A stretch of DNA of 64,000 bases. Origin: an uncultured Bacteroidia bacterium. GTDB taxonomy: Bacteria; Bacteroidota; Bacteroidia; Bacteroidales; UBA932. The notes under the pieces were generated by a model. It was given only the letters and a program-made list of their open reading frames with translations. It was not told the origin of the DNA and searched no databases. The position numbers and the translations under genes were made by a program. The stretch is taken from contig CADASN010000010.1 in NCBI GenBank assembly GCA_902790635.1, positions 18,919 to 82,918 on the forward strand, written 5' to 3'. This document shows positions 1 through 64,000 of the stretch, piece by piece. The first letter of the stretch is position 1, and each line of letters begins with the position of its first letter.

Positions 1-561
<561 letters not shown>

Positions 562-568
562 TTTGAAA

Positions 569-614
569 GGGATCCGCCGCCCGGATTGACAGGGCGGCGG
601 ACCCTGTGTTTCTT
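569..614 (+). terminator. Rho-independent terminator of pheS
   Basis: GGG-a-TCCGCCGCCC (569-582) pairs with GGGCGGCGGA-CCC (592-604), leaving a 9-nt loop and one bulged A. A T-rich stretch (TGTGTTTCTT) follows directly. It lies just after the pheS stop and before the next gene, so it probably separates the two transcripts. Confidence 0.75.
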
Positions 615-640
615 GAAACCACGTAAAAAACAAGAGTGAC

Positions 641-1339
641 ATGTCAAAACCCCATTTCAACACCAGGTTCCTGGTGATGGCAGTGACGCTGGTCGTCTGC
701 CTGATTACATCCAATTTCTTCGTTCCGCGCCTTTGGCAGGTCGCCGGGCTGCCCTTGCAGCTCTCCGGTGCCGTGCTGCTGTTCCCGGTGTCGTATATCC
801 TCAACGACTGCATCACGGAGGTGTACGGCTACCGCAAGGCGCGCTTCATCATCTGGCTGGCCTTCCTGCTCAGTTTCTTCGTGGCCTTGATGGCCCAGCT
901 GGTCTGCTGGCTGCCGCAGCCGTACCAGGAAGAGAGCCAGCCCGTAGCCGAGCAGTTCAACAACCTGTTCTCGATGGTGCCCAAGACCACCCTCGCCTCG
1001 CTGATCGCTTTCTTCTGCGGCTCCACGGTCAATGCCTGGATTATGAGCCGGATGAAGGTGGCCTCGCACGGCAAGGGCTTCGGCTGGCGCGCCATCATCT
1101 CGTCGCTGGGCGGCGAGGTCGTCGATTCGCTCATTTTCTTCCCGGTGGTTTTCGGCGGGATCCTGTCCTTCCCGGTGGCACTGCAGCTGGCCGCGACGCA
1201 GATTTGCGCCAAGGTCCTCTATGAGATTGTCATCCTCCCGCTGACCTCCTGGTACGTCCGCTATGTCAAGCGCGTCGAGGGGATCGATACTTTCGATAAG
1301 AAGATTTCCTACAACCCGTTCAAAATCAACGATATCTAG
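641..1339 (+). CDS. Queuosine precursor transporter (YhhQ/VUT family)
   Basis: Inner-membrane protein of 232 aa with about six hydrophobic segments, matching the YhhQ/QPTR family that imports queuine or its precursors preQ0/preQ1. Family hallmarks are the ITSNFF stretch in the first segment, the acidic-polar loop LNDCITEVYGYRKAR after the second, and the late LGGEVVDSLIFFPV segment. The start codon is well placed after the pheS terminator. queF begins only 3 bp after its stop, so the two are surely co-transcribed and both serve queuosine modification of tRNA: uptake of precursor plus the step that makes preQ1. The exact substrate cannot be read from the sequence. Confidence 0.9.
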   Translation: MSKPHFNTRFLVMAVTLVVCLITSNFFVPRLWQVAGLPLQLSGAVLLFPVSYILNDCITEVYGYRKARFIIWLAFLLSFFVALMAQLVCWLPQPYQEESQPVAEQFNNLFSMVPKTTLASLIAFFCGSTVNAWIMSRMKVASHGKGFGWRAIISSLGGEVVDSLIFFPVVFGGILSFPVALQLAATQICAKVLYEIVILPLTSWYVRYVKRVEGIDTFDKKISYNPFKINDI

Positions 1340-1342
1340 TAT

Positions 1343-1798
1343 ATGGCACGGAACCGCGAAGAACTCCAGGCCCTCGGCCGCGAGACCGCATACAGCCAGG
1401 ACTACGATCCCGGCGTACTCGAGACCTTCGAGAACCAGCACCCCGACAACGATTATTGGGTGCGCTTCAATTGCCCTGAATTCACCACGCTCTGCCCCAT
1501 TACCGGACAGCCGGATTTCGCGGAGATCCGCATCAGCTACATCCCCGACCGCCGGATGGTGGAGAGCAAGAGCTTGAAACTGTATCTGTTCAGCTTCCGC
1601 AGCCACGGCGACTTCCACGAGGACTGCATTAACACGATCATGAAGGATCTCATCGCCCTGATGGATCCCAAATACATCGAAGTGACGGGCTTTTTCACCC
1701 CGCGCGGGGGCATCTCCATCTATCCCTGGGCCAACTACGGCCGTCCCGGCACGAAATACGAAACGCTCGCCCAGGAGCGTTTCGCCACGCACGAATGA
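1343..1798 (+). CDS. queF: NADPH-dependent 7-cyano-7-deazaguanine reductase QueF
   Basis: Reduces the nitrile of preQ0 to the aminomethyl group of preQ1, the last free-base step before insertion into tRNA. The 151-aa length fits the short unimodular type I QueF. The catalytic cysteine lies in [12 protein letters not shown] (Cys51, with Asp58 downstream), the substrate-gripping ESKSLKLYL box is at residues 74-82, and the FHED motif follows at about 91-94. It sits 3 bp behind the queuosine-precursor transporter. Its TGA stop overlaps the ATG of the following BlaI-type regulator, although that regulator belongs to a compositionally different block. Confidence 0.96.
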
Positions 1799-2154
1799 CT
1801 ATGCGTACATTGACCAAGAAAGAAGAGGTCATCATGGACCATTTTTGGAATAACGGGCCTTTGTTTGTCCGGGATCTCAGAAAACTGTATCCAGAGCCTA
1901 AACCTCACTTCAATACCCTTTCCGGGCAGGTTCGGACGCTTGAGGCAGATGGTTTTATTGGCCACGTTTCCTATGGTCCGGTTTACCAATATCATGCAAT
2001 TATTACTCGAGATGAGTATAATTCGTCGGTATTGACGGGAGTCGTGAACAAATTGTTCGGAAGTTCTTATTTGAGCGCAGTCTCTTCGTTAATTCGGGAA
2101 GAGAAAATTACCGTCGAAGATTTGAGAGAATTGATATCCAAGATCGAGCAATAG
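1795..2154 (+). CDS. BlaI/MecI/CopY-family transcriptional repressor
   Basis: A 119-aa winged-helix DNA-binding protein of the BlaI/MecI type. The N-terminal part ([20 protein letters not shown], then a recognition-helix region and a wing ending near VYQYHAII) carries the DNA-binding fold; the C-terminal half is the dimerisation segment found in this family. Two starts are possible, ATG 1795 (overlapping the queF stop) and ATG 1801; the family alignment fits either. In this family the repressor is cleaved or released when the adjacent M56 membrane protease senses a signal. The next gene is such a protease, so they likely form a sensor/repressor pair controlling the genes downstream. Confidence 0.88.
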
Positions 2155-2155
2155 T

Positions 2156-3391
2156 TTGATGGTGTCGTTCTTATCATACGAATTGCGCTCGGCAATAGCC
2201 ATTGCTTTCGTTTGGTGTCTGTTCTCGCTGTTTCTACGTCGGGAACCGTCCCATCGCATTAATCGGTGGATTCTTTTAGGGGCCGTCCTCCTATCCTTGT
2301 CGATTCCATTGTTTTCATTTACAATTCATCGTCAGGTTGTGTTGCTTCCAGAGTTGGGTTCTAACGGAGTGGCATCAGACGTTACGAAGTCTTATCAAGG
2401 GACATCTGTTTTCTTTGGGTTACTGAGTTTGGGTATGATGTTGATGTTCGGCGTTCGGGCTTTCTCTTGGCTTACAGCTGCCCGAATCGCCGGTCGAGGC
2501 AGCAAGATAAGGTCTGCGGACGGTGTAAGTTGTGTTGTCGTTTCAGGGAGGATTGCCCCCTTTGTCTGGATGAGGACCGTGGTCTTGTCTCGAGAAGATT
2601 ATGACTTAGCCAATGGGGTTTTGGCTCATGAGTCTGCGCATATTCATTTAAAGCATTACCTGGATTTGTTCTTGCTAGATTTATTGGTCATTCTCCAATG
2701 GTTTAATCCGTTTGCCTGGTTGATTCGCAGGGATTTGAGACGAGTGCACGAATATGAAGCCGATGCTATGGTTGTAACCGGGGCCTGCGATAAGAGATCA
2801 TATTGCATGCTTTTGCTTGAACGCGCGGCTGGCGGCAAACGTTTATTTGATATGGTCCAGTTTAACGGTGGCTCGGTGCGGAGCAGGATCGTGATGCTGG
2901 AACGTGGGCCTTCTCCTGGAAATCCGGGTAAATGTCTACCGATGCTTTTAGGAGTTCTTTTGGTGTTTGCTTGTTCGATTCATATAAAAAAGGACTATGT
3001 TGCGGGCTATGCAGTGATGGACCCTGTGGCCATCGTCAATATGGTTTCAGGGAGGCCCCGTGTGAAACCTGATATGTCTTTTTTGGATGCTTTGACTCCT
3101 TCTGTTTCGTTCAATGGAGAGATGCCGGAGATATTGGCGGATACCCGTTTACAGAAGTGGTTTGCAGCTAGTGTTTCCATTCCTGAAACGGATGCTACCG
3201 GGACGGTTCTGGCAAGTTTTCGAGTAGCAAAAACAGGGAAGATGGAGGATCTTGCCATTTTGAAAGGAGCAGCGGAGCCATTGAATCAAGCTGTCTTGGA
3301 AACATTGAGTGAAATGCCTGAATGGGCCCCAGCAACAGTTTCTGGACAGCCGAGGGACTTTGTTCTGATACTTCCTATTTCATTTCAATAA
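2156..3391 (+). CDS. BlaR1-like M56 family membrane metalloprotease with TonB-like C-terminal domain
   Basis: A 411-aa membrane protein. The first third has several hydrophobic segments, the zinc-protease motif HESAH is at residues 158-162, and a downstream HEYEADAM stretch supplies the likely third ligand. After a further membrane segment near residue 265 the periplasmic C-terminus (about 310-411) looks like a TonB C-terminal domain, an arrangement common in Bacteroidota M56 proteins, rather than a penicillin-binding sensor. Translation starts at TTG 2156 or more likely ATG 2159, one base after the repressor stop. The inferred role is signal-triggered proteolysis that inactivates the partner repressor. 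There is no evidence that beta-lactam is the signal. Confidence 0.88.
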   Translation: MMVSFLSYELRSAIAIAFVWCLFSLFLRREPSHRINRWILLGAVLLSLSIPLFSFTIHRQVVLLPELGSNGVASDVTKSYQGTSVFFGLLSLGMMLMFGVRAFSWLTAARIAGRGSKIRSADGVSCVVVSGRIAPFVWMRTVVLSREDYDLANGVLAHESAHIHLKHYLDLFLLDLLVILQWFNPFAWLIRRDLRRVHEYEADAMVVTGACDKRSYCMLLLERAAGGKRLFDMVQFNGGSVRSRIVMLERGPSPGNPGKCLPMLLGVLLVFACSIHIKKDYVAGYAVMDPVAIVNMVSGRPRVKPDMSFLDALTPSVSFNGEMPEILADTRLQKWFAASVSIPETDATGTVLASFRVAKTGKMEDLAILKGAAEPLNQAVLETLSEMPEWAPATVSGQPRDFVLILPISFQ

Positions 3392-3446
3392 TAGCATTCC
3401 ATTCGTGATTTGCCAACCGTTTCCGACGACGAACGATTTTTTTTTG

Positions 3447-3476
3447 TTGCATAACGGATTTTTTTAGTTATATTTG
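3447..3476 (+). promoter_or_regulatory. Bacteroidota-type promoter for the GLPGLI gene
   Basis: TTG at 3447-3449, a 19-bp spacer, then TATATTTG at 3469-3476, matching the TTTG/TTG - 19-21 bp - TAnnTTTG consensus. The next start codon is at 3510. This suggests the GLPGLI/receptor genes form a unit separate from the BlaI/BlaR1 pair. Confidence 0.7.
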
Positions 3477-3509
3477 TCGCGTTAAACAAATTAAAATCGT
3501 AGGAAACAG

Positions 3510-4415
3510 ATGAAAATAAAGATAATAGGAAGGATTATGTTAATAGTCCTTCTTTCTGCTGTTGCTCCTCCAAATCTTTGTGCGCAATACTTCCTTTGGT
3601 CTACCTCGGAGCGGGATGTTTACCCTGGTGATTTTTTCTATGATTCACACTATTATGGAGATAAAAAACTAGATGCTTCTCAACTAGAGGTCAATTATTT
3701 ATGCTCATCGGTAATAGATACGTTGTCGAATCTTCGGTTCGACAACGAATGTGTTTTGATGGTAGGAAAGACGTGGACTAAATATCAAGAACGGCATCGA
3801 AGTCAATATGAGAAAGCTGTGAGGATAGATTACAAGACTGCAGCAAAGGAGTATTGTAATTACCTACGTCCAGAGTCCTATTATGTTTTGTATAGTGATA
3901 CCTATTTCTATGACATTTCTCATAGAAAAAATATATTCACAGTCCGATTAGGTGCGGATGATTATAAGATAGAAGAATCGGCTACTGATATAAAATGGAA
4001 GATTATCGATTCGACAAAGGTAATAGGCGGGCATTCGTGTACTAAGGCCGAGGCTGATTTTGGCGGGCGTCATTGGGTAGCATGGTTCTCAACGGAAATC
4101 GCCCTTCCGTATGGTCCGTGGAAACTGCGTGGGCTACCGGGACTGATTCTGGAAGCGGAAGACTCCTCGAACCAGTATTGCTTTTCTGCACTATCAATTT
4201 CATCTGTGCAAAACGACATCACAATGGCAGAGTATCCATATATATTGATATCACGCAAGCAGTATAACAAGATGGTCCGGGAATCCATCGAGGATTATAC
4301 GACTTTTGTAAATCAACATATTAGCCGCTATAAAAGACTCCGTAGTATTGAGAGTCCGAAAGAATTGAAAGAAAAGTATAATCGTCCGATGAGATTCGGC
4401 TTAATTGAACAATAA
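3510..4415 (+). CDS. GLPGLI family secreted protein
   Basis: A 301-aa protein with a signal peptide (basic start, hydrophobic MLIVLLSAVAPPNLCA, cleavage near residue 25). The family signature appears as LRGLPGLILEAED at about residues 205-217. The biochemical function of GLPGLI proteins is not known; they are restricted mainly to Bacteroidota and are usually next to TonB-dependent receptor-like genes, as here. The gene is strikingly AT-rich compared with its surroundings: bases 3661-3720 have 18 G/C of 60, whereas bases 23221-23280 have 40 of 60. It lies between the BlaI/BlaR1 pair and the receptor, all on the same strand. Confidence 0.9.
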   Translation: MKIKIIGRIMLIVLLSAVAPPNLCAQYFLWSTSERDVYPGDFFYDSHYYGDKKLDASQLEVNYLCSSVIDTLSNLRFDNECVLMVGKTWTKYQERHRSQYEKAVRIDYKTAAKEYCNYLRPESYYVLYSDTYFYDISHRKNIFTVRLGADDYKIEESATDIKWKIIDSTKVIGGHSCTKAEADFGGRHWVAWFSTEIALPYGPWKLRGLPGLILEAEDSSNQYCFSALSISSVQNDITMAEYPYILISRKQYNKMVRESIEDYTTFVNQHISRYKRLRSIESPKELKEKYNRPMRFGLIEQ

Positions 4416-4498
4416 TCGGATGGCTATGTATCGAAGATAATAGCGTCCCCTTTTTGTTTCTTGCGCAAGGGACTCTCTTTATGTAATGAAATAATAAG

Positions 4499-7111
4499 AT
4501 GCGATTAAGCTTTAGATATGTTGTTTCCGTCCTTTGTATTCTATGGACGTTACTCCAGGGAAGAGCGCTTTTCGCACAAGAGTTGACGTTGTCAGGTGTT
4601 GTCCTTGATACAGAAGATCGCACGATGACGGGGGTGGTTGTGTTGGCGAAGGACCAGAATGGACGCATGTTAGCATATACGATTACCGACGAACAAGGTA
4701 AGTTTGCAATCAGCCCCGGTAATACAGCCACGGAAATAGAGTTTTCATTGGTTGGCTACAAGAAACAGTCCATTAAGGCACCGTTTGACAATGCCCGCCT
4801 TGTCATACGAATGGAAGAGAGCGTTGAGCGCTTGGAATCTGCCGTTATTCGGGAGCGGGTCGTTAGGGTGCATGGAGATACGCTCGAATACAACGCAGCG
4901 GCGATCCGTGCAGATACGGACCGATCACTGGGAGATGTCCTTCAACGTCTTCCGGGTGTTACGATGCAGAAGAATGGAACAGTTCTATTCAACGGCAGGC
5001 CCATTTCCCGCTTGTATGTGGATGGCCGGGATATTCTTCGGGGAGAGTACCGGCTGGCTACGGAAAACTTGGATGCGCGTACGCTGAAAACGATTGAAGT
5101 GTATCGGAATCATCAAGCCGTCAAGGCGCTGAGCGGCTTGATTGAAGAGGAGTCCGCAGCATTAAACATTACGCTGACTGATCTCGCTCGCGGCCGGTGG
5201 ACCGTTACTCTGGATGCTGGAGGCGGCCTTTCCGCCGCCCCATCTTCATTTGCGTATTCTGCTGATGCGTTCGGAGCGAATGTGTCCCGAAACATGGCAT
5301 CGTTAAATAAGGCGGGAGTCAATAATGTGGGGGCACTGCCTCGATTCAATGATTCGGGCTACATAATCCGGGTTGGGGAAGATCGATTCAACCGTTACCG
5401 TTTGCGGGAGCAGGCTTCGATACACCCGGATTTCGCACCGTTGGAGGATGAGCACAGCGCGCTGAACCGAAGTATCTTTGCGCAAACCGTCAATAATTTT
5501 GCAACGGGGGCATACACGACAGTCGGGATATCAGTGAAAGCTTCCCGGGATATGATGCGTTCTTCCCTGGAAAGCAAGCAGCGGTATCAAATGGCAGAAG
5601 AAGAGGGCGGGGAAAAGGTTTTTGCTGACCTTACAGAAAAGAACAGCACGCAGAAATATGCTTCTATTGCGGCTGACATTACGATGAATGCACCCCATAA
5701 ATACATAAAGAATGTCTTGTTTGCAGACTACAGAGACTTAAATGGAACGGGGATGGTTTCCGGGGAGCGGGGTATGGATCAGAAGACAAAGGGTCGTCGC
5801 TGGAATCTGAATAACATTTTCAACGCAACGATTAGGAAGGAAGATCAGCGGGCATTTGGAATCAATTGGTACTCCCAGTTTTCCAAAGACGATAGTGAAC
5901 TAGCCCTTTTTCTTGGGGAGCGTAGCCAGGGTTTTCAGACTAGCGTCTTTTATTCCGGACTGGATGTAACGGGAGTGAGCCGGAGTTACCGGGGATGGAA
6001 TTTTGAGATAATCCCGGGCCTGAGTATGATCCTTAGAAATGCAAGATCTGATTTGAATGGTATTGTGGTATCCGAATGGCCGACGGCCTATGATTTGGCA
6101 ACGGTGCATATCCGGCCGCAACTGAACCTGCGCGTGTCCCGTCAGATCAAAACACTGCGCTTCTCTGGAAATCTCCAAACGGCATATCATTACTATTCAT
6201 TTCGTTCCGGAGAATCCTGGCAAAACTCTTTTCCAGTGTTGAGTGGAGGTCTGTCTGCCAGGTATCAGTCCGGTTATTGGGAAATAGCCGCAGGGTGGGA
6301 TCACGGCAATCAGGCAATAAGCGACCAAACGGTATTCCCCGCCCTGACCCTTCGGACACATAACATGCTCTGGGTTGGACGACACGATTTGGCCCGGCTT
6401 CCAATGGACAGAATGTCGTTGTCGGTTAATGTCCAAGATCCGCTGACCGGTGTTTATCTCACGCTGTCCGGGGCGCGTACGGAAAGCCGGTCTTTTCTAC
6501 AATCCCGTCAGGTTCTTGACCAGTATATTATTCAGATTGAATCGGATGAACAGACCCGAATGATTACGTGGACTGGCGATTTGACATTATCCAAAGGCGT
6601 ATCTGCCATCCGGGGAAAAGTGGATGCTGGAATCGGCTATACTTCTATTGCATCTTGGTTGCGTCAAAACAATACGAATACGGCTTACGTTTCCGGTGTT
6701 TGGGATGTATATCTTCGCTGCAAGGCCAATCCGGTCCGCTGGCTTGAGATTAATTATGATGGAAGCGGATCTCGTACATCCATTACGTTGGCGAGTGCGA
6801 AAAGTCAGACTGTTCCGGCCTACAGTTTGAGGCAAAGAATGATAATTACCGGAACCGTCGCATCTCGTTGGGAACTACAGGCATCAGCAGAGCATTACTT
6901 GACCAAATTGGAAGAGTCGCAGGGAATCATTCTGCTGGATGCGTCTGTGTCCTGTACTATTGGCAGGCAGTGGCGAATTTGGCTACGCGGGCTTAACTTG
7001 TTGAATCAAGTTTGTTATCAGATACGCTCGGTCAGTGCAATGATGCAAAGCAGCCAAACCTATCAAATCCGGCCGGCAACCGTGATACTGGGTTTGGAAA
7101 TGCGGTTCTGA
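4499..7111 (+). CDS. TonB-dependent receptor-like outer membrane beta-barrel protein with carboxypeptidase-regulatory-like domain
   Basis: An 870-aa outer-membrane protein. A signal peptide (residues 1-26, ending RALFAQ) is followed by a carboxypeptidase-regulatory-like beta-sandwich (LSGVVLDTEDRTMTGVVVLA, about 30-105). A plug domain follows (LGDVLQRLPGVTMQKNGTVL, LYVDGRDI, about 115-225), then a long barrel with alternating aromatic strands ending in LGLEMRF, a typical terminal aromatic. It is 83 bp behind the GLPGLI gene and likely works with it at the cell surface. The cargo or partner is unknown. GC content is intermediate between the GLPGLI gene and the host backbone. Confidence 0.87.
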   Translation: MRLSFRYVVSVLCILWTLLQGRALFAQELTLSGVVLDTEDRTMTGVVVLAKDQNGRMLAYTITDEQGKFAISPGNTATEIEFSLVGYKKQSIKAPFDNARLVIRMEESVERLESAVIRERVVRVHGDTLEYNAAAIRADTDRSLGDVLQRLPGVTMQKNGTVLFNGRPISRLYVDGRDILRGEYRLATENLDARTLKTIEVYRNHQAVKALSGLIEEESAALNITLTDLARGRWTVTLDAGGGLSAAPSSFAYSADAFGANVSRNMASLNKAGVNNVGALPRFNDSGYIIRVGEDRFNRYRLREQASIHPDFAPLEDEHSALNRSIFAQTVNNFATGAYTTVGISVKASRDMMRSSLESKQRYQMAEEEGGEKVFADLTEKNSTQKYASIAADITMNAPHKYIKNVLFADYRDLNGTGMVSGERGMDQKTKGRRWNLNNIFNATIRKEDQRAFGINWYSQFSKDDSELALFLGERSQGFQTSVFYSGLDVTGVSRSYRGWNFEIIPGLSMILRNARSDLNGIVVSEWPTAYDLATVHIRPQLNLRVSRQIKTLRFSGNLQTAYHYYSFRSGESWQNSFPVLSGGLSARYQSGYWEIAAGWDHGNQAISDQTVFPALTLRTHNMLWVGRHDLARLPMDRMSLSVNVQDPLTGVYLTLSGARTESRSFLQSRQVLDQYIIQIESDEQTRMITWTGDLTLSKGVSAIRGKVDAGIGYTSIASWLRQNNTNTAYVSGVWDVYLRCKANPVRWLEINYDGSGSRTSITLASAKSQTVPAYSLRQRMIITGTVASRWELQASAEHYLTKLEESQGIILLDASVSCTIGRQWRIWLRGLNLLNQVCYQIRSVSAMMQSSQTYQIRPATVILGLEMRF

Positions 7112-7117
7112 TGGTTA

Positions 7118-8206
7118 TTATTTTCTATCCTTTTTCGTGAAAGCGAGGGAGTCTCCCCAGGCGTTGTAGAGGATCTGGTGGCCGATGGCGGCCAGGCGGA
7201 TGTCCAGGCAGCTCTTGCACTGGTCGGGCCGGTCTTTGACGCAGGCTTTGTCGGGGTAGATGAAATAGCTTTCCCGGTACTCTCCGGGTGTCAGGTTCGG
7301 CATGATGACGTTGGCACCCGCGGCGATGGCCTTTTCCCGGCCCTGGGGATCGACCGTCTGGTTCGCGGTGGCGGCGACCATGTTGATCTCCGGCATCATG
7401 ATCCGCAGGACGGCGATCATCTTGAGCGTCAGGTCCATCCGCTCAGCCGCCGGCGGGACGAGGTCCCGGAGGCGGTACAGGGGCGTGTCGGGATGGGGGA
7501 TGTAGGGGCCGAGGCCGACCATCGCCACGTCCATGCGCTTGAAGAACAGCAGGTCGTCGGCCAGGTGGTCGAGTGTCTGGCCGGGCAGGCCTACCATCAC
7601 CCCGGTCCCGGTCTGCCAGCCGAGGCGCTTCAGGCTCTCCAGGCAGTCGAGCCTTTTGCGGAAGCTGTGCTTTTCGTTCCGGGGGTGGATCCTGTAGTAG
7701 AGTTCTTCGGTGGAGGATTCGATGCGCAGCAGGTAGCGGTGCGCTCCGGCCTCGAACCAGCGGCGGTAGGTGTCCTCGCTCTGCTCTCCGAGCGAGAGGG
7801 TGATGCCGAGGCTGCCGTTGTCGATCTTCTTGATCTCCCGGACAAGCTGCTCAATCCTGGCGATGAATGCGGGATCGCTGCGCTCCCCGCTCTGCAGGGC
7901 CACCGAGCCGTAGCCCAGCTCGTGGGCCAGGCGGGCGCAGGAGAGCACCTCCTCATCGCTGAGGCAGTAACGGTCCACGCGGGCGTTGTCGCGCCGCAGG
8001 CCGCAGTACAGGCAGTTCTTCTCGCAGACGTTGCCGAATTCGATCAGTCCCCGCAGGTGGACGTAGTTGTCCAGGTGGCTGAATTTGACCTCCCGTCCGC
8101 GCCGGAGAAGCTCCTGCATCCGTTCTCCTTCGGCCGAGAGGAGGACCTTGATCTCTTCCCGGTCGAGGTCCTGCTTGCGGAGTATGTCTTTGAAGGCGTG
8201 CGTCAT
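7118..8206 (-). CDS. hydE: [FeFe] hydrogenase H-cluster radical SAM maturase HydE
   Basis: Radical SAM enzyme of H-cluster assembly that acts on the HydG product and delivers a diiron precursor to HydF. From the chosen ATG the protein is 362 aa with the cluster motif CEKNCLYC (Cys61, 65, 68). It continues through a TIM-barrel with ALQSGE, VMVGLPGQT and MPNLTP segments, and ends in a cysteine pair DQCKSCLD. The frame is open 25 codons further upstream, but a promoter -7 box (8222-8229) lies inside that extension, so the start at 8206 is preferred. It is divergent from hydG-hydF and convergent with the receptor gene. Confidence 0.96.
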   Translation of the reverse strand: MTHAFKDILRKQDLDREEIKVLLSAEGERMQELLRRGREVKFSHLDNYVHLRGLIEFGNVCEKNCLYCGLRRDNARVDRYCLSDEEVLSCARLAHELGYGSVALQSGERSDPAFIARIEQLVREIKKIDNGSLGITLSLGEQSEDTYRRWFEAGAHRYLLRIESSTEELYYRIHPRNEKHSFRKRLDCLESLKRLGWQTGTGVMVGLPGQTLDHLADDLLFFKRMDVAMVGLGPYIPHPDTPLYRLRDLVPPAAERMDLTLKMIAVLRIMMPEINMVAATANQTVDPQGREKAIAAGANVIMPNLTPGEYRESYFIYPDKACVKDRPDQCKSCLDIRLAAIGHQILYNAWGDSLAFTKKDRK

Positions 8207-8221
8207 GGGGTCGTAGTTCTG

Positions 8222-8254
8222 CAAAGGTAGAAATAATCTCCCGGAAAGGAACAA
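8222..8254 (-). promoter_or_regulatory. Promoter of hydE
   Basis: On the minus strand TACCTTTG occupies 8229-8222, with a TTG at 8254-8252 (22-bp spacer, slightly longer than ideal). It places the transcript start about 10 nt ahead of ATG 8206 and rules against longer starts. Confidence 0.55.
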
Positions 8255-8313
8255 GTCGTGGAAATATTTGCTAACTTGCATGAATTACGATTTAGCAAAC
8301 AACAAGCATCATC

Positions 8314-9729
8314 ATGTATAATCCTGCATCCGTCCACGCCGACGAGTTCATCAACCACGAGGAGATCCTGGAGACCCTCGAAGAGGCGCGTGTCCAGAGC
8401 CGCAACCACGCCCGTGTGGAGGAAATCCTTGCCAAAGCCGCCCTCTGCAAGGGCCTGACCCATCGCGAGGCGGCCATCCTGCTGGACTGTGACGACCCCG
8501 CTCTCGAAGAGAAGATCTATACCCTGGCGCGCGAGATCAAGCACAAGTTCTACGGCAACCGCATCGTCCTCTTCGCCCCGCTGTACCTGTCGAACTACTG
8601 CATCAACGGCTGCGTCTATTGCCCCTACCATGCCAAGAACCGCAGCATCCCGCGCAAGAAGCTCTCTCAGCCGGAGATCGAGGCGGAGGTGCGGGCCCTG
8701 ATCCGCACCGGCCACAAGCGCCTGGCACTTGAAGCCGGGGAGGACCCCGTCCACAATCCCCTCGAGTACATCCTCGACTCCATCAAGACCGTCTATTCGG
8801 TCAACGAAGGCGGCAACTCCATCCGCCGCGTCAATGTCAACATCGCCGCGACCGACGTCGAGTCCTACCGCCGGCTCAAGGCGGCGGGCATCGGCACCTA
8901 CATCCTCTTCCAGGAGACTTACAACAAAGAGCAATACAAGCAGCTGCATCCCACCGGCCCCAAGAGTGACTACGACTGGCACACCGAGGCCATGGACCGC
9001 GCCCAGGAAGGCGGCTGCGACGATGTGGGCGTGGGCGTGCTCTTCGGCCTGAGCGGCTACCGCTACGAGTTGGTGGGCCTGCTGATGCATGCCGAGCACC
9101 TCGAGGCCCGCTTCGGCGTGGGGCCGCACACCATCAGCATGCCGCGCATCTGTCCGGCGGATGACATCTCCCTGGACAATTTCCCGGATGCGCTTCCGGA
9201 CGCGATCTTCCGCAAGATCGTGGCCGTGCTGCGCGTCGCCGTACCGTACACCGGCATGATCATCTCCACGCGCGAGTCCGCCCGGATGCGCAAGCTCCTG
9301 CTGGACTGCGGCATCTCCCAGATCAGCGGCGGCTCCCGCACCAGCGTGGGCGGCTACACGACCCCGGAGCGCCACGACGAGACATCGCAGTTCGACGTCT
9401 CCGACACACGCTCGCTCGATGAGGTGGTCCGCTGGCTGCTGGAGCAGGACCACATCCCCAGCTTCTGCACGGCCTGCTACCGCGAGGGCCGCACGGGCGA
9501 CCGCTTCATGAGCCTGTGCAAGAGCGGCAAGATCCACCTCTGCTGCACCCCGAACGCCCTGATGACGCTGAAGGAGTACCTCGTGGACTACGCCTCGCCC
9601 GAGACGCGCGCCCTGGGCGAAGCGCTCATCGAACGGAGCCTGTCCGACATCCCGCTGGAGCGCACCCGCGAGGTCACGCGCGAGCACCTGAAAGCCATCG
9701 AAAACGGCGGACACGACTTCCGCTTCTAG
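8314..9729 (+). CDS. hydG: [FeFe] hydrogenase H-cluster radical SAM maturase HydG (tyrosine lyase)
   Basis: Cleaves tyrosine to give the CO and cyanide ligands of the H-cluster. The 471-aa protein shows the radical SAM motif CINGCVYC (Cys96, 100, 103). Its C-terminal auxiliary-cluster signature has Cys385, Cys388 and Cys411 in the CX2CX22C spacing known for HydG. Other family stretches are LALEAGEDP and GVGVLFGLSGYRYE. hydF follows after a single base, and hydE is divergent 107 bp away, so all three maturases are together. A TAACTTGC sequence ahead of the gene resembles, imperfectly, a -7 box. Confidence 0.97.
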   Translation: MYNPASVHADEFINHEEILETLEEARVQSRNHARVEEILAKAALCKGLTHREAAILLDCDDPALEEKIYTLAREIKHKFYGNRIVLFAPLYLSNYCINGCVYCPYHAKNRSIPRKKLSQPEIEAEVRALIRTGHKRLALEAGEDPVHNPLEYILDSIKTVYSVNEGGNSIRRVNVNIAATDVESYRRLKAAGIGTYILFQETYNKEQYKQLHPTGPKSDYDWHTEAMDRAQEGGCDDVGVGVLFGLSGYRYELVGLLMHAEHLEARFGVGPHTISMPRICPADDISLDNFPDALPDAIFRKIVAVLRVAVPYTGMIISTRESARMRKLLLDCGISQISGGSRTSVGGYTTPERHDETSQFDVSDTRSLDEVVRWLLEQDHIPSFCTACYREGRTGDRFMSLCKSGKIHLCCTPNALMTLKEYLVDYASPETRALGEALIERSLSDIPLERTREVTREHLKAIENGGHDFRF

Positions 9730-9730
9730 G

Positions 9731-10828
9731 ATGGACCGCTTGCACATCGCTTTCTTCGGACCCACCAACAGCGGCAAGTCCACCCTGGTCAACGCCCTGG
9801 CCGGGCAGCAGGTGTCGCTGGTGAGCCCCATTCCCGGCACGACCACGGACCCGGTCCGGAAGACCATCGAGCTTCCCGGTCTGGGACCCTGCGTGCTGAT
9901 CGACACCGCCGGTCTCGGCGACGGGAGCGCACTGGGCGCGGAGCGCGAGCGCCTGACCCGCGCGATCCTCGACGAGACGGACATCGCTGTCATCCTGGAG
10001 GCCCCCGAAGCGTCGCCAATGTCCCCGAAAGAGGGACATTCTAATGTCCCCGATTTTGGGACATTGGCAGCACAGGCCGGCATTCCGGTCATCCGATATA
10101 CCCGCGGGGAGAGCGTTGAGTCCCTGCTGGAGCGCATCATCGCCGTGGCGCCGAAGGAAGAAGAGAAGTTCCTGACGGGCCGGCTGGTCCAGGCCGGCAG
10201 CAGCGTCCTGCTGGTCATGCCGCAGGACAGCGAAGCCCCCAAGGGCCGGCTGATCCTGCCGCAGGTGCAGGTGCTGCGCGAACTGCTGGACAGGGGCTGC
10301 GTGCCGCACTGCTGCACGCCCGCGTCCCTGTCGGCCGCCCTGGAGAGCCTGTCCCGCCGGCCGGACCTGGTCATCACGGATTCGCAGGTTTTCGGGATGG
10401 TGAACCGGGCGCTTCCGGCAGACTGCCCCCTGACCTCCTTCTCCGTGCTGCTGGCGGCCGCCAAAGGCGACATCCGCACCTTCGTCGAAGGGGCCCGTGC
10501 GATCGACACGCTGCGCCCCGGCAGCCGCGTGCTGATCGCGGAGGCCTGCACCCATGTCCCGGACACGGAGGATATCGGCCGGGTGAAGATCCCGGCGCTG
10601 CTACGCAAAAAGGCGGGAGAAATCAAAGTGGACATCGCCGCCGGGAATGATTTCCCGGAGGACCTCTCCCCGTACAGCCTGGTCATCCACTGCGGCGCCT
10701 GCGTGGCCAATGCCCGCCTGGTGCGCAGCCGCATCAGAAAGGCACTCCTTGCGGGAGTGCCCATCACCAATTACGGGATCGCCCTGGCGGCCCTGAACGG
10801 CATCCTGGCCCGGATCGTCCTGCCGTAG
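9731..10828 (+). CDS. hydF: [FeFe] hydrogenase H-cluster maturation GTPase HydF, with in-frame palindromic insert
   Basis: Scaffold GTPase that receives the diiron subcluster and passes it to HydA. The P-loop GPTNSGKS (residues 10-17), IPGTTTDP switch and DTAGL motif are intact. The Fe-S ligands are CTH (Cys273, His275) and HCGAC (His320, Cys321, Cys324), in the expected CxH-x44-HCxxC spacing. Two oddities stand out. Residues 96-112 are encoded by a 52-bp nested palindrome (10016-10067). The G4 motif NKxD is absent: after AGIPVI the chain runs directly into RYTRGESVESL, and the protein is shorter than typical HydF (about 400 aa). The dimerisation and cluster domains look normal, so scaffolding is probably retained while nucleotide specificity may be altered. 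Confidence 0.95.
   Translation: MDRLHIAFFGPTNSGKSTLVNALAGQQVSLVSPIPGTTTDPVRKTIELPGLGPCVLIDTAGLGDGSALGAERERLTRAILDETDIAVILEAPEASPMSPKEGHSNVPDFGTLAAQAGIPVIRYTRGESVESLLERIIAVAPKEEEKFLTGRLVQAGSSVLLVMPQDSEAPKGRLILPQVQVLRELLDRGCVPHCCTPASLSAALESLSRRPDLVITDSQVFGMVNRALPADCPLTSFSVLLAAAKGDIRTFVEGARAIDTLRPGSRVLIAEACTHVPDTEDIGRVKIPALLRKKAGEIKVDIAAGNDFPEDLSPYSLVIHCGACVANARLVRSRIRKALLAGVPITNYGIALAALNGILARIVLP
10016..10067. repeat. 52-bp nested palindrome inside hydF
   Basis: Four arms: CCAATGTCCC (10016-10025), GGGACATT (10033-10040), AATGTCCC (10043-10050) and GGGACATTGG (10058-10067), with 7-nt loops. It can fold as two adjacent 8-bp hairpins or as one long hairpin using the 10-bp outer arms. It is exactly in frame, starts on a codon boundary and replaces part of the G-domain. 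Confidence 0.9.
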
Positions 10829-10832
10829 CGCC

Positions 10833-11366
10833 TTATGATCCGATATTCTCGTGGATTAATTCCGTCAGGTTTTTGATGATCTCGGCATCGTTGAGGTTGA
10901 TGCCCTCGAATACCTCCTTGACATCGGCCGTACTCAGCTCGAACGTGTCTTCGTCCGTGATGTAGCGGATGGTGAAATTGATATCCTGGTACTGGCAGAT
11001 GAAGTTGGCGAAGCAGCCGGAGAGGTCACCCTTGGGCTGCAGGTCGATGTGCGAGCGCTGGTAGGAGGCGTAGATCTCCGTCCCCACCCCGACCTTGGAC
11101 TTGAGGTAGAACTGCCCGTTGCACATCTGTGAGTGGAACTTGAGCAGCGCGATGCCCATCCCGATCTTGCGCTCCTTGCGGCAGGAGTAGAAGCGGTCGT
11201 TGATGGCTTCGATCATGTCCTCCGGCATGCCGCAGCCGTTGTCGATGATCTTGATGGACAGCAGGTCGCGGGCGGCGCTGTCCTCCATCTCGATGGTGAT
11301 CTGCGTGGCTCCCGCCCGGATAGAATTGTGGGTGATGTCGATGATGTGGAGGTCGAGGCTTTTCAT
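10833..11366 (-). CDS. ATP-binding protein, HATPase_c (GHKL) family, of the sensory hydrogenase module
   Basis: A 177-aa protein. The first ~110 residues form a histidine-kinase-like ATPase fold: an N-box-like HNSIRAGA near residue 13, the G1 box IIDNGCGMPEDM near 40, and a G2-like KIGMGIALLK near 70. There is no sensor or phosphoacceptor domain, so it is not a standard two-component kinase; it resembles stand-alone ATPases of anti-sigma or partner-switch type. The ~70-residue tail is of unknown function. It is the last gene of the run that begins with the hydrogenase subunits and starts 1 bp after the PHP gene stop. A role in signalling hydrogenase state is inference from context. Confidence 0.78.
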   Translation of the reverse strand: MKSLDLHIIDITHNSIRAGATQITIEMEDSAARDLLSIKIIDNGCGMPEDMIEAINDRFYSCRKERKIGMGIALLKFHSQMCNGQFYLKSKVGVGTEIYASYQRSHIDLQPKGDLSGCFANFICQYQDINFTIRYITDEDTFELSTADVKEVFEGINLNDAEIIKNLTELIHENIGS

Positions 11367-11367
11367 G

Positions 11368-12102
11368 CTACAGGATTACGGGCTCTCCCTGCCGGAGGGC
11401 GGACTTGAAATGGTCAAAACTGAAGGACGGCATCTCCAGCACGCTGTGTATCTTGGCGATGTCGTCCACATAGTGGGCGTCGCTGCTCTGGATGAAGTTG
11501 AAGTCGCTGAACCAGGGACAGTCGTCCAGGAACTTGTAGTTGTTCCGCTTGCAGTAGTAGCTGAGTTCCAGCGCGTGGAACTTGAGTTTGTCCGGGACGA
11601 AGCCCAGCTGCGAGCTGATGCTGAAGGTCGGGCGGTCCACGTGGGCCGGGATGAAGATGCCTCCCAGCTCATAGACCTTCTGCTGGAGCTCCAGCATCGG
11701 CAGGTCCAGGGCGTTGATCAGCAGGTGCGGCACTTCGTCCAGCACGTTCTCTTCCTCATCGACGACCAGTTGGTAGCCGAACTTGTCCACGTCGTTCTCG
11801 AAATAGATCACGCGTGAGTCTAGAAAAGCCTGGAACTCAGCGAGTTTCTCTACCGTGGGCATGAAGCCGAGGCAGTGGACCTCTTCTTTGGTGGTCACCT
11901 CCGCGCCCATCAGGACGTGCAGTCCGACCCGCTCCCCGAGGCGCCGCGTGACATCGGCGTTGAGGGTCGAGTTGTGGTCAGTCAGGCCGATGATGTCCAT
12001 CCCGCGCTCCTTTGCCTTTGCGACAATGGCCGAGGGGCTCATCTCGAGGTCTCCGCAGGGGGAGAGCACCGAGTGGATGTGCATGTCGGCGAGAAACTTC
12101 AT
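11368..12102 (-). CDS. PHP domain phosphoesterase-like protein
   Basis: A 244-aa protein of the polymerase-and-histidinol-phosphatase fold. Metal-binding signatures are DMHIHSVLSPCGDLEMSP (residues 7-24), GLTDHNST (about 39-46), PAHVDRP in the second half and SDAHY near the end. Such proteins hydrolyse phosphoesters, but the substrate is unknown. It sits between a DRTGG protein (6-bp gap) and an HATPase (1-bp gap). The same family combination occurs around [FeFe] hydrogenases of the putative sensory group in other anaerobes, so a signalling or housekeeping role for the hydrogenase module is plausible. Confidence 0.85.
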   Translation of the reverse strand: MKFLADMHIHSVLSPCGDLEMSPSAIVAKAKERGMDIIGLTDHNSTLNADVTRRLGERVGLHVLMGAEVTTKEEVHCLGFMPTVEKLAEFQAFLDSRVIYFENDVDKFGYQLVVDEEENVLDEVPHLLINALDLPMLELQQKVYELGGIFIPAHVDRPTFSISSQLGFVPDKLKFHALELSYYCKRNNYKFLDDCPWFSDFNFIQSSDAHYVDDIAKIHSVLEMPSFSFDHFKSALRQGEPVIL

Positions 12103-12108
12103 CGCACG

Positions 12109-12438
12109 CTACGCGAGGAGCTGGTAGAGCTTGCCGCAGACCTGGAAGGTGGCGTCCTGGCTGACGAGGATGCAGATGTCCTCTTCCTTGGCGTGCTCCA
12201 GCATGTCGTCATCCGGCACGCCTCCCCGGACGATGATCACGGCGGGAATGTCCTTCAGGGCAGCGATGGCCGAGACATTCTTGTGGGTTTGCATGGTGAT
12301 CCATACCTGGCCGCTGCGGGCATTGCCCATGACGTCGCTCAGCAGGTCGGAGGCGTAGGCCCCGGAGACTTCCGTATCGAGATTGGCCTCGTTGAGGCAC
12401 TGCAGGCCGAGCTGGGCGATGATTTCCTTGACAGTCAT
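12109..12438 (-). CDS. DRTGG domain protein
   Basis: A 109-aa single-domain protein. It begins with the helix MTVKEIIAQLGL, follows with YASDLLSDVMGNARSGQVWIT and ends in an alpha/beta half with VIIVRGGVPDDDMLEHAKEE. This is the DRTGG fold known as a regulatory or ligand-binding domain in phosphotransacetylase and CBS proteins. A second, divergent copy lies at 14232-14576 in the same operon; both keep the ASDL(L/M)SDV core and the I(V/L)RG/GR..PD(D/E) turn. Function is unknown; ligand sensing is a reasonable guess. Confidence 0.75.
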   Translation of the reverse strand: MTVKEIIAQLGLQCLNEANLDTEVSGAYASDLLSDVMGNARSGQVWITMQTHKNVSAIAALKDIPAVIIVRGGVPDDDMLEHAKEEDICILVSQDATFQVCGKLYQLLA

Positions 12439-12446
12439 AGTGTGTG

Positions 12447-13811
12447 TTATTGGTTGTTATCGTTGTTGTCTTCGTTGATCTCCTTGGACCGGACGCGCTC
12501 TCCCCAGATGCTGCGGATAGCCTCCTCGGAGGCCTTCGAGTGGCGGTTGATGAAGATGCAGGTGTCCATCCGGGCCTCGCCGCGCACGATGTCCTCGGCG
12601 AGGGCGGCGCAGGACGGCGCGCCGCAGGCAGAGCAGTTGACGCCCGGCAGCGCCTTCTCGATTTTCCGCATGCGGTTGGCCATCTTGAAGGCTTCCGCGA
12701 AATTGTCGTTGAGCTTGTAGATCGACCGGGGCTTGATCTCGGGGATATCCATCGACTCGGCGATGTACTTGGTGAATTCGGGATCGTAGTTGCGGGACTC
12801 CGGCTTGCGGGTGCGCTGCAGGCGGTCGAAGAGCCGGGCGCGGTACTCGAGCCGCTTGCGGGCCACGAAGCGGTTGTTGGTGGCCAGCACGCCGCCCACG
12901 CAGCCCTGGTCGCAGATGCGCATCTCCACCAGGCCCGGGGCGTCGACGGCCTCATCCTCGAGTTTCTCAAGGAAATTCAGGACATTCTGCAGGCCGTCCA
13001 CGGCATAGTGGTCGCCCTTGAACAGGGCGGCCTCCCCGCCGGCGAGGGGCCACAGCACGCCGCGCGAAGTGAGGGCGTGGTTGATGGGCTGGACGTCCTT
13101 GTCCGAGTCGTGGAGCAGGAGCTGGACCTTGTTGTAGAGGAAGTCCATGTTGATGACGCCCGTCACGCAGGTCTCCTTGCCGCTGACCGGGTACTTGACC
13201 GCGGCGATCTTGGCGGCGCAGGGCGTGACGTAGAAGACGCCAATCGACTCGCGCCGGGCGCCTTCGTCCATCAGGCGCTTGATGATGACGCGCGACGCCA
13301 GCTCGAGCGGGGACCGCAGGTGGATGATGTTGTCCACCAGCGAGGGGAAGCGCACCTGGATGAGGCGCGTGACCGCCGGGCAGTAGGAGGAGATGAAGGT
13401 GCGGATCTCGGGATGGTCGTCCATATACTGGTTGTAGAGATCGACCATGTAGTCCACTTCGTGCTCCACCTCGTAGATGTGGGTGAACCCGAGCTTCTTG
13501 AGGCAGGAGTAGATGGCTTTCGTCTTGTATTTCTCCTCGAACTGGCCGATGAAGGTGGTCGGGACGAGGCAGACCCGGTATCCGTAGTTCTCGATCAGGG
13601 CGAAGTCATCCTGCTTGATGTAGATCGCCTTGTGCGGGCAGACCTTCATGCATTCCCCGCAGTCCACGCATTTGTTGCCGTTGACGACAGCCTTTCCGCC
13701 ACGGATGCGGATGGCACCCGTCGGGCAGGATCGCATGCAGGTCGTACATCCCTGGCACAGGTAGTCGTTGACCCGGAGCGAGTGTCTGAAGAAGGGTTCG
13801 GAATCAGTCAT
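12447..13811 (-). CDS. Putative sensory [FeFe] hydrogenase (group C-like)
   Basis: About 454 aa. N-terminal two [4Fe-4S] ferredoxin motifs (CQGCTTCMRSCP, CVDCGECMKVCP), then an H-cluster domain. Its loops differ from catalytic enzymes: L1 is SSYCPAV rather than TSCCPxW, L2 is TPCAAK, and L3 is RICDQGCVGG. The C-terminus carries a further four-cysteine Fe-S domain (CSACGAPSCAAL...C). These features match group C hydrogenases, thought to sense H2 rather than turn it over quickly. ATG 13811 is chosen; a start four codons upstream would overlap the previous gene. Flanking HATPase, DRTGG and PHP genes support a signalling module. No PAS domain is present. Confidence 0.85.
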   Translation of the reverse strand: MTDSEPFFRHSLRVNDYLCQGCTTCMRSCPTGAIRIRGGKAVVNGNKCVDCGECMKVCPHKAIYIKQDDFALIENYGYRVCLVPTTFIGQFEEKYKTKAIYSCLKKLGFTHIYEVEHEVDYMVDLYNQYMDDHPEIRTFISSYCPAVTRLIQVRFPSLVDNIIHLRSPLELASRVIIKRLMDEGARRESIGVFYVTPCAAKIAAVKYPVSGKETCVTGVINMDFLYNKVQLLLHDSDKDVQPINHALTSRGVLWPLAGGEAALFKGDHYAVDGLQNVLNFLEKLEDEAVDAPGLVEMRICDQGCVGGVLATNNRFVARKRLEYRARLFDRLQRTRKPESRNYDPEFTKYIAESMDIPEIKPRSIYKLNDNFAEAFKMANRMRKIEKALPGVNCSACGAPSCAALAEDIVRGEARMDTCIFINRHSKASEEAIRSIWGERVRSKEINEDNNDNNQ

Positions 13812-13815
13812 GTGG

Positions 13816-14229
13816 TTATGCAAGATAAACCGTCATGGTGACGGTGGTCCCGACGCCCACTTCGGTGTCGATCTGGAGTTCGTCGGTGTTCTTTTTGATA
13901 TTGGGAAGGCCCATGCCGGCGCCGTATCCCATCTCGCGGACCTTGGCGGAGGCGGTGGACCACCCCTCCTGCATGGCCAGGTCGAGATTGGGAATGCCCG
14001 GCCCCTTGTCGGCCACGACCATGACGATCTTGCTGTCGTCGATATCGACGTCGATCGTCCCGCCGTAGGCGTGCGCGATGGCATTGATCTCTGCTTCGAA
14101 GAGGGCTACCACGGTCCGCTTGATGTTGGCAGGATCCACGCCGAGCTGCTTGAGGGTGCGCTTCACGCTGCTGGAGGCCTGGCCGGCATCGGTGAAGTTG
14201 CCGCGCTCTATTTCGAATGTGTAGTGCAT
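13816..14229 (-). CDS. ATP-binding protein, anti-sigma-factor-like HATPase (RsbW type)
   Basis: A 137-aa GHKL ATPase without other domains. The N-box stretch FEAEINAIAHAYGG (about residues 44-57), the G1 box VVADKGPGIPN (about 72-82) and the G2 box GYGAGMGLPNIKKN (about 101-114) are clear. It is closest in layout to RsbW/SpoIIAB-type serine kinases and anti-sigma factors. Gaps are 2 bp from the upstream DRTGG gene and 4 bp to the sensory hydrogenase. A partner-switch role linked to the hydrogenase sensor is inferred. Confidence 0.83.
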   Translation of the reverse strand: MHYTFEIERGNFTDAGQASSSVKRTLKQLGVDPANIKRTVVALFEAEINAIAHAYGGTIDVDIDDSKIVMVVADKGPGIPNLDLAMQEGWSTASAKVREMGYGAGMGLPNIKKNTDELQIDTEVGVGTTVTMTVYLA

Positions 14230-14231
14230 GA

Positions 14232-14576
14232 TCAGTAAAGGGGCTTGATCCCGGCACCATACAGGATGCCGCTGATCTTGAAGATACTGTATTGGGATTT
14301 GATGATGGTGATGACGGCCTCCTTGGCGAGCTTGAGCATCTCTTCGTCAGGCTCCTTGGCACGTCCCAGGATCACGACGCGCAGGTCGGCCATTTCGGCC
14401 GTGCGGAGGGTCTGGTTATTGCACAGTCCGGTGATCAGGACCGTCTCGTCCATCGAGAAGCGGAGCACATCGCTCATCAGGTCGGAAGCGAAGGCTTTCT
14501 CCACCTCGTAGTTGTCGTCGGCGAAAGCACCGGTGATCTGTCCGTCGACGAGTTTTGCAAGTTCCTTGATTTTCAT
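14232..14576 (-). CDS. DRTGG domain protein (second copy)
   Basis: A 114-aa paralogue of the DRTGG protein at 12109-12438. It opens with MKIKELAKLVDGQITG, keeps FASDLMSDVLRF and ends with VVILGRAKEPDEEMLKLAKE plus a hydrophobic tail. It is the first gene of the sensory half of the operon, separated from hydC by 78 bp that contain a strong hairpin. Function is unknown; a ligand-binding regulator acting with the neighbouring HATPase is a guess. Confidence 0.73.
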   Translation of the reverse strand: MKIKELAKLVDGQITGAFADDNYEVEKAFASDLMSDVLRFSMDETVLITGLCNNQTLRTAEMADLRVVILGRAKEPDEEMLKLAKEAVITIIKSQYSIFKISGILYGAGIKPLY

Positions 14577-14600
14577 TTAAGCAGATTGGTTTGGTATGAA

Positions 14601-14636
14601 GCACCGGGTCGGCGCTCTCTGGAGCCGACCCGGTGC
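14601..14636 (-). other. Intercistronic hairpin between hydC and the sensory module
   Basis: GCACCGGGTCGGC (14601-14613) and GCCGACCCGGTGC (14624-14636) are a perfect 13-bp inverted repeat with a 10-nt loop. On the minus strand it is followed by a mixed sequence rather than a T-run, so it is not a standard intrinsic terminator. It could stabilise the upstream hydrogenase mRNA or lower expression of the sensory genes. Confidence 0.75.
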
Positions 14637-14654
14637 GGTTAAGACATGGGTTCT

Positions 14655-15140
14655 TTAGTCAGCGTACTCAGCAAGGATTTCCTTGATGTGTTCGGGAACG
14701 AGGCGGCCGTAGGTCTTGCCGTTGATGGTCATGACCGGAGCGAGACCGCAGGCGCCCACGCAGCGCAGGACATCGAGGGAGAACTTGCCGTCTTCGGTGA
14801 CGCCGCCTTCGGAGATCTTGAGCTCGCTCTTCAGGGCATCGAGGATCTTCTCGGCGCCCTTGACGTAGCAGGCCGTGCCGAGGCAGACGGAGATGGCGTA
14901 TTTGCCCTTGGGCTTCATCGTGAAGAAGCTGTAGAAGGAGACGACGCCATACACCTTGCCGACCGGGATTCCGAGGCAGTCAGCCACGACTTGCTGGACT
15001 TCCTCGGGCAGATAGCCAAAGTGCTCCTGCGTTTTGTGCAGGATGTTGATCAGTTCACCTGGTTCGTTGTTGAAAGAAGCGCAGATTTCCTTGATCTTGA
15101 GGTAGTTGGCTTCACTGATTTTTATCTGGGGTCCACACAT
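14655..15140 (-). CDS. hydC: NADH-linked [FeFe] hydrogenase, NuoE-like subunit HydC
   Basis: A 161-aa thioredoxin-like [2Fe-2S] protein, the smallest subunit of HydABC hydrogenases. Ligands are Cys86, Cys91, Cys127 and Cys131 (ISVCLGTACYVKG and LRCVGACGLAP). The N-terminal helical half has the NuoE features LHKTQEHFGYLP and VYGVVSFYSFF. It follows hydA by 7 bp. In these complexes it passes electrons between the flavin subunit HydB and HydA. Confidence 0.94.
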   Translation of the reverse strand: MCGPQIKISEANYLKIKEICASFNNEPGELINILHKTQEHFGYLPEEVQQVVADCLGIPVGKVYGVVSFYSFFTMKPKGKYAISVCLGTACYVKGAEKILDALKSELKISEGGVTEDGKFSLDVLRCVGACGLAPVMTINGKTYGRLVPEHIKEILAEYAD

Positions 15141-15147
15141 GGTTCAA

Positions 15148-16923
15148 TTATTTTTCGAGGTCAAACTTGATTTTCTTGTCGAAGTAAAGCGTGTGAAGCA
15201 GGTGATGCGACTTCTCGGAGCAAGGCTTGCCGTAGAACTCCTTGTAGATCGCCTGGACCTCGGGGTTCTCGTGGGACTTGCGGAGCGGCATCCTGCGGTC
15301 GGCCTCGTAGATGGCTGCGTGGCGTGCCCGGATGATGGACGCGTCGCCATGGTGGTAGGGCTGGCCGGCGCCGTCGATGCAGCCGCCGGGGCAGGCCATG
15401 ACTTCCACGAAGTGGTACGGGCAGTTGCCGGCCTTGATCTGCTCCATGATGGTGCGGGCGTTCTTGAGTCCGTACACGACGGCGATCTTCAGGTCGGCGA
15501 CGCCGGGCACGGGGATCGTGGCCTCGCGGACGCCGTCCAGGCCGCGGACTTCCTCGAAATCGATGCGCGGGAGGGTCTCGCCGGTCAGGACTTCCACAGC
15601 CGTACGGAGGGCAGCCTCCATGACACCGCCCGTGGCGCCGAAGATGACGGCGGCACCGGTCGAGACGCCCAGCGGCGAGTCGAACTCGGCATCAGGGAGG
15701 TTGTTGAAGTCGATGTTGCAGATCTTGATGAGGCGGGCCAGCTCACGCGTGGTGATGGAGTAGTTGACGTCGGGATCGCCGTTCACGCCGAGTTCCTCGC
15801 GCTCGCACTCGTACTTCTTCGCCACGCAAGGCATGACGGAGACGCAGATGAGGTTCTTGCGGGGGACGCCGATCTTGTCGGCGAAATAGGTCTTCACCGT
15901 CGCACCGAACATGCCCTGCGGCGACTTCGCCGTGGAAGGATAGTCGCGGAGCTCCGGATAGAACTTCTCGTAGAAGTTGACCCAGGCGGGGCAGCAGGAA
16001 GTCATGATCGGAATCTTGACATCCTTATCGCCGGCGAGGTAGGCTTTCAGGCGGCCGATGACCTCCGTACCCTCTTCCATGATGGTGAGGTCGGCGGACC
16101 AGTCGGTGTCGAACACGTAGTCGAATCCGATGGCCTTGAGGGCAGCGGCGATCTTGCCGGTGACGATGCTGCCGGCCGGCATGCCGAACTCTTCGCCCAG
16201 GGCGACGCGCACAGCGGGAGCCACCTGGACGCAGGTCTTCACATCGGGGTTGGCGATGTCGCGGAGGATCTTGCCGGTGTTGTCCACCTCCGCCAGGGCG
16301 CCGGTGGGGCACACGGCGACGCACTGGCCGCAAAGGACGCAGTTGGTGTCCGTGAGGTTCTTTCCGAAAGCGGTGGAGACCACGGCCGGGAAGCCTCTCT
16401 CGATGGCGCCGATGGCGCCTACGCTCTGGTACTCGTGGCACACGGACTCGCAGCGGCGGCACATGATGCACTTGTTGGCGTCACGGACGATGGACGGGGA
16501 GAACTCCTTGGCGTACTGGGACTGACGGCCCTTGAAGGGGATCTCGCGGATGCCCATGTCGGCGGCCAGGGTCTGCAGCTCGCACTTGCCGCTCTTGGGG
16601 CACTGGAGGCAGTCGTTGGGGTGGTCGCTGAGCATGAGTTCGAGGACGGTCCTGCGCGCATTGAGCGCACGGAAAGAATTGGTCTTGACGACCATGTCCG
16701 GCATGCACTCGGTGATGCAGGCCGGCGCGAGGTTCCGGCGTCCCGCTACCTCTACCACGCAGACGCGGCATCCGCCGGGGCGGTTTTCGAGGGCAAGGCC
16801 GTCGAGTTCGAAATGGCAGAGGGTAGGAATCTTGATACCCATCTGCTCGGCAGCTTTCAGAATGGTTGTGCCGCGGGGCACTTCCACTTCTCTGTTGTCT
16901 ATGGTCAATTTGATAGTATCCAT
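15148..16923 (-). CDS. hydA: NADH-linked [FeFe] hydrogenase catalytic subunit HydA
   Basis: A 591-aa catalytic subunit making or consuming H2. In order: an N-terminal [2Fe-2S] ferredoxin domain (CHFELDGLALENRPGGCRVC), a His/Cys-ligated cluster (HPNDCLQCPKSGKC), two [4Fe-4S] motifs (CIMCRRCESVC, CVLCGQCVAVC) and the H-domain. That domain has L1 TSCCPAW, L2 MPCVAKKYE and L3 EVMACPGGCIDGAGQP, all binding cysteines present. The frame is open 15 codons further upstream, but MDTIKLTIDN at 16923 is the ferredoxin start and lies 14 bp behind hydB. The trimeric HydABC type often bifurcates electrons between NADH and ferredoxin; that cannot be proven from sequence. Confidence 0.96.
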   Translation of the reverse strand: MDTIKLTIDNREVEVPRGTTILKAAEQMGIKIPTLCHFELDGLALENRPGGCRVCVVEVAGRRNLAPACITECMPDMVVKTNSFRALNARRTVLELMLSDHPNDCLQCPKSGKCELQTLAADMGIREIPFKGRQSQYAKEFSPSIVRDANKCIMCRRCESVCHEYQSVGAIGAIERGFPAVVSTAFGKNLTDTNCVLCGQCVAVCPTGALAEVDNTGKILRDIANPDVKTCVQVAPAVRVALGEEFGMPAGSIVTGKIAAALKAIGFDYVFDTDWSADLTIMEEGTEVIGRLKAYLAGDKDVKIPIMTSCCPAWVNFYEKFYPELRDYPSTAKSPQGMFGATVKTYFADKIGVPRKNLICVSVMPCVAKKYECEREELGVNGDPDVNYSITTRELARLIKICNIDFNNLPDAEFDSPLGVSTGAAVIFGATGGVMEAALRTAVEVLTGETLPRIDFEEVRGLDGVREATIPVPGVADLKIAVVYGLKNARTIMEQIKAGNCPYHFVEVMACPGGCIDGAGQPYHHGDASIIRARHAAIYEADRRMPLRKSHENPEVQAIYKEFYGKPCSEKSHHLLHTLYFDKKIKFDLEK

Positions 16924-16937
16924 GTATTGTTCCTCCC

Positions 16938-18731
16938 TTATTGAATGCTGATTGCTCCGAATTTGCACTTCTCAACGCAGGTACCGCACTTGATGCAGTC
17001 CAGCTGGTTGATGACGTGCGGGTTCTTGACGGTGCCGCTGATGGCGCTGACAGGGCAGGCCCTTGCGCAGGCGGTGCAGCCTTTGCACTTGGCAGGGTCG
17101 ATGTAGTACTTCTTCAGGGCCTTGCACTGGCCGGCGCGGCACTTCTTGTCCACGACGTGCTCGACATACTCGTCCCAGAAGTTGCTGATGGTGGAGAGGA
17201 CCGGGTTCGGGGAGGTCTGGCCCAGGCCGCAGAGCGCGGTGTCCTTGATGACGGCGCTGAGGTTCTTGAGCGCTTCGAGGTCTTCCATGGTGCCCTTGCC
17301 GTCCGTGATCTTGGTGAGGATCTCCAGGAGCCGGCGGTTGCCCACGCGGCACGGGGTGCACTTACCGCAGGACTCGTCCACGGTGAAGCCCAGGTAGAAC
17401 TTGGCGATGGCGACCATGCAGTCGTCCTCGTCCATGACGATCATACCGCCGGAACCCATCATGGAGCCGGCAGCCACGAGGCTGTCGTAGTCGATGGGGG
17501 TGTCGAGGTGCTTCTCGGTCAGGCAGCCGCCCGAAGGACCGCCGGTCTGGACGGCCTTGAACTTCTTGCCTCCCTTGATGCCGCCGCCGATCTCATAGAT
17601 GATCTCCCGGAGCGTGATGCCCATCGGGACCTCGATGAGGCCGACGTTGTTGATTTTGCCGGCGAGGGCGAAGACCTTGGTACCCTTGGACTTCTCGGTG
17701 CCGATGCTGGCGAACCAGTCCGCACCCTTGTTGATGATGACGGGGATGTTGGCGTAGGTCTCGACGTTGTTGACGTTGGTCGGCTTGCCGAGATAGCCGG
17801 ACTGGGCCGGGAACGGGGGTTTGAAGGTCGGCTCGCCGCGCTTGCCCTCCATGGAGTGGATGAGGGCGGTCTCCTCGCCGCAGACGAAGGCGCCTGCGCC
17901 GTAGCGGAGCTCGATGTCGAAATTGAAGCCGCTGCCGAGGATGTCCTCGCCGAGGAGACCGTACTCGCGGGCCTGCTTGATGGCGACCTGGAGACGGTGG
18001 ATGGCGAGCGGATATTCGGCACGGATGTAGATCAGGCCCTTGTCGGCCCCGATGCAGTAGCCGCAGATGGCCATGGCCTCGAGGATGGAGTGCGGGTCGC
18101 CTTCCAGCAGGGAGCGGTCCATGAATGCGCCCGGGTCGCCTTCGTCGGCGTTGCAGACGACGTACTTCTGCTCGCCGGGGCGGCTCTTGGCGGCGATCTC
18201 CCACTTCAGGCCGGTCGGGAAGCCGGCGCCGCCGCGTCCGCGCAGGCCCGACTTCTTGATCTCGGCGACGACCTGCTCGGGCGTCATCTCGGTGAGGCAC
18301 TTGCCGAGGGCGGCGTAACCGTCACGGGCGATGGCTTCCTCGATGTTCTCGGGATCGATGAAACCGCAGTTGCGCAGGGCGATGCGGAGCTGCTTCTTGT
18401 AGAACTCCATGTGCTTGGAGTCGGAAACGCTCTGGTTGGTGTCCGGGGCGACATAGAGGAGACGCTGGACCTTGCGGCCCTTGATGATGTGCTCCTCGAT
18501 GATTTCCTTGGCATCGGAGGGTCTTACCCGGGTGTAGAATGTGTTGTCAGGGATGATTTTGACGATGGGACCTTTCTCGCAGAAACCGAAGCAGCCGGTG
18601 ACGACCACTTTCGCGAAGTCGGTCAGGTCATGGGCCACGAGTTCCTTGTTGAGTTCATCGACAATCTCATGGCTTTGGGATGCGGAGCAACCTGTTCCTC
18701 CGCATACCAGGATATGCATTTTCACTGCCAT
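16938..18731 (-). CDS. hydB: NADH-linked [FeFe] hydrogenase, NuoF-like flavoprotein subunit HydB
   Basis: A 597-aa NADH-binding subunit. It has an N-terminal thioredoxin-like [2Fe-2S] domain (CGGTGC, then CFGFCEKGP). The NuoF core follows: FMN site SGLRGRGGAGFPTG, NADH site GAGAFVCGEETALIHSMEG, and PTNVNNVETYANIP. Next comes a [4Fe-4S] site ESCGKCTPCRVG, and the C-terminus has two ferredoxin-type clusters (CKGCTACARACP, CIKCGTCVEKC). This N- and C-terminal extension pattern is typical of HydB/HndC. It lies 21 bp behind the small HndB-like gene and 14 bp ahead of hydA. Confidence 0.96.
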   Translation of the reverse strand: MAVKMHILVCGGTGCSASQSHEIVDELNKELVAHDLTDFAKVVVTGCFGFCEKGPIVKIIPDNTFYTRVRPSDAKEIIEEHIIKGRKVQRLLYVAPDTNQSVSDSKHMEFYKKQLRIALRNCGFIDPENIEEAIARDGYAALGKCLTEMTPEQVVAEIKKSGLRGRGGAGFPTGLKWEIAAKSRPGEQKYVVCNADEGDPGAFMDRSLLEGDPHSILEAMAICGYCIGADKGLIYIRAEYPLAIHRLQVAIKQAREYGLLGEDILGSGFNFDIELRYGAGAFVCGEETALIHSMEGKRGEPTFKPPFPAQSGYLGKPTNVNNVETYANIPVIINKGADWFASIGTEKSKGTKVFALAGKINNVGLIEVPMGITLREIIYEIGGGIKGGKKFKAVQTGGPSGGCLTEKHLDTPIDYDSLVAAGSMMGSGGMIVMDEDDCMVAIAKFYLGFTVDESCGKCTPCRVGNRRLLEILTKITDGKGTMEDLEALKNLSAVIKDTALCGLGQTSPNPVLSTISNFWDEYVEHVVDKKCRAGQCKALKKYYIDPAKCKGCTACARACPVSAISGTVKNPHVINQLDCIKCGTCVEKCKFGAISIQ

Positions 18732-18752
18732 AATCGCGTCGCGTGATAGGGG

Positions 18753-19142
18753 TTAGATAGATCTGTAGTTTGCGGGCAGGATACCTTCGATCAGTTCACC
18801 GTTCATGATGTACTTCTCGATGATTTCCTTGGCGCGGGGGATCTTGACCTCCCCGAATACGACGGGATCCTTGCCGGGAATGGTGACCTCCACGGTAGGC
18901 TCGGCATAGCTGTAGCCCATGTCGCCCACCTGCATCACGAGCGCCTTGATCTGGCGCTTGTCGAGTTCGGTGATGAGATAGCTCATGGTTTCCTTTGCAC
19001 CCGAGGCGATACCGCTGGTGGCCATGCCGACCTTGATTTGAATGATAGCTTCGGCGGAGTCGCTGTTTTCACGCATCGACATCTTGCCTTGCATACCCTC
19101 TTTCATCTTGCGGAGATCCGCGAGATTCTTGATTTTATTCAT
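18753..19142 (-). CDS. HndB-like ferredoxin-fold subunit without cysteines
   Basis: A 129-aa protein and first gene of the hydrogenase operon. The middle KVGMATSGIASGAKETM and the later VGDMGYSYAEPTVEV align with the thioredoxin-like [2Fe-2S] ferredoxin fold of HndB-type subunits, where cysteines would occupy the CxxxxC and CxxxC positions. This protein contains no cysteine at all, so it cannot bind a [2Fe-2S] cluster in the usual way; a structural or assembly role is more likely. Its position directly ahead of hydB supports membership in the complex. Confidence 0.75.
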   Translation of the reverse strand: MNKIKNLADLRKMKEGMQGKMSMRENSDSAEAIIQIKVGMATSGIASGAKETMSYLITELDKRQIKALVMQVGDMGYSYAEPTVEVTIPGKDPVVFGEVKIPRAKEIIEKYIMNGELIEGILPANYRSI

Positions 19143-19204
19143 GGGTTTCCTCCAATGTTTTGAAATGAATTGATATTGAATTATTAGATGTTTTCAGTCA
19201 TATC

Positions 19205-19296
19205 TGACTGACGGACAAAGCCTTGCCGGCTTCCTGCCGGAGGCTTTCAAAAGCATCGGATGAAACGAATTTCATGCTGGTGATGGTCCGTTAGTG
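19205..19296 (-). ncRNA. Candidate structured 5' leader RNA of the hydrogenase operon (three-way junction)
   Basis: Three stems can form together. P1 pairs 19207-19216 with 19286-19295 (10 bp, one G-U). P2 pairs 19217-19223 with 19241-19247 (AAAGCCT/AGGCTTT) and, after a 2-nt bulge, 19226-19230 with 19236-19240. P3 pairs AGCAT 19252-19256 with ATGCT 19274-19278 and GAAA 19262-19265 with TTTC 19270-19273, leaving a 4-nt loop. It lies about 60 nt before the first gene. It does not match any riboswitch consensus I recognise and has no T-run. Confidence 0.45.
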
Positions 19297-19521
19297 TGTT
19301 TAATCCCCGAAATTTACAAAATTCCTTTCAAAAATCCATAAAGACGGCTGGATAAATCGTAAACAAATAAACCCGCCCCTGTTTTGTTATAAATTGAAAG
19401 TATAAATGCGTCTAAAGGCAATGATTGTTAATTAAAGAATGAAAAATCAGCGCACGGAGCTGAATTCTGTTTTGAATATCAATAAGTTTTGCAAAAACTT
19501 TTTATTAATCAAAAATTTCAC

Positions 19522-19529
19522 TATCTTTG
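19522..19529 (+). promoter_or_regulatory. Promoter -7 box of the aconitase operon
   Basis: TATCTTTG matches TAnnTTTG. The -33 region is a T-rich stretch without an exact TTTG at 19 bp. It implies an untranslated leader of about 80 nt before ATG 19612. Confidence 0.55.
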
Positions 19530-19611
19530 TCCGTGTGAGCTCCCGGTCCGCCGGGCGGATGACGGGAGAACACGCAGTTAGTCAGTAGTGTTTTTTGGTT
19601 AGAAGACCAGT

Positions 19612-21807
19612 ATGTTCGATTTGGAGACCGTGAAGTCTTTCTACGAAGGCTATGGAAAGTCCGTCACGGCTGCCCGGCATGCGCTGGGGCGGCCGCTGAC
19701 GCTTTCCGAGAAGATCCTGTATGCCCACTTGTATGATCCCGCCTCCCTCCGGCCGCTGCGGCGCCTCGAGGATTTCGGCGAGTTCCGCCCGGACCGGGTG
19801 GCGATGCAGGATGCGACGGCCCAGATGGCCCTGCTCCAGTTCATGAGCACGGGCCGTCAGGCCGTGAGCGTACCGACGACGGTCCATTGCGATCACCTCA
19901 TCTGTGCGCGCTGCGGCGCGGAGTCCGATCTTGCCGAGGCCCGGCAGGCGAACGCGGAAGTCTATGATTTCCTTGCGTCCGCTGCGGCCCGCTACGGCAT
20001 CGGTTTCTGGAAGCCCGGCGCCGGCATTATCCACCAGATCCTGCTGGAGAACTATGCTTTTCCCGGCGGGATGATGGTCGGCACGGACTCCCACACGCCC
20101 AACGCGGGCGGGATCGGGATGCTGGCCATCGGCGTGGGCGGCGCGGATGCCGTGGACGTGATGACCGGGATGCCCTGGGAGCTGAAGGTGCCGCGCATCA
20201 TCGGCGTCCGGCTGACCGGATCGCTCCGGGGCTGGGCCTCCCCCAAGGATGTGATCCTCAAGCTGGCCGGGATGCTGACCGTCAAGGGCGGCACCAACGC
20301 CATCCTCGAATATTTCGGCCCCGGGACGGAGAATCTTTCCTGCTCCGGCAAGGCCACCATCTGCAACATGGGGGCGGAAGTGGGCGCGACCAGTTCCGTG
20401 TTCCCCTTCGGCGTGCATATTTCCGAGTATCTGACGGCGACCGGCCGCCCGGAGGTGGCGGCGATGGCGTCCGCGCACAGCGCCGACCTGCGGGCCGACG
20501 ACGGTGTGCTCGCGCGTCCGGAGCTGTTCTACGACGAGGTTTACCAGATCGACCTTTCCGAGTTGGAGCCTTATATCAACGGCCCGTTTACCCCGGACGC
20601 GGCCTGCCCCGTGAGCGGGATGAAGGACCGCCAGGCCCGGGAGCATTTCCCGCATCGGGTGGAGGTGAGCCTGATCGGCTCCTGCACCAATTCGTCCTAC
20701 CAGGACCTTTCGCGCGCGGCCTCCGTGGCCCGGAATGCCCTGGACGCCGGTCTCCGGCCGAAGGCGAAGCTGATCGTGATCCCGGGCAGCGCCCAGGTGA
20801 AGGCCACCGCCGAGCGCGACGGCCTGCTGGATACGCTCCGCGAGGCGGGCGCGACCGTGATGGCCAACGCCTGCGGCCCCTGCATCGGCCAGTGGGCGCG
20901 GGAGACGGACGACCCGGTGCGGCGCAATACGATCGTGACGAGCTTCAATCGCAATTTCGCGAAGCGCGCGGACGGCAATCCGCATACGCATGCCTTCATC
21001 GCCTCGCCGGAGATGGCGCTCGCCCTGGCTTTCGCCGGGGTCCTGGATTTCGATCCCCGGGTGGATACGGTGGACGGTGTCTGGCTAGGCGCCCCGCGGG
21101 GCAATGACCTGCCCCGGCTGGGCTTCGTGCCCGACACCAGCGGCTACGTGGCCCCGCAGCCTGGCAGCCCCGAGCCCGTGATCCGGCCGGACAGCCAGCG
21201 CCTGCAGCGCCTGACCCCCTTCGCCCCCTGGGACGGGCGGGACTTCGAGGCGCTCCCGCTGCTGATCAAGGTCAAGGGCAAATGCACCACCGACCACATC
21301 TCGATGGCCGGCCCGTGGCTGCGCTTCCGCGGACATCTGGAGAACATCTCCGAGAACCTCCTGCTCGGCGCGGTGGATGCTTTCACGGACAAATCCGGCC
21401 CCGTGGCCCCGCGTGCCCGGGCGCTCCGCGACGAAGGCCCCGGCAGCATCATCGTGGCCGAGGACAACTACGGCGAAGGTTCCAGCCGGGAGCACGCCGC
21501 GATGGAACCGCGCTTCCTGGGCGTACGCGCCGTGCTCGCCAAGAGTTTCGCGCGCATCCATGAGACCAACCTCAAGAAGCAGGGCGTGCTGGCCCTGACT
21601 TTCGCCGATCCGGCCGACTATGCCCGTGTCCGGGAAGGCGACCGCCTGACCGTCCGCTGCGCCGGGATCGCCCCCGGACAGCCGGTGGAGGTGGTCCTGC
21701 ACCATACCAATGGCGCGACGGAGACCATCCTCGCGCGGCACAGCTATTCCCCGCAGCAGATTTCCTGGTTCCGGGCGGGCTCCGCCCTCAATACCCTGTC
21801 GAAATGA
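19612..21807 (+). CDS. acn: Aconitate hydratase
   Basis: Interconverts citrate and isocitrate with a [4Fe-4S] cluster. The 731-aa length and layout fit the mitochondrial-like aconitase type. Seen are TVHCDHLI near residue 85, [11 protein letters not shown] near 160, and cluster ligands in [11 protein letters not shown] and [10 protein letters not shown]. The C-terminal swivel domain has [13 protein letters not shown] and [14 protein letters not shown]. It is the first gene of a three-gene operon; the icd ATG overlaps its TGA. With icd and citrate synthase it gives the oxidative arm to 2-oxoglutarate. Confidence 0.97.
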
Positions 21808-22946
21808 TCAAGCAGACGATACCCTATATCCCCGGCGACGGCGTGGGACCCGAGGTCACCACGGCGATGCGCCGCATCCTGGACGCGGCCGTGGCGAAAG
21901 CCTACGGCGGCACCCGGCAGCTCGAATGGAAAGAACTGGCCGCCGGCCAGAAGGCGTTCGACTGCCTGGGGACCTACCTGCCGGATGAGACCGTGCAGGC
22001 GTTCCGCGACTATAAGATCGGCATCAAGGGCCCGCTGACGACCCCGGTCGGCGGCGGTATCCGCTCGCTCAACGTGGCCCTGCGCCAGGGCCTTGACCTC
22101 TATGTCTGCCTGCGCCCGGTCCGTTGGTTCCGCGGTGTCGCTTCCCCCGTGAAGCACCCCGAGCGGGTGGACATGGTGATCTTCCGGGAGAACACGGAAG
22201 ACATCTACGCCGGCATCGAGTGGGAGGCCGGTACGCCGGAGGCGGAGCGCTTCGGGCGCTTTCTGCGCGAGGAGATGGGCGTGACGAAGGTCCGTTTCCC
22301 GGAGAGTTCTTCCTACGGGGTCAAGCCCGTCTCGCGCGAAGGGACGCGGCGCCTGGTGCGTGCCGCCTGCCGCTATGCGCTCGACCACGGCCGCCCTTCC
22401 GTCACGCTCGTGCACAAGGGCAACATCATGAAATACACCGAAGGCGGCTTCAAGCGCTGGGGTTATGAGCTTGCGCAGGAAGAATTCGGCGCGGAGATCG
22501 CCGCCGGCCGCCTGGTCATCAAGGACTGCATCGCGGACGCCTTCCTGCAGAACGCGCTGCTGCGCCCGGAAGACTGTTCGGTGATCGCTACGCTCAATCT
22601 CAACGGCGACTACATCTCCGACATGCTGGCCGCCCAGGTCGGCGGCATCGGGATCGCCCCGGGCGCCAATATCAACTACGACACCGGCGCCGCCCTCTTC
22701 GAGGCGACGCACGGTACGGCTCCGGACATCGCCGGGAAGGACCTGGCAAATCCCTGCTCGAACCTGCTCTCCGGCGTGATGATGCTGGAGCATCTGGGCT
22801 GGGACGAGGCCGGAGCGCTCATCACGGACGCGCTGGAGCGTTCGTTCTCGGAAGGTTTCGCCACCGCGGACCTTGCCCGGCTGATGCCGGATGGCAAGCC
22901 GCTCGGCACCGCCGCTTTCACGGACCATATCCTCTCGCTGCTATGA
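21804..22946 (+). CDS. icd: Isocitrate dehydrogenase, probably NAD-dependent
   Basis: A 380-aa decarboxylating isocitrate dehydrogenase. IPGDGVGPE opens the protein, [20 protein letters not shown] carries the substrate-phosphate loop, and [12 protein letters not shown] and [12 protein letters not shown] follow. The cofactor loop reads [11 protein letters not shown]: Asp-Ile stands where the NADP-specific E. coli enzyme has Lys344-Tyr345. Asp/Ile at these positions is the established signature of NAD use in this family, so NAD specificity is inferred. It overlaps acn by 4 bp and the citrate synthase gene by 4 bp. Confidence 0.94.
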
Positions 22947-24301
22947 CCTCGAAGACCAAGAAGGAATACCTGATCTACAAGCTCTCCGACGAGATGAAGG
23001 GGAGCACCCGGATCGATGCGGAGCTCTTCAAGAAGCTGGACGTCAAGCGCGGCCTGCGCAACGAAGACGGCACCGGTGTGCTGGTCGGGCTGACCAATAT
23101 CGGCAATGTCGTGGGCTACGACCGCAAGCCGGACGGCAGCATCGAACCCATCGACGGGAAGCTCTATTTCCGGGGCTACGAAGTCAAGGACCTCGTGCAT
23201 GCCATCCGGGCCGAGAAGCGCTTCGGCTACGAGGAGATCTGCTTCCTGCTGCTCTCGGGCCGCCTTCCCGACGCGGAGGAGCTCCAGGCCTTCAAGGACC
23301 TGATCTTCGACAACATGCCGCTGGAGCAGAAGACCATCCTGCACATCATCGAGCTGGAGGGAGACGACATCATGAACATCCTCGCGCGCAGCGTGCTGGA
23401 GTTCTATACTTTCGACGAGAATCCGGACGACGTGTCCCGCGAGAACCTGATGCGCCAGAGCATCGAGCTGATCTCGAAGTTCCCGACGACCATCGCCTAC
23501 GCGTTCAACATGTACCGCCACCATCACCGCGGCCGCTCGCTGCACATCCGCGATGCCCAGCCGGACCTGTCCCTGGCCGAGAATTTCCTCTACATGCTCA
23601 AGGGATCCGACTACACGGAGCTTGACGCGCGGACCCTGGACCTGCTGCTGATCCTGCATTCCGAGCACGGCGGCGGTAACAACTCGACTTTTACGGTGCG
23701 TGTGACTTCGTCTACGGGCACCGACACCTTCTCTTCCATCGCCGCCGGCATCGGCTCGCTCAAGGGTCCCAAGCACGGCGGCGCCAACCTCAAGGTCTGC
23801 GACATGATCGCTTTCATGAAAGAGGAGGTCCGGGACTGGAATGACGAGGCGGAGATCGCCTCCTGCGTGCGCCGCCTGCTCTCCGGCGAGGTCTTCGACC
23901 ACTCCGGGCTGATCTACGGCATCGGCCACGCGGTCTATACGAAGTCCGATCCGCGGGCCGTCCTGCTGAAGGAGATGGCCCGGGAACTGGCCATCGAAAA
24001 GGGACGCCTGTCGGAGTTCGAATTCATGGAACTCATCGAGAAAGTCGCCATCGAGACGATCTATGCCGTCAAGGGGAAGGGCAAGACCCTGTGCGCCAAT
24101 GTGGATTTCTATTCCGGCTTCGTGTATGACCTGATCGGGATTCCGCGCGAGATCTACACCCCGCTCTTCGCGATGGCGAGGATCGTGGGCTGGTGCGCCC
24201 ACCGCAACGAAGAGCTCAACTTCGAAGGACGCCGTATCATCCGCCCCGCCTACCGCTGCGTCACCGAAGAAAGGGAATATGTCGAAATGGCCGGCCGCTG
24301 A
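22943..24301 (+). CDS. gltA: Citrate synthase
   Basis: Condenses acetyl-CoA and oxaloacetate. The 452-aa protein has [15 protein letters not shown] near residue 73, a catalytic-region stretch [32 protein letters not shown], and [15 protein letters not shown], all citrate-synthase signatures. A longer N-terminus and spacing resemble the variant common in Bacteroidota and clostridia. Its ATG overlaps the icd stop, and the operon ends in a hairpin that overlaps its own stop codon. The operon supplies 2-oxoglutarate for glutamate synthesis; no genes for the rest of a TCA cycle are adjacent. Confidence 0.95.
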
Positions 24302-24317
24302 GCCGGCCATCCCTTTT
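24287..24317 (+). terminator. Terminator of the acn-icd-gltA operon
   Basis: ATGGCCGGC (24287-24295) and GCCGGCCAT (24302-24310) pair perfectly around a 6-nt loop that contains part of the gltA stop codon, and CCCTTTT follows. It stands between two convergent operons (gltA and trpA). Confidence 0.75.
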
Positions 24318-25092
24318 ATAGCCCGATATCCGCTTTCAGCTGCCGGATGGCCTTTCCGGCGTCGCCGCCGGCCTGGTCGAGCAGCGTCACGAAGCGGCTG
24401 CCGATGATCCCGCCGGCCGCGTGCTCGCAGGCGGCATCGAAAGTCTGCCGGTTGCTGATGCCGAATCCCACCATCCGGGGGATGCGCAGGTGCAGGTCCT
24501 CTATCTTCTTGAAATAGGCCTGCTTGCGCTCATCGAAGTCCTTCTGCGCGCCGGTCGTGGCGGCGGAGGAGACCATGTAGATGAAGCCGGAGGTGTTCTC
24601 GTCGATCAGCCGCACCCGCTCCTCGGAGGTCTCCGGGGTGATCAGCATGATGAAACGGAGCCCATAGCGCTCCGCGGTCTGCTTGTAACTCTCCATATAG
24701 TCCTTGAACGGCAGGTCCGGGATGATCATCCCGTCCACGCCCACTTCCGCACAGCGCCGGCAGAAGGCATCGAAGCCGTAGCGGAAGACCGGGTTGAGGT
24801 AGCCCATCAGAACCAGGGGGATGTCCACATCGCGGCGGATTCCTTCCAGCTGGGAGAACAGTTTCTCAAGGGTCATCCCGCCGCGCAGGGCCTGTGTGGC
24901 GGCGGCCTGGATCACCGGGCCGTCGGCCATCGGATCGCTGAAGGGGATGCCGATCTCGATCATCGACACGCCCTCCCGGGCGAGGGTGCGGATCACATCC
25001 GCCGTGCCGTCGGGATCGGGCGCCCCGGCGCAGAAGTAAATGGAGAGCAGCCGCGAAGGGTTGTTGCTGAAGAGTCTGTCTATTCGGTTCAT
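24316..25092 (-). CDS. trpA: Tryptophan synthase alpha subunit
   Basis: Cleaves indole-3-glycerol phosphate to indole, which is passed to TrpB. The 258-aa TIM barrel has catalytic Glu and Asp in SMIEIGIPFSDPMADGP (about residues 39-55), VLMGYLNPV near 95, DGMIIPDLPF near 120, and the phosphate-binding GFGISNRQ and GGIIGSRFV. It is the last gene of trpBEGDCFA, 6 bp after trpF. The separation of trpA from trpB by the whole operon is the usual Bacteroidota order. Confidence 0.97.
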   Translation of the reverse strand: MNRIDRLFSNNPSRLLSIYFCAGAPDPDGTADVIRTLAREGVSMIEIGIPFSDPMADGPVIQAAATQALRGGMTLEKLFSQLEGIRRDVDIPLVLMGYLNPVFRYGFDAFCRRCAEVGVDGMIIPDLPFKDYMESYKQTAERYGLRFIMLITPETSEERVRLIDENTSGFIYMVSSAATTGAQKDFDERKQAYFKKIEDLHLRIPRMVGFGISNRQTFDAACEHAAGGIIGSRFVTLLDQAGGDAGKAIRQLKADIGL

Positions 25093-25098
25093 GGTGTC

Positions 25099-25722
25099 TT
25101 ATCGTTGCAGGTTTTCCAAAAAGATTTCCATCAGTTCCGGATCCTTAATCCCGGGCGCCGTCTCGAAGCGGCTGTTGAGGTCGAATCCGGCCAGGTAGGG
25201 ATAGATGAAGTCGTGGAGCGTGGCCACGGTGTCCATGCCGAGGCCGCCGCTGAGCAGGAAGTGGGTCTTCTCTTCATAGTCGTCCATGATGGACCAGTCG
25301 AAGCGCTGTCCGCTGCCTCCGTGGCCGGGCGTCTTGGTGTCGAAGAGGAAGAGATCGCAGGCGCCTTCGTAGCCGGCGACGGTGTTGCGCACGTCTTCGT
25401 CGGCGATGCCGAAGGCCTTGATGACGCGCAGGCCGTCCCGTTCGCGCAGGCGGCTGCAGAACTCCGGGCTCTCGCTGCCGTGGAGCTGGACATAGTCGAA
25501 GCGGAAGCTGTCGTGGCGGCGCAGGATCTCCTCGCGGGTCGCGTCCACGAACACCCCCACCCGGCCGGCTTTCCGGGGCAGATAGGAAGGAACTTCGCGC
25601 ACATAGCGCGGGGATCCGGGGTAGAAGATGAATCCCATCAGATCCACCCCGAGGGCTTCGATCTCGCGGATGTTTTCTCCTTCGGTCATGCCGCACACCT
25701 TGACGAGTTTGTTGTTGATCAT
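25099..25722 (-). CDS. trpF: Phosphoribosylanthranilate isomerase
   Basis: Amadori rearrangement of phosphoribosylanthranilate to CdRP. The 207-aa barrel starts MINNKLVKVCGMT with the catalytic cysteine at residue 11. It has DLMGFIFYPGSPRYV, VGVFVD, VQLHGSES, FLFDTKTPGHGGSGQRFDW (with the catalytic Asp) and a LLSGGLGMD phosphate site. Its ATG overlaps the trpC stop by 4 bp. No insertion or oddity is seen in this gene, unlike its neighbour. Confidence 0.97.
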   Translation of the reverse strand: MINNKLVKVCGMTEGENIREIEALGVDLMGFIFYPGSPRYVREVPSYLPRKAGRVGVFVDATREEILRRHDSFRFDYVQLHGSESPEFCSRLRERDGLRVIKAFGIADEDVRNTVAGYEGACDLFLFDTKTPGHGGSGQRFDWSIMDDYEEKTHFLLSGGLGMDTVATLHDFIYPYLAGFDLNSRFETAPGIKDPELMEIFLENLQR

Positions 25723-26615
25723 AGGGCCTGGATGAATGTGGCCAGGGCTGCGCCCGGGTTGGGTTGTCTCATGAAGGTCTCTCCCATCAGGAAGCCACGG
25801 AAGCCCGCTTCCCGCAGCGAGCGCACCGTCGCCGGATCGCTGATCCCGCTCTCGGAGATAAAGATCGGCCCCGTTGCTTCTCTCGCGGGCGGACCGAAAT
25901 TATTTTTCGGACAAGTTTGCCGAAAAACCAATTTCGGCTCCGCCCTCCACGACGCCATCGCACGCAACGGGGTCGTCGGAGCAGAGCGACGCAGGGGGTC
26001 CGGGGGGAGCGCCCCAGGGTCATTAAATGTTCCGTCTGTCCGCTGGGTCAGCAGCGGGGCGAGGTCGAAGGAGGTCTGCACGTCGGTGACGAAAGAGCCG
26101 AGGTGGCGGTTGTTCACCCCGACGACGTCCACCTCCGGCGTGATGTAGTCCAGCTCCTCCTCGCTGTGGATCTCCAGCAGCACCTCGAGCCCGAGGCGGT
26201 GGGCTTCGGCGAGCAGGGCGGCACAGTCGGCGCGGCCCAGGCACGCGGCGATGAGCAGGACGGCGTCGGCACCCGCCTGCCGCGCCTCGACGAGCTGGAC
26301 GGGATCGATGATGAAATCCTTTCGCAGGATGGGGATGTCCACGAGGGGACGCACCCGGCGGATGAACTCGAGGCTGCCGCCGAAATACGTTTCGTCCGTG
26401 AGGACGCTGAGCGCTGCCGCGCCCGCCGCCGCATAGGCCGGCACGACCTCTTCCGGGCGGGCGTCCTCGTGGATCCAGCCTTTCGAGGGCGACTTCCGCT
26501 TGAACTCCGCGATGATGCCGGTCGGAGAGGACAGCAGGGCCTGCTTCAGCGAATGCCTCTTGTCGAAGCGCAGTTCCTCCCGTTTGGTTTCCAGGATTCT
26601 GTCGAGAATGTCCAT
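25719..26615 (-). CDS. trpC: Indole-3-glycerol phosphate synthase with a 61-residue in-frame insertion
   Basis: Closes the indole ring in tryptophan synthesis. The family core is intact: IAEFKRKSPSKGW near residue 35, ALSVLTDETYFGGS, PILRKDFIIDPVQLVEARQAGADAVLLIA, LEVLLEIHSEEEL, VVGVNNRHL, and FISESGISD with FLMGETFM. Between DLAPLL and IFISESG, where homologues have only a few residues, 61 residues are encoded by 25866-26048, carrying a long palindrome. This region has a low-similarity, Arg/Pro-rich composition and lies in the loop before a catalytic strand. The frame is kept, so the enzyme may still work. trpC is 4 bp behind trpD and overlaps trpF. Confidence 0.95.
   Translation of the reverse strand: MDILDRILETKREELRFDKRHSLKQALLSSPTGIIAEFKRKSPSKGWIHEDARPEEVVPAYAAAGAAALSVLTDETYFGGSLEFIRRVRPLVDIPILRKDFIIDPVQLVEARQAGADAVLLIAACLGRADCAALLAEAHRLGLEVLLEIHSEEELDYITPEVDVVGVNNRHLGSFVTDVQTSFDLAPLLTQRTDGTFNDPGALPPDPLRRSAPTTPLRAMASWRAEPKLVFRQTCPKNNFGPPAREATGPIFISESGISDPATVRSLREAGFRGFLMGETFMRQPNPGAALATFIQAL
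25866..26048. mobile_element. Palindromic (MITE-like) element inserted in frame in trpC
   Basis: Nested inverted repeats: CCCCGTTGC (25869-25877) with GCAACGGGG (25964-25972); GGGCGGA with TCCGCCC; CCGAAATTATTTTTCGG (25894-25910) with CCGAAAAACCAATTTCGG (25920-25937) around ACAAGTTTG. The remaining part to 26048 is GC-rich and without a clear partner arm. Length is a multiple of three with no stop in the trpC frame. Exact ends and copy number elsewhere cannot be told from this window. Confidence 0.65.
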
Positions 26616-26619
26616 GGTG

Positions 26620-27615
26620 CTAGCTGTTGATGGTGAGGAAACGCTTGAAGGCGGAGAGGGCGCGGCCGCTCTCCAGCGACTCCCGGCACAGGGCGATCGA
26701 CTCCTCCACTGAGAGGTTGCGGTCGATGATCGAGATGCCGCAGGCGGCGTTGGCGAGGATCACGGAAGTCTGCGCCTCGGTGGCCGTGCCTTCCAGCACG
26801 GCGTCGAAGATCTGGCGGGCGTCCTCCGCAGTCGCGCCGCCGTAGATGTCTTTCGGCTCGATGTAGTTGAGTCCCAAGTCTTTGGGCGTGAAGACCTTCT
26901 CGAAGTGCGGGGTCACGAGCTTGAAGCCCGAGGTCAGGGAGATCTCGTCATAACCGTCATAGCTGGTGACGACGCCGAAGTTGTCGCCGATCTTCTGGTG
27001 GGCGCGGACATAGAGGCGCTGCTGGGCCTGGGTGGCCGTGCCGTGCAGGGAGTTTTTCGGCTGGCAGGGATTGACGAGCGGCCCCAGCAGGTTGAAGCAG
27101 GTCGGCACGCCGAGGGCGCGGCGCACGGGGCCCACGAACTTCATGCCGTAGGCGAAGAGCGGTGCGTGGAAATAGCAGAAACCCGACTCGTCCAGCGAGC
27201 GCCGCAGCAGGTCCGGGTCGGCGCTGAATTTGGCCCCGTGGGCCTCCAGGACCGTGCTGGCGCCGCTGACGGAAGTGCTGGCGCCGTTGCCGTGCTTGGT
27301 CACTTTATACCCGGCGCCGGCGATCACGAAGGCTGCACAGGTGGAGATGTTGAAGGTGTTCTTGCCATCCCCGCCCGTACCCACGATGTCCAGGGTGTTA
27401 TAGCCGTCCAGGTCGATCCGCTTTCCGGTCTCCAGGAGGCCGTCGCGGAAGCCGAGGAGTTCGTCCACGGTCACCCCGCGGGTCTGCAAGGCCATCAGCA
27501 GGGCTGCGATCTGGCAGTCGTTGTATTCCTGCCGGGTGATGCCGAGCAGGATATCGTGGGTCTGTTCGCGGGAGAGGGTCTCCCCTTCGATGAGTTGGTT
27601 CAGATACTGTTTCAT
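26620..27615 (-). CDS. trpD: Anthranilate phosphoribosyltransferase
   Basis: Transfers phosphoribose from PRPP to anthranilate. The 331-aa protein begins with a helical domain (LSREQTHDILLGI) and has the PRPP loop DIVGTGGDGKNTFNIS near residue 82, KHGNGASTS, FNLLGPLVNPCQPKNS, and the acidic DEISLTS near residue 225. It stands 13 bp after trpG and 4 bp ahead of trpC. It is an ordinary monofunctional enzyme, not fused to TrpG. Confidence 0.97.
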   Translation of the reverse strand: MKQYLNQLIEGETLSREQTHDILLGITRQEYNDCQIAALLMALQTRGVTVDELLGFRDGLLETGKRIDLDGYNTLDIVGTGGDGKNTFNISTCAAFVIAGAGYKVTKHGNGASTSVSGASTVLEAHGAKFSADPDLLRRSLDESGFCYFHAPLFAYGMKFVGPVRRALGVPTCFNLLGPLVNPCQPKNSLHGTATQAQQRLYVRAHQKIGDNFGVVTSYDGYDEISLTSGFKLVTPHFEKVFTPKDLGLNYIEPKDIYGGATAEDARQIFDAVLEGTATEAQTSVILANAACGISIIDRNLSVEESIALCRESLESGRALSAFKRFLTINS

Positions 27616-27628
27616 ATTGTGACGTTTT

Positions 27629-28192
<564 letters not shown>

Positions 28193-28198
28193 GGTGGT

Positions 28199-29608
28199 CT
28201 AGAATTGGGCTGCGAGTTCGATGGCGCTGCGCAGCGCGCCGAGTTTGTTGTTGACTTCCTGAAGTTCGTATTCGGGATCGCTCTTCGCGACGATGCCGCC
28301 GCCTGCCTGGAACCACAGTTCCCCGCCCCGGCTGACGAAGGAGCGGATGGTGATGGCCTGGTTGAGCGAGCCGTCGAAGCCGATGCTTCCCACGCAGCCG
28401 CCATAGGCGCCGCGGTTGTGGGGCTCGAGCTCCGAGATGATCTGCATGGCGCGGACTTTCGGGGCGCCGGAGAGAGTGCCGGCAGGGAAGGTGTCGATGA
28501 AGGCCTTGACCGGATCGGCCCCGGGGTCGAGCGCCCCGCTCACGCGGCTGACGAGGTGGATGACATGGGAGTAGTACTGCAGCTCCTTGTAGAAGTCCAC
28601 CTGCACGCCGTGGCAGTTGCGGGAGAGGTCGTTGCGTGCCAGGTCCACCAGCATCACGTGCTCGGCGTTCTCCTTGGGGTCGTTGCGGAGGAATTCCGCC
28701 CCGCGGGCATCCGCCGCATCGTCCCCCGTGCGCCGGGTCGTGCCTGCGATCGGGTCGATGAAGGCGCGTCCGCCCTCGATGCGGCAGTGCGTCTCGGGGG
28801 AAGACCCGAAGATGCGGTAGCCGCCGAAATCCATATAGAAGAGGTAAGGCGAAGGGTTGATGCTCCGCAGGGCGCGGTAGAGCTGGAAGTCGTCGCCTTC
28901 GTAGCGCTGCACGAAGCGGCGCGACAGCACAACCTGGAACACGTCGCCGCGGCGGCAGTGGGCGATGCCCCGCCGGATATTCTCCCGGTGCTGCGCGTCG
29001 GTGAGCGGGGAGGAGGTTGGTCCAACGGGGTGGAAATCAAAGAGATTGACGGCGGCGCGGCCCAGCAGGCGCTCGATGCGGGCGGCCTGCGGCGCTTCGC
29101 CTTCCGGCACGAGTTCGTGCAGGGTCAGGCGGTTGCGGAAATGGTCGAATTCGAGGGTAAAGCGGAACAGGATATACAACAGGTCCGGTGCGTCGTGCTC
29201 GGCGCGCGTCTCGTCCTTGACAGGGATGTCCTCGAAATAACGGACCGCGTTGAAAGAGGTGAAGCCCCAGAGTTGGCAGACTGCCAACTCTGGGCCTTCG
29301 GCGCCGATGGCAAAGGCGTTGATGAAGTCCCGGATCAGGCGGTCGGCTGGGTAGTCCGGCCCGACGGCGTGCTCGCGCACGGAACCGTCGGGCAGGTGGT
29401 GGAACCCGGTGCCATGGGCAACCCCCACTTCCGCGAGCGGATCCAGGGCGATGAAGGAGCGGGAGTCGCGTCCCGTGTGGTAGTCGCTGCTTTCCATCAG
29501 GATGGAGCGCGTGGAGGCGTCCCGCAGGCGCAGATAGGCCGAGACGGGGGTGTGCAGGTCGCCGGGCAGCGGGCGGCTGACGAGCGTATATCGGAAAGCG
29601 GGTGTCAT
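28199..29608 (-). CDS. trpE: Anthranilate synthase component I, with an in-frame 29-bp palindrome
   Basis: Makes anthranilate from chorismate. The 469-aa protein has a Trp feedback-type N-terminal motif ILMESSDYHTGRDSRSFIAL, then GDVFQVVLSRRF, FGSSPETHCRIEGG, PIAGTTRRTG, DLARNDLSRNC, and the catalytic SGAPKVRAMQIIS and GYxG-like GAYGGCVGSIGFDG. The segment EGPELAVCQLWGF is encoded by a perfect palindrome (29266-29294); homologues have an unrelated, slightly shorter sequence there. Its ATG overlaps the trpB stop by 4 bp. Confidence 0.97.
   Translation of the reverse strand: MTPAFRYTLVSRPLPGDLHTPVSAYLRLRDASTRSILMESSDYHTGRDSRSFIALDPLAEVGVAHGTGFHHLPDGSVREHAVGPDYPADRLIRDFINAFAIGAEGPELAVCQLWGFTSFNAVRYFEDIPVKDETRAEHDAPDLLYILFRFTLEFDHFRNRLTLHELVPEGEAPQAARIERLLGRAAVNLFDFHPVGPTSSPLTDAQHRENIRRGIAHCRRGDVFQVVLSRRFVQRYEGDDFQLYRALRSINPSPYLFYMDFGGYRIFGSSPETHCRIEGGRAFIDPIAGTTRRTGDDAADARGAEFLRNDPKENAEHVMLVDLARNDLSRNCHGVQVDFYKELQYYSHVIHLVSRVSGALDPGADPVKAFIDTFPAGTLSGAPKVRAMQIISELEPHNRGAYGGCVGSIGFDGSLNQAITIRSFVSRGGELWFQAGGGIVAKSDPEYELQEVNNKLGALRSAIELAAQF
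29266..29294. repeat. Perfect 14-bp inverted repeat inside trpE
   Basis: CCCAGAGTTGGCAG (29266-29279), a single A, then CTGCCAACTCTGGG (29281-29294). It is in frame and at a variable loop of TrpE. Its sequence is unrelated to the palindromes in hydF and trpC. Confidence 0.9.
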
Positions 29609-30789
29609 TTGCTGTAGAAATTCAGATAGGTTTCGATATCCTTGTCACCGCGGCCGGAGACGGTCAGCACGACGATGTCCTCGGGGCGGAACTGCATCTT
29701 CGGCAGGGCGCCGAGGGCGTGGGCGCTCTCCAGCGCCGGGATGATCCCTTCGAGCCGCGTCAGTTCGAAAGCGGCGGCGACGGCCTCGTCGTCATTGACC
29801 GGGATCACGCGGGCGCGCCCCTGCGCCGACAGGTTGGCATGCATCGGGCCGATACCCGGGTAGTCGAGCCCGGCGCTGATGGAGTACGGCTCCTCGATCT
29901 GCCCGTCCGGGGTCTGGATGACGTAGCTTTTGGCCCCGTGCAGGATGCCCACCTGCCCGAGGGCGATGGTGGCGGCGGTCTTGCCGCTGTCCACGCCCAG
30001 CCCGCCGGCCTCCGCCAGCACGATGCGCACGCGCGGGTCATCGATATAATGGTAGATGGTGCCTGCGGCATTGGAGCCGCCGCCCACGCAGGCCATCAGG
30101 TAGTCGGGATAGTCGCGTCCGGTCTGCTCCAGCAGCTGGCCCTGGATTTCTTCGCTGATGATGGACTGCAGGCGGGCCACCAGGTCGGGATAAGGGTGCG
30201 GACCTACGGTGGATCCGATGATATAGAACGTGTCCGCCGGGTGGCAGCACCAGTCGCGGATGGCTTCGTTGGTGGCGTCCTTGAGCGTTTTGTTGCCGGA
30301 GTGGACGGGGACGACGCTGGCTCCCAGCATTTTCATTTTCTCCACGTTGATGTGCTGGCGCTTCACGTCGGTCTCTCCCATATAGACGACGCATTCCATG
30401 TCCATCAGGGCGCAGACCGTGGCCGTCGCGACGCCGTGCTGCCCCGCACCCGTCTCGGCGATGATGCGGTGCTTGCCCATCTGCCGGGCCAGGAGGATCT
30501 GGCCTACCGTGTTGTTGATCTTGTGGGCGCCGGTGTGGTTGAGGTCTTCCCGCTTGAGGAAGATCTGCGTGCCGTAGTGCGCGGAGAGCCGCCGCGCCCG
30601 GTAGAGCGGACTGGGGCGTCCGACATAGTCGCGCAGCAGGGCGCGGTATTCCTGCTGGAACGCTGCGCTCTGCAGGATGGGGAGGTAGGCTTGCTGCAGG
30701 TCTTCCACGCATTTGTGGAGGATCTCGGGGACGTAGGCGCCGCCGAATTCGCCGTAATAACCTTCTGGATCTACAAGATAACTTTTCAT
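29605..30789 (-). CDS. trpB: Tryptophan synthase beta subunit
   Basis: PLP enzyme joining indole and serine. The 394-aa protein starts MKSYLVDPEGYYGEFGGAYV and has the PLP lysine in LNHTGAHKINN (about residue 87). Also seen are AETGAGQHGVATATVCA, CVGGGSNAAG for the PLP phosphate, and the C-terminal IVLTVSGRGDKD. It is the first gene of the trp operon, and only the attenuator and leader peptide stand before it. TrpB-first order is characteristic of Bacteroidota. Confidence 0.98.
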   Translation of the reverse strand: MKSYLVDPEGYYGEFGGAYVPEILHKCVEDLQQAYLPILQSAAFQQEYRALLRDYVGRPSPLYRARRLSAHYGTQIFLKREDLNHTGAHKINNTVGQILLARQMGKHRIIAETGAGQHGVATATVCALMDMECVVYMGETDVKRQHINVEKMKMLGASVVPVHSGNKTLKDATNEAIRDWCCHPADTFYIIGSTVGPHPYPDLVARLQSIISEEIQGQLLEQTGRDYPDYLMACVGGGSNAAGTIYHYIDDPRVRIVLAEAGGLGVDSGKTAATIALGQVGILHGAKSYVIQTPDGQIEEPYSISAGLDYPGIGPMHANLSAQGRARVIPVNDDEAVAAAFELTRLEGIIPALESAHALGALPKMQFRPEDIVVLTVSGRGDKDIETYLNFYSK

Positions 30790-30815
30790 AGGGATGGGGA
30801 TTTGTCTTAAACCTG

Positions 30816-30851
30816 AAAAAGGCCCTGTCGCAGTGCGGCAGGGCCCTTTTT
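30816..30851 (-). terminator. trp operon attenuator (intrinsic terminator)
   Basis: On the minus strand AAAAAGGGCCCTGCCGCA pairs with TGCGACAGGGCCTTTTT, with one bulged G and one mismatch, and ends in five T. It stands between the Trp-rich leader peptide and trpB, the position of a classical attenuator. Its A/T-flanked symmetry would let it also terminate plus-strand transcription. Confidence 0.88.
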
Positions 30852-30884
30852 ATGTACCTATTCTTTACTAATACATATGGAGCG

Positions 30885-30953
30885 TCAACCTCTTACGACT
30901 CGATTAAGTTGTAACAGGCGCCACCACCAATATGCGTTCGTGCGGTACATCAT
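30885..30953 (-). CDS. trpL: trp operon leader peptide with three tandem Trp codons
   Basis: A 22-codon frame reading MMYRTNAYWWWRLL..., with TGG-TGG-TGG at codons 9-11 and a TGA stop at 30887-30885. It lies between the operon promoter and the attenuator hairpin. The stop is about 34 nt ahead of the terminator stem. Ribosome stalling at the Trp codons when charged tRNA-Trp is low would favour read-through into trpB. The promoter box places the transcript start only 3-4 nt before the first ATG, so the peptide is translated from a near-leaderless mRNA. Too small for similarity searching, but codon content and position are diagnostic. Confidence 0.9.
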   Translation of the reverse strand: MMYRTNAYWWWRLLQLNRVVRG

Positions 30954-30960
30954 ACTTCTG

Positions 30961-30990
30961 CAAATGTAGAAATAGATTATGGAAATGCAA
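30961..30990 (-). promoter_or_regulatory. Promoter of the trp operon
   Basis: On the minus strand TTG (30990-30988), an exact 19-bp spacer and TACATTTG (30968-30961) match the Bacteroidota consensus. The box ends 7 nt before the leader peptide ATG. Confidence 0.8.
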
Positions 30991-31040
30991 GGAAAAAATG
31001 CACTTTTTTCGTAACTTGCGTACCCGAAAACCGGTTGGAT

Positions 31041-33863
31041 ATGAGCAGATTCACAATTACCCTCTTATCTGTTGCAGTTGTTCTTTTTGCGACAAATGGC
31101 TCCGCGTGGGCCCAGAAGAAACCCCTCGACCATGATGTCTATGACGGCTGGCAGTCTGTCCGCTCCGTCATGCTGACCCCGGACGGGGACCTCGTCAGTT
31201 ACGAAGTGACCCCGCAGGAGGGGGACGGCACCCTGTATCTCAAGAACCTGAAGACGGGTGCGGAACTTGCCGTGGCGCGCGGTACGGGCCTGAAGTGGGC
31301 CCAGGATGCAGCCTGGGGACTCTTCACGGTCAAGGCGCCTTTCGCCGAGACACGCCAGGCCAAGATCGACAAGAAAAAGAAAGAAGACCAGCCCAAGGAC
31401 AGCCTTGCCAAGGTGGACCTGCGCACGCTGGCGTGGGAGATTGTCGGCGCTGCTGGTACTACCGATCTGGGCTACGACGGGGCCCCGTATCTGTTCGCCG
31501 CCCAGGATGTCAAGGGCCGCAAGTCCAAGAACCTGCTTGTGATCAATACCGCCACCGGGGCGGTGGACACGCTGAAGAACGTGTCGGATTTCGAAGCGTC
31601 GAAGTCGGGTTCGCGCCTGGCGGTCATCACCGCCAAGGAGGAGAAGGATTCGCTTTCGCGCAGCGCGGTGATCCTGTATGATTTCCCGAAGGGGAGCATC
31701 GACACCTTGTCCAGCGGCCGCAAGACCTATGACAATGTGGAATTCAGTGAGGCGGGCGATAAACTGCTCTTCACCGCGACGGACCAGGAGGAGGAGACGG
31801 ATGGGACGCCCCGCCATGGCATCTACCTCGCCCAGGAGAAGGTGCAGGTCAAGGCTACGCGCCGTACCCCGGCCGTGACGGCCTGGCAGACCTGCGAGCT
31901 GCTCTCCGCGGACAGCGCCGACCTGCCCGAGGGCTGGGTCGCCGGCGCTTCCTGCGAGCCGGTATTCTCCAACCGCGCTTCCCGCGTGCTGCTCGACCTG
32001 TCCGAGTATGTTCCCGCCAAGGATACGACCGTTTACGATTTCGAAGCGGCACAGCTGGACATCTGGGTATGGGACCGGCATACCGTCCCGCCGATGGACA
32101 AGGTGGCCCGCAACCGGACCCGCAGCCTGTGTGCCGTGGTCAACCTCGACCGCCCCGGACAGCTGGTGGTCCTGTCCCGCCACCCTTCCGACCGCATCAC
32201 TTTCTTCGACGGGGCCGAGGCGGACTATGCCCTGTCATCCGATACGGATGCCTATGTCATCGATAATATGTGGGCGGCCGAGAGCAGGGCGGACGTGTCC
32301 CTGGTGAGCCTGCGCGACGGCAGCCGCCGGACGCTGCGCGAAGGCGCATCCGGCTACGTGATCCCGTCTCCGTACGGCAAGTATCTCGCCTGGTTCAACC
32401 CCGAGGACGGCAACTGGTACAGCTGGAACCTCGCCACGTCGGCCCTGGTCAACCTGACCGGCTCCACGGGCGTCGCTTTCTGGGACGAAGAGGACGATCA
32501 TCCGACCGGCGGTTTCGTGCCGGCCGGCATGCCTTCCTGGGCGGGCAAGGACGAATTCATGCTGCTCTCCGACCGCTACGACGTCTGGAAGTTCGACCCT
32601 GACGGCAAGAAGGCGGAGTGCCTGACCCGCGGGGCGGGCCGCCGCGACAAGGTGCAGTACAGCGCGGTCAACCTCGACCGGCACAATGACCCGTATCTTT
32701 TCCAGGACATCAGCACCCTGCCGGTCAAGGGCAGCATCCGCCTGCGGGCCTTCAACGAGCGCGACAAGCGCAACGGCTATGCAACGGTGGACGTGGTCCG
32801 GGGTGGCGAGCCGCAAGGCTTCCTCGCCGAGAAGTCCTTCACCCAGCTCACCAAGGCGGAGAATGCCGACGTGATCGCCTATCTCAAGGGGGATTTCCGC
32901 CATCCGATGGACCTCTACGTCGCCCGCGGCGACTGGTCCGGCGAGCGCAAGCTGACCGCCATCAATCCCCAGCAGGCGGACTACCGCTGGGGCGATGTGC
33001 AGCTGGTCCACTGGGATGCCTACGACGGCACGCCGCTGGACGGCCTGCTCTTCACGCCGGATGGGTTGGACAAGTCCGGCAAGTATCCGATGATGATCTA
33101 CTTCTATGAGAAGTATTCCGAGTCGCTCTATGACTATCGCGCCCCTGCGCCGAGCCGCTCGACCGTCAATATCCCCTTCTACGTGAGCCGGGGCTATGTG
33201 GTCTTCATCCCGGACATCGTCTATCAGGACGGCCACCCGGGCGAGAGCGCTTACAATTGCATCTGCGCGGGCGCCGAAGCGATGTGCCGCCAGTTCTCCT
33301 TCATCGACAAGGACAAGATGGCCATCCAGGGCCAGAGCTGGGGCGGCTACCAGACGGCCTATCTCGTGACGCGCACCAATATGTTCGCCGCCGCGGGGGC
33401 CGGCGCTCCGGTGGGCAACATGACGAGCGCCTACGGCGGCATCCGCTGGGAGTCCGGCAGCAGCCGCATCGGCCAGTATGAGCACGGCCAGAGCCGTATC
33501 GGCAAGACCCTCTGGGAGGACGGCGGCCTCGACCTCTATGTCGAGAATTCCCCGGTATTCCATGCTCCGAACGTGACCACGCCGGTGCTCATCATGCACA
33601 ATGACAACGACGGCGCCGTGCCCTGGTACCAGGGTATCGAGTTCTTCATGAGCCTGCGCCGCCTCGGCAAGCCGGCCTGGCTGTTGGAGTACAACAACGA
33701 AGCGCACAACCTCGTGGAGCGGCGCAACTGCAAGGATCTCTCGATCCGTCTCCAGCAGTTCTTCGATCACTACCTCCAGGGCGCGCCGGAGCCGGTGTGG
33801 ATGAAGGAAGGGATCCCTTACGCCAGAAAAGGCAATTATTTCGCCACGGAGTTGGCGAAATAA
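31041..33863 (+). CDS. Secreted S9 family peptidase (prolyl oligopeptidase-like)
   Basis: About 940 aa. ATG 31041 gives a clean signal peptide (FTITLLSVAVVLFATNGSAWAQ region); the frame also opens two codons upstream with TTG. A long beta-propeller-like N-terminal part is followed by the alpha/beta-hydrolase domain. The catalytic serine lies in QGQSWGGYQT, the aspartate in MHNDNDGAVPW and the histidine in NEAHNLVERRN. Such enzymes cleave peptides in the periplasm or outside the cell. It is a single-gene unit divergent from the trp operon. Substrate preference is not predictable. Confidence 0.93.
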   Translation: MSRFTITLLSVAVVLFATNGSAWAQKKPLDHDVYDGWQSVRSVMLTPDGDLVSYEVTPQEGDGTLYLKNLKTGAELAVARGTGLKWAQDAAWGLFTVKAPFAETRQAKIDKKKKEDQPKDSLAKVDLRTLAWEIVGAAGTTDLGYDGAPYLFAAQDVKGRKSKNLLVINTATGAVDTLKNVSDFEASKSGSRLAVITAKEEKDSLSRSAVILYDFPKGSIDTLSSGRKTYDNVEFSEAGDKLLFTATDQEEETDGTPRHGIYLAQEKVQVKATRRTPAVTAWQTCELLSADSADLPEGWVAGASCEPVFSNRASRVLLDLSEYVPAKDTTVYDFEAAQLDIWVWDRHTVPPMDKVARNRTRSLCAVVNLDRPGQLVVLSRHPSDRITFFDGAEADYALSSDTDAYVIDNMWAAESRADVSLVSLRDGSRRTLREGASGYVIPSPYGKYLAWFNPEDGNWYSWNLATSALVNLTGSTGVAFWDEEDDHPTGGFVPAGMPSWAGKDEFMLLSDRYDVWKFDPDGKKAECLTRGAGRRDKVQYSAVNLDRHNDPYLFQDISTLPVKGSIRLRAFNERDKRNGYATVDVVRGGEPQGFLAEKSFTQLTKAENADVIAYLKGDFRHPMDLYVARGDWSGERKLTAINPQQADYRWGDVQLVHWDAYDGTPLDGLLFTPDGLDKSGKYPMMIYFYEKYSESLYDYRAPAPSRSTVNIPFYVSRGYVVFIPDIVYQDGHPGESAYNCICAGAEAMCRQFSFIDKDKMAIQGQSWGGYQTAYLVTRTNMFAAAGAGAPVGNMTSAYGGIRWESGSSRIGQYEHGQSRIGKTLWEDGGLDLYVENSPVFHAPNVTTPVLIMHNDNDGAVPWYQGIEFFMSLRRLGKPAWLLEYNNEAHNLVERRNCKDLSIRLQQFFDHYLQGAPEPVWMKEGIPYARKGNYFATELAK

Positions 33864-33869
33864 GATTTC

Positions 33870-34559
33870 TTATATCCCCAGCAGGGCTTTGACGAGGAAC
33901 CAGATGGGCGGGATGAGCAGGGCGGGGATGTAGTTCAGCGTCTTGCAGTCCTTGAGCTTGAGCAGCGAGAGGCCGGAGGCGATGATGAGCAGGCCTCCGA
34001 CGATGGCCGTCTCATTGATCATCGTACCCTCGACCACGGGAGAATCGGCGGCGAATTTGCCGATCAGCCAGAACATTCCCTGCCAGCAGAAAAGGATCGG
34101 CGCAGCGAAGATGATGCCGATGCCGTAGGTGGTCGCGAAGACCATCGAGGTCACGAGGTCGAGCGTGGCGTTGGTGAACAGGAAGGTATTGTCCCCCGTG
34201 GTGGCGCTCAGGATGGGGCCGACGATGGAGAAGGTTCCCACGCAGAAGAGCAGGCAGGCGGTAATCAGGCCGTTGGCCAGGCCTTCGCCGCCACGCTTGG
34301 CGATCAGCCGCTTGGTGCGGCCGTCGAGGTCAAGCGCCGTGCCGGCGATGCCGCCGAGCGCGATGCTCAGGATGAAGAGCACGGGGAATTCGCTCTTCGG
34401 GATGTTCTGCACGAAAGTATTGGCGCCCAACGCCAGCGAAGCGAGCCCCATGGCGTTGTACAGGGCGTTCTGGTATTTCTCTCCGAGTCCCTTCTTGAGC
34501 AGGCTCCCCACTATGGAGCCGACGATGATGCACCCGGTGTTGACGAGGGTTCCGAGCAT
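33870..34559 (-). CDS. DUF554 family membrane protein
   Basis: A 229-aa protein with about seven hydrophobic segments and the family features LGTLVNTGCIIVGSIVGSLL at the start, ALDLDGRTKRL in a cytoplasmic loop and ATLDLVTSMVFATTYGIG in the middle. DUF554 (YdfK/YqgA-like) proteins are putative inner-membrane transporters without known substrate. Its ATG shares one base with the stop of the upstream plug protein (TAATG), so the two are translationally linked. Confidence 0.88.
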   Translation of the reverse strand: MLGTLVNTGCIIVGSIVGSLLKKGLGEKYQNALYNAMGLASLALGANTFVQNIPKSEFPVLFILSIALGGIAGTALDLDGRTKRLIAKRGGEGLANGLITACLLFCVGTFSIVGPILSATTGDNTFLFTNATLDLVTSMVFATTYGIGIIFAAPILFCWQGMFWLIGKFAADSPVVEGTMINETAIVGGLLIIASGLSLLKLKDCKTLNYIPALLIPPIWFLVKALLGI

Positions 34560-35008
34560 TATTTCTTCCGCTTGGCTTCCCGGGCGGCTTTCCGCTCGGC
34601 TTTGCGGGCCTCTGCGGCATCCTTTTCAGCCTGGACGGCCGCTTTGGTCCTGAAGAGGATGACGCCGTTCTGTCCCTGCACGCCGTAGATGCCGGCCGTG
34701 CCGTCCTTGAGGACCTCGACGGAATAAATGTCCTCCGGACGAAGGTAGGTCACGTTGTCCGTGATGATGCCGTCCACGACGAAGAGCGGCTGGGTCTCAT
34801 TGGAGTTGGTCGCAACGCCGCGGATGATCACCTTGGGCATCACGCCGTTGCTTCCGTCGCCCGAGATGGTGACGCCCGGTTCGTTGCGGAGGAGGTCAAA
34901 CACGGTGCTATATTGGGTCTTGTCTTTCTGGTCGCGGACTTTCTCCTGTGCGCCGAGCGTGCCGCAGAGCAGCAACGCGGCTGCGATGATGAATAAAACT
35001 TTTTTCAT
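34559..35008 (-). CDS. Stand-alone TonB-dependent receptor plug domain protein
   Basis: A 149-aa protein from MKKVLF (35008), with a signal peptide ending LLCGTLGA. It then has a plug domain only: TVFDLLRNEPGVTISGDGSN, VIIRGVATNSNETQPLFVVDG, EDIYSVEVLKDGTAGIYGVQGQNGV. No beta-barrel follows; instead there is a 25-residue Ala/Lys/Glu-rich tail ending KREAKRKK-like. Full receptors are 700-1000 aa, so this is either a genuine plug-only periplasmic protein or a truncated receptor with an evolved tail. The intact start and clean overlap with DUF554 favour a functional gene. Confidence 0.82.
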   Translation of the reverse strand: MKKVLFIIAAALLLCGTLGAQEKVRDQKDKTQYSTVFDLLRNEPGVTISGDGSNGVMPKVIIRGVATNSNETQPLFVVDGIITDNVTYLRPEDIYSVEVLKDGTAGIYGVQGQNGVILFRTKAAVQAEKDAAEARKAERKAAREAKRKK

Positions 35009-35095
35009 ACCAAACGGATTCAATGCTCAAAAATAGATTATTTTCCGTTTTCCTGCAAGTTTCGGACCCCGGGAGCAAGCGTTCTTCTTTTTTGC

Positions 35096-35103
35096 TATCT
35101 TTG
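35096..35103 (+). promoter_or_regulatory. Promoter -7 box for the 35130 gene
   Basis: TATCTTTG lies 26 nt ahead of ATG 35130. It overlaps the GTG of a longer frame (35103), which therefore cannot be the start. No clear -33 element at 19 bp. Confidence 0.55.
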
Positions 35104-35129
35104 TGGCAGACACCAAATACTTCTTGCTC

Positions 35130-35804
35130 ATGAAACATCTTCTCACAGCGGTGGCAGCCTGCATGCTGTTCGGTCTCGGCACGGTCGCCCAGGCACAGGA
35201 TGAATACAAATTCGCGGACACGGTGCTCTCGCTCCAGCAGGTGACTGCCCAGTGGCACGACCAGAATCTCTATACCGCAGGGTGGGACGAGTCCCCGACC
35301 ATCCGGAACTATTTCGTCGGACTGGCGACCACCTATCCGACAGACCTGTTCTACAACATCCTCTATACGATGCTCGGCTTCAACACCGAGGGCGTCATCG
35401 GGGATTATGTCCTGGACGAGAAGAACGGCTTCATCTCCGGCAAGCTGCTGTCCCAGATAGAGAGCGCGATGCAGATGTGCTACTGGCGCTGCAATGACGG
35501 CAACCGCCTCGTGGGCGTGGCCGTCATGGGTGACGAGTTCAGCGATGCGCCCGTCCCGGAGGATGATCCGGATTTCGAAGTGGACGTCGTCTGCATCAAT
35601 GACCTGATGTTCTTCCGCATCGAAAAGGATGAGCTGATCTGGCGGCCGGTCTCCCCGCGGAGCCTGCTCGGAAGGGATTACAATTTTGCTGAATACGAAA
35701 TATCCCTGCCCCGCCAGGGCAAGGATATCACGCTCACGAACCGGGAGACCGGGAAAGTCACGAAGCTGACCTGGAACGGTGCCCGCTTCTCCGCCGCGAA
35801 GTGA
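35130..35804 (+). CDS. Secreted protein of unknown function
   Basis: A 224-aa protein with a signal peptide (MKHLLTAVAACMLFGLGTVAQA). The mature part has no repeat, lipobox or membrane segment. It contains a Tyr/Phe-rich stretch (TYPTDLFYNILYTMLGF), two close cysteines (MCYWRC) and an acidic region (PVPEDDPDFEVDVV), and ends in short beta-like segments. I do not recognise a family. It is flanked by a divergent plug/DUF554 pair and a convergent S9 peptidase, which say little about its role. Probably periplasmic. Confidence 0.75.
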   Translation: MKHLLTAVAACMLFGLGTVAQAQDEYKFADTVLSLQQVTAQWHDQNLYTAGWDESPTIRNYFVGLATTYPTDLFYNILYTMLGFNTEGVIGDYVLDEKNGFISGKLLSQIESAMQMCYWRCNDGNRLVGVAVMGDEFSDAPVPEDDPDFEVDVVCINDLMFFRIEKDELIWRPVSPRSLLGRDYNFAEYEISLPRQGKDITLTNRETGKVTKLTWNGARFSAAK

Positions 35805-35816
35805 CGCGCGGCCGGA

Positions 35817-38297
35817 TCAGTCGTTGTTCAATTCTTTGATATCGACCTCGCTGCGCTCGCTCTCACCGAGCAGCCACTCCGAGAAGTAGTCAGCCAGGCG
35901 GATGAAGAAATACTCGTTCATGTCGCCGAATCCATGGCGCTGACCCGGCAGGATCAGCAGGTCGAAGCGTTTGTTGGCCCGGATCAGGGCATTGACGACC
36001 CGGATCGTGTTGGCCGGGTTGACATTGTTGTCGATATCGCCGTGGACCAGCATCAGGTGTCCCTTGAGGTTGGCGGCCAGTTGCGGGTTGGTCTCGATGT
36101 GATAGACAAAGGTCGTGTCGCCCTGGGCCACCTTTTCGGTGACACCGTGGTGCGTCTCGCTCCACCAGCGGTTGTAGATGCTGTTGTCGTGGTTGCCGGC
36201 GCAGGAGACAGCCGCCTTGAAGAAATCCGGATACTTGAGGATGGCTGCGGTGGACATGAAGCCGCCGCCTGAATGTCCGTGGATGCCCACCCGGCTGCCG
36301 TCGATGAAGTCATACTGTCCGGCCAGCTGCTGGATGGCGTATTTCTGGTCCTCCAGGCCATAGTCGCGCAGGTTCCCGTAGCCATAGTTGTGGTACCACT
36401 TGGAGCGGTTGGGATGACCGCCGCGGTTGCCTACCGTGATGACGATGAAGCCGATCTGCGCCAGGCGGTCGGTGCGGACCATTCCGCGGGACCAGGCGAT
36501 GTTGTTGGCTTCCACCTGCGGACCCGGATAGACATAGTCGATGATGGGATAGACCTTGGTCGAATCGAAGTCGAAAGGCTTGTACATGGCCCCGTAGAGA
36601 TCCGTGACGCCGTCGGCGGCCTTGACTTTGAAGCGCTCCGGCATCTTGTAGCCCGCCGCGAAGAGCAGGCTGAGGTCGGCCTGGTCGAGCGGAGTGCGTT
36701 TGCCGTCGCGGCCGATCAGCCAGGACTCCGGCGCATAGTCCACGCGCGAGCAGTTGGCCACCACCCAGCGGCCGTCGTCACTGACGCTGGCGTCCACGTT
36801 CATGTCCTCCATGTCCAGCTGCCTGATCGGGCCGCCGGACAGGCTGACCCGGTAGGTGTGCATCTGGTAGGGATTCTCGTCTTTGTTGACCCCGCAGGCG
36901 GAGAAGAGGACATAGCCCTCTTTCTCATTGACCGAAAGGACGTCCTCGACATGATAGGCGCCCTCGGTGAGGTTGCGTACCAGGGAGCCGTCGGCGTTGT
37001 AGAGGTAGAGGTTGGCCCAGCCGTTGCGCTCGGACCACTGCAGGATCTGCCTGCCGCCGCCGATCAGATGCAGCTGGCGGTCCTCCACGTAGGTATTCAT
37101 CCGCTCGGTGAGGATGGTCCGGGTGGAATCCGCCGCGAGGTCCAGCCGGCAGACGTCCATCCGGTGCAGGTCGCGGGAGCCGCGGGTCAGGTAGAAGCCG
37201 TCGTTGTCGCCCAGCCATACGCGGGAGCGGTATTTGTCGTAGATCTCCCGGTATTTGCGCGGACGCGTGGCCACGTCCAGTGTCTGGTCCTTGAAGGCGA
37301 CGGTCTGGTAGCGCTTGCTGCTGCCGTCGGGCATCGAGAACACGTAGAGCTCCTCCGTCGGGCCGGGCTCGCCGGGCATCTGGTACTTGTAGGTCTCTAG
37401 GGTCGGGCGGGGCTGGCTGATCGAGTTGATCACCCAGAGGTCCTTGATCATCCGCATGTCGGTTTTCATGGCAGCGAAATGCTTGCTATCCGGTGACCAG
37501 ACGATGCGCGCCATCGTGCGGCGGGTGGTGTCCGTCTCCGTGTCGCCCGAGTAGTTGTCCACGCCGAAGCCGTACTGGCGGACGCCGTCGGAGGTAAGGC
37601 GGTGCTCCACGAGGGTGGAATCCTTGTCATCCTCGGCAGCCTTGGCGAGATTCTCCTTGTCCATCCAGAACAGGTTGGAGTTCTTGACGAACACCCCGAT
37701 CTGCCCGTCCGGGGAGATGCTGGCCCACTGCGGGTATTCCTTCTTTTCGGGTTTGTATTCCGTGAGTTTGCCGGTGGCGAGTTCGTACTGGAAGTGGAAG
37801 ACTTTCTTGGTCATCTTCGGGGCCTGGGGGCCTTTGGGTGCCTTGTCGCCGTCCTTTTTCTCGCGGGCGGCGCGTTTCTCCGCCAGGGTGTCGGGGACTT
37901 CCTGCGTCCCCGTGATGTCGAAGCGGAAGTATTTGTCATCCTTGAGCTTGAGGTTTTCGATCGGCAGGTGCTGGGCGTCGAAGGGATCCCGGACAATCTG
38001 CGTGATCTCCATCGCCAGTTTCTCCATGTCGAAAGCCGGGGTCTTGCGGCCCGTCTCCGGGTCCACGATCCAGTATTGTGTCCCGGCCGGGGTCTTCCAG
38101 CTGTACCAGAACTTGTCCGAGTCGCGGAACCAGTTGGGCTGGAGCTCGGTGGAGAAAACCATCTGGGAGATACGTTTGGCGGAGAACTGTGCTGCCAGGT
38201 CATAGTTGGGCGTGACCTTGGGCTGCCGCTTCGGAGGAGCGCCCAGCACGCTGAACGTGGCAAAGACCGCCAGAAGGAGGATAACAAAACGTTTCAT
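35817..38297 (-). CDS. Secreted dipeptidyl peptidase IV-like S9 peptidase
   Basis: An 826-aa protein with a signal peptide (FVILLLAVFATFSVLGA). It has an eight-bladed propeller-like region (DPP IV N-terminal type, about 100-540) and an alpha/beta-hydrolase domain. The catalytic triad is visible as Ser in GIHGHSGGGFMST, Asp in VHGDIDNNVNP and His in PGQRHGFGD. This family removes X-Pro dipeptides or related N-terminal units from peptides. It has its own promoter (38326-38333). The second S9 enzyme in the window (31041-33863) has a different GQSWGG nucleophile elbow, so they are separate subfamilies. Confidence 0.94.
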   Translation of the reverse strand: MKRFVILLLAVFATFSVLGAPPKRQPKVTPNYDLAAQFSAKRISQMVFSTELQPNWFRDSDKFWYSWKTPAGTQYWIVDPETGRKTPAFDMEKLAMEITQIVRDPFDAQHLPIENLKLKDDKYFRFDITGTQEVPDTLAEKRAAREKKDGDKAPKGPQAPKMTKKVFHFQYELATGKLTEYKPEKKEYPQWASISPDGQIGVFVKNSNLFWMDKENLAKAAEDDKDSTLVEHRLTSDGVRQYGFGVDNYSGDTETDTTRRTMARIVWSPDSKHFAAMKTDMRMIKDLWVINSISQPRPTLETYKYQMPGEPGPTEELYVFSMPDGSSKRYQTVAFKDQTLDVATRPRKYREIYDKYRSRVWLGDNDGFYLTRGSRDLHRMDVCRLDLAADSTRTILTERMNTYVEDRQLHLIGGGRQILQWSERNGWANLYLYNADGSLVRNLTEGAYHVEDVLSVNEKEGYVLFSACGVNKDENPYQMHTYRVSLSGGPIRQLDMEDMNVDASVSDDGRWVVANCSRVDYAPESWLIGRDGKRTPLDQADLSLLFAAGYKMPERFKVKAADGVTDLYGAMYKPFDFDSTKVYPIIDYVYPGPQVEANNIAWSRGMVRTDRLAQIGFIVITVGNRGGHPNRSKWYHNYGYGNLRDYGLEDQKYAIQQLAGQYDFIDGSRVGIHGHSGGGFMSTAAILKYPDFFKAAVSCAGNHDNSIYNRWWSETHHGVTEKVAQGDTTFVYHIETNPQLAANLKGHLMLVHGDIDNNVNPANTIRVVNALIRANKRFDLLILPGQRHGFGDMNEYFFIRLADYFSEWLLGESERSEVDIKELNND

Positions 38298-38325
38298 ATT
38301 TCCGATGTGTGAATTGTCCGAAAAA

Positions 38326-38333
38326 CAAAGATA
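38326..38333 (-). promoter_or_regulatory. Promoter -7 box of the DPP IV-like gene
   Basis: CAAAGATA on the plus strand, TATCTTTG on the coding strand, about 28 nt ahead of ATG 38297. Confidence 0.6.
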
Positions 38334-38370
38334 AGAAAAAAAGGTGCACCCGCGCCCTGGTGTCGGGGAT

Positions 38371-38401
38371 TTTGCGGAATGCGCGTTTTTTTATACATTT
38401 A
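38371..38401 (+). promoter_or_regulatory. Promoter of the 38434 lipoprotein gene
   Basis: TTTG (38371-38374), a 19-bp spacer and TACATTTA (38394-38401), one base off TAnnTTTG. It is divergent from the DPP IV-like gene promoter. Confidence 0.6.
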
Positions 38402-38433
38402 CAGTCACGAATGTATAACCAAAACTCCCAGTT

Positions 38434-38913
38434 ATGAGATTGTTAAAGTATTTGACAGCCGCGGTGATCAGCCTTTCCCTCCTGTCCTCCTGTTCTGTGA
38501 TCAAGAATGTCGCCACCAGCGCCCTGTCGACCGGGACCAACACCGGATCCGCCATCTCCGCCCTGTACAAGGTGCTCCGGACCGCCGGCAACATCGACCT
38601 GTCCAATGTGACGAACCTCATCAATCTTGGCAAGATCCTGACCGGTGCCAACAGCGTGACGAACGCCAGCACCTCTTTCCTGGACCAGTTTACCAACGGT
38701 CTGATCAGCGGCTCGACCGGCCTGATTACGAATTCCAATGCCTCCGGTGTCATCAATGGCCTGCGGACGCTGGCCAACCTGGACACCTCAGCCATCACGC
38801 GTGCTGCCACGGCCGCAGCAGCGGGGACGCTGACGACGCCGGTCACCAGCTCCACCCCCGGTGTCTCGGCAACCCTCTCCCAGCTGAACAGCATCTTTGG
38901 TTTGCTGCAGTAA
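38434..38913 (+). CDS. Small Ser/Thr/Ala-rich lipoprotein of unknown function
   Basis: A 159-aa protein with a lipoprotein signal (LTAAVISLSLLSSC, lipidated Cys at residue 20). The mature part is unusually rich in Asn, Ser, Thr, Ala, Leu and Gly with few charged residues. It shows loosely repeated NLxxLGxIL / NGLxxLANLDT segments, suggesting a helical, possibly repeat-based structure. I do not recognise a specific family. It is transcribed alone and followed by about 700 bp of repeat-rich non-coding DNA. Confidence 0.75.
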   Translation: MRLLKYLTAAVISLSLLSSCSVIKNVATSALSTGTNTGSAISALYKVLRTAGNIDLSNVTNLINLGKILTGANSVTNASTSFLDQFTNGLISGSTGLITNSNASGVINGLRTLANLDTSAITRAATAAAAGTLTTPVTSSTPGVSATLSQLNSIFGLLQ

Positions 38914-38943
38914 GGGTTCTCCCTCCTTACAACACCACCGACG

Positions 38944-39068
38944 CCCGTGTTTTTATTGTTGATTGATAGTCAATGATTTAATTAACTACGCAAACGGATT
39001 TCCCCAAAATCCACCGCGCACCGTAACAGGCAAATGCGGTGATCTTCAATAATAACTGAAAACACGGG
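38944..39068. repeat. Repeat unit A with inverted ends
   Basis: 125 bp from CCCGTGTTTTTATTG to CTGAAAACACGGG. The ends are inverted repeats (CCCGTGTTTT / AAAACACGGG). It shares TTGTTGATTGATA, TCAATGATTT, ACCGTAACA and AACTGAAAACACGGG with unit B. Confidence 0.8.
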
Positions 39069-39083
39069 TACTTGTTTTAGCCA

Positions 39084-39241
39084 CCCGTGTTTTTGTTGTT
39101 GATTGATAATCAATGATTTGATCTACCACACAAATCCTTGTTCTTTTCTCCGCGCGCTAGTCAAGTAGCCAATTTCCCTATTCTCGCCGCGAACCGTAAC
39201 AAGTCAATTCGCTGATTTTCAATTATAACTGAAAACACGGG
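39084..39241. repeat. Repeat unit B with inverted ends
   Basis: 158 bp, same CCCGTGTTTT / AAAACACGGG ends as unit A and the same internal blocks, with a longer middle. An abbreviated third copy (CCCGTGATTTCAG, TTGATAATGAATCATTTA) follows at about 39258. Each unit can form a long imperfect hairpin. Confidence 0.8.
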
Positions 39242-39346
39242 TATCCATTTTGCCACCCCGTGATTTCAGTTTATGTTGATAATGAATCATTTACATTGTG
39301 CAGTTTGCGGCGAGAGGCAGTAGCGTAAAAGTGGTAAGGGACCGGA

Positions 39347-39386
39347 GCGGGGGAGACGTCCTTAAAACAGGGACGTCTCCCTCGCT
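39347..39386. other. GC-rich hairpin
   Basis: GGGAGACGTCC pairs with GGACGTCTCCC across an 8-9 nt loop (TTAAAACA), with partly matching AGCG/CGCT flanks. Neither side has a T-run of five or more, so it is not a clear terminator. Confidence 0.65.
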
Positions 39387-39491
39387 TTACTGTCTAAAGA
39401 GCCTGCGGCGAGCGATTGGGCTGGTGCCGCCGACCCTTCAGGGAATCTCTTCATAGCACATAATGAATTAAAAGTTAAACCATTACGCGCT

Positions 39492-39584
39492 ATTTGTGTC
39501 AGTTTTTTCACCTGCTTTTTTTGACACAAATTATGTACTTATTTGTGTCAGTAGATTTCTATGAAGGCTTCATTTGACACAAAT
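39492..39584. repeat. Alternating array of a 10-bp motif
   Basis: ATTTGTGTCA at 39492-39501 and 39541-39550, and its exact reverse complement TGACACAAAT at 39522-39531 and 39575-39584. The four copies alternate in orientation with start-to-start steps of 30, 19 and 34 bp. Confidence 0.85.
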
Positions 39585-39592
39585 CTGCACAC

Positions 39593-39627
39593 AAAAAAGG
39601 CCCTCCAGATATCTGGAAGGCCTCTTT
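39593..39627 (-). terminator. Terminator after tRNA-Gly
   Basis: GGCC-c-TCCAGAT / ATCTGGA-a-GGCC (39599-39622), followed on the minus strand by TTTTTT. The stem contains the 12-bp palindrome CCAGATATCTGG. Confidence 0.8.
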
Positions 39628-39629
39628 GG

Positions 39630-39702
39630 AGCGGAAAACGGGGCTCGGACCCGCGACCTCAACCTTGGCAAGGTTGCGCTCTACCAACTGAGCTATTTCC
39701 GC
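39630..39702 (-). tRNA. tRNA-Gly (anticodon GCC)
   Basis: 73 nt. Acceptor GCGGAAA/TTTCCGC, D-stem GCTC...GAGC-like with AGTTGGTAGA loop, anticodon stem CAACC/GGTTG with loop TTGCCAA (GCC), T-arm GCGGG-TTCGAGC-CCCGT, discriminator T. CCA is not encoded. A perfect promoter (TTTG-19 bp-TATCTTTG) and an intrinsic terminator flank it, so it is a single-gene unit. Confidence 0.96.
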
Positions 39703-39729
39703 AAACCCTATTGCTTAGCGTTGGGACCA

Positions 39730-39760
39730 CAAAGATAGAGACATTTTTCAAAACGCCAAA
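39730..39760 (-). promoter_or_regulatory. Promoter of tRNA-Gly
   Basis: On the minus strand TTTG (39760-39757), 19-bp spacer, TATCTTTG (39737-39730). The transcript would start about 20 nt before the mature tRNA 5' end. Confidence 0.8.
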
Positions 39761-39832
39761 ATTTTTTTCGCTTTTTTGCTATCCGGCAGGCAGCGGCCGT
39801 GCCGCGCCGGACACAGGTGTCTGAAAAATGAG

Positions 39833-39840
39833 TATATTTG
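39833..39840 (+). promoter_or_regulatory. Promoter -7 box of the nitroreductase gene
   Basis: TATATTTG ends 4 nt before ATG 39845, so transcription should start at or next to the A of the start codon. No TTTG is found 19 bp upstream. Confidence 0.5.
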
Positions 39841-39844
39841 TCGT

Positions 39845-40483
39845 ATGAAACGAATCTACACCCTGCTGGCGGTAGCGCTGGTCAGCCTCTCCGCCTGTGC
39901 CCAGAAGGCACCCAAAACCATCCAACTGCTCGAACCGAACTACGACGAGGGCCTGACCCTGATGCAGGCGCTCAAGGAGCGCAAGTCTTCGTCCGGCTTC
40001 ACGGACAAGGAGATCCCGCTCCAGGACCTCTCCAATATCCTGTGGGCCGCCGTGGGCGTGAATCGTCCCGACGGCAAGCGTACCTCCCCGACCGGCTCCA
40101 ACCGACAGGAGATCGAAGTTTACGCCTTCTTCAAGACGGGCGCTTATTATTACAATTATCAGAATCATACCCTTGAACTCGTCAAGGAGGGCGATTTCCG
40201 CAGCCTGACCGGACGGGGCGAAGCCGCGAACGCAGCCCTGGACCTGCTGTTCTTCGCGGACACGGACAAGACGAAGGGAGAGAATCCGGACGGCGGCGGG
40301 GCTGCTACGGTCTCCTATGTCGATGTGGGCTATGTGTCCCAGAATGTCTATCTGGCCTGCGCCAATGCCGGCATCGGCAGCCGCGCCCGCGGTGGCTGGG
40401 ATCAGCAGAAACTCGTCGATACTCTCGGCATCAAGCCTTCGCTCTACGTCGTGCTCGGCCAGACAGTCGGCTACTGCGAGTAG
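39845..40483 (+). CDS. Nitroreductase-family lipoprotein (SagB/ThcOx-like)
   Basis: A 212-aa protein. The start at 39845 gives a lipoprotein signal (YTLLAVALVSLSAC, Cys at residue 18); the open frame reaches 39776 but the promoter box excludes that. The mature part fits the FMN-dependent nitroreductase fold: ERKSSSGFTDKEIPLQDLSNILWAAVGVNRP near the start, with SPTGSNRQEIEVY, and an end part VGYVSQNVYLACANAGIGS and VVLGQTVGY. Family members reduce nitro groups or oxidise cyclised peptides; being a surface-anchored version is typical in Bacteroidota. A terminator follows inside the end of the convergent lactonase gene. Confidence 0.88.
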   Translation: MKRIYTLLAVALVSLSACAQKAPKTIQLLEPNYDEGLTLMQALKERKSSSGFTDKEIPLQDLSNILWAAVGVNRPDGKRTSPTGSNRQEIEVYAFFKTGAYYYNYQNHTLELVKEGDFRSLTGRGEAANAALDLLFFADTDKTKGENPDGGGAATVSYVDVGYVSQNVYLACANAGIGSRARGGWDQQKLVDTLGIKPSLYVVLGQTVGYCE

Positions 40484-40493
40484 CCCGGACGGA

Positions 40494-41561
40494 TCAGAAC
40501 AATTGCAGACAGACAGGATGATTCACGCGGATCGTCCTGTCTTTTTTCGGCGTCAGGGCGCCGGTGGCGGTATCGCGCGCATAGACTTCGATGGCATCGT
40601 CGTCGCGGCAGGCGCAGAGCAGCCAGCGGCCATCCGGGGAGAGGACAAAGTTGCGGGGATGGCGTCCGGTGCGCCGGAAACCCGCCCGGCGGACCGTCCC
40701 GTCCGGCCTTACGGCGAAAATGGCGATGCCTTCGCCGCGCAGGCGGTGGCTGGTATAGAGAAAACGGCCGTCCGGACTGAGGTGGATGTCGGCGCTGCCC
40801 TTGCCCCGGCCGCGGTAGGCCTTGATCTCCTGGACGGGCGTGAGGGTGCCGTCCTCATAGCGGAGGACGGTCAGGGTGTCGCCCAACTCACCCAGCAGGT
40901 AGCAGAACCGGCCGTCCGCGCTGAACACGAAGTGGCGCGGTCCGCTGCCTGGCGTGGCCCGGTAGGCGATGCCGGGCTCACCGACAGGAAGTTCGCCGGA
41001 CGCCGTCACCGGGAATCGCCGGATCAGGTCACAGCCCAGGTCGGAAGCCAGGATCCAGCGACCGTCGGGAGAGAGCCGGCAGCAATGCATCCGGGACTCC
41101 GTCCCGAAATAGAAATTCTTGCGCATCGGCTCCAGGCGGCCGTCCGCCGCGACCGGATAGAGCGTGACGGTGCCGCCGAAATAGTCGGCCGTGAAAATGT
41201 ATCCGTTGAAATACAGAATGTTGCAAGGGTTCCCGCTACCCTTTCCGTCCGGCGTGGCGGCTTGGTAATTCAGCAATTCGAGCCGGTCCGGTCCCAGCGC
41301 ATACGCATAGGCGCCCTGGCTTCCGTCATTGAATTCGCACACGGACCAGGCGCGGGTGCGGTCCTCCGAGGGGATGATGAAAGCGGGGTTGCGCGCGTCG
41401 GCGAAATCGAGCCGGTCGCTCGCGGCCGTCTCCGCATCGAAGCGGTACAGCCAGGCGCCGGAGGCGTCGCCGCTGTCGGTGTAGGTGCCGATAAGCAGGC
41501 GCAGGTCCTGCGGCTGCAGGAGCATCAACGCCAGGATCTGGAACAAGAGCGGGAGGGACAT
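40494..41561 (-). CDS. Lactonase family protein (6-phosphogluconolactonase-like beta-propeller)
   Basis: A 355-aa seven-bladed propeller protein. Repeated blade signatures include LLIGTYTDSGDASGAWLYRF at the start, LSPDGRW, PRHFVFSADGRFCYLLGEL, IHLSPDGRFLYTSHR and PRNFVLSPDGRWLLCACRDD. The GSGPRHFVF and HPRNFVL segments are typical of the Pgl/YbhE lactonase family. Most members hydrolyse sugar lactones, but activity here is unproven. A hydrophobic N-terminus (LPLLFQILALMLL) may act as a signal. It has its own promoter (41587-41594). Confidence 0.88.
   Translation of the reverse strand: MSLPLLFQILALMLLQPQDLRLLIGTYTDSGDASGAWLYRFDAETAASDRLDFADARNPAFIIPSEDRTRAWSVCEFNDGSQGAYAYALGPDRLELLNYQAATPDGKGSGNPCNILYFNGYIFTADYFGGTVTLYPVAADGRLEPMRKNFYFGTESRMHCCRLSPDGRWILASDLGCDLIRRFPVTASGELPVGEPGIAYRATPGSGPRHFVFSADGRFCYLLGELGDTLTVLRYEDGTLTPVQEIKAYRGRGKGSADIHLSPDGRFLYTSHRLRGEGIAIFAVRPDGTVRRAGFRRTGRHPRNFVLSPDGRWLLCACRDDDAIEVYARDTATGALTPKKDRTIRVNHPVCLQLF
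40512..40547 (+). terminator. Terminator of the nitroreductase gene, within the lactonase coding end
   Basis: GACAGGA (40512-40518) and TCCTGTC (40535-40541) pair across a 16-nt loop, followed by TTTTTT (40542-40547). It is located inside the 3' end of the convergent lactonase gene. Confidence 0.65.
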
Positions 41562-41586
41562 AGCGGTCTGGGGTTGGTAACGCTTG

Positions 41587-41594
41587 CAAAGATA
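41587..41594 (-). promoter_or_regulatory. Promoter -7 box of the lactonase gene
   Basis: TATCTTTG on the minus strand, about 25 nt before the ATG at 41561. Confidence 0.6.
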
Positions 41595-41596
41595 GT

Positions 41597-41632
41597 AAAA
41601 AGAAAGCCCGGAGCAAGGATCTGCTCCGGGCT
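41597..41632 (-). terminator. Terminator of clpB
   Basis: AGCCCGGAGCA (41605-41615) and TGCTCCGGGCT (41622-41632) form a perfect 11-bp stem. On the minus strand TTCTTTTTA follows. It sits 20 bp beyond the clpB stop. Confidence 0.85.
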
Positions 41633-41652
41633 CGTTGGCTGCTGCGCTGGCG

Positions 41653-43707
41653 TCAGCGGTTGCGAAGGACGGTCTGGCCGTCCACGCTATCCACTTCGAT
41701 GGCGGAATCCTTGTGGATCTTGCCTTCGAGGATCTCCCGGGCCAGCTTGTTGACCAGCTCGCGCTGGATCAGCCGCTTGACCGGACGGGCACCATAGACG
41801 GGGTCGTAGCCGTTCTCGACCATGTCGTCTTCGAATGCGCGGGTGAAGCGCAGGGAGACGTTCTCGCTGTCGAGTTTCTTGCGCAGGATCTCCATCTGGA
41901 TGCGGACGATCTCCCGGATATTGTCCGGCGTGAGGGGATCGAAGACCACGATCTCGTCGATACGGTTGAGGAATTCGGGACGCATGCGCAGGCGGAGCTC
42001 CTCTTCCTTGAGGTTGGAGGTCATGATGAGGATGGTGTTCTTGAAGTCCACCGTCCGGCCCTTGTTGTCGGTGAGCCGCCCGTCATCCAGGACCTGGAGC
42101 AGGGTATTGAACACATCCGGATGCGCCTTCTCGATCTCATCCAGCAGGATCACGGAGTAGGGCTTGCGCCGCACGGCCTCGGTCAGCTGTCCGCCTTCGT
42201 CGTAGCCGATGTAGCCCGGAGGGGCGCCGATCAGCCGGCTGACGGTGTGGCTCTCCTGGTACTCACTCATGTCGATACGGGTCATCATGGACTCGTCGTT
42301 GAAGAGGAACTCGGCGAGCGCCTTGGCGAGTTCGGTCTTGCCGACACCCGTCGTGCCGAGGAAGAGGAAGGAACCGATGGGCCGGTGCTCATTGGACAGG
42401 CCGGCGCGGCTGCGGCGTACGGCGTCGGACACGGCCGCGATGGCCTTGTCCTGGCCAACGACGCGCTTGTGCAGCTCAGCCTCCATGCGGAGGAGCTTCT
42501 CCCGTTCGCTTTCGAGCATGCGGTTGACTGGGATGCCGGTCCAGCGGGCCACGACCTCGGCGATATCCTCGGGATCCACCGCTTCGTTGATGATGGGGTC
42601 CTGGATCGCAGCCTGTTTTGCCGACAACTCTTCAATACGTGCGCGCGCCTGGGCGATCTTGCCGTAGCGCAACTCGGCGACCTTGCCGTAGTCGCCCTGC
42701 CGTTCGGCGATCCGGGCCTCGTTCTCGTCGTCTTCGATCTCCTGGCGGGCTTTCTGGAGCGCGGTGACAATCTCTTTCTCGCTGCTCCATTTCTTCATCA
42801 GTTCTTCACGTTTCGACTTGAGCGAAGCCAGTTCGGCGTCGATTTTCTCCGCTTTCAGCGAAGTGCTCTCGCGCTTGACGGCTTCCTTCTCGATCTCCAG
42901 CTGGCGGATCCGGGAATTCAGGTCGTCAATGGGTTCCGGGACGGAGTTCATCTCCAGGCGCAGCTTGGAGGCGGCCTCGTCGATCAGGTCGATGGCCTTG
43001 TCCGGCAGGAAGCGGTTGTTGATGTAGCGGTGGCTGAGGTTGACGGCGGCGATGAGGGCGTCATCCTCGATGCGGACGCGGTGATGGTTCTCATATTTCT
43101 CCTTGAGGCCGCGCAGGATGGCGATGGACTCGGCGGGCGTCGGCTCGTCCACCATCACCTTCTGGAAACGGCGCTCCAGCGCCTTGTCCTGCTCGAAGTA
43201 TTTCTGGTACTCGTCGAGGGTGGTGGAGCCGATGGTGCGCAGCTCACCGCGCGCCAGTGCGGGCTTCAGGATATTGGAAGCGTCCATGGCGCCCGAGGAT
43301 CGTCCCGCACCCACGAGGGTGTGGATCTCATCGATGAAGAGGATGATCTCTCCGTCGCTGTCGACGACTTCCTTGACGACGCCCTTGAGGCGCTCTTCGA
43401 ATTCACCCTGGTATTTGGCGCCTGCGATCAGCGCGCCCATGTCCAGGGAGAAAACCTTGCGGCTTTTGAGGTTCTCGGGCACTTGCCCGTTTACAATCTT
43501 GGTGGCGATGCCTTCCGAGATGGCGGTCTTGCCGACACCGGGTTCTCCGACCAGGATCGGGTTGTTCTTGGTTCGACGGCTCAGGATCTGCAGCACGCGA
43601 CGGATTTCCTCGTCGCGGCCGATGACCGGGTCGAGCTTTCCTTTGGCCGCGGCCTCATTGAGGTCCACGGCATACTTGCTTAAGAATTCGTACTTGCTGG
43701 TATCCAT
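41653..43707 (-). CDS. clpB: ClpB-type disaggregase lacking the N-terminal domain
   Basis: AAA+ chaperone that extracts proteins from aggregates with DnaK. From MDTSKYEF (43707) it is 684 aa. Nucleotide-binding domain 1 starts almost at once ([16 protein letters not shown], Walker A GEPGVGKT near residue 55, [17 protein letters not shown]). A full coiled-coil M-domain of about 125 residues marks it as ClpB rather than ClpC, and NBD2 follows with GTTGVGKT and MSEYQE. The usual ~150-residue Clp-N domain is absent and no trace of it precedes the gene, where secG lies instead. Such a form corresponds to the short ClpB isoform made by internal starts elsewhere. Confidence 0.93.
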
Positions 43708-43714
43708 AATCAAA

Positions 43715-43779
43715 ATCGTCGGCCCTTTAGTGGGTCGACGATTCTGCGCTCAAATGTTGAGCCACTGACAAAATGTCAG
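43715..43779 (-). other. Three consecutive hairpins between secG and clpB
   Basis: CTGACA-aaa-TGTCAG (43765-43779), GCTCAA-atg-TTGAGC (43748-43762), and ATCGTCGgCCC / GGGtCGACGAT (43715-43742, with one G-T pair). On the minus strand the last one is followed by TTTGATT. They fill nearly the whole gap between the secG stop and the clpB start. One may act as an imperfect terminator for secG; no CIRCE element is seen. Confidence 0.75.
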
Positions 43780-43783
43780 GAGA

Positions 43784-44119
43784 TTACTCCGTCGGGGCGT
43801 CCTGCTGGATCGGGGCGGAAGGGAATTCGGGCTGGGCGTCCGGAGTGACATTCTCGATCTGGTCGGTCACGTCGATGGCGGTGCCGTTGGTGCCGGTCGT
43901 GAAGGAAGAGATGATGGACACGACGAGGATGAAGCCGACGAGGCCCCAGGTGATCTTCTCAAGGATGTCGGCGGTCTGGCGGACACCGAACGTCTGGTTG
44001 CCGGCCACGAAGTTGCTGGCGAGACCCTCTCCCTTGCCATTCTGAAGCAGCACCACGATGATGAGCAGGATGGCTGCAAGGATGATGAGCACGGTCAAAA
44101 TCACAAACAAAGTATTCAT
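43784..44119 (-). CDS. secG: Protein translocase subunit SecG
   Basis: A 111-aa inner-membrane protein of the Sec translocon. Two hydrophobic segments (LFVILTVLIILAAILLIIVVLL; ITWGLVGFILVVSIISSF) flank the SecG loop QNGKGEGLASNFVAGNQTFGVRQTADILEK. The C-terminal tail is acidic and proline-rich. It follows the TPR-like gene by 2 bp. The sigma-54 regulator / lptE / TPR / secG order is a recurrent Bacteroidota arrangement. Confidence 0.95.
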   Translation of the reverse strand: MNTLFVILTVLIILAAILLIIVVLLQNGKGEGLASNFVAGNQTFGVRQTADILEKITWGLVGFILVVSIISSFTTGTNGTAIDVTDQIENVTPDAQPEFPSAPIQQDAPTE

Positions 44120-44121
44120 AC

Positions 44122-44706
44122 TTAATTATTTTTTTTATTTATTTCCTCAATAAGGGCTGCAAAGTAAACACTTTTTTCCGGATATCGCAAAATTAGTTTG
44201 GAATAAATGTCAAGAGCTTCTTCCGGATAGCCCTGTTCCATGTAGATCCTGGCCAGGGTCTCGGTGTAGAATCCGGCCGCGTCGGCAGGCGAGACTTCTT
44301 CCTGGTATCCCTCCTCCCGGGCCTTCGCCGCGAACTTGGAGAAGATGCCGTCGCCTTCCTTCCGGACATCCTCGTACTGGTCCTGCGAGAAATAGTCGCC
44401 GCCGATCACGTGGACGCGGCGGGCAGGTGTCCGGGGCGCGGAAGTCTCGGGGAAGAATGCCGCCACGATCCGGCGGGCGTCCTTGTCGGAGCAGTCCACG
44501 GCGTGCTCTTCCCGCACGAGGCGGGAAATGACCTTCCGTTCGCCCAGGTGCAGGCCGGTCTCGGCGATCTGCGATTCGGAGAGGGCGCCGAGGGCGGACA
44601 TCCGGCGGCAGAATTCCATACGGGCGCCTCCGTACCAGGGGTAGAGGGCGATGACCCCGGAAAGTTCTTCCAGGGTGAGCTTGTGTATGTCGATCGGGTT
44701 TACCAT
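44122..44706 (-). CDS. TPR-like conserved protein of the lptE-secG locus
   Basis: From MVNPIDIHKLT (44706) the protein is 194 aa; the same frame is open far upstream but that part is only a shadow of lptE and the regulator. It starts with a helical segment (LEELSGVIALYPWYGGARMEFCRRM), has a charged middle, and ends in a tetratricopeptide-like pair (DAAGFYTETLARIYMEQGYPEEALDIYSKLILRYPEKSVYFA). It overlaps the lptE end by 7 bp and ends 2 bp ahead of secG. Function is unknown; location suggests an envelope-biogenesis partner. Confidence 0.82.
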   Translation of the reverse strand: MVNPIDIHKLTLEELSGVIALYPWYGGARMEFCRRMSALGALSESQIAETGLHLGERKVISRLVREEHAVDCSDKDARRIVAAFFPETSAPRTPARRVHVIGGDYFSQDQYEDVRKEGDGIFSKFAAKAREEGYQEEVSPADAAGFYTETLARIYMEQGYPEEALDIYSKLILRYPEKSVYFAALIEEINKKNN

Positions 44707-45215
44707 TGGGCGACGGTGGCGTTGAAAATGTCTTCGATGATCTTGTCGATGATCTCTTCGCAGAGGGAGGACTCGACGGCGTCGAGCGAGTTGGTGGAGT
44801 CGTAGTCCGCGTAGCCGGAGAAACTCTGGTTCTCGAAATCGTCCTCGGAGTGCTTGCGGTTGGTGAAACTGACCGACACCGTGACGGTGAGGCGGTTGCG
44901 GGCCGCGACTTCGTCGGCCGTGATGGCGGCGGGGGCCACGTTGTAGCCCGTCACTTCGCCGGTGATCTCCAGGTCGCCGTCCTGGTCCACCTGCTCCAGC
45001 CGCGTTGAGCGGCGGAATCGGGTCCGCAGGGCTTCGGTGAGGTCGTTGCTCAGCGAAGGGTTGACCTTCAGGGCCTTGTATTCGAAATAATTGATCGTGA
45101 CGGTGTTGACGTCGTTCTGGATCGAGGTGCCGGTGAAGGAATAGATGCCGCACGCGCCGAGCATCAGGACGGCGGCGAGCAGCAGGGAGAAGCGCAGAAG
45201 GGTCGTTTTCATCAT
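44700..45215 (-). CDS. lptE: LPS assembly lipoprotein LptE
   Basis: A ~171-aa outer-membrane lipoprotein that plugs LptD and helps insert lipopolysaccharide. The signal is LLRFSLLLAAVLMLGAC, followed by GIYSFTGTSI, VNTVTINYFEYKAL, LSNDLTEALRTRFRRSTRLE and ITGEVTGYNVAP, the features of the Bacteroidota LptE family. ATG 45215 overlaps the TGA of the upstream regulator; ATG 45212 directly after is equally possible, while the open frame to 45233 would lie within the previous gene. Confidence 0.9.
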   Translation of the reverse strand: MMKTTLLRFSLLLAAVLMLGACGIYSFTGTSIQNDVNTVTINYFEYKALKVNPSLSNDLTEALRTRFRRSTRLEQVDQDGDLEITGEVTGYNVAPAAITADEVAARNRLTVTVSVSFTNRKHSEDDFENQSFSGYADYDSTNSLDAVESSLCEEIIDKIIEDIFNATVAQW

Positions 45216-46423
45216 TTCCCGGCTTTTTTCCATTCGGCGAGCTTGCGGTAGATGGTGCGCTCCGAGATGCCCAGCTCCGCGGCTGCGGGTTTGACTTTGC
45301 CTCCGTGCTTGGCGAGGCTGCGCTCGATGAGTTCATCCCCGGCCTTGCGGATGGTCGTGCCGTCGGGGATGGCGCCCCCTTCGGACTCGATGAGCTGCTC
45401 CTCCGGTTCGTCTTCGCCCACCGGGACGTAGTGCGGCAGGCCGACCGGCACTGCGGCCGCCGGGGCATCGCCGGACTCGACGATGGCCTTGAGCCGGTCC
45501 ACTTCCTGCTTGAGGTCGAGGATGGCCTTGATGATCATCTGCTTGTCGCTGTCCGGCATCGCGCCGCCGGAGGAGGGACCTGTGGTCGCCGGGAGCATGG
45601 AGTCCTTCTCGTCCGGGAGGTAGCGCATCAGGGTCGCGGGGCCGATCTCCACACGTTCGGAGGTCGGGGTCACGGGGCGGGACTCCAGGGCGGTCACGGT
45701 CTCGGCAACGTTCTTGAGCTGGCGGATGTTGCCCGGCCAGCGGTAGCCGGTGAGCAGGGTGATGGCGTCGTGGTTGAGGCTGACCTTGCAGAGATTGTAT
45801 CTCTCGGAGAAGTCCGAGGTGAACTTGCGGAACAGCAGGTAGATGTCGTCGCGGTTGCGCTCACGCAGCGCGGGCATCTGGATCTGGATGCCGGTGAGGC
45901 GGTAGTAGAGGTCTTCGCGGAAGCGGCCCGTGGCTACGGCGTAGGCGAGGTTGACGTTGGTCGCGGCGATGACGCGCACGTCGGTCTTCTCCACCTTGGA
46001 GGAGCCGACTTTCATGAACTCTCCGTTCTGCAGGACGCGGAGCAACAGGGCCTGCGTCTCCCGGGGGAGTTCGCCGATCTCATCGAGGAAAAGGGTGCCG
46101 CCGTCGGCCTCCTCGAAGTAGCCCTTGCGCTCGCCGATGGCTCCCGTGAAGGCGCCTTTCTCGTGGCCGAACAGTTCGGCGTTGATGGTGCCTTCCGGGA
46201 TGGCTCCGCAGTTGACGGCCAGGTATTTGCCGGTCTTGCGGCGGCTGTACTGGTGGATGATCTGCGGGATGGTCTCCTTGCCGACGCCGCTCTCGCCCGT
46301 GATCAGCACGGTCAGGTCCGTGGGGGCCACGGCGACCGCGGTCTCCAGGGCACGGTTGAGCCCGGCATCGTTGCCGATGATGTCGTATTTATTTTTGAGT
46401 CGCTGGAGTTCTTGGATTTCCAT
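45212..46423 (-). CDS. Sigma-54-dependent transcriptional regulator (no receiver domain)
   Basis: A 403-aa bacterial enhancer-binding protein. The AAA+ domain begins right after a short helix: Walker A GESGVGKE, the sigma-54 contact loop GAFTGA, Walker B GGTLFLDEIGELP, arginine-finger region ATGRFREDLYYRL and the GYRWPGNIRQLKN motif. A ~120-residue variable linker precedes the C-terminal Fis-type helix-turn-helix (AAAELGISERTIYRKLAEWK). There is no receiver or sensor domain, so its input is unknown. The start at 46423 is set by a TAACTTTG promoter box ending 7 nt before it. Confidence 0.93.
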   Translation of the reverse strand: MEIQELQRLKNKYDIIGNDAGLNRALETAVAVAPTDLTVLITGESGVGKETIPQIIHQYSRRKTGKYLAVNCGAIPEGTINAELFGHEKGAFTGAIGERKGYFEEADGGTLFLDEIGELPRETQALLLRVLQNGEFMKVGSSKVEKTDVRVIAATNVNLAYAVATGRFREDLYYRLTGIQIQMPALRERNRDDIYLLFRKFTSDFSERYNLCKVSLNHDAITLLTGYRWPGNIRQLKNVAETVTALESRPVTPTSERVEIGPATLMRYLPDEKDSMLPATTGPSSGGAMPDSDKQMIIKAILDLKQEVDRLKAIVESGDAPAAAVPVGLPHYVPVGEDEPEEQLIESEGGAIPDGTTIRKAGDELIERSLAKHGGKVKPAAAELGISERTIYRKLAEWKKAGK

Positions 46424-46429
46424 AGCAAG

Positions 46430-46437
46430 CAAAGTTA
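46430..46437 (-). promoter_or_regulatory. Promoter -7 box of the sigma-54 regulator gene
   Basis: TAACTTTG on the minus strand, ending 6 nt before the ATG (46423). It implies an almost leaderless transcript for the regulator-lptE-TPR-secG operon. Confidence 0.5.
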
Positions 46438-46450
46438 AGGATTTTTCTTG

Positions 46451-46458
46451 TATATTTG
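46451..46458 (+). promoter_or_regulatory. Promoter -7 box of the 46489 lipoprotein gene
   Basis: TATATTTG, 30 nt before ATG 46489; divergent from the regulator promoter 14 bp away. Confidence 0.55.
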
Positions 46459-46488
46459 TATTTCAAACAGGATCATTAAACATTTCTT

Positions 46489-48135
46489 ATGATGAACCAT
46501 ACCCTCAAATTCGTTTTTCTCTGCTCCGCTGTCCTGGCCGCCGCATCGTGCTCCAAGTCCATCGCCGAGCAGATGAAGCTGGCCGAAAACGTCCAGATCG
46601 ACTGCACGCCCGAGGTCCTCGCCCTGGTCGGGGACAAGATCCCGGTGGACCTGACCGTGACCTATCCCAAGGGCTATTTCCACCCGAAAGCGATCCTGGA
46701 GCTGACGCCGGTCCTGGTGTACGGCGACGGCAGCCAGTCCGCCCGCACCCTCACCTATCAGGGCGAGAAGGTGCTGGATAATTATAAGGTCGTCTCCAGC
46801 AACGGCGGCACCGTCCGGGAGCACTTCGACTTCGAGTACGACGAAGGCGTGGAGCAGGCCTACCTGGAGCTGCGCGGCGTGGCCAGCTACAATGGCAAGT
46901 CCATCCCCATCCCGGCGGTCAAGGTGGCCGACGGCACCATCCTCACCCAGATGCTGGCCCGTCCGACGGGTTCCTTCAGCTTCAAGAAGGACGACTACCA
47001 GTCCGTGATCCACGAGCAGACCGAGGGCCAGGTGATGTATGACTACAATTCCGCGACCATCAAGGGCAGCGAACTCCGCTCCTCTTCGATCAAGGAGCTC
47101 CAGGCTGCCCTGAACGAGATCGCCTCGAACCCCCGCTATACCGTCAAGGGCACGCGCGTCGTGGCCTATGCTTCGCCGGAAGGCGGGCAGGAGCTCAACG
47201 CCAAGCTCTCCGACCAGCGGGCGGCGTCTGCGCAGAAGGCCTGGAGCAAGGTGACCGGCGAGACCGCCCCAGACGACCTGGAGGTACGCAGCATCGGCCA
47301 GGACTGGGAAGGCTTCAAGGAGGCGATCGAGAAGTCGGACATCGAGGACAAGGAGCTCATCCTGCGCGTCCTGTCCATGTACAGCGATCCGGCCGTGCGC
47401 GAGAATGAGATCAAGAACATGTCCCAGGTCTATACGGAGATCAACAAGAACGTCTTCCCGGAACTTCGCCGGGCCCGTTTCATCACGGAGGTGGACTACC
47501 AGAATTTCTCGGATGAGGAGCTCGTGGAGCTCTCCCGCCAGGCCATCGACGTGCTGGACGAGGAGGGGCTGCTCCGCGTGGCTTCCATCGCGGACACGCC
47601 GAAGCGCAAGGCCGAGCTCTATGAGCAGGCGGTGGAGCGTTTCGGTTCCGACCGGGCGCGTTTCAACCTCGCCGTGCTGGCCCTCGAGGACGAGCGGCCT
47701 GACGCCGCGGCGCGCTACCTCGACTCCGTGAAGGAGCAGGACGCCGACGTGCTCAATGCCAAGGGCGTGGTCGAGCTGCAGCGCGGCGACCTGGATGCCG
47801 CGGCCGGCCAGTTCCGCAAGGCGGCGACGCCGGAGGCGAAAGCCAACCTCGGCCTGGTGGACCTGCTGAAAGGCAATTATGACGCGGCGGCCCGCCAGCT
47901 GAAGGGGACCGAAGGGCTCAACGGAGCCGTGGCCAGCATCCTGGCCGGCCGGCTGGACGAGGCGGAGGCTGCGATCACCTGCCATTGTGCGCAGGCTGAG
48001 TACCTCCGTGCGATCATCGCCGCCCGCAAGGGCGATGCCGCTGGGGTCCGGACGCACCTGGACGCGGTCCGCGAGAAGGACCAGCGGCTCTACGACCAGT
48101 CCCGCCGGGATGTCGAGTTCGCGAAATACCGCTAG
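46489..48135 (+). CDS. Lipoprotein with OmpA-like and TPR-like regions
   Basis: A 548-aa protein with a lipoprotein signal (FVFLCSAVLAAASC, Cys about 21). Residues 30-180 look beta-rich. A central segment resembles an OmpA C-terminal peptidoglycan-binding-like domain (VVAYASPEGGQELNAKLSDQRAASAQKAW, about 222-250). From about residue 380 there are helical tetratricopeptide-like repeats (AELYEQAVERFGSDRARFNLAVLALE; AKGVVELQRGDLDAAAGQFRKAA). This combination is common in Bacteroidota envelope proteins of unknown role. It stands alone, divergent from the sigma-54 regulator and ahead of the ribosomal genes. Confidence 0.78.
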   Translation: MMNHTLKFVFLCSAVLAAASCSKSIAEQMKLAENVQIDCTPEVLALVGDKIPVDLTVTYPKGYFHPKAILELTPVLVYGDGSQSARTLTYQGEKVLDNYKVVSSNGGTVREHFDFEYDEGVEQAYLELRGVASYNGKSIPIPAVKVADGTILTQMLARPTGSFSFKKDDYQSVIHEQTEGQVMYDYNSATIKGSELRSSSIKELQAALNEIASNPRYTVKGTRVVAYASPEGGQELNAKLSDQRAASAQKAWSKVTGETAPDDLEVRSIGQDWEGFKEAIEKSDIEDKELILRVLSMYSDPAVRENEIKNMSQVYTEINKNVFPELRRARFITEVDYQNFSDEELVELSRQAIDVLDEEGLLRVASIADTPKRKAELYEQAVERFGSDRARFNLAVLALEDERPDAAARYLDSVKEQDADVLNAKGVVELQRGDLDAAAGQFRKAATPEAKANLGLVDLLKGNYDAAARQLKGTEGLNGAVASILAGRLDEAEAAITCHCAQAEYLRAIIAARKGDAAGVRTHLDAVREKDQRLYDQSRRDVEFAKYR

Positions 48136-48173
48136 CCCGCCGCAATCAAAAAAGCGACATATCGCGCTGAGAT

Positions 48174-48204
48174 TTTGCGATTTGCAACTTTTTGCGTATA
48201 TTTG
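48174..48204 (+). promoter_or_regulatory. Promoter of the rpsL operon
   Basis: TTTG (48174-48177), exact 19-bp spacer, TATATTTG (48197-48204). Transcription should begin near 48208, directly at a G/C hairpin. Confidence 0.85.
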
Positions 48205-48231
48205 CAGCCCCCAAAAAACGGGGGCTTTTTA
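48205..48231 (+). promoter_or_regulatory. Terminator-like hairpin in the rpsL leader
   Basis: GCCCCC-aaaaaa-GGGGGC-like stem (GCCCCC at about 48207, CGGGGGC ending 48225) followed by TTTTT, right at the start of the transcript. It looks like an intrinsic terminator placed 25 nt before the rpsL start and could be an autoregulatory attenuator. Confidence 0.55.
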
Positions 48232-48255
48232 TAATTTATTTATTAACAACCATTT

Positions 48256-48627
48256 ATGCCAACAATTCAACAATTGGTTCGCAAAGGACGCGAGGTGATC
48301 GAAGTCAAATCGAAATCTCGTGCGCTGGATGCTTGTCCTCAGAAGCGTGGCGTATGCCTGAGAGTCTATACGACGACTCCCAAAAAGCCGAACTCCGCTA
48401 TGCGTAAGGTCGCGCGTGTACGTCTCACGAATTCCAAAGAGGTCAATGCCTACATCCCGGGTGAGGGACACAACCTCCAGGAGCACTCCATCGTGCTCGT
48501 GCGTGGCGGTCGTGTCAAGGACCTCCCTGGTGTACGTTACCACATCCTTCGCGGTGCTTTGGATACTGCCGGCGTGGAAGGACGGACCCAGTCCCGTTCC
48601 CTCTATGGCGCCAAGCGGCCGAAGTAA
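48256..48627 (+). CDS. rpsL: 30S ribosomal protein S12
   Basis: A 123-aa decoding-centre protein. It starts [13 protein letters not shown] and has [47 protein letters not shown] and the Arg/Lys-rich end. The streptomycin-related positions read PKKPNS with Lys, so no resistance substitution is apparent. First gene of the rpsL-rpsG-fusA-rpsJ string. Length and sequence are standard. Confidence 0.98.
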
Positions 48628-48665
48628 TTGCGGAAGGATGGTTTAATTTTTAATGTTTCACAACC

Positions 48666-49125
48666 ATGAGAAAAGCAAAGCCTAAGAAGAGGATTCTACT
48701 TCCTGATCCTAAGTATCACGACACGCAGGTTACCCGTTTCGTGAACAACCTTATGTTGCAGGGGAAGAAGAGTATCGCGTATTCTATTTTTTACGATGCC
48801 ATTGATATGGTAGGCGAGAAGGTGAAAGATTCTGACAAGGCTCCTCTGGATATTTGGAGGAAGGCGCTCGAGAACGTGACCCCGCAGATCGAGGTCAAGT
48901 CCCGCCGTATCGGCGGCGCCAGAGTTGCGCCCGGAGCGGAAGATTTCGCTTTCTATGAAGAATATGATCAACTTCGCCCGCAAGCGTTCCGGCCGCTCGA
49001 TGGCTGAAAAACTGTGTGCTGAGATTGTTGCAGCGTACAACAACGAAGGTGGTGCATTCAAGCGTAAAGAAGATATGCACAGAATGGCCGAGGCCAACAA
49101 GGCCTTCGCCCATTTCCGCTTTTAA
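48666..49125 (+). pseudogene. rpsG: 30S ribosomal protein S7, frameshifted by an apparent 17-nt deletion
   Basis: S7 binds 16S rRNA in the 30S head. The first 85 codons ([10 protein letters not shown]... to SRRIGGA, ending 48920) are normal S7. The family then has six residues like TFQVPT before (E)(I/L)RP(D/E)RK. Here a single base (48921) is followed by GAG-TTG-CGC-CCG in another frame, and [21 protein letters not shown] to [15 protein letters not shown] continues to 49125. The span is 460 bp; an intact 158-aa gene needs 477, so exactly 17 nt are missing. Because S7 is essential, an assembly or sequencing error is more likely than a true lesion. Read in the original frame, the protein would stop at 49007. 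Confidence 0.93.
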
Positions 49126-49147
49126 TTGAATTTGGTTAGTTAGTCGG

Positions 49148-51265
49148 ATGGCTGCGAGAGATCTCAAGTACACGCGTAACATCGGCATCATGGCCCACAT
49201 CGATGCCGGCAAGACCACTACGTCCGAGCGCATCCTGTTCTACACCGGCAAGACCCACAAGATCGGCGAGGTCCATGAAGGTGCAGCGACGATGGATTGG
49301 ATGGTTCAGGAGCAGGAGCGTGGTATCACCATCACCTCTGCTGCGACCACTGCGTTCTGGCACTACGGCGGGGAGACGTATCAGATCAACCTGATCGACA
49401 CTCCCGGCCACGTCGATTTCACCGTGGAAGTCGAGCGTTCTCTCCGTGTCCTGGATGGTACTATCGCGACTTTCTGCGCCGTCGGACGTGTCCAGCCCCA
49501 GTCTGAGACGGTCTGGCGCCAGGCGGACAAGTACCACGTTCCGAAGATTGCCTATGTGAACAAGATGGACCGGGTCGGTGCTGATTTCCTCGCTTGCGTC
49601 GAGGAGATCAAGACCAAGCTCGGCGCCACCGCCGTTCCCGTCTGCCTCCCGATCGGGGCGGAAGAGAATTTCAAAGGATTAGTTGACCTGATCTCCAGGA
49701 AAGCGATTTACTATAAGCCCGGCGAAGAGCTGGTGAATTATGAGTATGGGGAGATTCCCGAAGACATGCGGGATGCCGTCGCTCTCTGGAGGGATAAACT
49801 GGTCGAGTCAGCCGCCGAGTGCGATGACGCCTTGATGGACAAGTTTTTCGAGGATCCCGAATCCATCACGGAGGAGGAACTCGTGAGCGCGCTCCGCAAG
49901 GGTACCATCGCCATGCAGATCGTTCCGGCCTGCTGCGGCTCCTCGTTCAAGAACAAGGGTGTCCAGTTCCTGCTGGATGCCGTGATGCGCTTCCTTCCGT
50001 CGCCGCTGGACATCGGCGCGACGAAGGCGACGAATCTGGCGAATGACCAGGAGATTTTGCTCAAGCCCGATGCCACGCAGCCGTTCTGCGGTCTTGTGTT
50101 CAAGATTGCGACCGACCCTTATGTGGGGCGTCTGGCCTACATCCGCGTTTACTCCGGTCATCTTGATGCCGGTTCCTACGTGCTGAATTCCCGTTCCGGG
50201 AAGAAAGAGCGTGTGGCCCGCCTCTATCAGATGCATTCCAACCACCAGAACCCGATCGAGTTCGTGGAGGCCGGTGACATCTGCGCGGCGGTCGGCTTCA
50301 AGGATCTGCGCACGGGTGATACCATCTGTGCGGACGACCATCGCTATTCGCTGGAATCCATGGAGTTCCCCGATCCCGTGATCGGCATCGCCGTGGAGCC
50401 CAAGACGCAGAAGGACCTCGACAAGCTGGGCGTTGCGCTCGGCAAGCTCGCCGAGGAGGATCCTACCTTTACCGTCAAGTCCGACCCGGATACGGGCCAG
50501 ACCGTCATCAGCGGCATGGGTGAGCTCCATCTCGACATCATCGTGGACCGGCTGCGCCGCGAATTCGGCGTGGAGATCAACCAGGGTGCACCGCATGTCA
50601 ACTACAAAGAGGCAATCACCACTTCCGTCCAGCATCGTGAAGTTTTCAAGAAGCAGACGGGTGGCCGTGGAAAGTTTGCAGATATTATCGTCGAGATCGC
50701 ACCGGCGGATGAAGGCGTACAAGGCCTTCAGTTCATCAACGAGGTCAAGGGCGGCAACGTGCCGAAGGAGTTCATTCCCTGCGTTCAGAAGGGTTTCGAG
50801 TCCGCGATGGCAAACGGCGTCCTGGCCGGATACGAGGTGCCGTCCCTGAAGGTCAGGCTGCTGGATGGTTCGTTCCATCCGGTGGACTCCGACCAGCTTT
50901 CATTCGAACTTGCCGCACGCATGGCGTTCCGTCACGCCTGTCCGAAGTGCAAGCCTGTCCTGCTGGAGCCCATCATGGATCTCGAGGTGGTCACACCCGA
51001 AGATTACATGGGTGACATCGTCGGTGACCTCAACCGTCGCCGCGGGCAGATTGTCGCGATGGACTCGACGACCAACGGCGCCCGGATCGTGAAGGCGTTC
51101 GTCCCGCTCTCCGAGCAGTTCGGTTATGTCACCGTGCTCCGTACCCTGTCCTCCGGACGCGCCACGAGCACGATGTCGTTCCACCACTATGCTGAGGTCC
51201 CGCCGGCCATGGCCAAGGACATCATTGAGAAGAGCGGCTACAGGATGCTGTCTGACGACGAATAG
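49148..51265 (+). CDS. fusA: Elongation factor G
   Basis: GTPase driving ribosomal translocation. The 705-aa protein has P-loop AHIDAGKTT, the switch stretch [30 protein letters not shown] and the domain IV/V features [37 protein letters not shown] and YATxLRSxSxGR-like [17 protein letters not shown]. Start ATG 49148 is 22 bp after rpsG. Together with rpsL, rpsG and rpsJ it forms the usual streptomycin-type operon. Confidence 0.98.
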
Positions 51266-51291
51266 GATTGAATTGTAAAAAACGTTTTGAT

Positions 51292-51597
51292 ATGAACCAA
51301 AAAATTAGAATCAAACTCAAGTCTTTCGACCACATGCTCGTGGACAAGTCCGCGACCAAGATCGTCGAGACCGTGAAGTCCACCGGTGCGAAGGTGAATG
51401 GCCCCATTCCCCTTCCGACCAACAAGAAGATCTTCACTGTCAACCGCTCCACCTTCGTCAACAAGAAGGCCCGCGAGCAGTTCGAGCTCGACTCTTATCG
51501 CCGGCTTCTCGACATCGAGGACTCCAACGCCAAGACGGTGGACGCCCTGATGAAGCTTGAACTCCCCTCCGGTGTGGAGGTTGAGATCAAGGTCTGA
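51292..51597 (+). CDS. rpsJ: 30S ribosomal protein S10
   Basis: A 101-aa protein from [14 protein letters not shown] (51292); the frame opens slightly earlier but without a sensible start. It has [39 protein letters not shown] and the end VEVEIKV. It is normally the first gene of the S10 cluster and directly followed by rplC. Here a tRNA and then unrelated genes follow, and rplC appears only at 63920. Confidence 0.97.
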
Positions 51598-51660
51598 GGC
51601 TGATCGACAACACACAGTCATAAACAGTGCAGGACCGCCGGCAGGCGATCCTGCGCTTTC

Positions 51661-51734
51661 GGTCCCTTAGCTCAGTTGGTTAGAGCAGCTGACTCATAAT
51701 CAGCGGGTCGTCGGTTCAAGCCCGGCAGGGACCA
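51661..51734 (+). tRNA. tRNA with CAT anticodon, probably tRNA-Ile2 (lysidine type)
   Basis: 74 nt: acceptor GGTCCCT/AGGGACC, D-loop AGTTGGTTAGA, anticodon arm GCTGA-CTCATAA-TCAGC, T-arm GTCGG-TTCAAGC-CCGGC, discriminator A. CAT can read Met or, with lysidine, Ile AUA. The G-G-x-C-C-C-U acceptor resembles E. coli tRNA-Ile2 (GGCCCCU) rather than elongator tRNA-Met (GGCTACG), so Ile2 is preferred. No TAnnTTTG promoter lies between rpsJ and the tRNA, so it may be co-transcribed. CCA is not encoded. Confidence 0.9.
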
Positions 51735-51766
51735 CAAAGGACGGCGAAAGCCGTCCTTTGTGGTCC
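51729..51766. repeat. 17-bp perfect hairpin fused to the tRNA 3' end
   Basis: GGACCACAAAGGACGGC (51729-51745), GAAA loop, GCCGTCCTTTGTGGTCC (51750-51766). The left arm includes the last six bases of the tRNA. There is no T-run after it. It could be a processing or stability element, or an integration-site remnant. Confidence 0.85.
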
Positions 51767-51891
51767 AATATCCCAACCCCGGCATCTCCCTATCGTCGCC
51801 AATGTCCCTGCGCTGCCGTTGAGCGCGTGTTATATCTGTGTTTGTTTTTATACCACGTAATTCGTATCTTTAGACCAATATAACGGACCTG

Positions 51892-52158
51892 ATGGAACTG
51901 AATGAACTGCATAAAGATTGCGCACGACGTCAGAAGAAAGGACTTCACTTCATCCTGGCTTCCGTGGTCATATGGGGGCTGATCCTGGCCGTGCATCTGA
52001 CACATCTGGGTATTGAGACGAAAAATCTCATCACATTCTGCTGCTCTGCAGTCTTGTTTCCTTTGGCCAGGGGGCTCGCGAAAGTTCTTGGGATCGATTT
52101 CGCGGGTAAGGGGAATCCGCTTACGAAAGCCGGATTGTTCTTTTCCAAAGTTGAATAG
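51892..52158 (+). pseudogene. Truncated DUF7010-like membrane protein
   Basis: An 88-aa frame with two hydrophobic segments (FILASVVIWGLILAVHLTHL; NLITFCCSAVLFPLARGLA) and the stretch FAGKGNPLTKAGLFF. From memory this matches the N-terminal half of DUF7010-type membrane proteins (about 185 aa), in which further helices follow. Here it stops at VE and the next gene begins 42 bp later on the other strand, so the rest is missing. A TATCTTTA box (51865-51872) with TTTG 20 bp upstream precedes it, so it may still be transcribed. A functional small protein is not excluded. Confidence 0.5.
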
Positions 52159-52200
52159 CGACGTTGTGCTTTTAAGTCTAAGTTGTGTCCGGAACAGCCG

Positions 52201-52698
52201 TTATTGGGCCTGGGCCTTCTTGAAGGCGTAGGTTATCGTCGCACCGAGAAGGTTTTTCTGCTGGATGACGAAACTGCCGGAGGTCAGCTCCAAGACATCG
52301 AACGTGCCTTTCAACTCCATGTCGTAAGCGACGAGATTCAGGATCTCCGTGAGCCAAAGTTTCTCCTGGAATGAGATCTGCTTCAGTTCGGCATTGTAGG
52401 TGAAGAGGGTGCCGTCCACATCCACGTCCTTGAGGTCCAGCTGCGTGAAACTGCCCTTCTTGGCAAGAGCATGAGGGACACCGACATTGCTCATGGCCAG
52501 ATAGAAGTGGACGCTGGAGAAATCGATCTCCTTGGTCTGGTTCCCGCCGGACTGGGGGATGACCTCGGTTTTCTTGTCCAACTGCCAGATTCCATACAGG
52601 TTGCCGGTATCGTCGCCGGTATGGGGAACTCCCTGCTTATCGCAGGCGGAGAAAAGGGCAATGCAAGCAATCGCTGCCATCAAAAGCTTTGTTTTCAT
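52201..52698 (-). CDS. Lipocalin-like lipoprotein
   Basis: A 165-aa protein with a lipoprotein signal (LLMAAIACIALFSACD, Cys about 19). The mature part begins with the GNLYGIWQLDKKTEV opening typical of small lipocalin-like domains in Bacteroidota and continues in alternating beta-strand patterns (SSVHFYLAMSN; TLFTYNAELKQISFQ; GTFDVLELTSGSFVIQQK). Ligand and role are unknown. It is divergent from the TonB receptor at 52890, with an inverted repeat between them. Confidence 0.75.
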   Translation of the reverse strand: MKTKLLMAAIACIALFSACDKQGVPHTGDDTGNLYGIWQLDKKTEVIPQSGGNQTKEIDFSSVHFYLAMSNVGVPHALAKKGSFTQLDLKDVDVDGTLFTYNAELKQISFQEKLWLTEILNLVAYDMELKGTFDVLELTSGSFVIQQKNLLGATITYAFKKAQAQ

Positions 52699-52720
52699 AC
52701 GCGTTTTGGTTATTTAATTG

Positions 52721-52770
52721 AAATAACTGCCGCAAGTTCCATTCCAAAAACCATAGAATCGCAGTTATTT
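52721..52770. repeat. Inverted repeat between lipocalin and receptor genes
   Basis: AAATAACTGC (52721-52730) and GCAGTTATTT (52761-52770), perfect 10-bp arms with a 30-bp centre. It might be a regulator site serving both divergent genes, or a weak stem. Confidence 0.5.
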
Positions 52771-52823
52771 TATCCCTCCCGCAGATTCCGGCATTCGTTT
52801 GTATGCAAATTTTGAAAAAAAGA

Positions 52824-52854
52824 TTTGCAGATTCAAAAAAACGTATTACCTTTG
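52824..52854 (+). promoter_or_regulatory. Promoter of the 52890 receptor gene
   Basis: TTTG (52824-52827), 19-bp spacer, TACCTTTG (52847-52854); 35 nt before ATG 52890. Confidence 0.8.
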
Positions 52855-52889
52855 CGGTGTACTATTATACTATTACACAAGTAAGCGTC

Positions 52890-55295
52890 ATGAAAACTAT
52901 TCTGAAAATCGCGTTTGTGCTGCTCTCCAGCCTCGTTCTGATCCCGGCAGCCTCCGCCGCCCGCCAGGGGGAGACTACCCTCCGCGGCTCCATCATAGAC
53001 GAGTCCGGCGTACCGGCCGGCTTTGCGACCGCTTTCCTTTCCCGTGCGGACGGCGTCGTCGTATGCGGCGTCACCGCCGGGGAGGACGGTCGCTTCGAAC
53101 TGAAAGCCTCCGCCGGCACCTACACCCTCACGGTATCCCTGGTCGGCTACCGCGACGCGTCGCAGACCGTCAGCCTGAGCGGCTCCCTGCTCGAACTCCC
53201 GCCCATCCGGCTCGAGGAAGACGCCGAACTGCTCGGCGAAGCCGTCGTCTCGGCCGTGATGCCCAAGACCCAGCTGACCGGCGAGGGCCTGCAGACCAAT
53301 GTCCGCGGCTCCGTGCTGGAGAACGTGGGCAGCGCCAATGACGTGCTGGCCAAGACCCCGGGACTCATCAAGGGCCAGAACGGGCTCGAAGTCATCGGCA
53401 AAGGCACCCCGCTCGTCTACATCAACGGCCGGAGGCTCACGGATGCTTCCGAACTGGACCGCCTGCAGAGCAATGAGATCCAGAGCGTCGAGGTGATCAC
53501 CAACCCGGGCGCCCAGTACGACGCGACCGTACGCAGCGTGGTGCGCATCCGCACCGTCAAGCGCCAGGGCGACGGCTTCGGCTTCAACCTCTATGCTTCC
53601 GACTCCCAGTCTCCGCGCTGGAAGGAGCACAACGATCCCACCGCGAACCTGAACGTCAACTACCGCACCGGCGGCGTGGACCTCTTCGCAGGCGTCAACT
53701 ATACGCATTTCATGTTCCGGCAGGAGAGCGACCTGCATAAATCGTCATTTGGCAAGAGTCTCGTTTTCGAGGATAAAGGCACGCTAAGCGCCACATCCAG
53801 GCAGCAATTCGCCTCCGGAAATGCCGGCGTCAACTGGCAGATTTCCGACTTCCACTTCGTCGGCGGCAAGGTCGAATGGGGACGGACACTCGATATGTCC
53901 GGGCACTCCGTGGTGGCGGACAACGTTTTTGAAAACGGCGCCCAGGTGGACAAACTGACCACCACTTCGGACGACCGCATCGGCGACCGCATGCCCGGGA
54001 GACTGGGCGCAAACCTCTACTACAACGGCCTCGTCGGCGGGAAACTGGGCATTGACGTGAACCTGGACTACTACGGCTCGGATGCTTCTTCCATCACGGA
54101 TTCAAAGGAAAGCAGTACGATGACCCACGACGCCAGCATCAGCAGCAACAGTTTCAATGACTCCCGGCTCTATGCCGCCAAAGCCGTGCTCTCCTACCCC
54201 GTCGGAAACGGACAATTCCAGCTGGGCACGGAAGAGACCTTCTCCCGTCGCAACGACGTATACAGAATCTCCGGCATCGAGATCCCGGCATCGACCGCCC
54301 TCATCAAGGAAGACAACTACGCAGGGTTCGCCTCCTATGCCTTCGTGGCGCCCAAAGTCGGCCAGTTCAGCGCGGGCGTACGTTATGAATATGTCCGCTA
54401 CTCCTATGAGGACGCCCTGGCGCCGAAGAACAACCTGCAGCGCGACTATGGGAACTGGTTCCCGACCGTTTCGTACGCCGGCGTCCTCGGCCCGGTACAG
54501 CTGATGTTCAACTACAGCGCCAAGACGCAGCGGCCCAACTACGACAACCTGTCCAATGCCATCCGCTACAACAGCCGCTACATCTGGCAGAGCGGAAACG
54601 CCCGCCTCCAGCCGGAGATCTCCAACAATGTCAGCCTCACGGCCGTCTGGAACTTCATCACCTTCATGGTCAATTATACCCGCACGGACAACGCCATCAT
54701 GACCTGGTCGTCACCCTACGGAGAAGAAGGTGTCGTCCTGGTGCAGCCCCGCAACATCGAGACCCCGTTCCGGACCATGTCGGCCTTCGTGAACCTGACG
54801 CCTACCATCGGTCCCTGGACGATGAACTACACGGTGGGCATCCAGCCGCAGTGGCTGACCATCAACGCGCCCGATCCGCGCGAGGCGTCCGGCATCCGGG
54901 TGACGAAATTCAACGGCAAGCCCATCTTCTTCGCGCAATTGCTGAACACGCTCCGCTTCGACGGCGGCTGGCAGTTTGAATTGGGCGGGCTGGTCCAGTC
55001 AAAAGGCTATTCCGGCAACTTGCGGATGAACAACGTGTATTGCGACCTCACCGCAGCCGTGCAGAAGACCCTGCTGAAGGACGGCTCCCTGGTCCTCCGC
55101 CTCGACGGCGCCGACCTGCTCGGCCTCGCCCGGATGAACGTGGACAGCGACTTCGGCAGCCACACCATCAGCCAGACCAACCTGATGGACAACCAGCGGA
55201 TCAAACTCTCCGTCCGCTACAGCTTCAACACCGCCCCGAGTAAATACAAAGGCACGGGCGCCGGAAATGACACCCGTGACCGTATGAAGCAATAG
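52890..55295 (+). CDS. Outer membrane beta-barrel receptor (TonB-dependent, OMP_b-brl_3 type)
   Basis: An 801-aa protein from MKTILKIAF (52890); the longer open frame runs through the promoter. A signal peptide (VLLSSLVLIPAASA) is followed by a carboxypeptidase-regulatory-like domain (TTLRGSIIDESGVPAGFATAF, about 25-100). A plug follows (VLAKTPGLIKGQNGLEVIGKG, LVYINGRRL, IQSVEVITNPGAQYDA, about 130-220), then a barrel with alternating aromatic strands ending in RYSFNTAPS plus a short polar tail. This architecture fits the receptor-like family often linked to peptide or unknown cargo rather than SusC. It is a single-gene unit. Confidence 0.86.
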   Translation: MKTILKIAFVLLSSLVLIPAASAARQGETTLRGSIIDESGVPAGFATAFLSRADGVVVCGVTAGEDGRFELKASAGTYTLTVSLVGYRDASQTVSLSGSLLELPPIRLEEDAELLGEAVVSAVMPKTQLTGEGLQTNVRGSVLENVGSANDVLAKTPGLIKGQNGLEVIGKGTPLVYINGRRLTDASELDRLQSNEIQSVEVITNPGAQYDATVRSVVRIRTVKRQGDGFGFNLYASDSQSPRWKEHNDPTANLNVNYRTGGVDLFAGVNYTHFMFRQESDLHKSSFGKSLVFEDKGTLSATSRQQFASGNAGVNWQISDFHFVGGKVEWGRTLDMSGHSVVADNVFENGAQVDKLTTTSDDRIGDRMPGRLGANLYYNGLVGGKLGIDVNLDYYGSDASSITDSKESSTMTHDASISSNSFNDSRLYAAKAVLSYPVGNGQFQLGTEETFSRRNDVYRISGIEIPASTALIKEDNYAGFASYAFVAPKVGQFSAGVRYEYVRYSYEDALAPKNNLQRDYGNWFPTVSYAGVLGPVQLMFNYSAKTQRPNYDNLSNAIRYNSRYIWQSGNARLQPEISNNVSLTAVWNFITFMVNYTRTDNAIMTWSSPYGEEGVVLVQPRNIETPFRTMSAFVNLTPTIGPWTMNYTVGIQPQWLTINAPDPREASGIRVTKFNGKPIFFAQLLNTLRFDGGWQFELGGLVQSKGYSGNLRMNNVYCDLTAAVQKTLLKDGSLVLRLDGADLLGLARMNVDSDFGSHTISQTNLMDNQRIKLSVRYSFNTAPSKYKGTGAGNDTRDRMKQ

Positions 55296-55305
55296 GGATT
55301 CCCGC

Positions 55306-55590
55306 CTATCTGTGTCCCAAGGTTTCCTTGACCAGGAAATCAACAAAGGCCTTGCGGCTCCTGAAGCCCTCCGGAATCGCCACGACCAGATACCATGTGC
55401 CCGGATATTCCCAGGAGTACTGGAAATACGATTCCACCGGATAGGGATCGACGACCGCATCAATCCGGGGATCCGTCTGCCTGACCTTTTCCAGGACCTC
55501 CCGGTGGATTCCGTGCCTTAAATCGGCCGCATATTCCAGATCCTTGGGACCCGGAGCGGGCTTATCGTTCTGCGAGAAATCAGTATCCAT
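55306..55590 (-). CDS. Small conserved-looking cytoplasmic protein of unknown function
   Basis: A 94-aa protein with no signal or membrane segment. It has a polar, Pro-rich N-terminus, then YAADLRHGIHREVLEKVRQ, an Asp/Pro-containing strand (RIDAVVDPYPVESYFQYSW), and GTWYLVVAIPEGFRSRKAFVDFLVKE. I do not recognise a family; the pattern is a small alpha/beta domain. The start is supported by an exact promoter (TTG-19 bp-TACCTTTG) ending 4 nt before the ATG, giving a leaderless transcript. It is the last gene on this strand before the receptor, convergent with it. Confidence 0.65.
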   Translation of the reverse strand: MDTDFSQNDKPAPGPKDLEYAADLRHGIHREVLEKVRQTDPRIDAVVDPYPVESYFQYSWEYPGTWYLVVAIPEGFRSRKAFVDFLVKETLGHR

Positions 55591-55594
55591 AGTG

Positions 55595-55624
55595 CAAAGG
55601 TAATGATTATTGGCTCCGGGTCAA
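55595..55624 (-). promoter_or_regulatory. Promoter of the 55306-55590 gene
   Basis: On the minus strand TTG (55624-55622), 19-bp spacer, TACCTTTG (55602-55595). The box ends 4 nt before ATG 55590. Confidence 0.7.
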
Positions 55625-55653
55625 GGCTGCCCGGCAGGAATCTGCCGGCCGCT

Positions 55654-56130
55654 TTACAAAGGATAGATCCCTGCCCCGATAAAAGAGATCAGCGCCTGCG
55701 GCTCGATCCGGATCTGGAGGCCGCGCACGCCGGCACTGACATAGATGTGGTCATACAGCAGGGCCGACTCATGGACAAAGGTCGGAAGAGGTTTCTTCAT
55801 CCCGACCGGAGAACAGCCGCCACGGATGTATCCTGTCTCAGGGAGAAGTTCCTTCATGTGGATCATCGCGGCGGATTTGTTGCCGGAGATGCGGGCGGCC
55901 ACTTTCAAGTCCACTTCCATATCCCCGGGCATCACGCATACGAAAAGGCCGTTGCGGTCTCCCCGCAGGACCAGCGTCTTGAATACCTGCCCGATCGGCT
56001 CTCCCAGCTGTGCCGCCACGTGATCTGCGGCCAGGTTGTTCTCATCGACCTCGTAGGGAACGAGGCCGAACGGAATCCCCGCGGTCTCCAGCAGCCGGAC
56101 GGCATTGGTCTTCTGGATGTGCTCTTTCAT
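55654..56130 (-). CDS. ybaK: Cys-tRNA(Pro)/Cys-tRNA(Cys) deacylase, YbaK/EbsC family
   Basis: A 158-aa editing enzyme that hydrolyses mischarged Cys-tRNA(Pro). From MKEHIQKTNAVRLLETAGI (56130) it shows the family features YEVDENNLAADHVAAQLG, VFKTLVLRGDRNGLFVCVMPGDMEVDLK and TGYIRGGCSPVGMKK. The frame is open 47 codons upstream, but that part is a shadow of the previous gene. Its ATG overlaps the stop of the upstream gene by 4 bp, so it ends the long cdaA-to-ybaK run. Confidence 0.92.
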   Translation of the reverse strand: MKEHIQKTNAVRLLETAGIPFGLVPYEVDENNLAADHVAAQLGEPIGQVFKTLVLRGDRNGLFVCVMPGDMEVDLKVAARISGNKSAAMIHMKELLPETGYIRGGCSPVGMKKPLPTFVHESALLYDHIYVSAGVRGLQIRIEPQALISFIGAGIYPL

Positions 56131-56525
56131 GGAGCCTTCTTCTCCCGTTCCGCACGCTTCCTGCGGCGCTGTTCCCGATTGTTCTTTTGAGATGCCAGCA
56201 CTTCCACCACGGCGTCCGTCATCTCGTCCGGCCATGTCTCTCCAGACACAGATGCATCCGACCAGGGGCACAGATCTTTATAATCCGAATCAAATACAAT
56301 CGTATATGGGGGACCGCACCGGTCATTGACGGACATGAACAACCTGCGTCCTTCAGCATGGATCAAGCTTGTCGGCCATTCTATGTCGGGATCGTCCACG
56401 CGTTCGTAGGTCTCTTTGGTTATCTCAAACAAGGAGCAGTTGACGCCACTGCCGACTTGTGCCGTGTACAATCCCCTGTCCTCATCGAAACAGGCTTTCC
56501 AGTTATTTCCTTTTTTAAATTGCAT
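56127..56525 (-). CDS. Protein of unknown function, basic C-terminal tail
   Basis: About 132 aa from MQFKKGNNWKACFDEDRG (56525); longer frames exist but have an unlikely composition and run into the upstream gene. It is a soluble protein with WKACFDEDRGLYTAQ, a middle with several acidic and aromatic residues (DDPDIEWPTSLIHAEGRRLF; YTIVFDSDYKDLCPWSD) and a strongly basic end (REQRRRKRAEREKK) that may bind nucleic acid. I do not recognise a family. It overlaps ybaK by 4 bp and follows DUF3667 by 64 bp. Confidence 0.6.
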   Translation of the reverse strand: MQFKKGNNWKACFDEDRGLYTAQVGSGVNCSLFEITKETYERVDDPDIEWPTSLIHAEGRRLFMSVNDRCGPPYTIVFDSDYKDLCPWSDASVSGETWPDEMTDAVVEVLASQKNNREQRRRKRAEREKKAP

Positions 56526-56589
56526 AGGACAATGATCGTGAAAAACATAAAGATACGCATTCCCCGTAATAACACAAAACAGACGCCGC

Positions 56590-57495
56590 TCAGCGGAGAA
56601 ATACGAGGAGCAGGACCACACCGCTGATCAGCAGGATCATCAAGGCATAGATAACGCCGTAAGAGACTCCGGTCCGGACTGCCTGCCAGAAGCTTTTCTT
56701 CCAGGGAATTCCCAGCCATTGGTGGTAATCGACGATTAGCAGCAAGAGCATCAGGAGTATGTTGATGGACGCACTCTTCCCCCAAGTGAGCAGCAAGGCG
56801 AACAACATGAAGAAACTGAACTGGCACAGCACATAAGCCGCCCCGGCTGCACAGGCCGAAGAGCCCAGTTTGTATCGTCGCAGCGAGAGGATCATCGCCA
56901 GCCACAAGAACAGGAACTCGCTGAGGAACAACGGGATTCCCTGGCTTCTGAGCGTGCCTTCCAAAGCGGCGATGGCAGCCTCGTGCTGCGTATCGACGAC
57001 TTCGGGATACTGGTCCAGATGCAGAAAGATGTAGCCATCCTGTACGATCTTGGCAACGTTCAAAGCCATGTTCCTTCCCAAGGTATCCTGATTCCAATCA
57101 AGCTTCAAATCCATACTATCTTCAAGCGCTTGAGGAATCGTGCCCTGATGCTGCACCGGCTGCAGGATGGCCGAAACCAAAGCGAAAAACGCATAGAAGA
57201 CAATGAGTGCCGTCAGCGGAGCGAGGTAGCGTTCATGCTGCCCCTGGATATAGTCGCGGATCATGTAGCCGGGGCGCAGCAGCAACTGGCTGAAGGTACG
57301 TTTGGCATCGTCGTTCAGGAAGGGAATGCTGTCGAAAGCCCCTTTGTAGAAATCCCGGGAGCGATGCTGCTTCCTCTCTTTCCGGGGTTTTTCCCAGGGA
57401 TAGAATCCAAGGTGCTGCCAGATCGAGAAGGCACGCAGCCGGACTTTGAACGAATGACTTTTTGCTTTCACGGAAGAGGGATGCCGCCTCGTCAA
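56590..57495 (-). CDS. DUF3667 domain membrane protein
   Basis: A 301-aa protein. The signature region is DAKRTFSQLLLRPGYMIRDYIQGQHERYLAPLTALI (about residues 62-97), characteristic of DUF3667, in which a short amphipathic segment precedes membrane helices. Four or five hydrophobic segments follow, with a soluble loop between the first and second (about 120-185). The N-terminus is highly basic. Function is unknown. It starts 1 bp after the 57497 gene stop. Confidence 0.78.
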   Translation of the reverse strand: MTRRHPSSVKAKSHSFKVRLRAFSIWQHLGFYPWEKPRKERKQHRSRDFYKGAFDSIPFLNDDAKRTFSQLLLRPGYMIRDYIQGQHERYLAPLTALIVFYAFFALVSAILQPVQHQGTIPQALEDSMDLKLDWNQDTLGRNMALNVAKIVQDGYIFLHLDQYPEVVDTQHEAAIAALEGTLRSQGIPLFLSEFLFLWLAMILSLRRYKLGSSACAAGAAYVLCQFSFFMLFALLLTWGKSASINILLMLLLLIVDYHQWLGIPWKKSFWQAVRTGVSYGVIYALMILLISGVVLLLVFLR

Positions 57496-57496
57496 C

Positions 57497-57946
57497 TTAT
57501 CTGCGGATAAGGCCGGCTACGATGTCCACGAATTGGTTGTGCATGGCCTGGAGCAGATTCTGTGCGTACTCTTTGAGGAGGAGTTTGTATGCCATGACAT
57601 CCTTGTAATTGTTGCCCAGTTTTTCCCAGAGTGTGCGTCTGACGGCCTCCGCATAGGCTTTTTGCAGGGCGGCGGGGTCGCCGGCCACATCCAGGGGCAG
57701 CGTCTGGTAAAGCTTGTCGAAGTCGCCCATATAGATGGGAATGGAGTCCCAGATTCCCCTCAGTTTCTCCTGGTACTCAGACTGCATCTTTTCCAGCAGT
57801 TCCGGAGCATACTTCGGGTCCAGGGCTTCGCCCCGGGTCGCATCTTCGAGGGAAATCTCGTTAAAATACGCGTTGAAGCAGTTTTTCATTTCGTCACCGG
57901 ACTTCATGATGAAATCGGCCGGGTCGACAGGAGGAAGGGCTATCAT
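57497..57946 (-). CDS. Helical protein of unknown function
   Basis: A 149-aa soluble, mostly helical protein: MKNCFNAYFNEISLEDATRG, a long amphipathic stretch (YAPELLEKMQSEYQEKLRGIWDSI), and a C-terminal helix pair (VRRTLWEKLGNNYKDVMAYKLLLKEYAQNLLQAMHNQFVDIVAGL). I do not recognise a family. Starts at 57946 or at internal Met codons 14 or 20 are possible. It sits 36 bp after the outer-membrane barrel gene and 1 bp ahead of DUF3667. Confidence 0.6.
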   Translation of the reverse strand: MIALPPVDPADFIMKSGDEMKNCFNAYFNEISLEDATRGEALDPKYAPELLEKMQSEYQEKLRGIWDSIPIYMGDFDKLYQTLPLDVAGDPAALQKAYAEAVRRTLWEKLGNNYKDVMAYKLLLKEYAQNLLQAMHNQFVDIVAGLIRR

Positions 57947-57982
57947 ATTCGGTGAAAGTTATGTGTTTTGCGAGAATGAGGT

Positions 57983-58744
57983 TTAGTTGAGCAGCCAGGC
58001 GATGCCGCAGCTGACGTTGTAGAATGTGCCGAGTTGCTGGAAGTCCAGGTCGGCGTAAAGGTCCAGCTGGACCCGCGGCGACAACAGCCAGGTGAAACCG
58101 AATTCGGTCAGGTACTGGTTGGTTGCACCGGGGTGCAGGTAGTTGTAGGATTCGATGAAGGAGCCCAGGCGCTCCGTGATGTCGAATTCGAACCCGATAC
58201 CCACGAAGGTGGTGGGCGTGGGCGTCTCGCCGTCCCACAGGACGCCGACATTGTAGCAGATGTCCATCCAGTCGCTTACGGTGTTCTCGAACAGCAGATG
58301 CATCTCCGGGGAGAGGTGGGAGGGGAGCAGCCACTTGGTCCCGACATGCGATGAGACCAGACCGGCCAGGAAAGCGATGGAAGGGAGGAAGCCGGAACCG
58401 TTCAAGAACTTGGTCTTCAGCTCGATGTCGAGTGGCGCCAGGCCGTAGTTGGGCTTGGCGCCCGGGGTCTGTCTGACCATCAGGAAGTCGGCGCCGACGC
58501 GAATCTCAGTATGTTCGAAGAGGCCGAAACGGAGCTGGGTATTGCTGAGGGTGAACGTGCTGGGTCCGTCGGTCTGGGATTCAAATCCCAGTCCGGTCTC
58601 CAGTTGCAGTTTGTAGCGCGGCATGATATCCGTGCCCGTCAGGGCGCCGGGCCGGTCGGGGAAAACGAGCGGCTGACCGACCTGCGCATGGCAGAAGCCC
58701 GGAAGGAAAGCCGATGCCAGGGCAATCAGAAGAAAGCGTCTCAT
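57983..58744 (-). CDS. Small outer-membrane beta-barrel, MetA-pathway/transporter-like
   Basis: A 253-aa protein with a signal peptide (FLLIALASAFLPGFCHA). The mature part is a barrel of alternating strands, including YKLQLETGLGFESQ, TLSNTQLRFGLFEHTEIRVGADF, LDIELKTKFL, TFVGIGFEFDITERLGSFIESYNY and a terminal VQLDLYADLDFQQLGTFYNVSCGIAWLL. This matches the transporter family annotated as putative MetA-pathway of phenol degradation, whose function is not established. It overlaps the Dabb gene start by 4 bp. Confidence 0.8.
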   Translation of the reverse strand: MRRFLLIALASAFLPGFCHAQVGQPLVFPDRPGALTGTDIMPRYKLQLETGLGFESQTDGPSTFTLSNTQLRFGLFEHTEIRVGADFLMVRQTPGAKPNYGLAPLDIELKTKFLNGSGFLPSIAFLAGLVSSHVGTKWLLPSHLSPEMHLLFENTVSDWMDICYNVGVLWDGETPTPTTFVGIGFEFDITERLGSFIESYNYLHPGATNQYLTEFGFTWLLSPRVQLDLYADLDFQQLGTFYNVSCGIAWLLN

Positions 58745-59046
58745 AACTCGAAATCCAGGCAGGCGCGCTGGACCGTGTACGGCCGAACTTTTCCGTTGGC
58801 GACTGCCAAGTGAGCCGGATGCCTGGCATAGCCTTTCAACGCTTCTTCGCTCTCCAGCGTGCTGTCCAGCATCACGTCGGCATTGGACGACGCCAGCCGT
58901 CCCTCCGTGTGTACTTTCACGTCGATCAGGCCGGGCACCTGGCCGACCAGACCTTCCAGTCCGGCCTTGATGCCTGCCTTGACGGTTGCCTTTTCTTCGT
59001 CGGACAACGCGGGGTCCAGCGTCCAGAGGATGATGTGCTTTACCAT
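58741..59046 (-). CDS. Dabb family (stress-responsive alpha/beta barrel) protein
   Basis: A 101-aa single-domain protein opening MVKHIILWTLDPALSDEEKA, with LVGQVPGLIDVKVHTEG and ALKGYARHPAHLAVANGKVRPY, as in the Dabb dimeric ferredoxin-like fold. Bacterial members are mostly uncharacterised; some bind or modify small aromatic molecules. It is 12 bp after manC and overlaps the next gene by 4 bp. Confidence 0.87.
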   Translation of the reverse strand: MVKHIILWTLDPALSDEEKATVKAGIKAGLEGLVGQVPGLIDVKVHTEGRLASSNADVMLDSTLESEEALKGYARHPAHLAVANGKVRPYTVQRACLDFEL

Positions 59047-59058
59047 ATTATAATGACA

Positions 59059-60150
59059 TTAACGATATTCTTCGTATTCGGGCATGGCGAGCTGGAGGAG
59101 GAACTCCTTGAGCTTCTGCTCATCGCGGGGACAGATCATCAGCACGTCCTCGGTGTCGATGACGATGAAGTCTTCGAGTCCGCGGATTGCGAGCAGCTTG
59201 TCGTTGCGGGTCGAATAGACGATGTTGTCCGTGCAGTCCCGGAGCAGCCGGCGGTTGGTGTGGTTGAAGGCGTTGCCCCGTTCGTCGTGGATGGCGAGGT
59301 ACTCGTAGAGGGAGTCCCAGTTGCCGATGTCAGCCCAGCGGAAATCAGCCGGATAGACCCAGGCCTTGTCGGTTTTCTCCATCACGGCATAGTCGATGGA
59401 GATGCGCGGCATGTCGGTGTAGATGCGCTCCAGGAAAGCCTTCTCGGCATCCGTGCCGATCACTTCATACCAGTCGCCCCAAAGGCGGGTGATCTGCGGC
59501 GCGAGCCGTTCCAGCTCCTGCCGGATGACGTCGGCGCGCCAGACGAAAATACCGGAGTTCCAGAGGAATTCGCCGGTCTCGATGAACACGCGGGCCAGGT
59601 CTTCACTGGGCTTCTCCGTGAAAGTCTTGATCTTGACGGGCTGCCCTTTCTGGGCGTGTCCCGCCATCTGGATGTAACCGAAATTGGGGTCGGGCCGCGT
59701 CGGGATGACGCCGAGGGTGATGAGCACGTCGGCTTCGCTGGCATAGGCCAGCGCATTCTGGAGGGTATTGTTGAAAGCCGCGTGCTGGGCGATGGCGTGG
59801 TCGGAGGGGGTCACGATGGTGATGGCTGCCGGGTCGCGCCGGAGAATCGTGTACGTGGCGTAGGCGATGCAGGGTGCCGTGTTGCGGTTGTATGGCTCGA
59901 GCAGGAGGTTCTCTTCGCTCAGTTCGGGGAGCTGCGAGCGGACCTGGTCCTGGTAGCGCTCCAGGCTGACCACGAGGATGTTCTCTTCCGGGATGACCGC
60001 CTTCATGCGGTCGAAGGTGCGCCGCAGGAAGGAGCGGCCCTGGATGCTGAAGTCCAGGAACTGCTTGGGCTGGCTGGCCCGGCTGATCGGCCAGAAGCGG
60101 GATCCGATGCCGCCGGCCATGATGATACAATAGTAATGGTTATTAAGCAT
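59059..60150 (-). CDS. manC: Mannose-1-phosphate guanylyltransferase
   Basis: Makes GDP-mannose from mannose-1-phosphate and GTP for glycan synthesis. The 363-aa protein has the nucleotide site IMAGGIGSRFWPISRASQPKQFLD (residues 10-33), LEPYNRNTAPCIAYA, TIVTPSDHAI, FTEKPSEDLA, NSGIFVWRAD and WADIGNWDSLYEYL. It ends shortly after the transferase domain, so there is no fused phosphomannose isomerase. It overlaps yraN by 8 bp. Confidence 0.93.
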   Translation of the reverse strand: MLNNHYYCIIMAGGIGSRFWPISRASQPKQFLDFSIQGRSFLRRTFDRMKAVIPEENILVVSLERYQDQVRSQLPELSEENLLLEPYNRNTAPCIAYATYTILRRDPAAITIVTPSDHAIAQHAAFNNTLQNALAYASEADVLITLGVIPTRPDPNFGYIQMAGHAQKGQPVKIKTFTEKPSEDLARVFIETGEFLWNSGIFVWRADVIRQELERLAPQITRLWGDWYEVIGTDAEKAFLERIYTDMPRISIDYAVMEKTDKAWVYPADFRWADIGNWDSLYEYLAIHDERGNAFNHTNRRLLRDCTDNIVYSTRNDKLLAIRGLEDFIVIDTEDVLMICPRDEQKLKEFLLQLAMPEYEEYR

Positions 60151-60532
60151 ATAGTGGTACGAAAGCTTTGGGGTAATATTCTACGTCGAAGTCAGCGCCC
60201 GTGCCATAGAAGACGACGGACATGACATCGAAGAAGATTTCAAGGTCTGCGGGCAGGCTTTTCCGCTCGTCGGAGTGCAGGAAGGACTTGGCGGCGGCGA
60301 CCATGCGGCGCTGCTTGTCGCGTCCGACATTGCGCTGGGGCTCTGCCATGACGGGCGCCGTGCGGCTCTTGACCTCCACGATGTGGAGCTCTTTCCCGAA
60401 CAGGGTGATGATGTCCAGTTCCAGATGGCCGCCGCGCCAGTTGCGGGCCAGGACTTGGTGGCCGAGGCGCGACAGGTACCGGCAGGCTTCTTCTTCGCCT
60501 TTGCGTCCTACGGTGGGTCTGTCGGTTTTCAT
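60143..60532 (-). CDS. YraN family (UPF0102) putative endonuclease
   Basis: A 129-aa protein with the restriction-endonuclease-like signature GRKGEEEACRYLSRLGHQVLARNWRGGHLELDIITLFGKELHIVEVKSR (Glu54-type, Asp and Glu-x-Lys in the second half; shown here only in part as GHLELDIITL and HIVEVKSR). The family is probably DNA-related, without a defined substrate. It overlaps both mutS2 (4 bp) and manC (8 bp). Confidence 0.93.
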   Translation of the reverse strand: MKTDRPTVGRKGEEEACRYLSRLGHQVLARNWRGGHLELDIITLFGKELHIVEVKSRTAPVMAEPQRNVGRDKQRRMVAAAKSFLHSDERKSLPADLEIFFDVMSVVFYGTGADFDVEYYPKAFVPLYA

Positions 60533-62994
60533 AGTTTGACGATGGTTACGCCGGTGCCGCCGTTGCGGATGTCTTCGTCGCTGACGGTCAGTCCCGGGAT
60601 GGTCCGGAGGTATTTCTGGATCTCTTCGCGCAGCACGCCCGTACCCTTGCCGTGGATGATGCGCACGGAGCCTACATTGAGCATGATGGCGTCGTCGATA
60701 TAGTGCGTGACGATATCGAGCGCGTCGGAAAGCCGCTCGCCGCGGATGTCCAGTTCGGGGGAGAAGGCGAGCTTGCGCTCGGTGATGGCGCTGTCCACCT
60801 TCTGCAGCACGGGGGCGAATACTTTGCGCGCCGCGTCGCGGAATTCGTTCGAGGAGATGCGCTCGACGCGGTCCGGGTCCATCGTGCTGGTGATGTTGCC
60901 GATGATGACGGTCACGGTCTTGCTGCTGATCTTGGAGACTTCGCCCACCAGGCCGTTTGCCTTGACGCGGACCTTTTCGCCGACCTTGAGGGGCTCGGCC
61001 TTGGCCTGCTGCTCCGCGGCGGCGGGGTCGTCCTTTTTCTTGCGCTTCTTGAGCTGGGTGAGCTTGCGGTCGATGTATTCGTCGCGGGTCTTTTTCTCTT
61101 TGGTCTTGCGCTGCTCCAGCGCGCCCAGAAAGCCCTGGAGCTCCTGGCGGGCGGCTTTGGTCTCTTCCTTGCCGGCCTGGGCTTCCTTGATGTCGCGGAT
61201 GGTTTTCTCCACCTGCCTGCCGGCGCCTTTGACGATGCGCTCGGCTTCCTTGCGCGCCTCGTCCAGGATGGACTTCTTCTGCTGCTGGATATCCTCGAGC
61301 TCGCGCTGGTAGCGCTCCGTCAGGCCTTCCAGGGCCTTGTCGGTATGCTTGATCTTCTGGAGCCGCTCGTCCAGGGCACGGCGGTTGCGGGCGATCTTGC
61401 GCAGGTTTCTCTCGATCCCCACGAACTCCTCGCCCGCGCGGGTCTCGGCGTCCTTGACGATGCTCTCCGGGAGGCGCATCTTGCGCGCCAGTTCGAAGGC
61501 GAAGGAGTTGCCGGGCAGGCCGATCTCCAGCTGGAACATCGGGGCGATCCGGGAGGAGTCATAGAGCATGGCGCCGTTGATTACGTGCGTGTCCGCGCCC
61601 GAGGCGTAGAGCTTGAGGTTGGTGTAGTGCGTGGTGATCACGCCGTAGACGCCGCGGCGGTCGATCTCGGCGAGGATCGCCTCGGCGATCGCTCCGCCCG
61701 CCGCCGGTTCCGTGCCGGCTCCGAATTCGTCGATGAGCACCAGGGTCTTTTCGTCGGCATCGGACAGCAATTCACGCATGTCTGCGAGGAAGGAGCTGTA
61801 GGTGCTGAGGTCGTCCTCGAGGTTCTGGTCGTCGCCGATGCTGACGGCGATGCGGTCGAAGACCGGCAGCTCGGAACTCTCCGAGGTGGGGATGAGCATC
61901 CCCCACTGGAACATATACTGGAGCAGTCCGACGGTCTTGAGGCAGACGGACTTGCCGCCGGCGTTGGGGCCGGAGATGACCAGGATGCGCTTCTGCGGGG
62001 TCAGGGTGACCGTCAGGGGGACGATGTTCCTGCCTTCGCGCGCGAGCGCCTTTTCCAAAAGGGGATGGCGCGCCTTGCGCAGTGACAGGCTGCCGTCCAC
62101 GGAGATCACGGGCATCCCCGCGACCAGGTCCAGCGCGGTCTGGGCCTTCGCCATCAGGAAATCCACCTCTCCGAGAAATGCCGCCCCGGCGATCAGGTCG
62201 GGCAGATACGGCCGGAGGAAATCGGAGAACTCGAGCAGGATCCTGCGGATCTCGCGGACTTCTTCGAAGCGGAGTTCGCTGATGTCGTTCTCCAGCTCGA
62301 TGATCTCGGCCGGCTCGATGAAGGCGGTCTTGCCCGAGGCGGAAACGTCATAGACGAAGCCCTGCACCTTGCGCTTGGAGGAGGTGCCGACGGGGATGAG
62401 GTATTTGCCGTCGCGGATGGTCACATCCGCGTCGGCGTCCACCAGGCCTTCTTCCTGCGCCTTGCGCAGGATCGCCCCGGCGCGCTTGGAGATGGCGGCC
62501 TCCTTGTTCTGCAGGTCGCGGCGGATCTCGAAGAGGCGGTCGGAAGCCGAACTCTTGATGTCTCCGTATTTGTCCAGGATGTTCTCGATGCGCCGCTGCA
62601 CTTCGGGGAAGGAGTGGACCGGCTTGGAGAGCTTCTCCAGCTGGGGGTAGATGCCGCCCTTGATGCTGCCGAAGAAATGCAGGATGCGGCGGAGGGTGTC
62701 CGTGATGGTCTTGAGCTTGCCCAGCGACAGGACGTCGATGCTCGAGCCTTCGCGTTCGAGCGCGGACAGGAAGGGAATCGCGTCGATGTAGCCCGTCGTC
62801 GGGAAATTCTCCTCGAACATCAGCACGAGGCGCATCTCGTCCGTCAGGGCGAGGCGCTGCCGGATGACGCCCGCATCGGTCGAGAAATGCTCTTCGGTGA
62901 CGCGCGTGGCGGCATAATCCGTCATGCACCGGTCCGCGATGGACTTGCGGATCTTGTCGAAACCGAGTTTGCTTTCCAGTCGTTCGTCTGTCAT
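60529..62994 (-). CDS. mutS2: Endonuclease MutS2
   Basis: An 821-aa MutS-family ATPase without mismatch-recognition domains. From MTDERLESKLGFDKI (62994) come the core domains; the ATPase has Walker A ISGPNAGGKSVCLKT (about 335-350), EFGAGTEPAAGGAIAEAIL and TTHYTNLK. A coiled-coil rich in Lys/Glu follows, and the C-terminus has an Smr domain (LDIRGERLSDALDIVTHYID; VRIIHGKGTGVLREEI). The open frame extends 277 codons further but that part is an Arg-rich shadow of cdaA. The start overlaps the cdaA stop by 4 bp. MutS2 acts in recombination suppression or ribosome rescue in various bacteria. Confidence 0.95.
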   Translation of the reverse strand: MTDERLESKLGFDKIRKSIADRCMTDYAATRVTEEHFSTDAGVIRQRLALTDEMRLVLMFEENFPTTGYIDAIPFLSALEREGSSIDVLSLGKLKTITDTLRRILHFFGSIKGGIYPQLEKLSKPVHSFPEVQRRIENILDKYGDIKSSASDRLFEIRRDLQNKEAAISKRAGAILRKAQEEGLVDADADVTIRDGKYLIPVGTSSKRKVQGFVYDVSASGKTAFIEPAEIIELENDISELRFEEVREIRRILLEFSDFLRPYLPDLIAGAAFLGEVDFLMAKAQTALDLVAGMPVISVDGSLSLRKARHPLLEKALAREGRNIVPLTVTLTPQKRILVISGPNAGGKSVCLKTVGLLQYMFQWGMLIPTSESSELPVFDRIAVSIGDDQNLEDDLSTYSSFLADMRELLSDADEKTLVLIDEFGAGTEPAAGGAIAEAILAEIDRRGVYGVITTHYTNLKLYASGADTHVINGAMLYDSSRIAPMFQLEIGLPGNSFAFELARKMRLPESIVKDAETRAGEEFVGIERNLRKIARNRRALDERLQKIKHTDKALEGLTERYQRELEDIQQQKKSILDEARKEAERIVKGAGRQVEKTIRDIKEAQAGKEETKAARQELQGFLGALEQRKTKEKKTRDEYIDRKLTQLKKRKKKDDPAAAEQQAKAEPLKVGEKVRVKANGLVGEVSKISSKTVTVIIGNITSTMDPDRVERISSNEFRDAARKVFAPVLQKVDSAITERKLAFSPELDIRGERLSDALDIVTHYIDDAIMLNVGSVRIIHGKGTGVLREEIQKYLRTIPGLTVSDEDIRNGGTGVTIVKL

Positions 62995-63776
62995 TCCGTT
63001 TTCTCTCCGAGCAGGAGGTTCAGGGTGTTGATGGTGTCCACGGGGGAGATCTGCCCGCCGCGGACGAAGGAGATGCCGCCGGTTTCTTCGCTGACGACGA
63101 TGACGTCGGCGTCGCACTGTTCGGAGATGCCGATGGCGGCCTTGTGGCGCATGCCGTAGCGGGCCGGCAGATCGGTACGCTCCGTGATCGGGAGGGTGCA
63201 GCGGGCGGCGATGATGCGGTTGCCGCCGATGACCATGGCGCCGTCGTGGAGCGGGGAGTTCTTGAAGAAGATGTTCATGATGAGGCGGCGGCCGATCTCG
63301 GCGTCCACGACGTCCCCGGTGGCGATGATGTCCTCCAGGGAGTTCTTGTGCTGGATCAGGATCAGCGCCCCCGTCTTCTGGGCGGACATCTCCCGGCAGG
63401 CCTCCGTGATCTCCCGGAGGGCGCGGGTGTCCACGCGGCGTGTCTGGAGACCCGGGAAGAGCTTCTGCAGGAAGCTGCGCTGTTCCAGGGTGGTCCCGGC
63501 CTTGCGGCCGACCGAGCCCAGGAAGCGGCGCACCTCGGGCTGGAAGATGACCACGAGGGCGACGGCGCCCATGTCGATGAGGGTGCCGAGCAGCGAGGAA
63601 ACCATCTTCATGCCGAGGGCTTCGGCGAGTACGCGGACGAGTACGACGAGGATGATGGCGATGAAGATGTTGATGGCGGTCGATCCGCGGATCCACCTGA
63701 AAACAAGGTAGATGAGCGCGGCGACCAAGAGGATGTCCAGGATGTCGACCCAGGAAAAATGCAGAAACTCCAGCAT
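62991..63776 (-). CDS. cdaA: Diadenylate cyclase CdaA (c-di-AMP synthase)
   Basis: Makes c-di-AMP from ATP. The 261-aa protein has three N-terminal membrane segments (ILDILLVAALIYLVFRWI; INIFIAIILVVLVRVLAEAL; MGAVALVVIF), a short coil and the DAC domain: SPLHDGAMVI (DGA, near residue 177) and YGMRHKAAIGISE (near 208). The RHR motif of most cyclases reads RHK here. It has a promoter (63797-63804) and is the head of the cdaA-mutS2-yraN-manC run. No yet-visible partner CdaR gene. Confidence 0.92.
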   Translation of the reverse strand: MLEFLHFSWVDILDILLVAALIYLVFRWIRGSTAINIFIAIILVVLVRVLAEALGMKMVSSLLGTLIDMGAVALVVIFQPEVRRFLGSVGRKAGTTLEQRSFLQKLFPGLQTRRVDTRALREITEACREMSAQKTGALILIQHKNSLEDIIATGDVVDAEIGRRLIMNIFFKNSPLHDGAMVIGGNRIIAARCTLPITERTDLPARYGMRHKAAIGISEQCDADVIVVSEETGGISFVRGGQISPVDTINTLNLLLGEKTE

Positions 63777-63796
63777 CTTCGTCAGCTTTACAAATA

Positions 63797-63825
63797 CAAA
63801 GATAGATGAAAATCTTGGAAATCAA
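63797..63825 (-). promoter_or_regulatory. Promoter of cdaA operon
   Basis: On the minus strand TTG (63825-63823), 18-bp spacer, TATCTTTG (63804-63797); about 16 nt leader before ATG 63776. Confidence 0.6.
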
Positions 63826-63828
63826 GTG

Positions 63829-63859
63829 TTTGTAAATTGAGAAAATAGTTGTATATTTG
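63829..63859 (+). promoter_or_regulatory. Promoter of rplC and the rest of the S10 cluster
   Basis: TTTG (63829-63832), exact 19-bp spacer, TATATTTG (63852-63859), followed by a CCCGC/GCGGG leader hairpin (about 63863-63880). It overlaps the divergent cdaA promoter. The start resembles that of the rpsL operon (TATATTTGCAGCCC in both). Confidence 0.8.
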
Positions 63860-63919
63860 CAGCCCGCAAAATTGCGCGGGAACTTATAAAGTGTTTATAA
63901 ACAATTAATTAACAAACCA

Positions 63920-64000
63920 ATGCCTGGATTAATTGGAAAGAAAATCGGAATGACTTCCGTTTTCGGTGCCGACGGTAAGAACATACCGTGCACCGTTATC
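63920..64000 (+). CDS. rplC: 50S ribosomal protein L3, N-terminal part (partial)
   Basis: The first 27 codons ([20 protein letters not shown]...) are a textbook L3 start; the rest is beyond the right edge. It has its own promoter and leader. Its position, 12.3 kb after rpsJ, shows that the S10 gene cluster is interrupted here. Confidence 0.95.

Follow-up and report, generated by a model that had tools for sequence, protein, structure and literature searches.

Rickettsia palindromic elements (RPEs) are repeats of 105-146 bp that fall into ten families and encode a peptide. In the parts of two papers available to us, they are described both from intergenic DNA and in frame inside unrelated conserved genes (PMC2229807; PMC10969869). 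In one case, a guanylate kinase bearing an RPE, the protein is both translated and active (Abergel, 2006, according to the available part of PMC2229807). Frequent palindromes in conserved genes are singled out as unusual to Rickettsia in the available part of a 2024 review, which calls the same in other prokaryotes "conceivable" (PMC10969869). In-frame fusions of MITEs are already known in several bacteria: ERIC/RU-1, YPAL/RU-2, NEMIS and QMITE1 of Coxiella are small non-autonomous repeats whose open frames are fused to genes (PMC2229807; PMC10969869, in part). Several in-frame MITEs possess their own terminal repeats along with target duplications (PMC2229807, in part), and the MITEs of P. 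gingivalis are treated as non-coding in the accessible part of one paper. REP/BIME and RAYT-linked palindromes are dispersed hairpins, mostly intergenic and sometimes in genes; REPs measure 20-40 bp and carry GTAG or CGTC tags, and those with GTAG are cut by RAYTs (PMC3733652, in part). Perfect inverted repeats are also kept in functional protein genes of Nematomorpha mitochondria, where both arms encode conserved protein (PMC6649704, in part). Titles and abstract beginnings listed by searches of the open-access literature contained no report of in-frame palindromes in Bacteroidota.

Here we describe a palindromic repeat family, A, of which one copy (subtype A2) lies beside a second repeat, B, inside trpC of an uncultured member of the Bacteroidia. 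The gene is part of a window of 64,000 nucleotides, by which we mean the whole stretch of DNA that was analysed. Like RPEs, A is a palindrome with many copies, some intergenic and others in frame within conserved genes that are unrelated, and it has a preferred encoded peptide (18 of 25 in-gene copies are read in one frame). It differs from RPEs in its host, which belongs to Bacteroidota and not to Rickettsia, in its shorter unit of 86 nt, in its locus-specific covarying arms, and in the use of both orientations and four reading frames. A further difference is that the same protein loops here hold different repeat families in different species. Judged by these descriptions, RPEs appear to be the nearest known kind. 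The first-pass annotation had likened the behaviour of the element to that of RPEs, and this likeness, which is one of behaviour only, holds. Because of the other phylum, the locus-specific covarying arms and the shared hot spots, A is not filed as an RPE.

The remaining systems are further away. A differs from REPs in the length of the A2 unit, in having GGAG and not GTAG before the palindrome in most of the copies listed, and in that no Y1 transposase was found in its own genome. Unlike the terminal repeats of MITEs, the outer arms of A vary by locus and belong to the locus rather than to the element, and no target duplication was found at A sites, as judged by eye between diverged species. 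In Nematomorpha the palindrome encodes conserved protein, whereas here it is a mobile repeat in a variable loop. What is new is a gut lineage with several repeat families in frame in core enzymes.

The trpC gene and its composite insert

The features of the locus are as follows, all on the minus strand.

25099..25722, minus: trpF (PRAI); its start overlaps the trpC stop
25719..26615, minus: trpC open reading frame including the insert, 298 aa; stop codon in an ATGA overlap with the trpF start
26620..27615, minus: trpD, directly upstream of trpC
25866..26048, minus: whole in-frame insert, residues 190-250, without counterpart in the TrpC of G008
25866..25877, minus: 3' arm of A2, coding-strand sequence GCAACGGGGCCG; pairing partner of 25964-25975
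25878..25884, minus: 3' constant segment of the A2 unit, 7 nt
25885..25944, minus: palindromic core of family A, 60 nt; holds the inner inverted-repeat pair
25945..25963, minus: 5' constant segment of the A2 unit, 19 nt
25964..25975, minus: 5' arm of A2, coding-strand sequence CGACCCCGTTGC
25976..26023, minus: family B dispersed repeat, 48 nt
26024..26048, minus: start of the insert, about eight residues (TQRTDGTF), matched to neither repeat

The product of 25719-26615 is TrpC, indole-3-glycerol-phosphate synthase (PF00218, E 1.6e-66). Its gene is clustered with trpG, trpD, trpF and trpA on the same strand, together with a trpE-like ORF that was named by eye. Given the overlap of the trpC stop with the trpF start, trpF would presumably suffer if trpC were no longer translated. 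The four motifs KRKSPSKG, RKDF, NNR and SESG, which we take to be the catalytic motifs of the enzyme, are all present. In what follows G000 denotes the window's own genome and other G numbers the genomes of the genus compared with it. The nearest relative found, the TrpC of G008, is 87% identical, and only residues 190-250 are unmatched against it; G008 reads DLAPELHG-LFISESG where the window TrpC has 61 extra residues. The in-frame insert postulated in the first-pass annotation is thus present at exactly 25866-26048.

Alignment to solved IGPS sequences (1vc4) places the loop before the strand that ends in SESG. An AlphaFold2 model built on a four-row alignment reached a mean pLDDT of 42.4 and was set aside as too poor, so the loop was positioned by alignment and by the anatomy of TIM barrels, according to which this strand is presumably strand 7 and the preceding loop presumably points away from the active site. 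The rest of TrpC is under purifying selection. Outside the loop its dN/dS against G000 is 0.10-0.24 (13 species), and the 150 codons before the loop have the same length in 13 species; only these count as length evidence, because the 44 codons after the loop in this set are equal in length by construction. By eye, the 41 residues after SESG align without gaps. A match to TrpC beyond the insert itself was obtained in only 9 of 61 genus genomes. The gene may therefore be missing from most of the genus, which would then need tryptophan.

The insert is composite: a B repeat lies beside an arm-flanked A2 unit, and the two belong to separate families. The first-pass annotation had seen one palindromic element. 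Its palindrome survives as the A2 unit, and so do both of the inverted repeats it had listed, the outer one as arms of 12 nt each that are 92% complementary (25866-25877/25964-25975) and the inner one within the core; the rest of the segment is not part of that element. The A2 unit proper consists of 19 nt, the 60-nt core and 7 nt. Folded as RNA, 25860-26050 gave z -4.2 against dinucleotide shuffles, and 25860-25980 folded as DNA gave z -5.1, with none of 200 shuffles as good in either case. With the insert DNA as query, its own genome yielded 21 matches at E<=0.001, namely the query itself, nine further A-type matches, of which one is partial, and 11 further B-type matches. The possibility that the element is single-copy, which the first-pass annotation had raised against itself, falls away. 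A BLASTN search of the insert region against the window returned, besides itself, only two matches, at E 0.53.

The hairpin of the A core is conserved. Across 15 copies (13 distinct) it has 21 pairs with 96% of cells paired, three pairs are changed on both sides in a compensatory manner, and the covariation score is 0.083 compared with 0.037 in shuffles, of which 0 of 500 were as high. Searches of 12 loci with the Rfam 15 covariance models gave four sub-threshold hits and no intron match, and at Rfam gathering scores the window contains only two tRNAs. Two subtypes with a common core can be told apart among 99 catalogued A copies: 58 are A2, 35 are A1 and six are neither. Outside the unit, the arms vary in sequence by locus, yet each pair is complementary. 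The arms pair best at the edges of the unit in 45 of 58 A2 copies, compared with 15% of random pairings, and in 31 of 35 A1 copies, compared with 51%; the weaker A1 excess is due to the A1 arm being partly fixed sequence. At the TrpC site the arms have changed together between species (GTTGC/GCAAC, GCTGC/GCAGC, GCTTC/GAAGC). Among seven TrpC genes, arm pairing averages 8.3 within and 6.4 between species, and the within-species sum was reached by 8 of 5040 permutations, although some single between-species pairs score as high as or above within-species ones. Such co-changing arms imply either that pairing is selected or that one arm is copied from the other. A search for pre-existing hairpins as targets in 18 loci of G215 (73.7 kb) found a single short hairpin with arms of this type (ATTCGCCGG) and one core-deleted element between such arms.

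Distribution of the repeats and their copies in genes

A covariance model of the A core (Infernal) found matches in 43 of 300 genus genomes at E<=1e-3, in 39 at E<=1e-5 and in 19 below 1e-9; 257 of the 300 had no match at E<=1e-3. The model has 13 matches in G000. In an order-wide search of 295 genomes from 183 genera, G000 alone had a match at E<=1e-5; in both searches Infernal was run with its stricter filters. When named genome records were scanned for the A core pattern, at least 116 stretches matched. Record titles were listed for 80 of the 116; with one exception these are MAGs of Bacteroidales or Bacteroidia, many of them from samples that the titles give as ruminant, which supports the Bacteroidota origin assumed in the first-pass annotation. 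The exception is a Clostridia-labelled contig carrying the A core (CAMJHX010000184.1, L278), probably through a binning error. Viral contigs gave no match to the A core pattern. The catalogue of 99 A copies in 19 genomes was taken from the core-model matches listed. G124:C50, G124:C97 and G274:C41 (E about 1e-11 to 1e-12) were among those left out of it, and weaker matches such as G074:C35, G124:C2 and G165:C80, which may be other hairpins, also stand outside it. Copies in G215 and G096 have a loop variant of the core, mostly of 59 nt.

Open frames of genes contain 25 of the 99 catalogued copies, 22 of them with family matches or homologues on both sides. The genes are unrelated and conserved: TrpC in five genomes (G000, G165, G192, G220 and G124), AtpG with three copies in two genomes, PrmC and DapF with three copies each, ABC-F and MBOAT with two each, and RmlD, HemW, IspG, ManA, MetH, a GSCFA protein and a porin with one each. 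In RmlD, HemW and GSCFA a family match stands both before and after the A element, and in AtpG and IspG an end-to-end family match spans it. Less certain are the two MBOAT copies, which have no Pfam match N-terminal of the element (G113 has homology on one side only; G074, at a contig end, has no Pfam match), and the porin of G274, in which the element is N-terminal of the domain and homology is on one side only. These 25 copies were chosen by eye from the longest open ORFs over each copy, so gene-breaking copies would be missed; G266:C1 and G192:C3 were Pfam-scanned and left out of the count. None of 17 A copies in G215 and none of six in G096 lies in a verified gene. Family B also occurs in frame, inside the Ham1/RdgB protein of G008 (L067; DDRGAFPPDPLRRDAPI), where the Ham1-family match falls in two stretches. 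Annotators should be warned that such segments in proteins of rumen MAGs are not domains.

Several single loci add to this picture. The MetH of G074 (L070) contains, besides A2, an in-frame SCHPERSEGSP, the product of another dispersed repeat. The AtpG of G299 (L105) has two A elements at two different sites of one protein. The final codons of one gene, in G015:C117 (L031), and its stop seem to come from an A core close to its 3' end.

Frame choice among the 25 in-gene copies is uneven, with 18 in rev-2, four in fwd-2, two in rev-0 and one in rev-1; the insert of the window TrpC uses the second commonest frame. The rev-2 peptide resembles RADGNYFSDKFAEKPISAPPSTTPTH. When each site and frame is counted once, rev-2 accounts for 11 of 17 (with five equal frames, p 7.6e-5 for one named frame and about 4e-4 for any frame). 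Five of six frames are open in both consensus units, a number that about 1% of mononucleotide shuffles reach or exceed. In the A2 consensus, the rev-2 peptide has net charge 0 and the other four open frames give +4 to +8. The rev-2 peptide is hydrophilic and without net charge, and frame choice appears to be filtered by selection; together, 18 of 25 copies in one frame and the net charge of 0 are read as survival of the least disturbing frame.

Shared protein loops and their changing contents

The DNA of the TrpC loop was read and compared across 13 clade members. A2 is forward in G000 and G165 and reversed in G192 and G220. In G299, G074 and G113 (the last by eye only) the reversed A2 ends are present and the core is gone. 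A1 and B occur together in G124, with what by eye is an A2 end; the loop of G215 holds a short scrap of A, that of G096 another repeat (ILRSAQDDS) and that of G266 a REP-like hairpin. The loop of G081 was left unclassified. G008 has no repeat insert, and five more distant genomes have short loops. The first-pass annotation had also considered that relatives might all carry one conserved, non-palindromic loop, and what they carry is variable, down to the empty loop of G008. Presence, orientation and remnants at shared sites are species-specific.

The loops of PrmC, AtpG and DapF vary in repeat content between species as that of TrpC does. An exact piece of a catalogued repeat of at least 11 nt occurs in 30 of 49 parsed loops (10 of 13 in TrpC, 5 of 14 in PrmC, 5 of 11 in AtpG and 10 of 11 in DapF), in a raw tally from which chance matches are not subtracted and whose repeat strings were partly drawn from copies in those same loops. 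The 19 loops without such a piece include nine of PrmC, mostly short; G056, one AtpG locus and one DapF locus were left out of the tally. In the AtpG of G113 a B repeat is nested inside A2. G165 and G113, at a TrpC dS of 0.155, have opposite A2 orientations in TrpC and unrelated inserts in DapF, which indicates that turnover is quick. A third palindrome, unlike A and B, lies in frame in the PrmC loop of G192 and G299 (L340, L341), and the DapF loop of G165 and G000 (L411, L412) is filled by the repeat peptides CHPERSEGS and CHPEPVEGS.

Both loop flanks lie in one open frame at all 58 loci found by homology (TrpC 18, PrmC 15, AtpG 13, DapF 12), including loci with short or no inserts. As these loci were found by homology and not by an open frame, they are a better test of frame conservation than the 25 in-gene copies. 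Filled, inverted, decayed and empty sites in related species form a natural series on the entry of mobile DNA into proteins, and this series bears on which loops tolerate inserts and which reading frame survives.

Origin of the insert and competing explanations

Family A is multi-copy, its hairpin is conserved with compensatory changes, and it is present in open frames of unrelated conserved genes. The insert is very probably a non-autonomous mobile palindromic repeat (A2) joined to B in the TrpC loop, translated and tolerated. According to this explanation, an A2 copy and a B repeat would have lodged in the loop before strand 7 and would be translated straight through with the enzyme. The insert would be tolerated because the loop presumably faces away from the active site, and it would be close to neutral. 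A copies may have spread as mobile DNA. Comparison by eye of filled and empty sites, which come from diverged genomes because draft MAGs of different species were compared, revealed no target-site duplication, and no transposase was tied to the A element among the genomes tested. We favour a mobile, RPE-like element, and regard template switching, described below, as the boldest live alternative.

A and B might be REP-like or MITE-like units moved in trans by a REP-associated Y1 (HUH) transposase, an explanation that we find unlikely though worth weighing. The GGAG directly before the A2 palindrome in most listed copies recalls the GTAG of REPs cut by RAYTs (PMC3733652, in part). Y1-family hits at E<=1e-3 show a weak tendency in the same direction: they occur in 13 of the 14 genomes tested that have strong A copies, and in 8 of the 13 tested that lack the element. 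However, most of these hits are weak, the 8 of 13 are element-free genomes, the one miss among the 14 is G000 itself (83% complete), and the A unit exceeds the 20-40 bp that the available part of the same source gives for REPs. As a specific partner, the Y1 transposase was rejected because the two proportions discriminate too little.

It is also possible, though we hold it doubtful, that there is no dedicated transposase and that the hairpins spread, invert and shed their cores through template switching at replication forks, which would copy one flank as an inverted arm. This would account for arms that are locus-specific yet complementary, for the A2 edge pairing, for TrpC arms that pair better within than between species, for core-deleted and inverted forms at one site, and for the use of the same loops by unrelated repeat families. 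On the other hand, template switching alone leaves the spread of one sequence to many unlinked loci unexplained, some between-species arm pairs outscore within-species ones, selection for pairing could yield the same arm pattern, and the A1 arms are partly fixed with a weaker excess. In its widest form, which we put forward only tentatively and consider rather improbable, hairpins of unrelated families in this clade would enter, invert in and decay from fixed loops of essential proteins by replication, one flank being copied as the inverted arm, without an element-specific transposase. If true, protein loops would be long-term landing sites for palindromes.

Returning to the mobile repeat as the favoured explanation, we consider it improbable that the insert has acquired a function, such as that of a hairpin adjusting translation or mRNA decay in the trp operon. 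The compensatory changes that keep the hairpin and the recognisable repeat piece in 10 of 13 TrpC loops would suit such a role, but loop content differs even between the close relatives G165 and G113, orientation flips, the same elements occur in unrelated genes, and G008 does without the insert. Less probable still is removal of the hairpin in the manner of an intron, or its skipping by ribosomal bypassing, which would leave a TrpC of normal length. Known bypassing systems do act on strong hairpins in coding sequence. Skipping needs no open frame, however, and the frame is open in 58 of 58 loci at four sites despite inserts that differ in family, orientation and length; the absence of an Rfam intron match in the 12 loci argues the same way. 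An assembly or binning artefact or a decaying pseudogene can hardly be credited, for although the genomes compared are multi-contig drafts, the TrpC dN/dS is that of a gene under constraint and repeat pieces lie in frame in the same TrpC loop of 10 of 13 separately assembled species.
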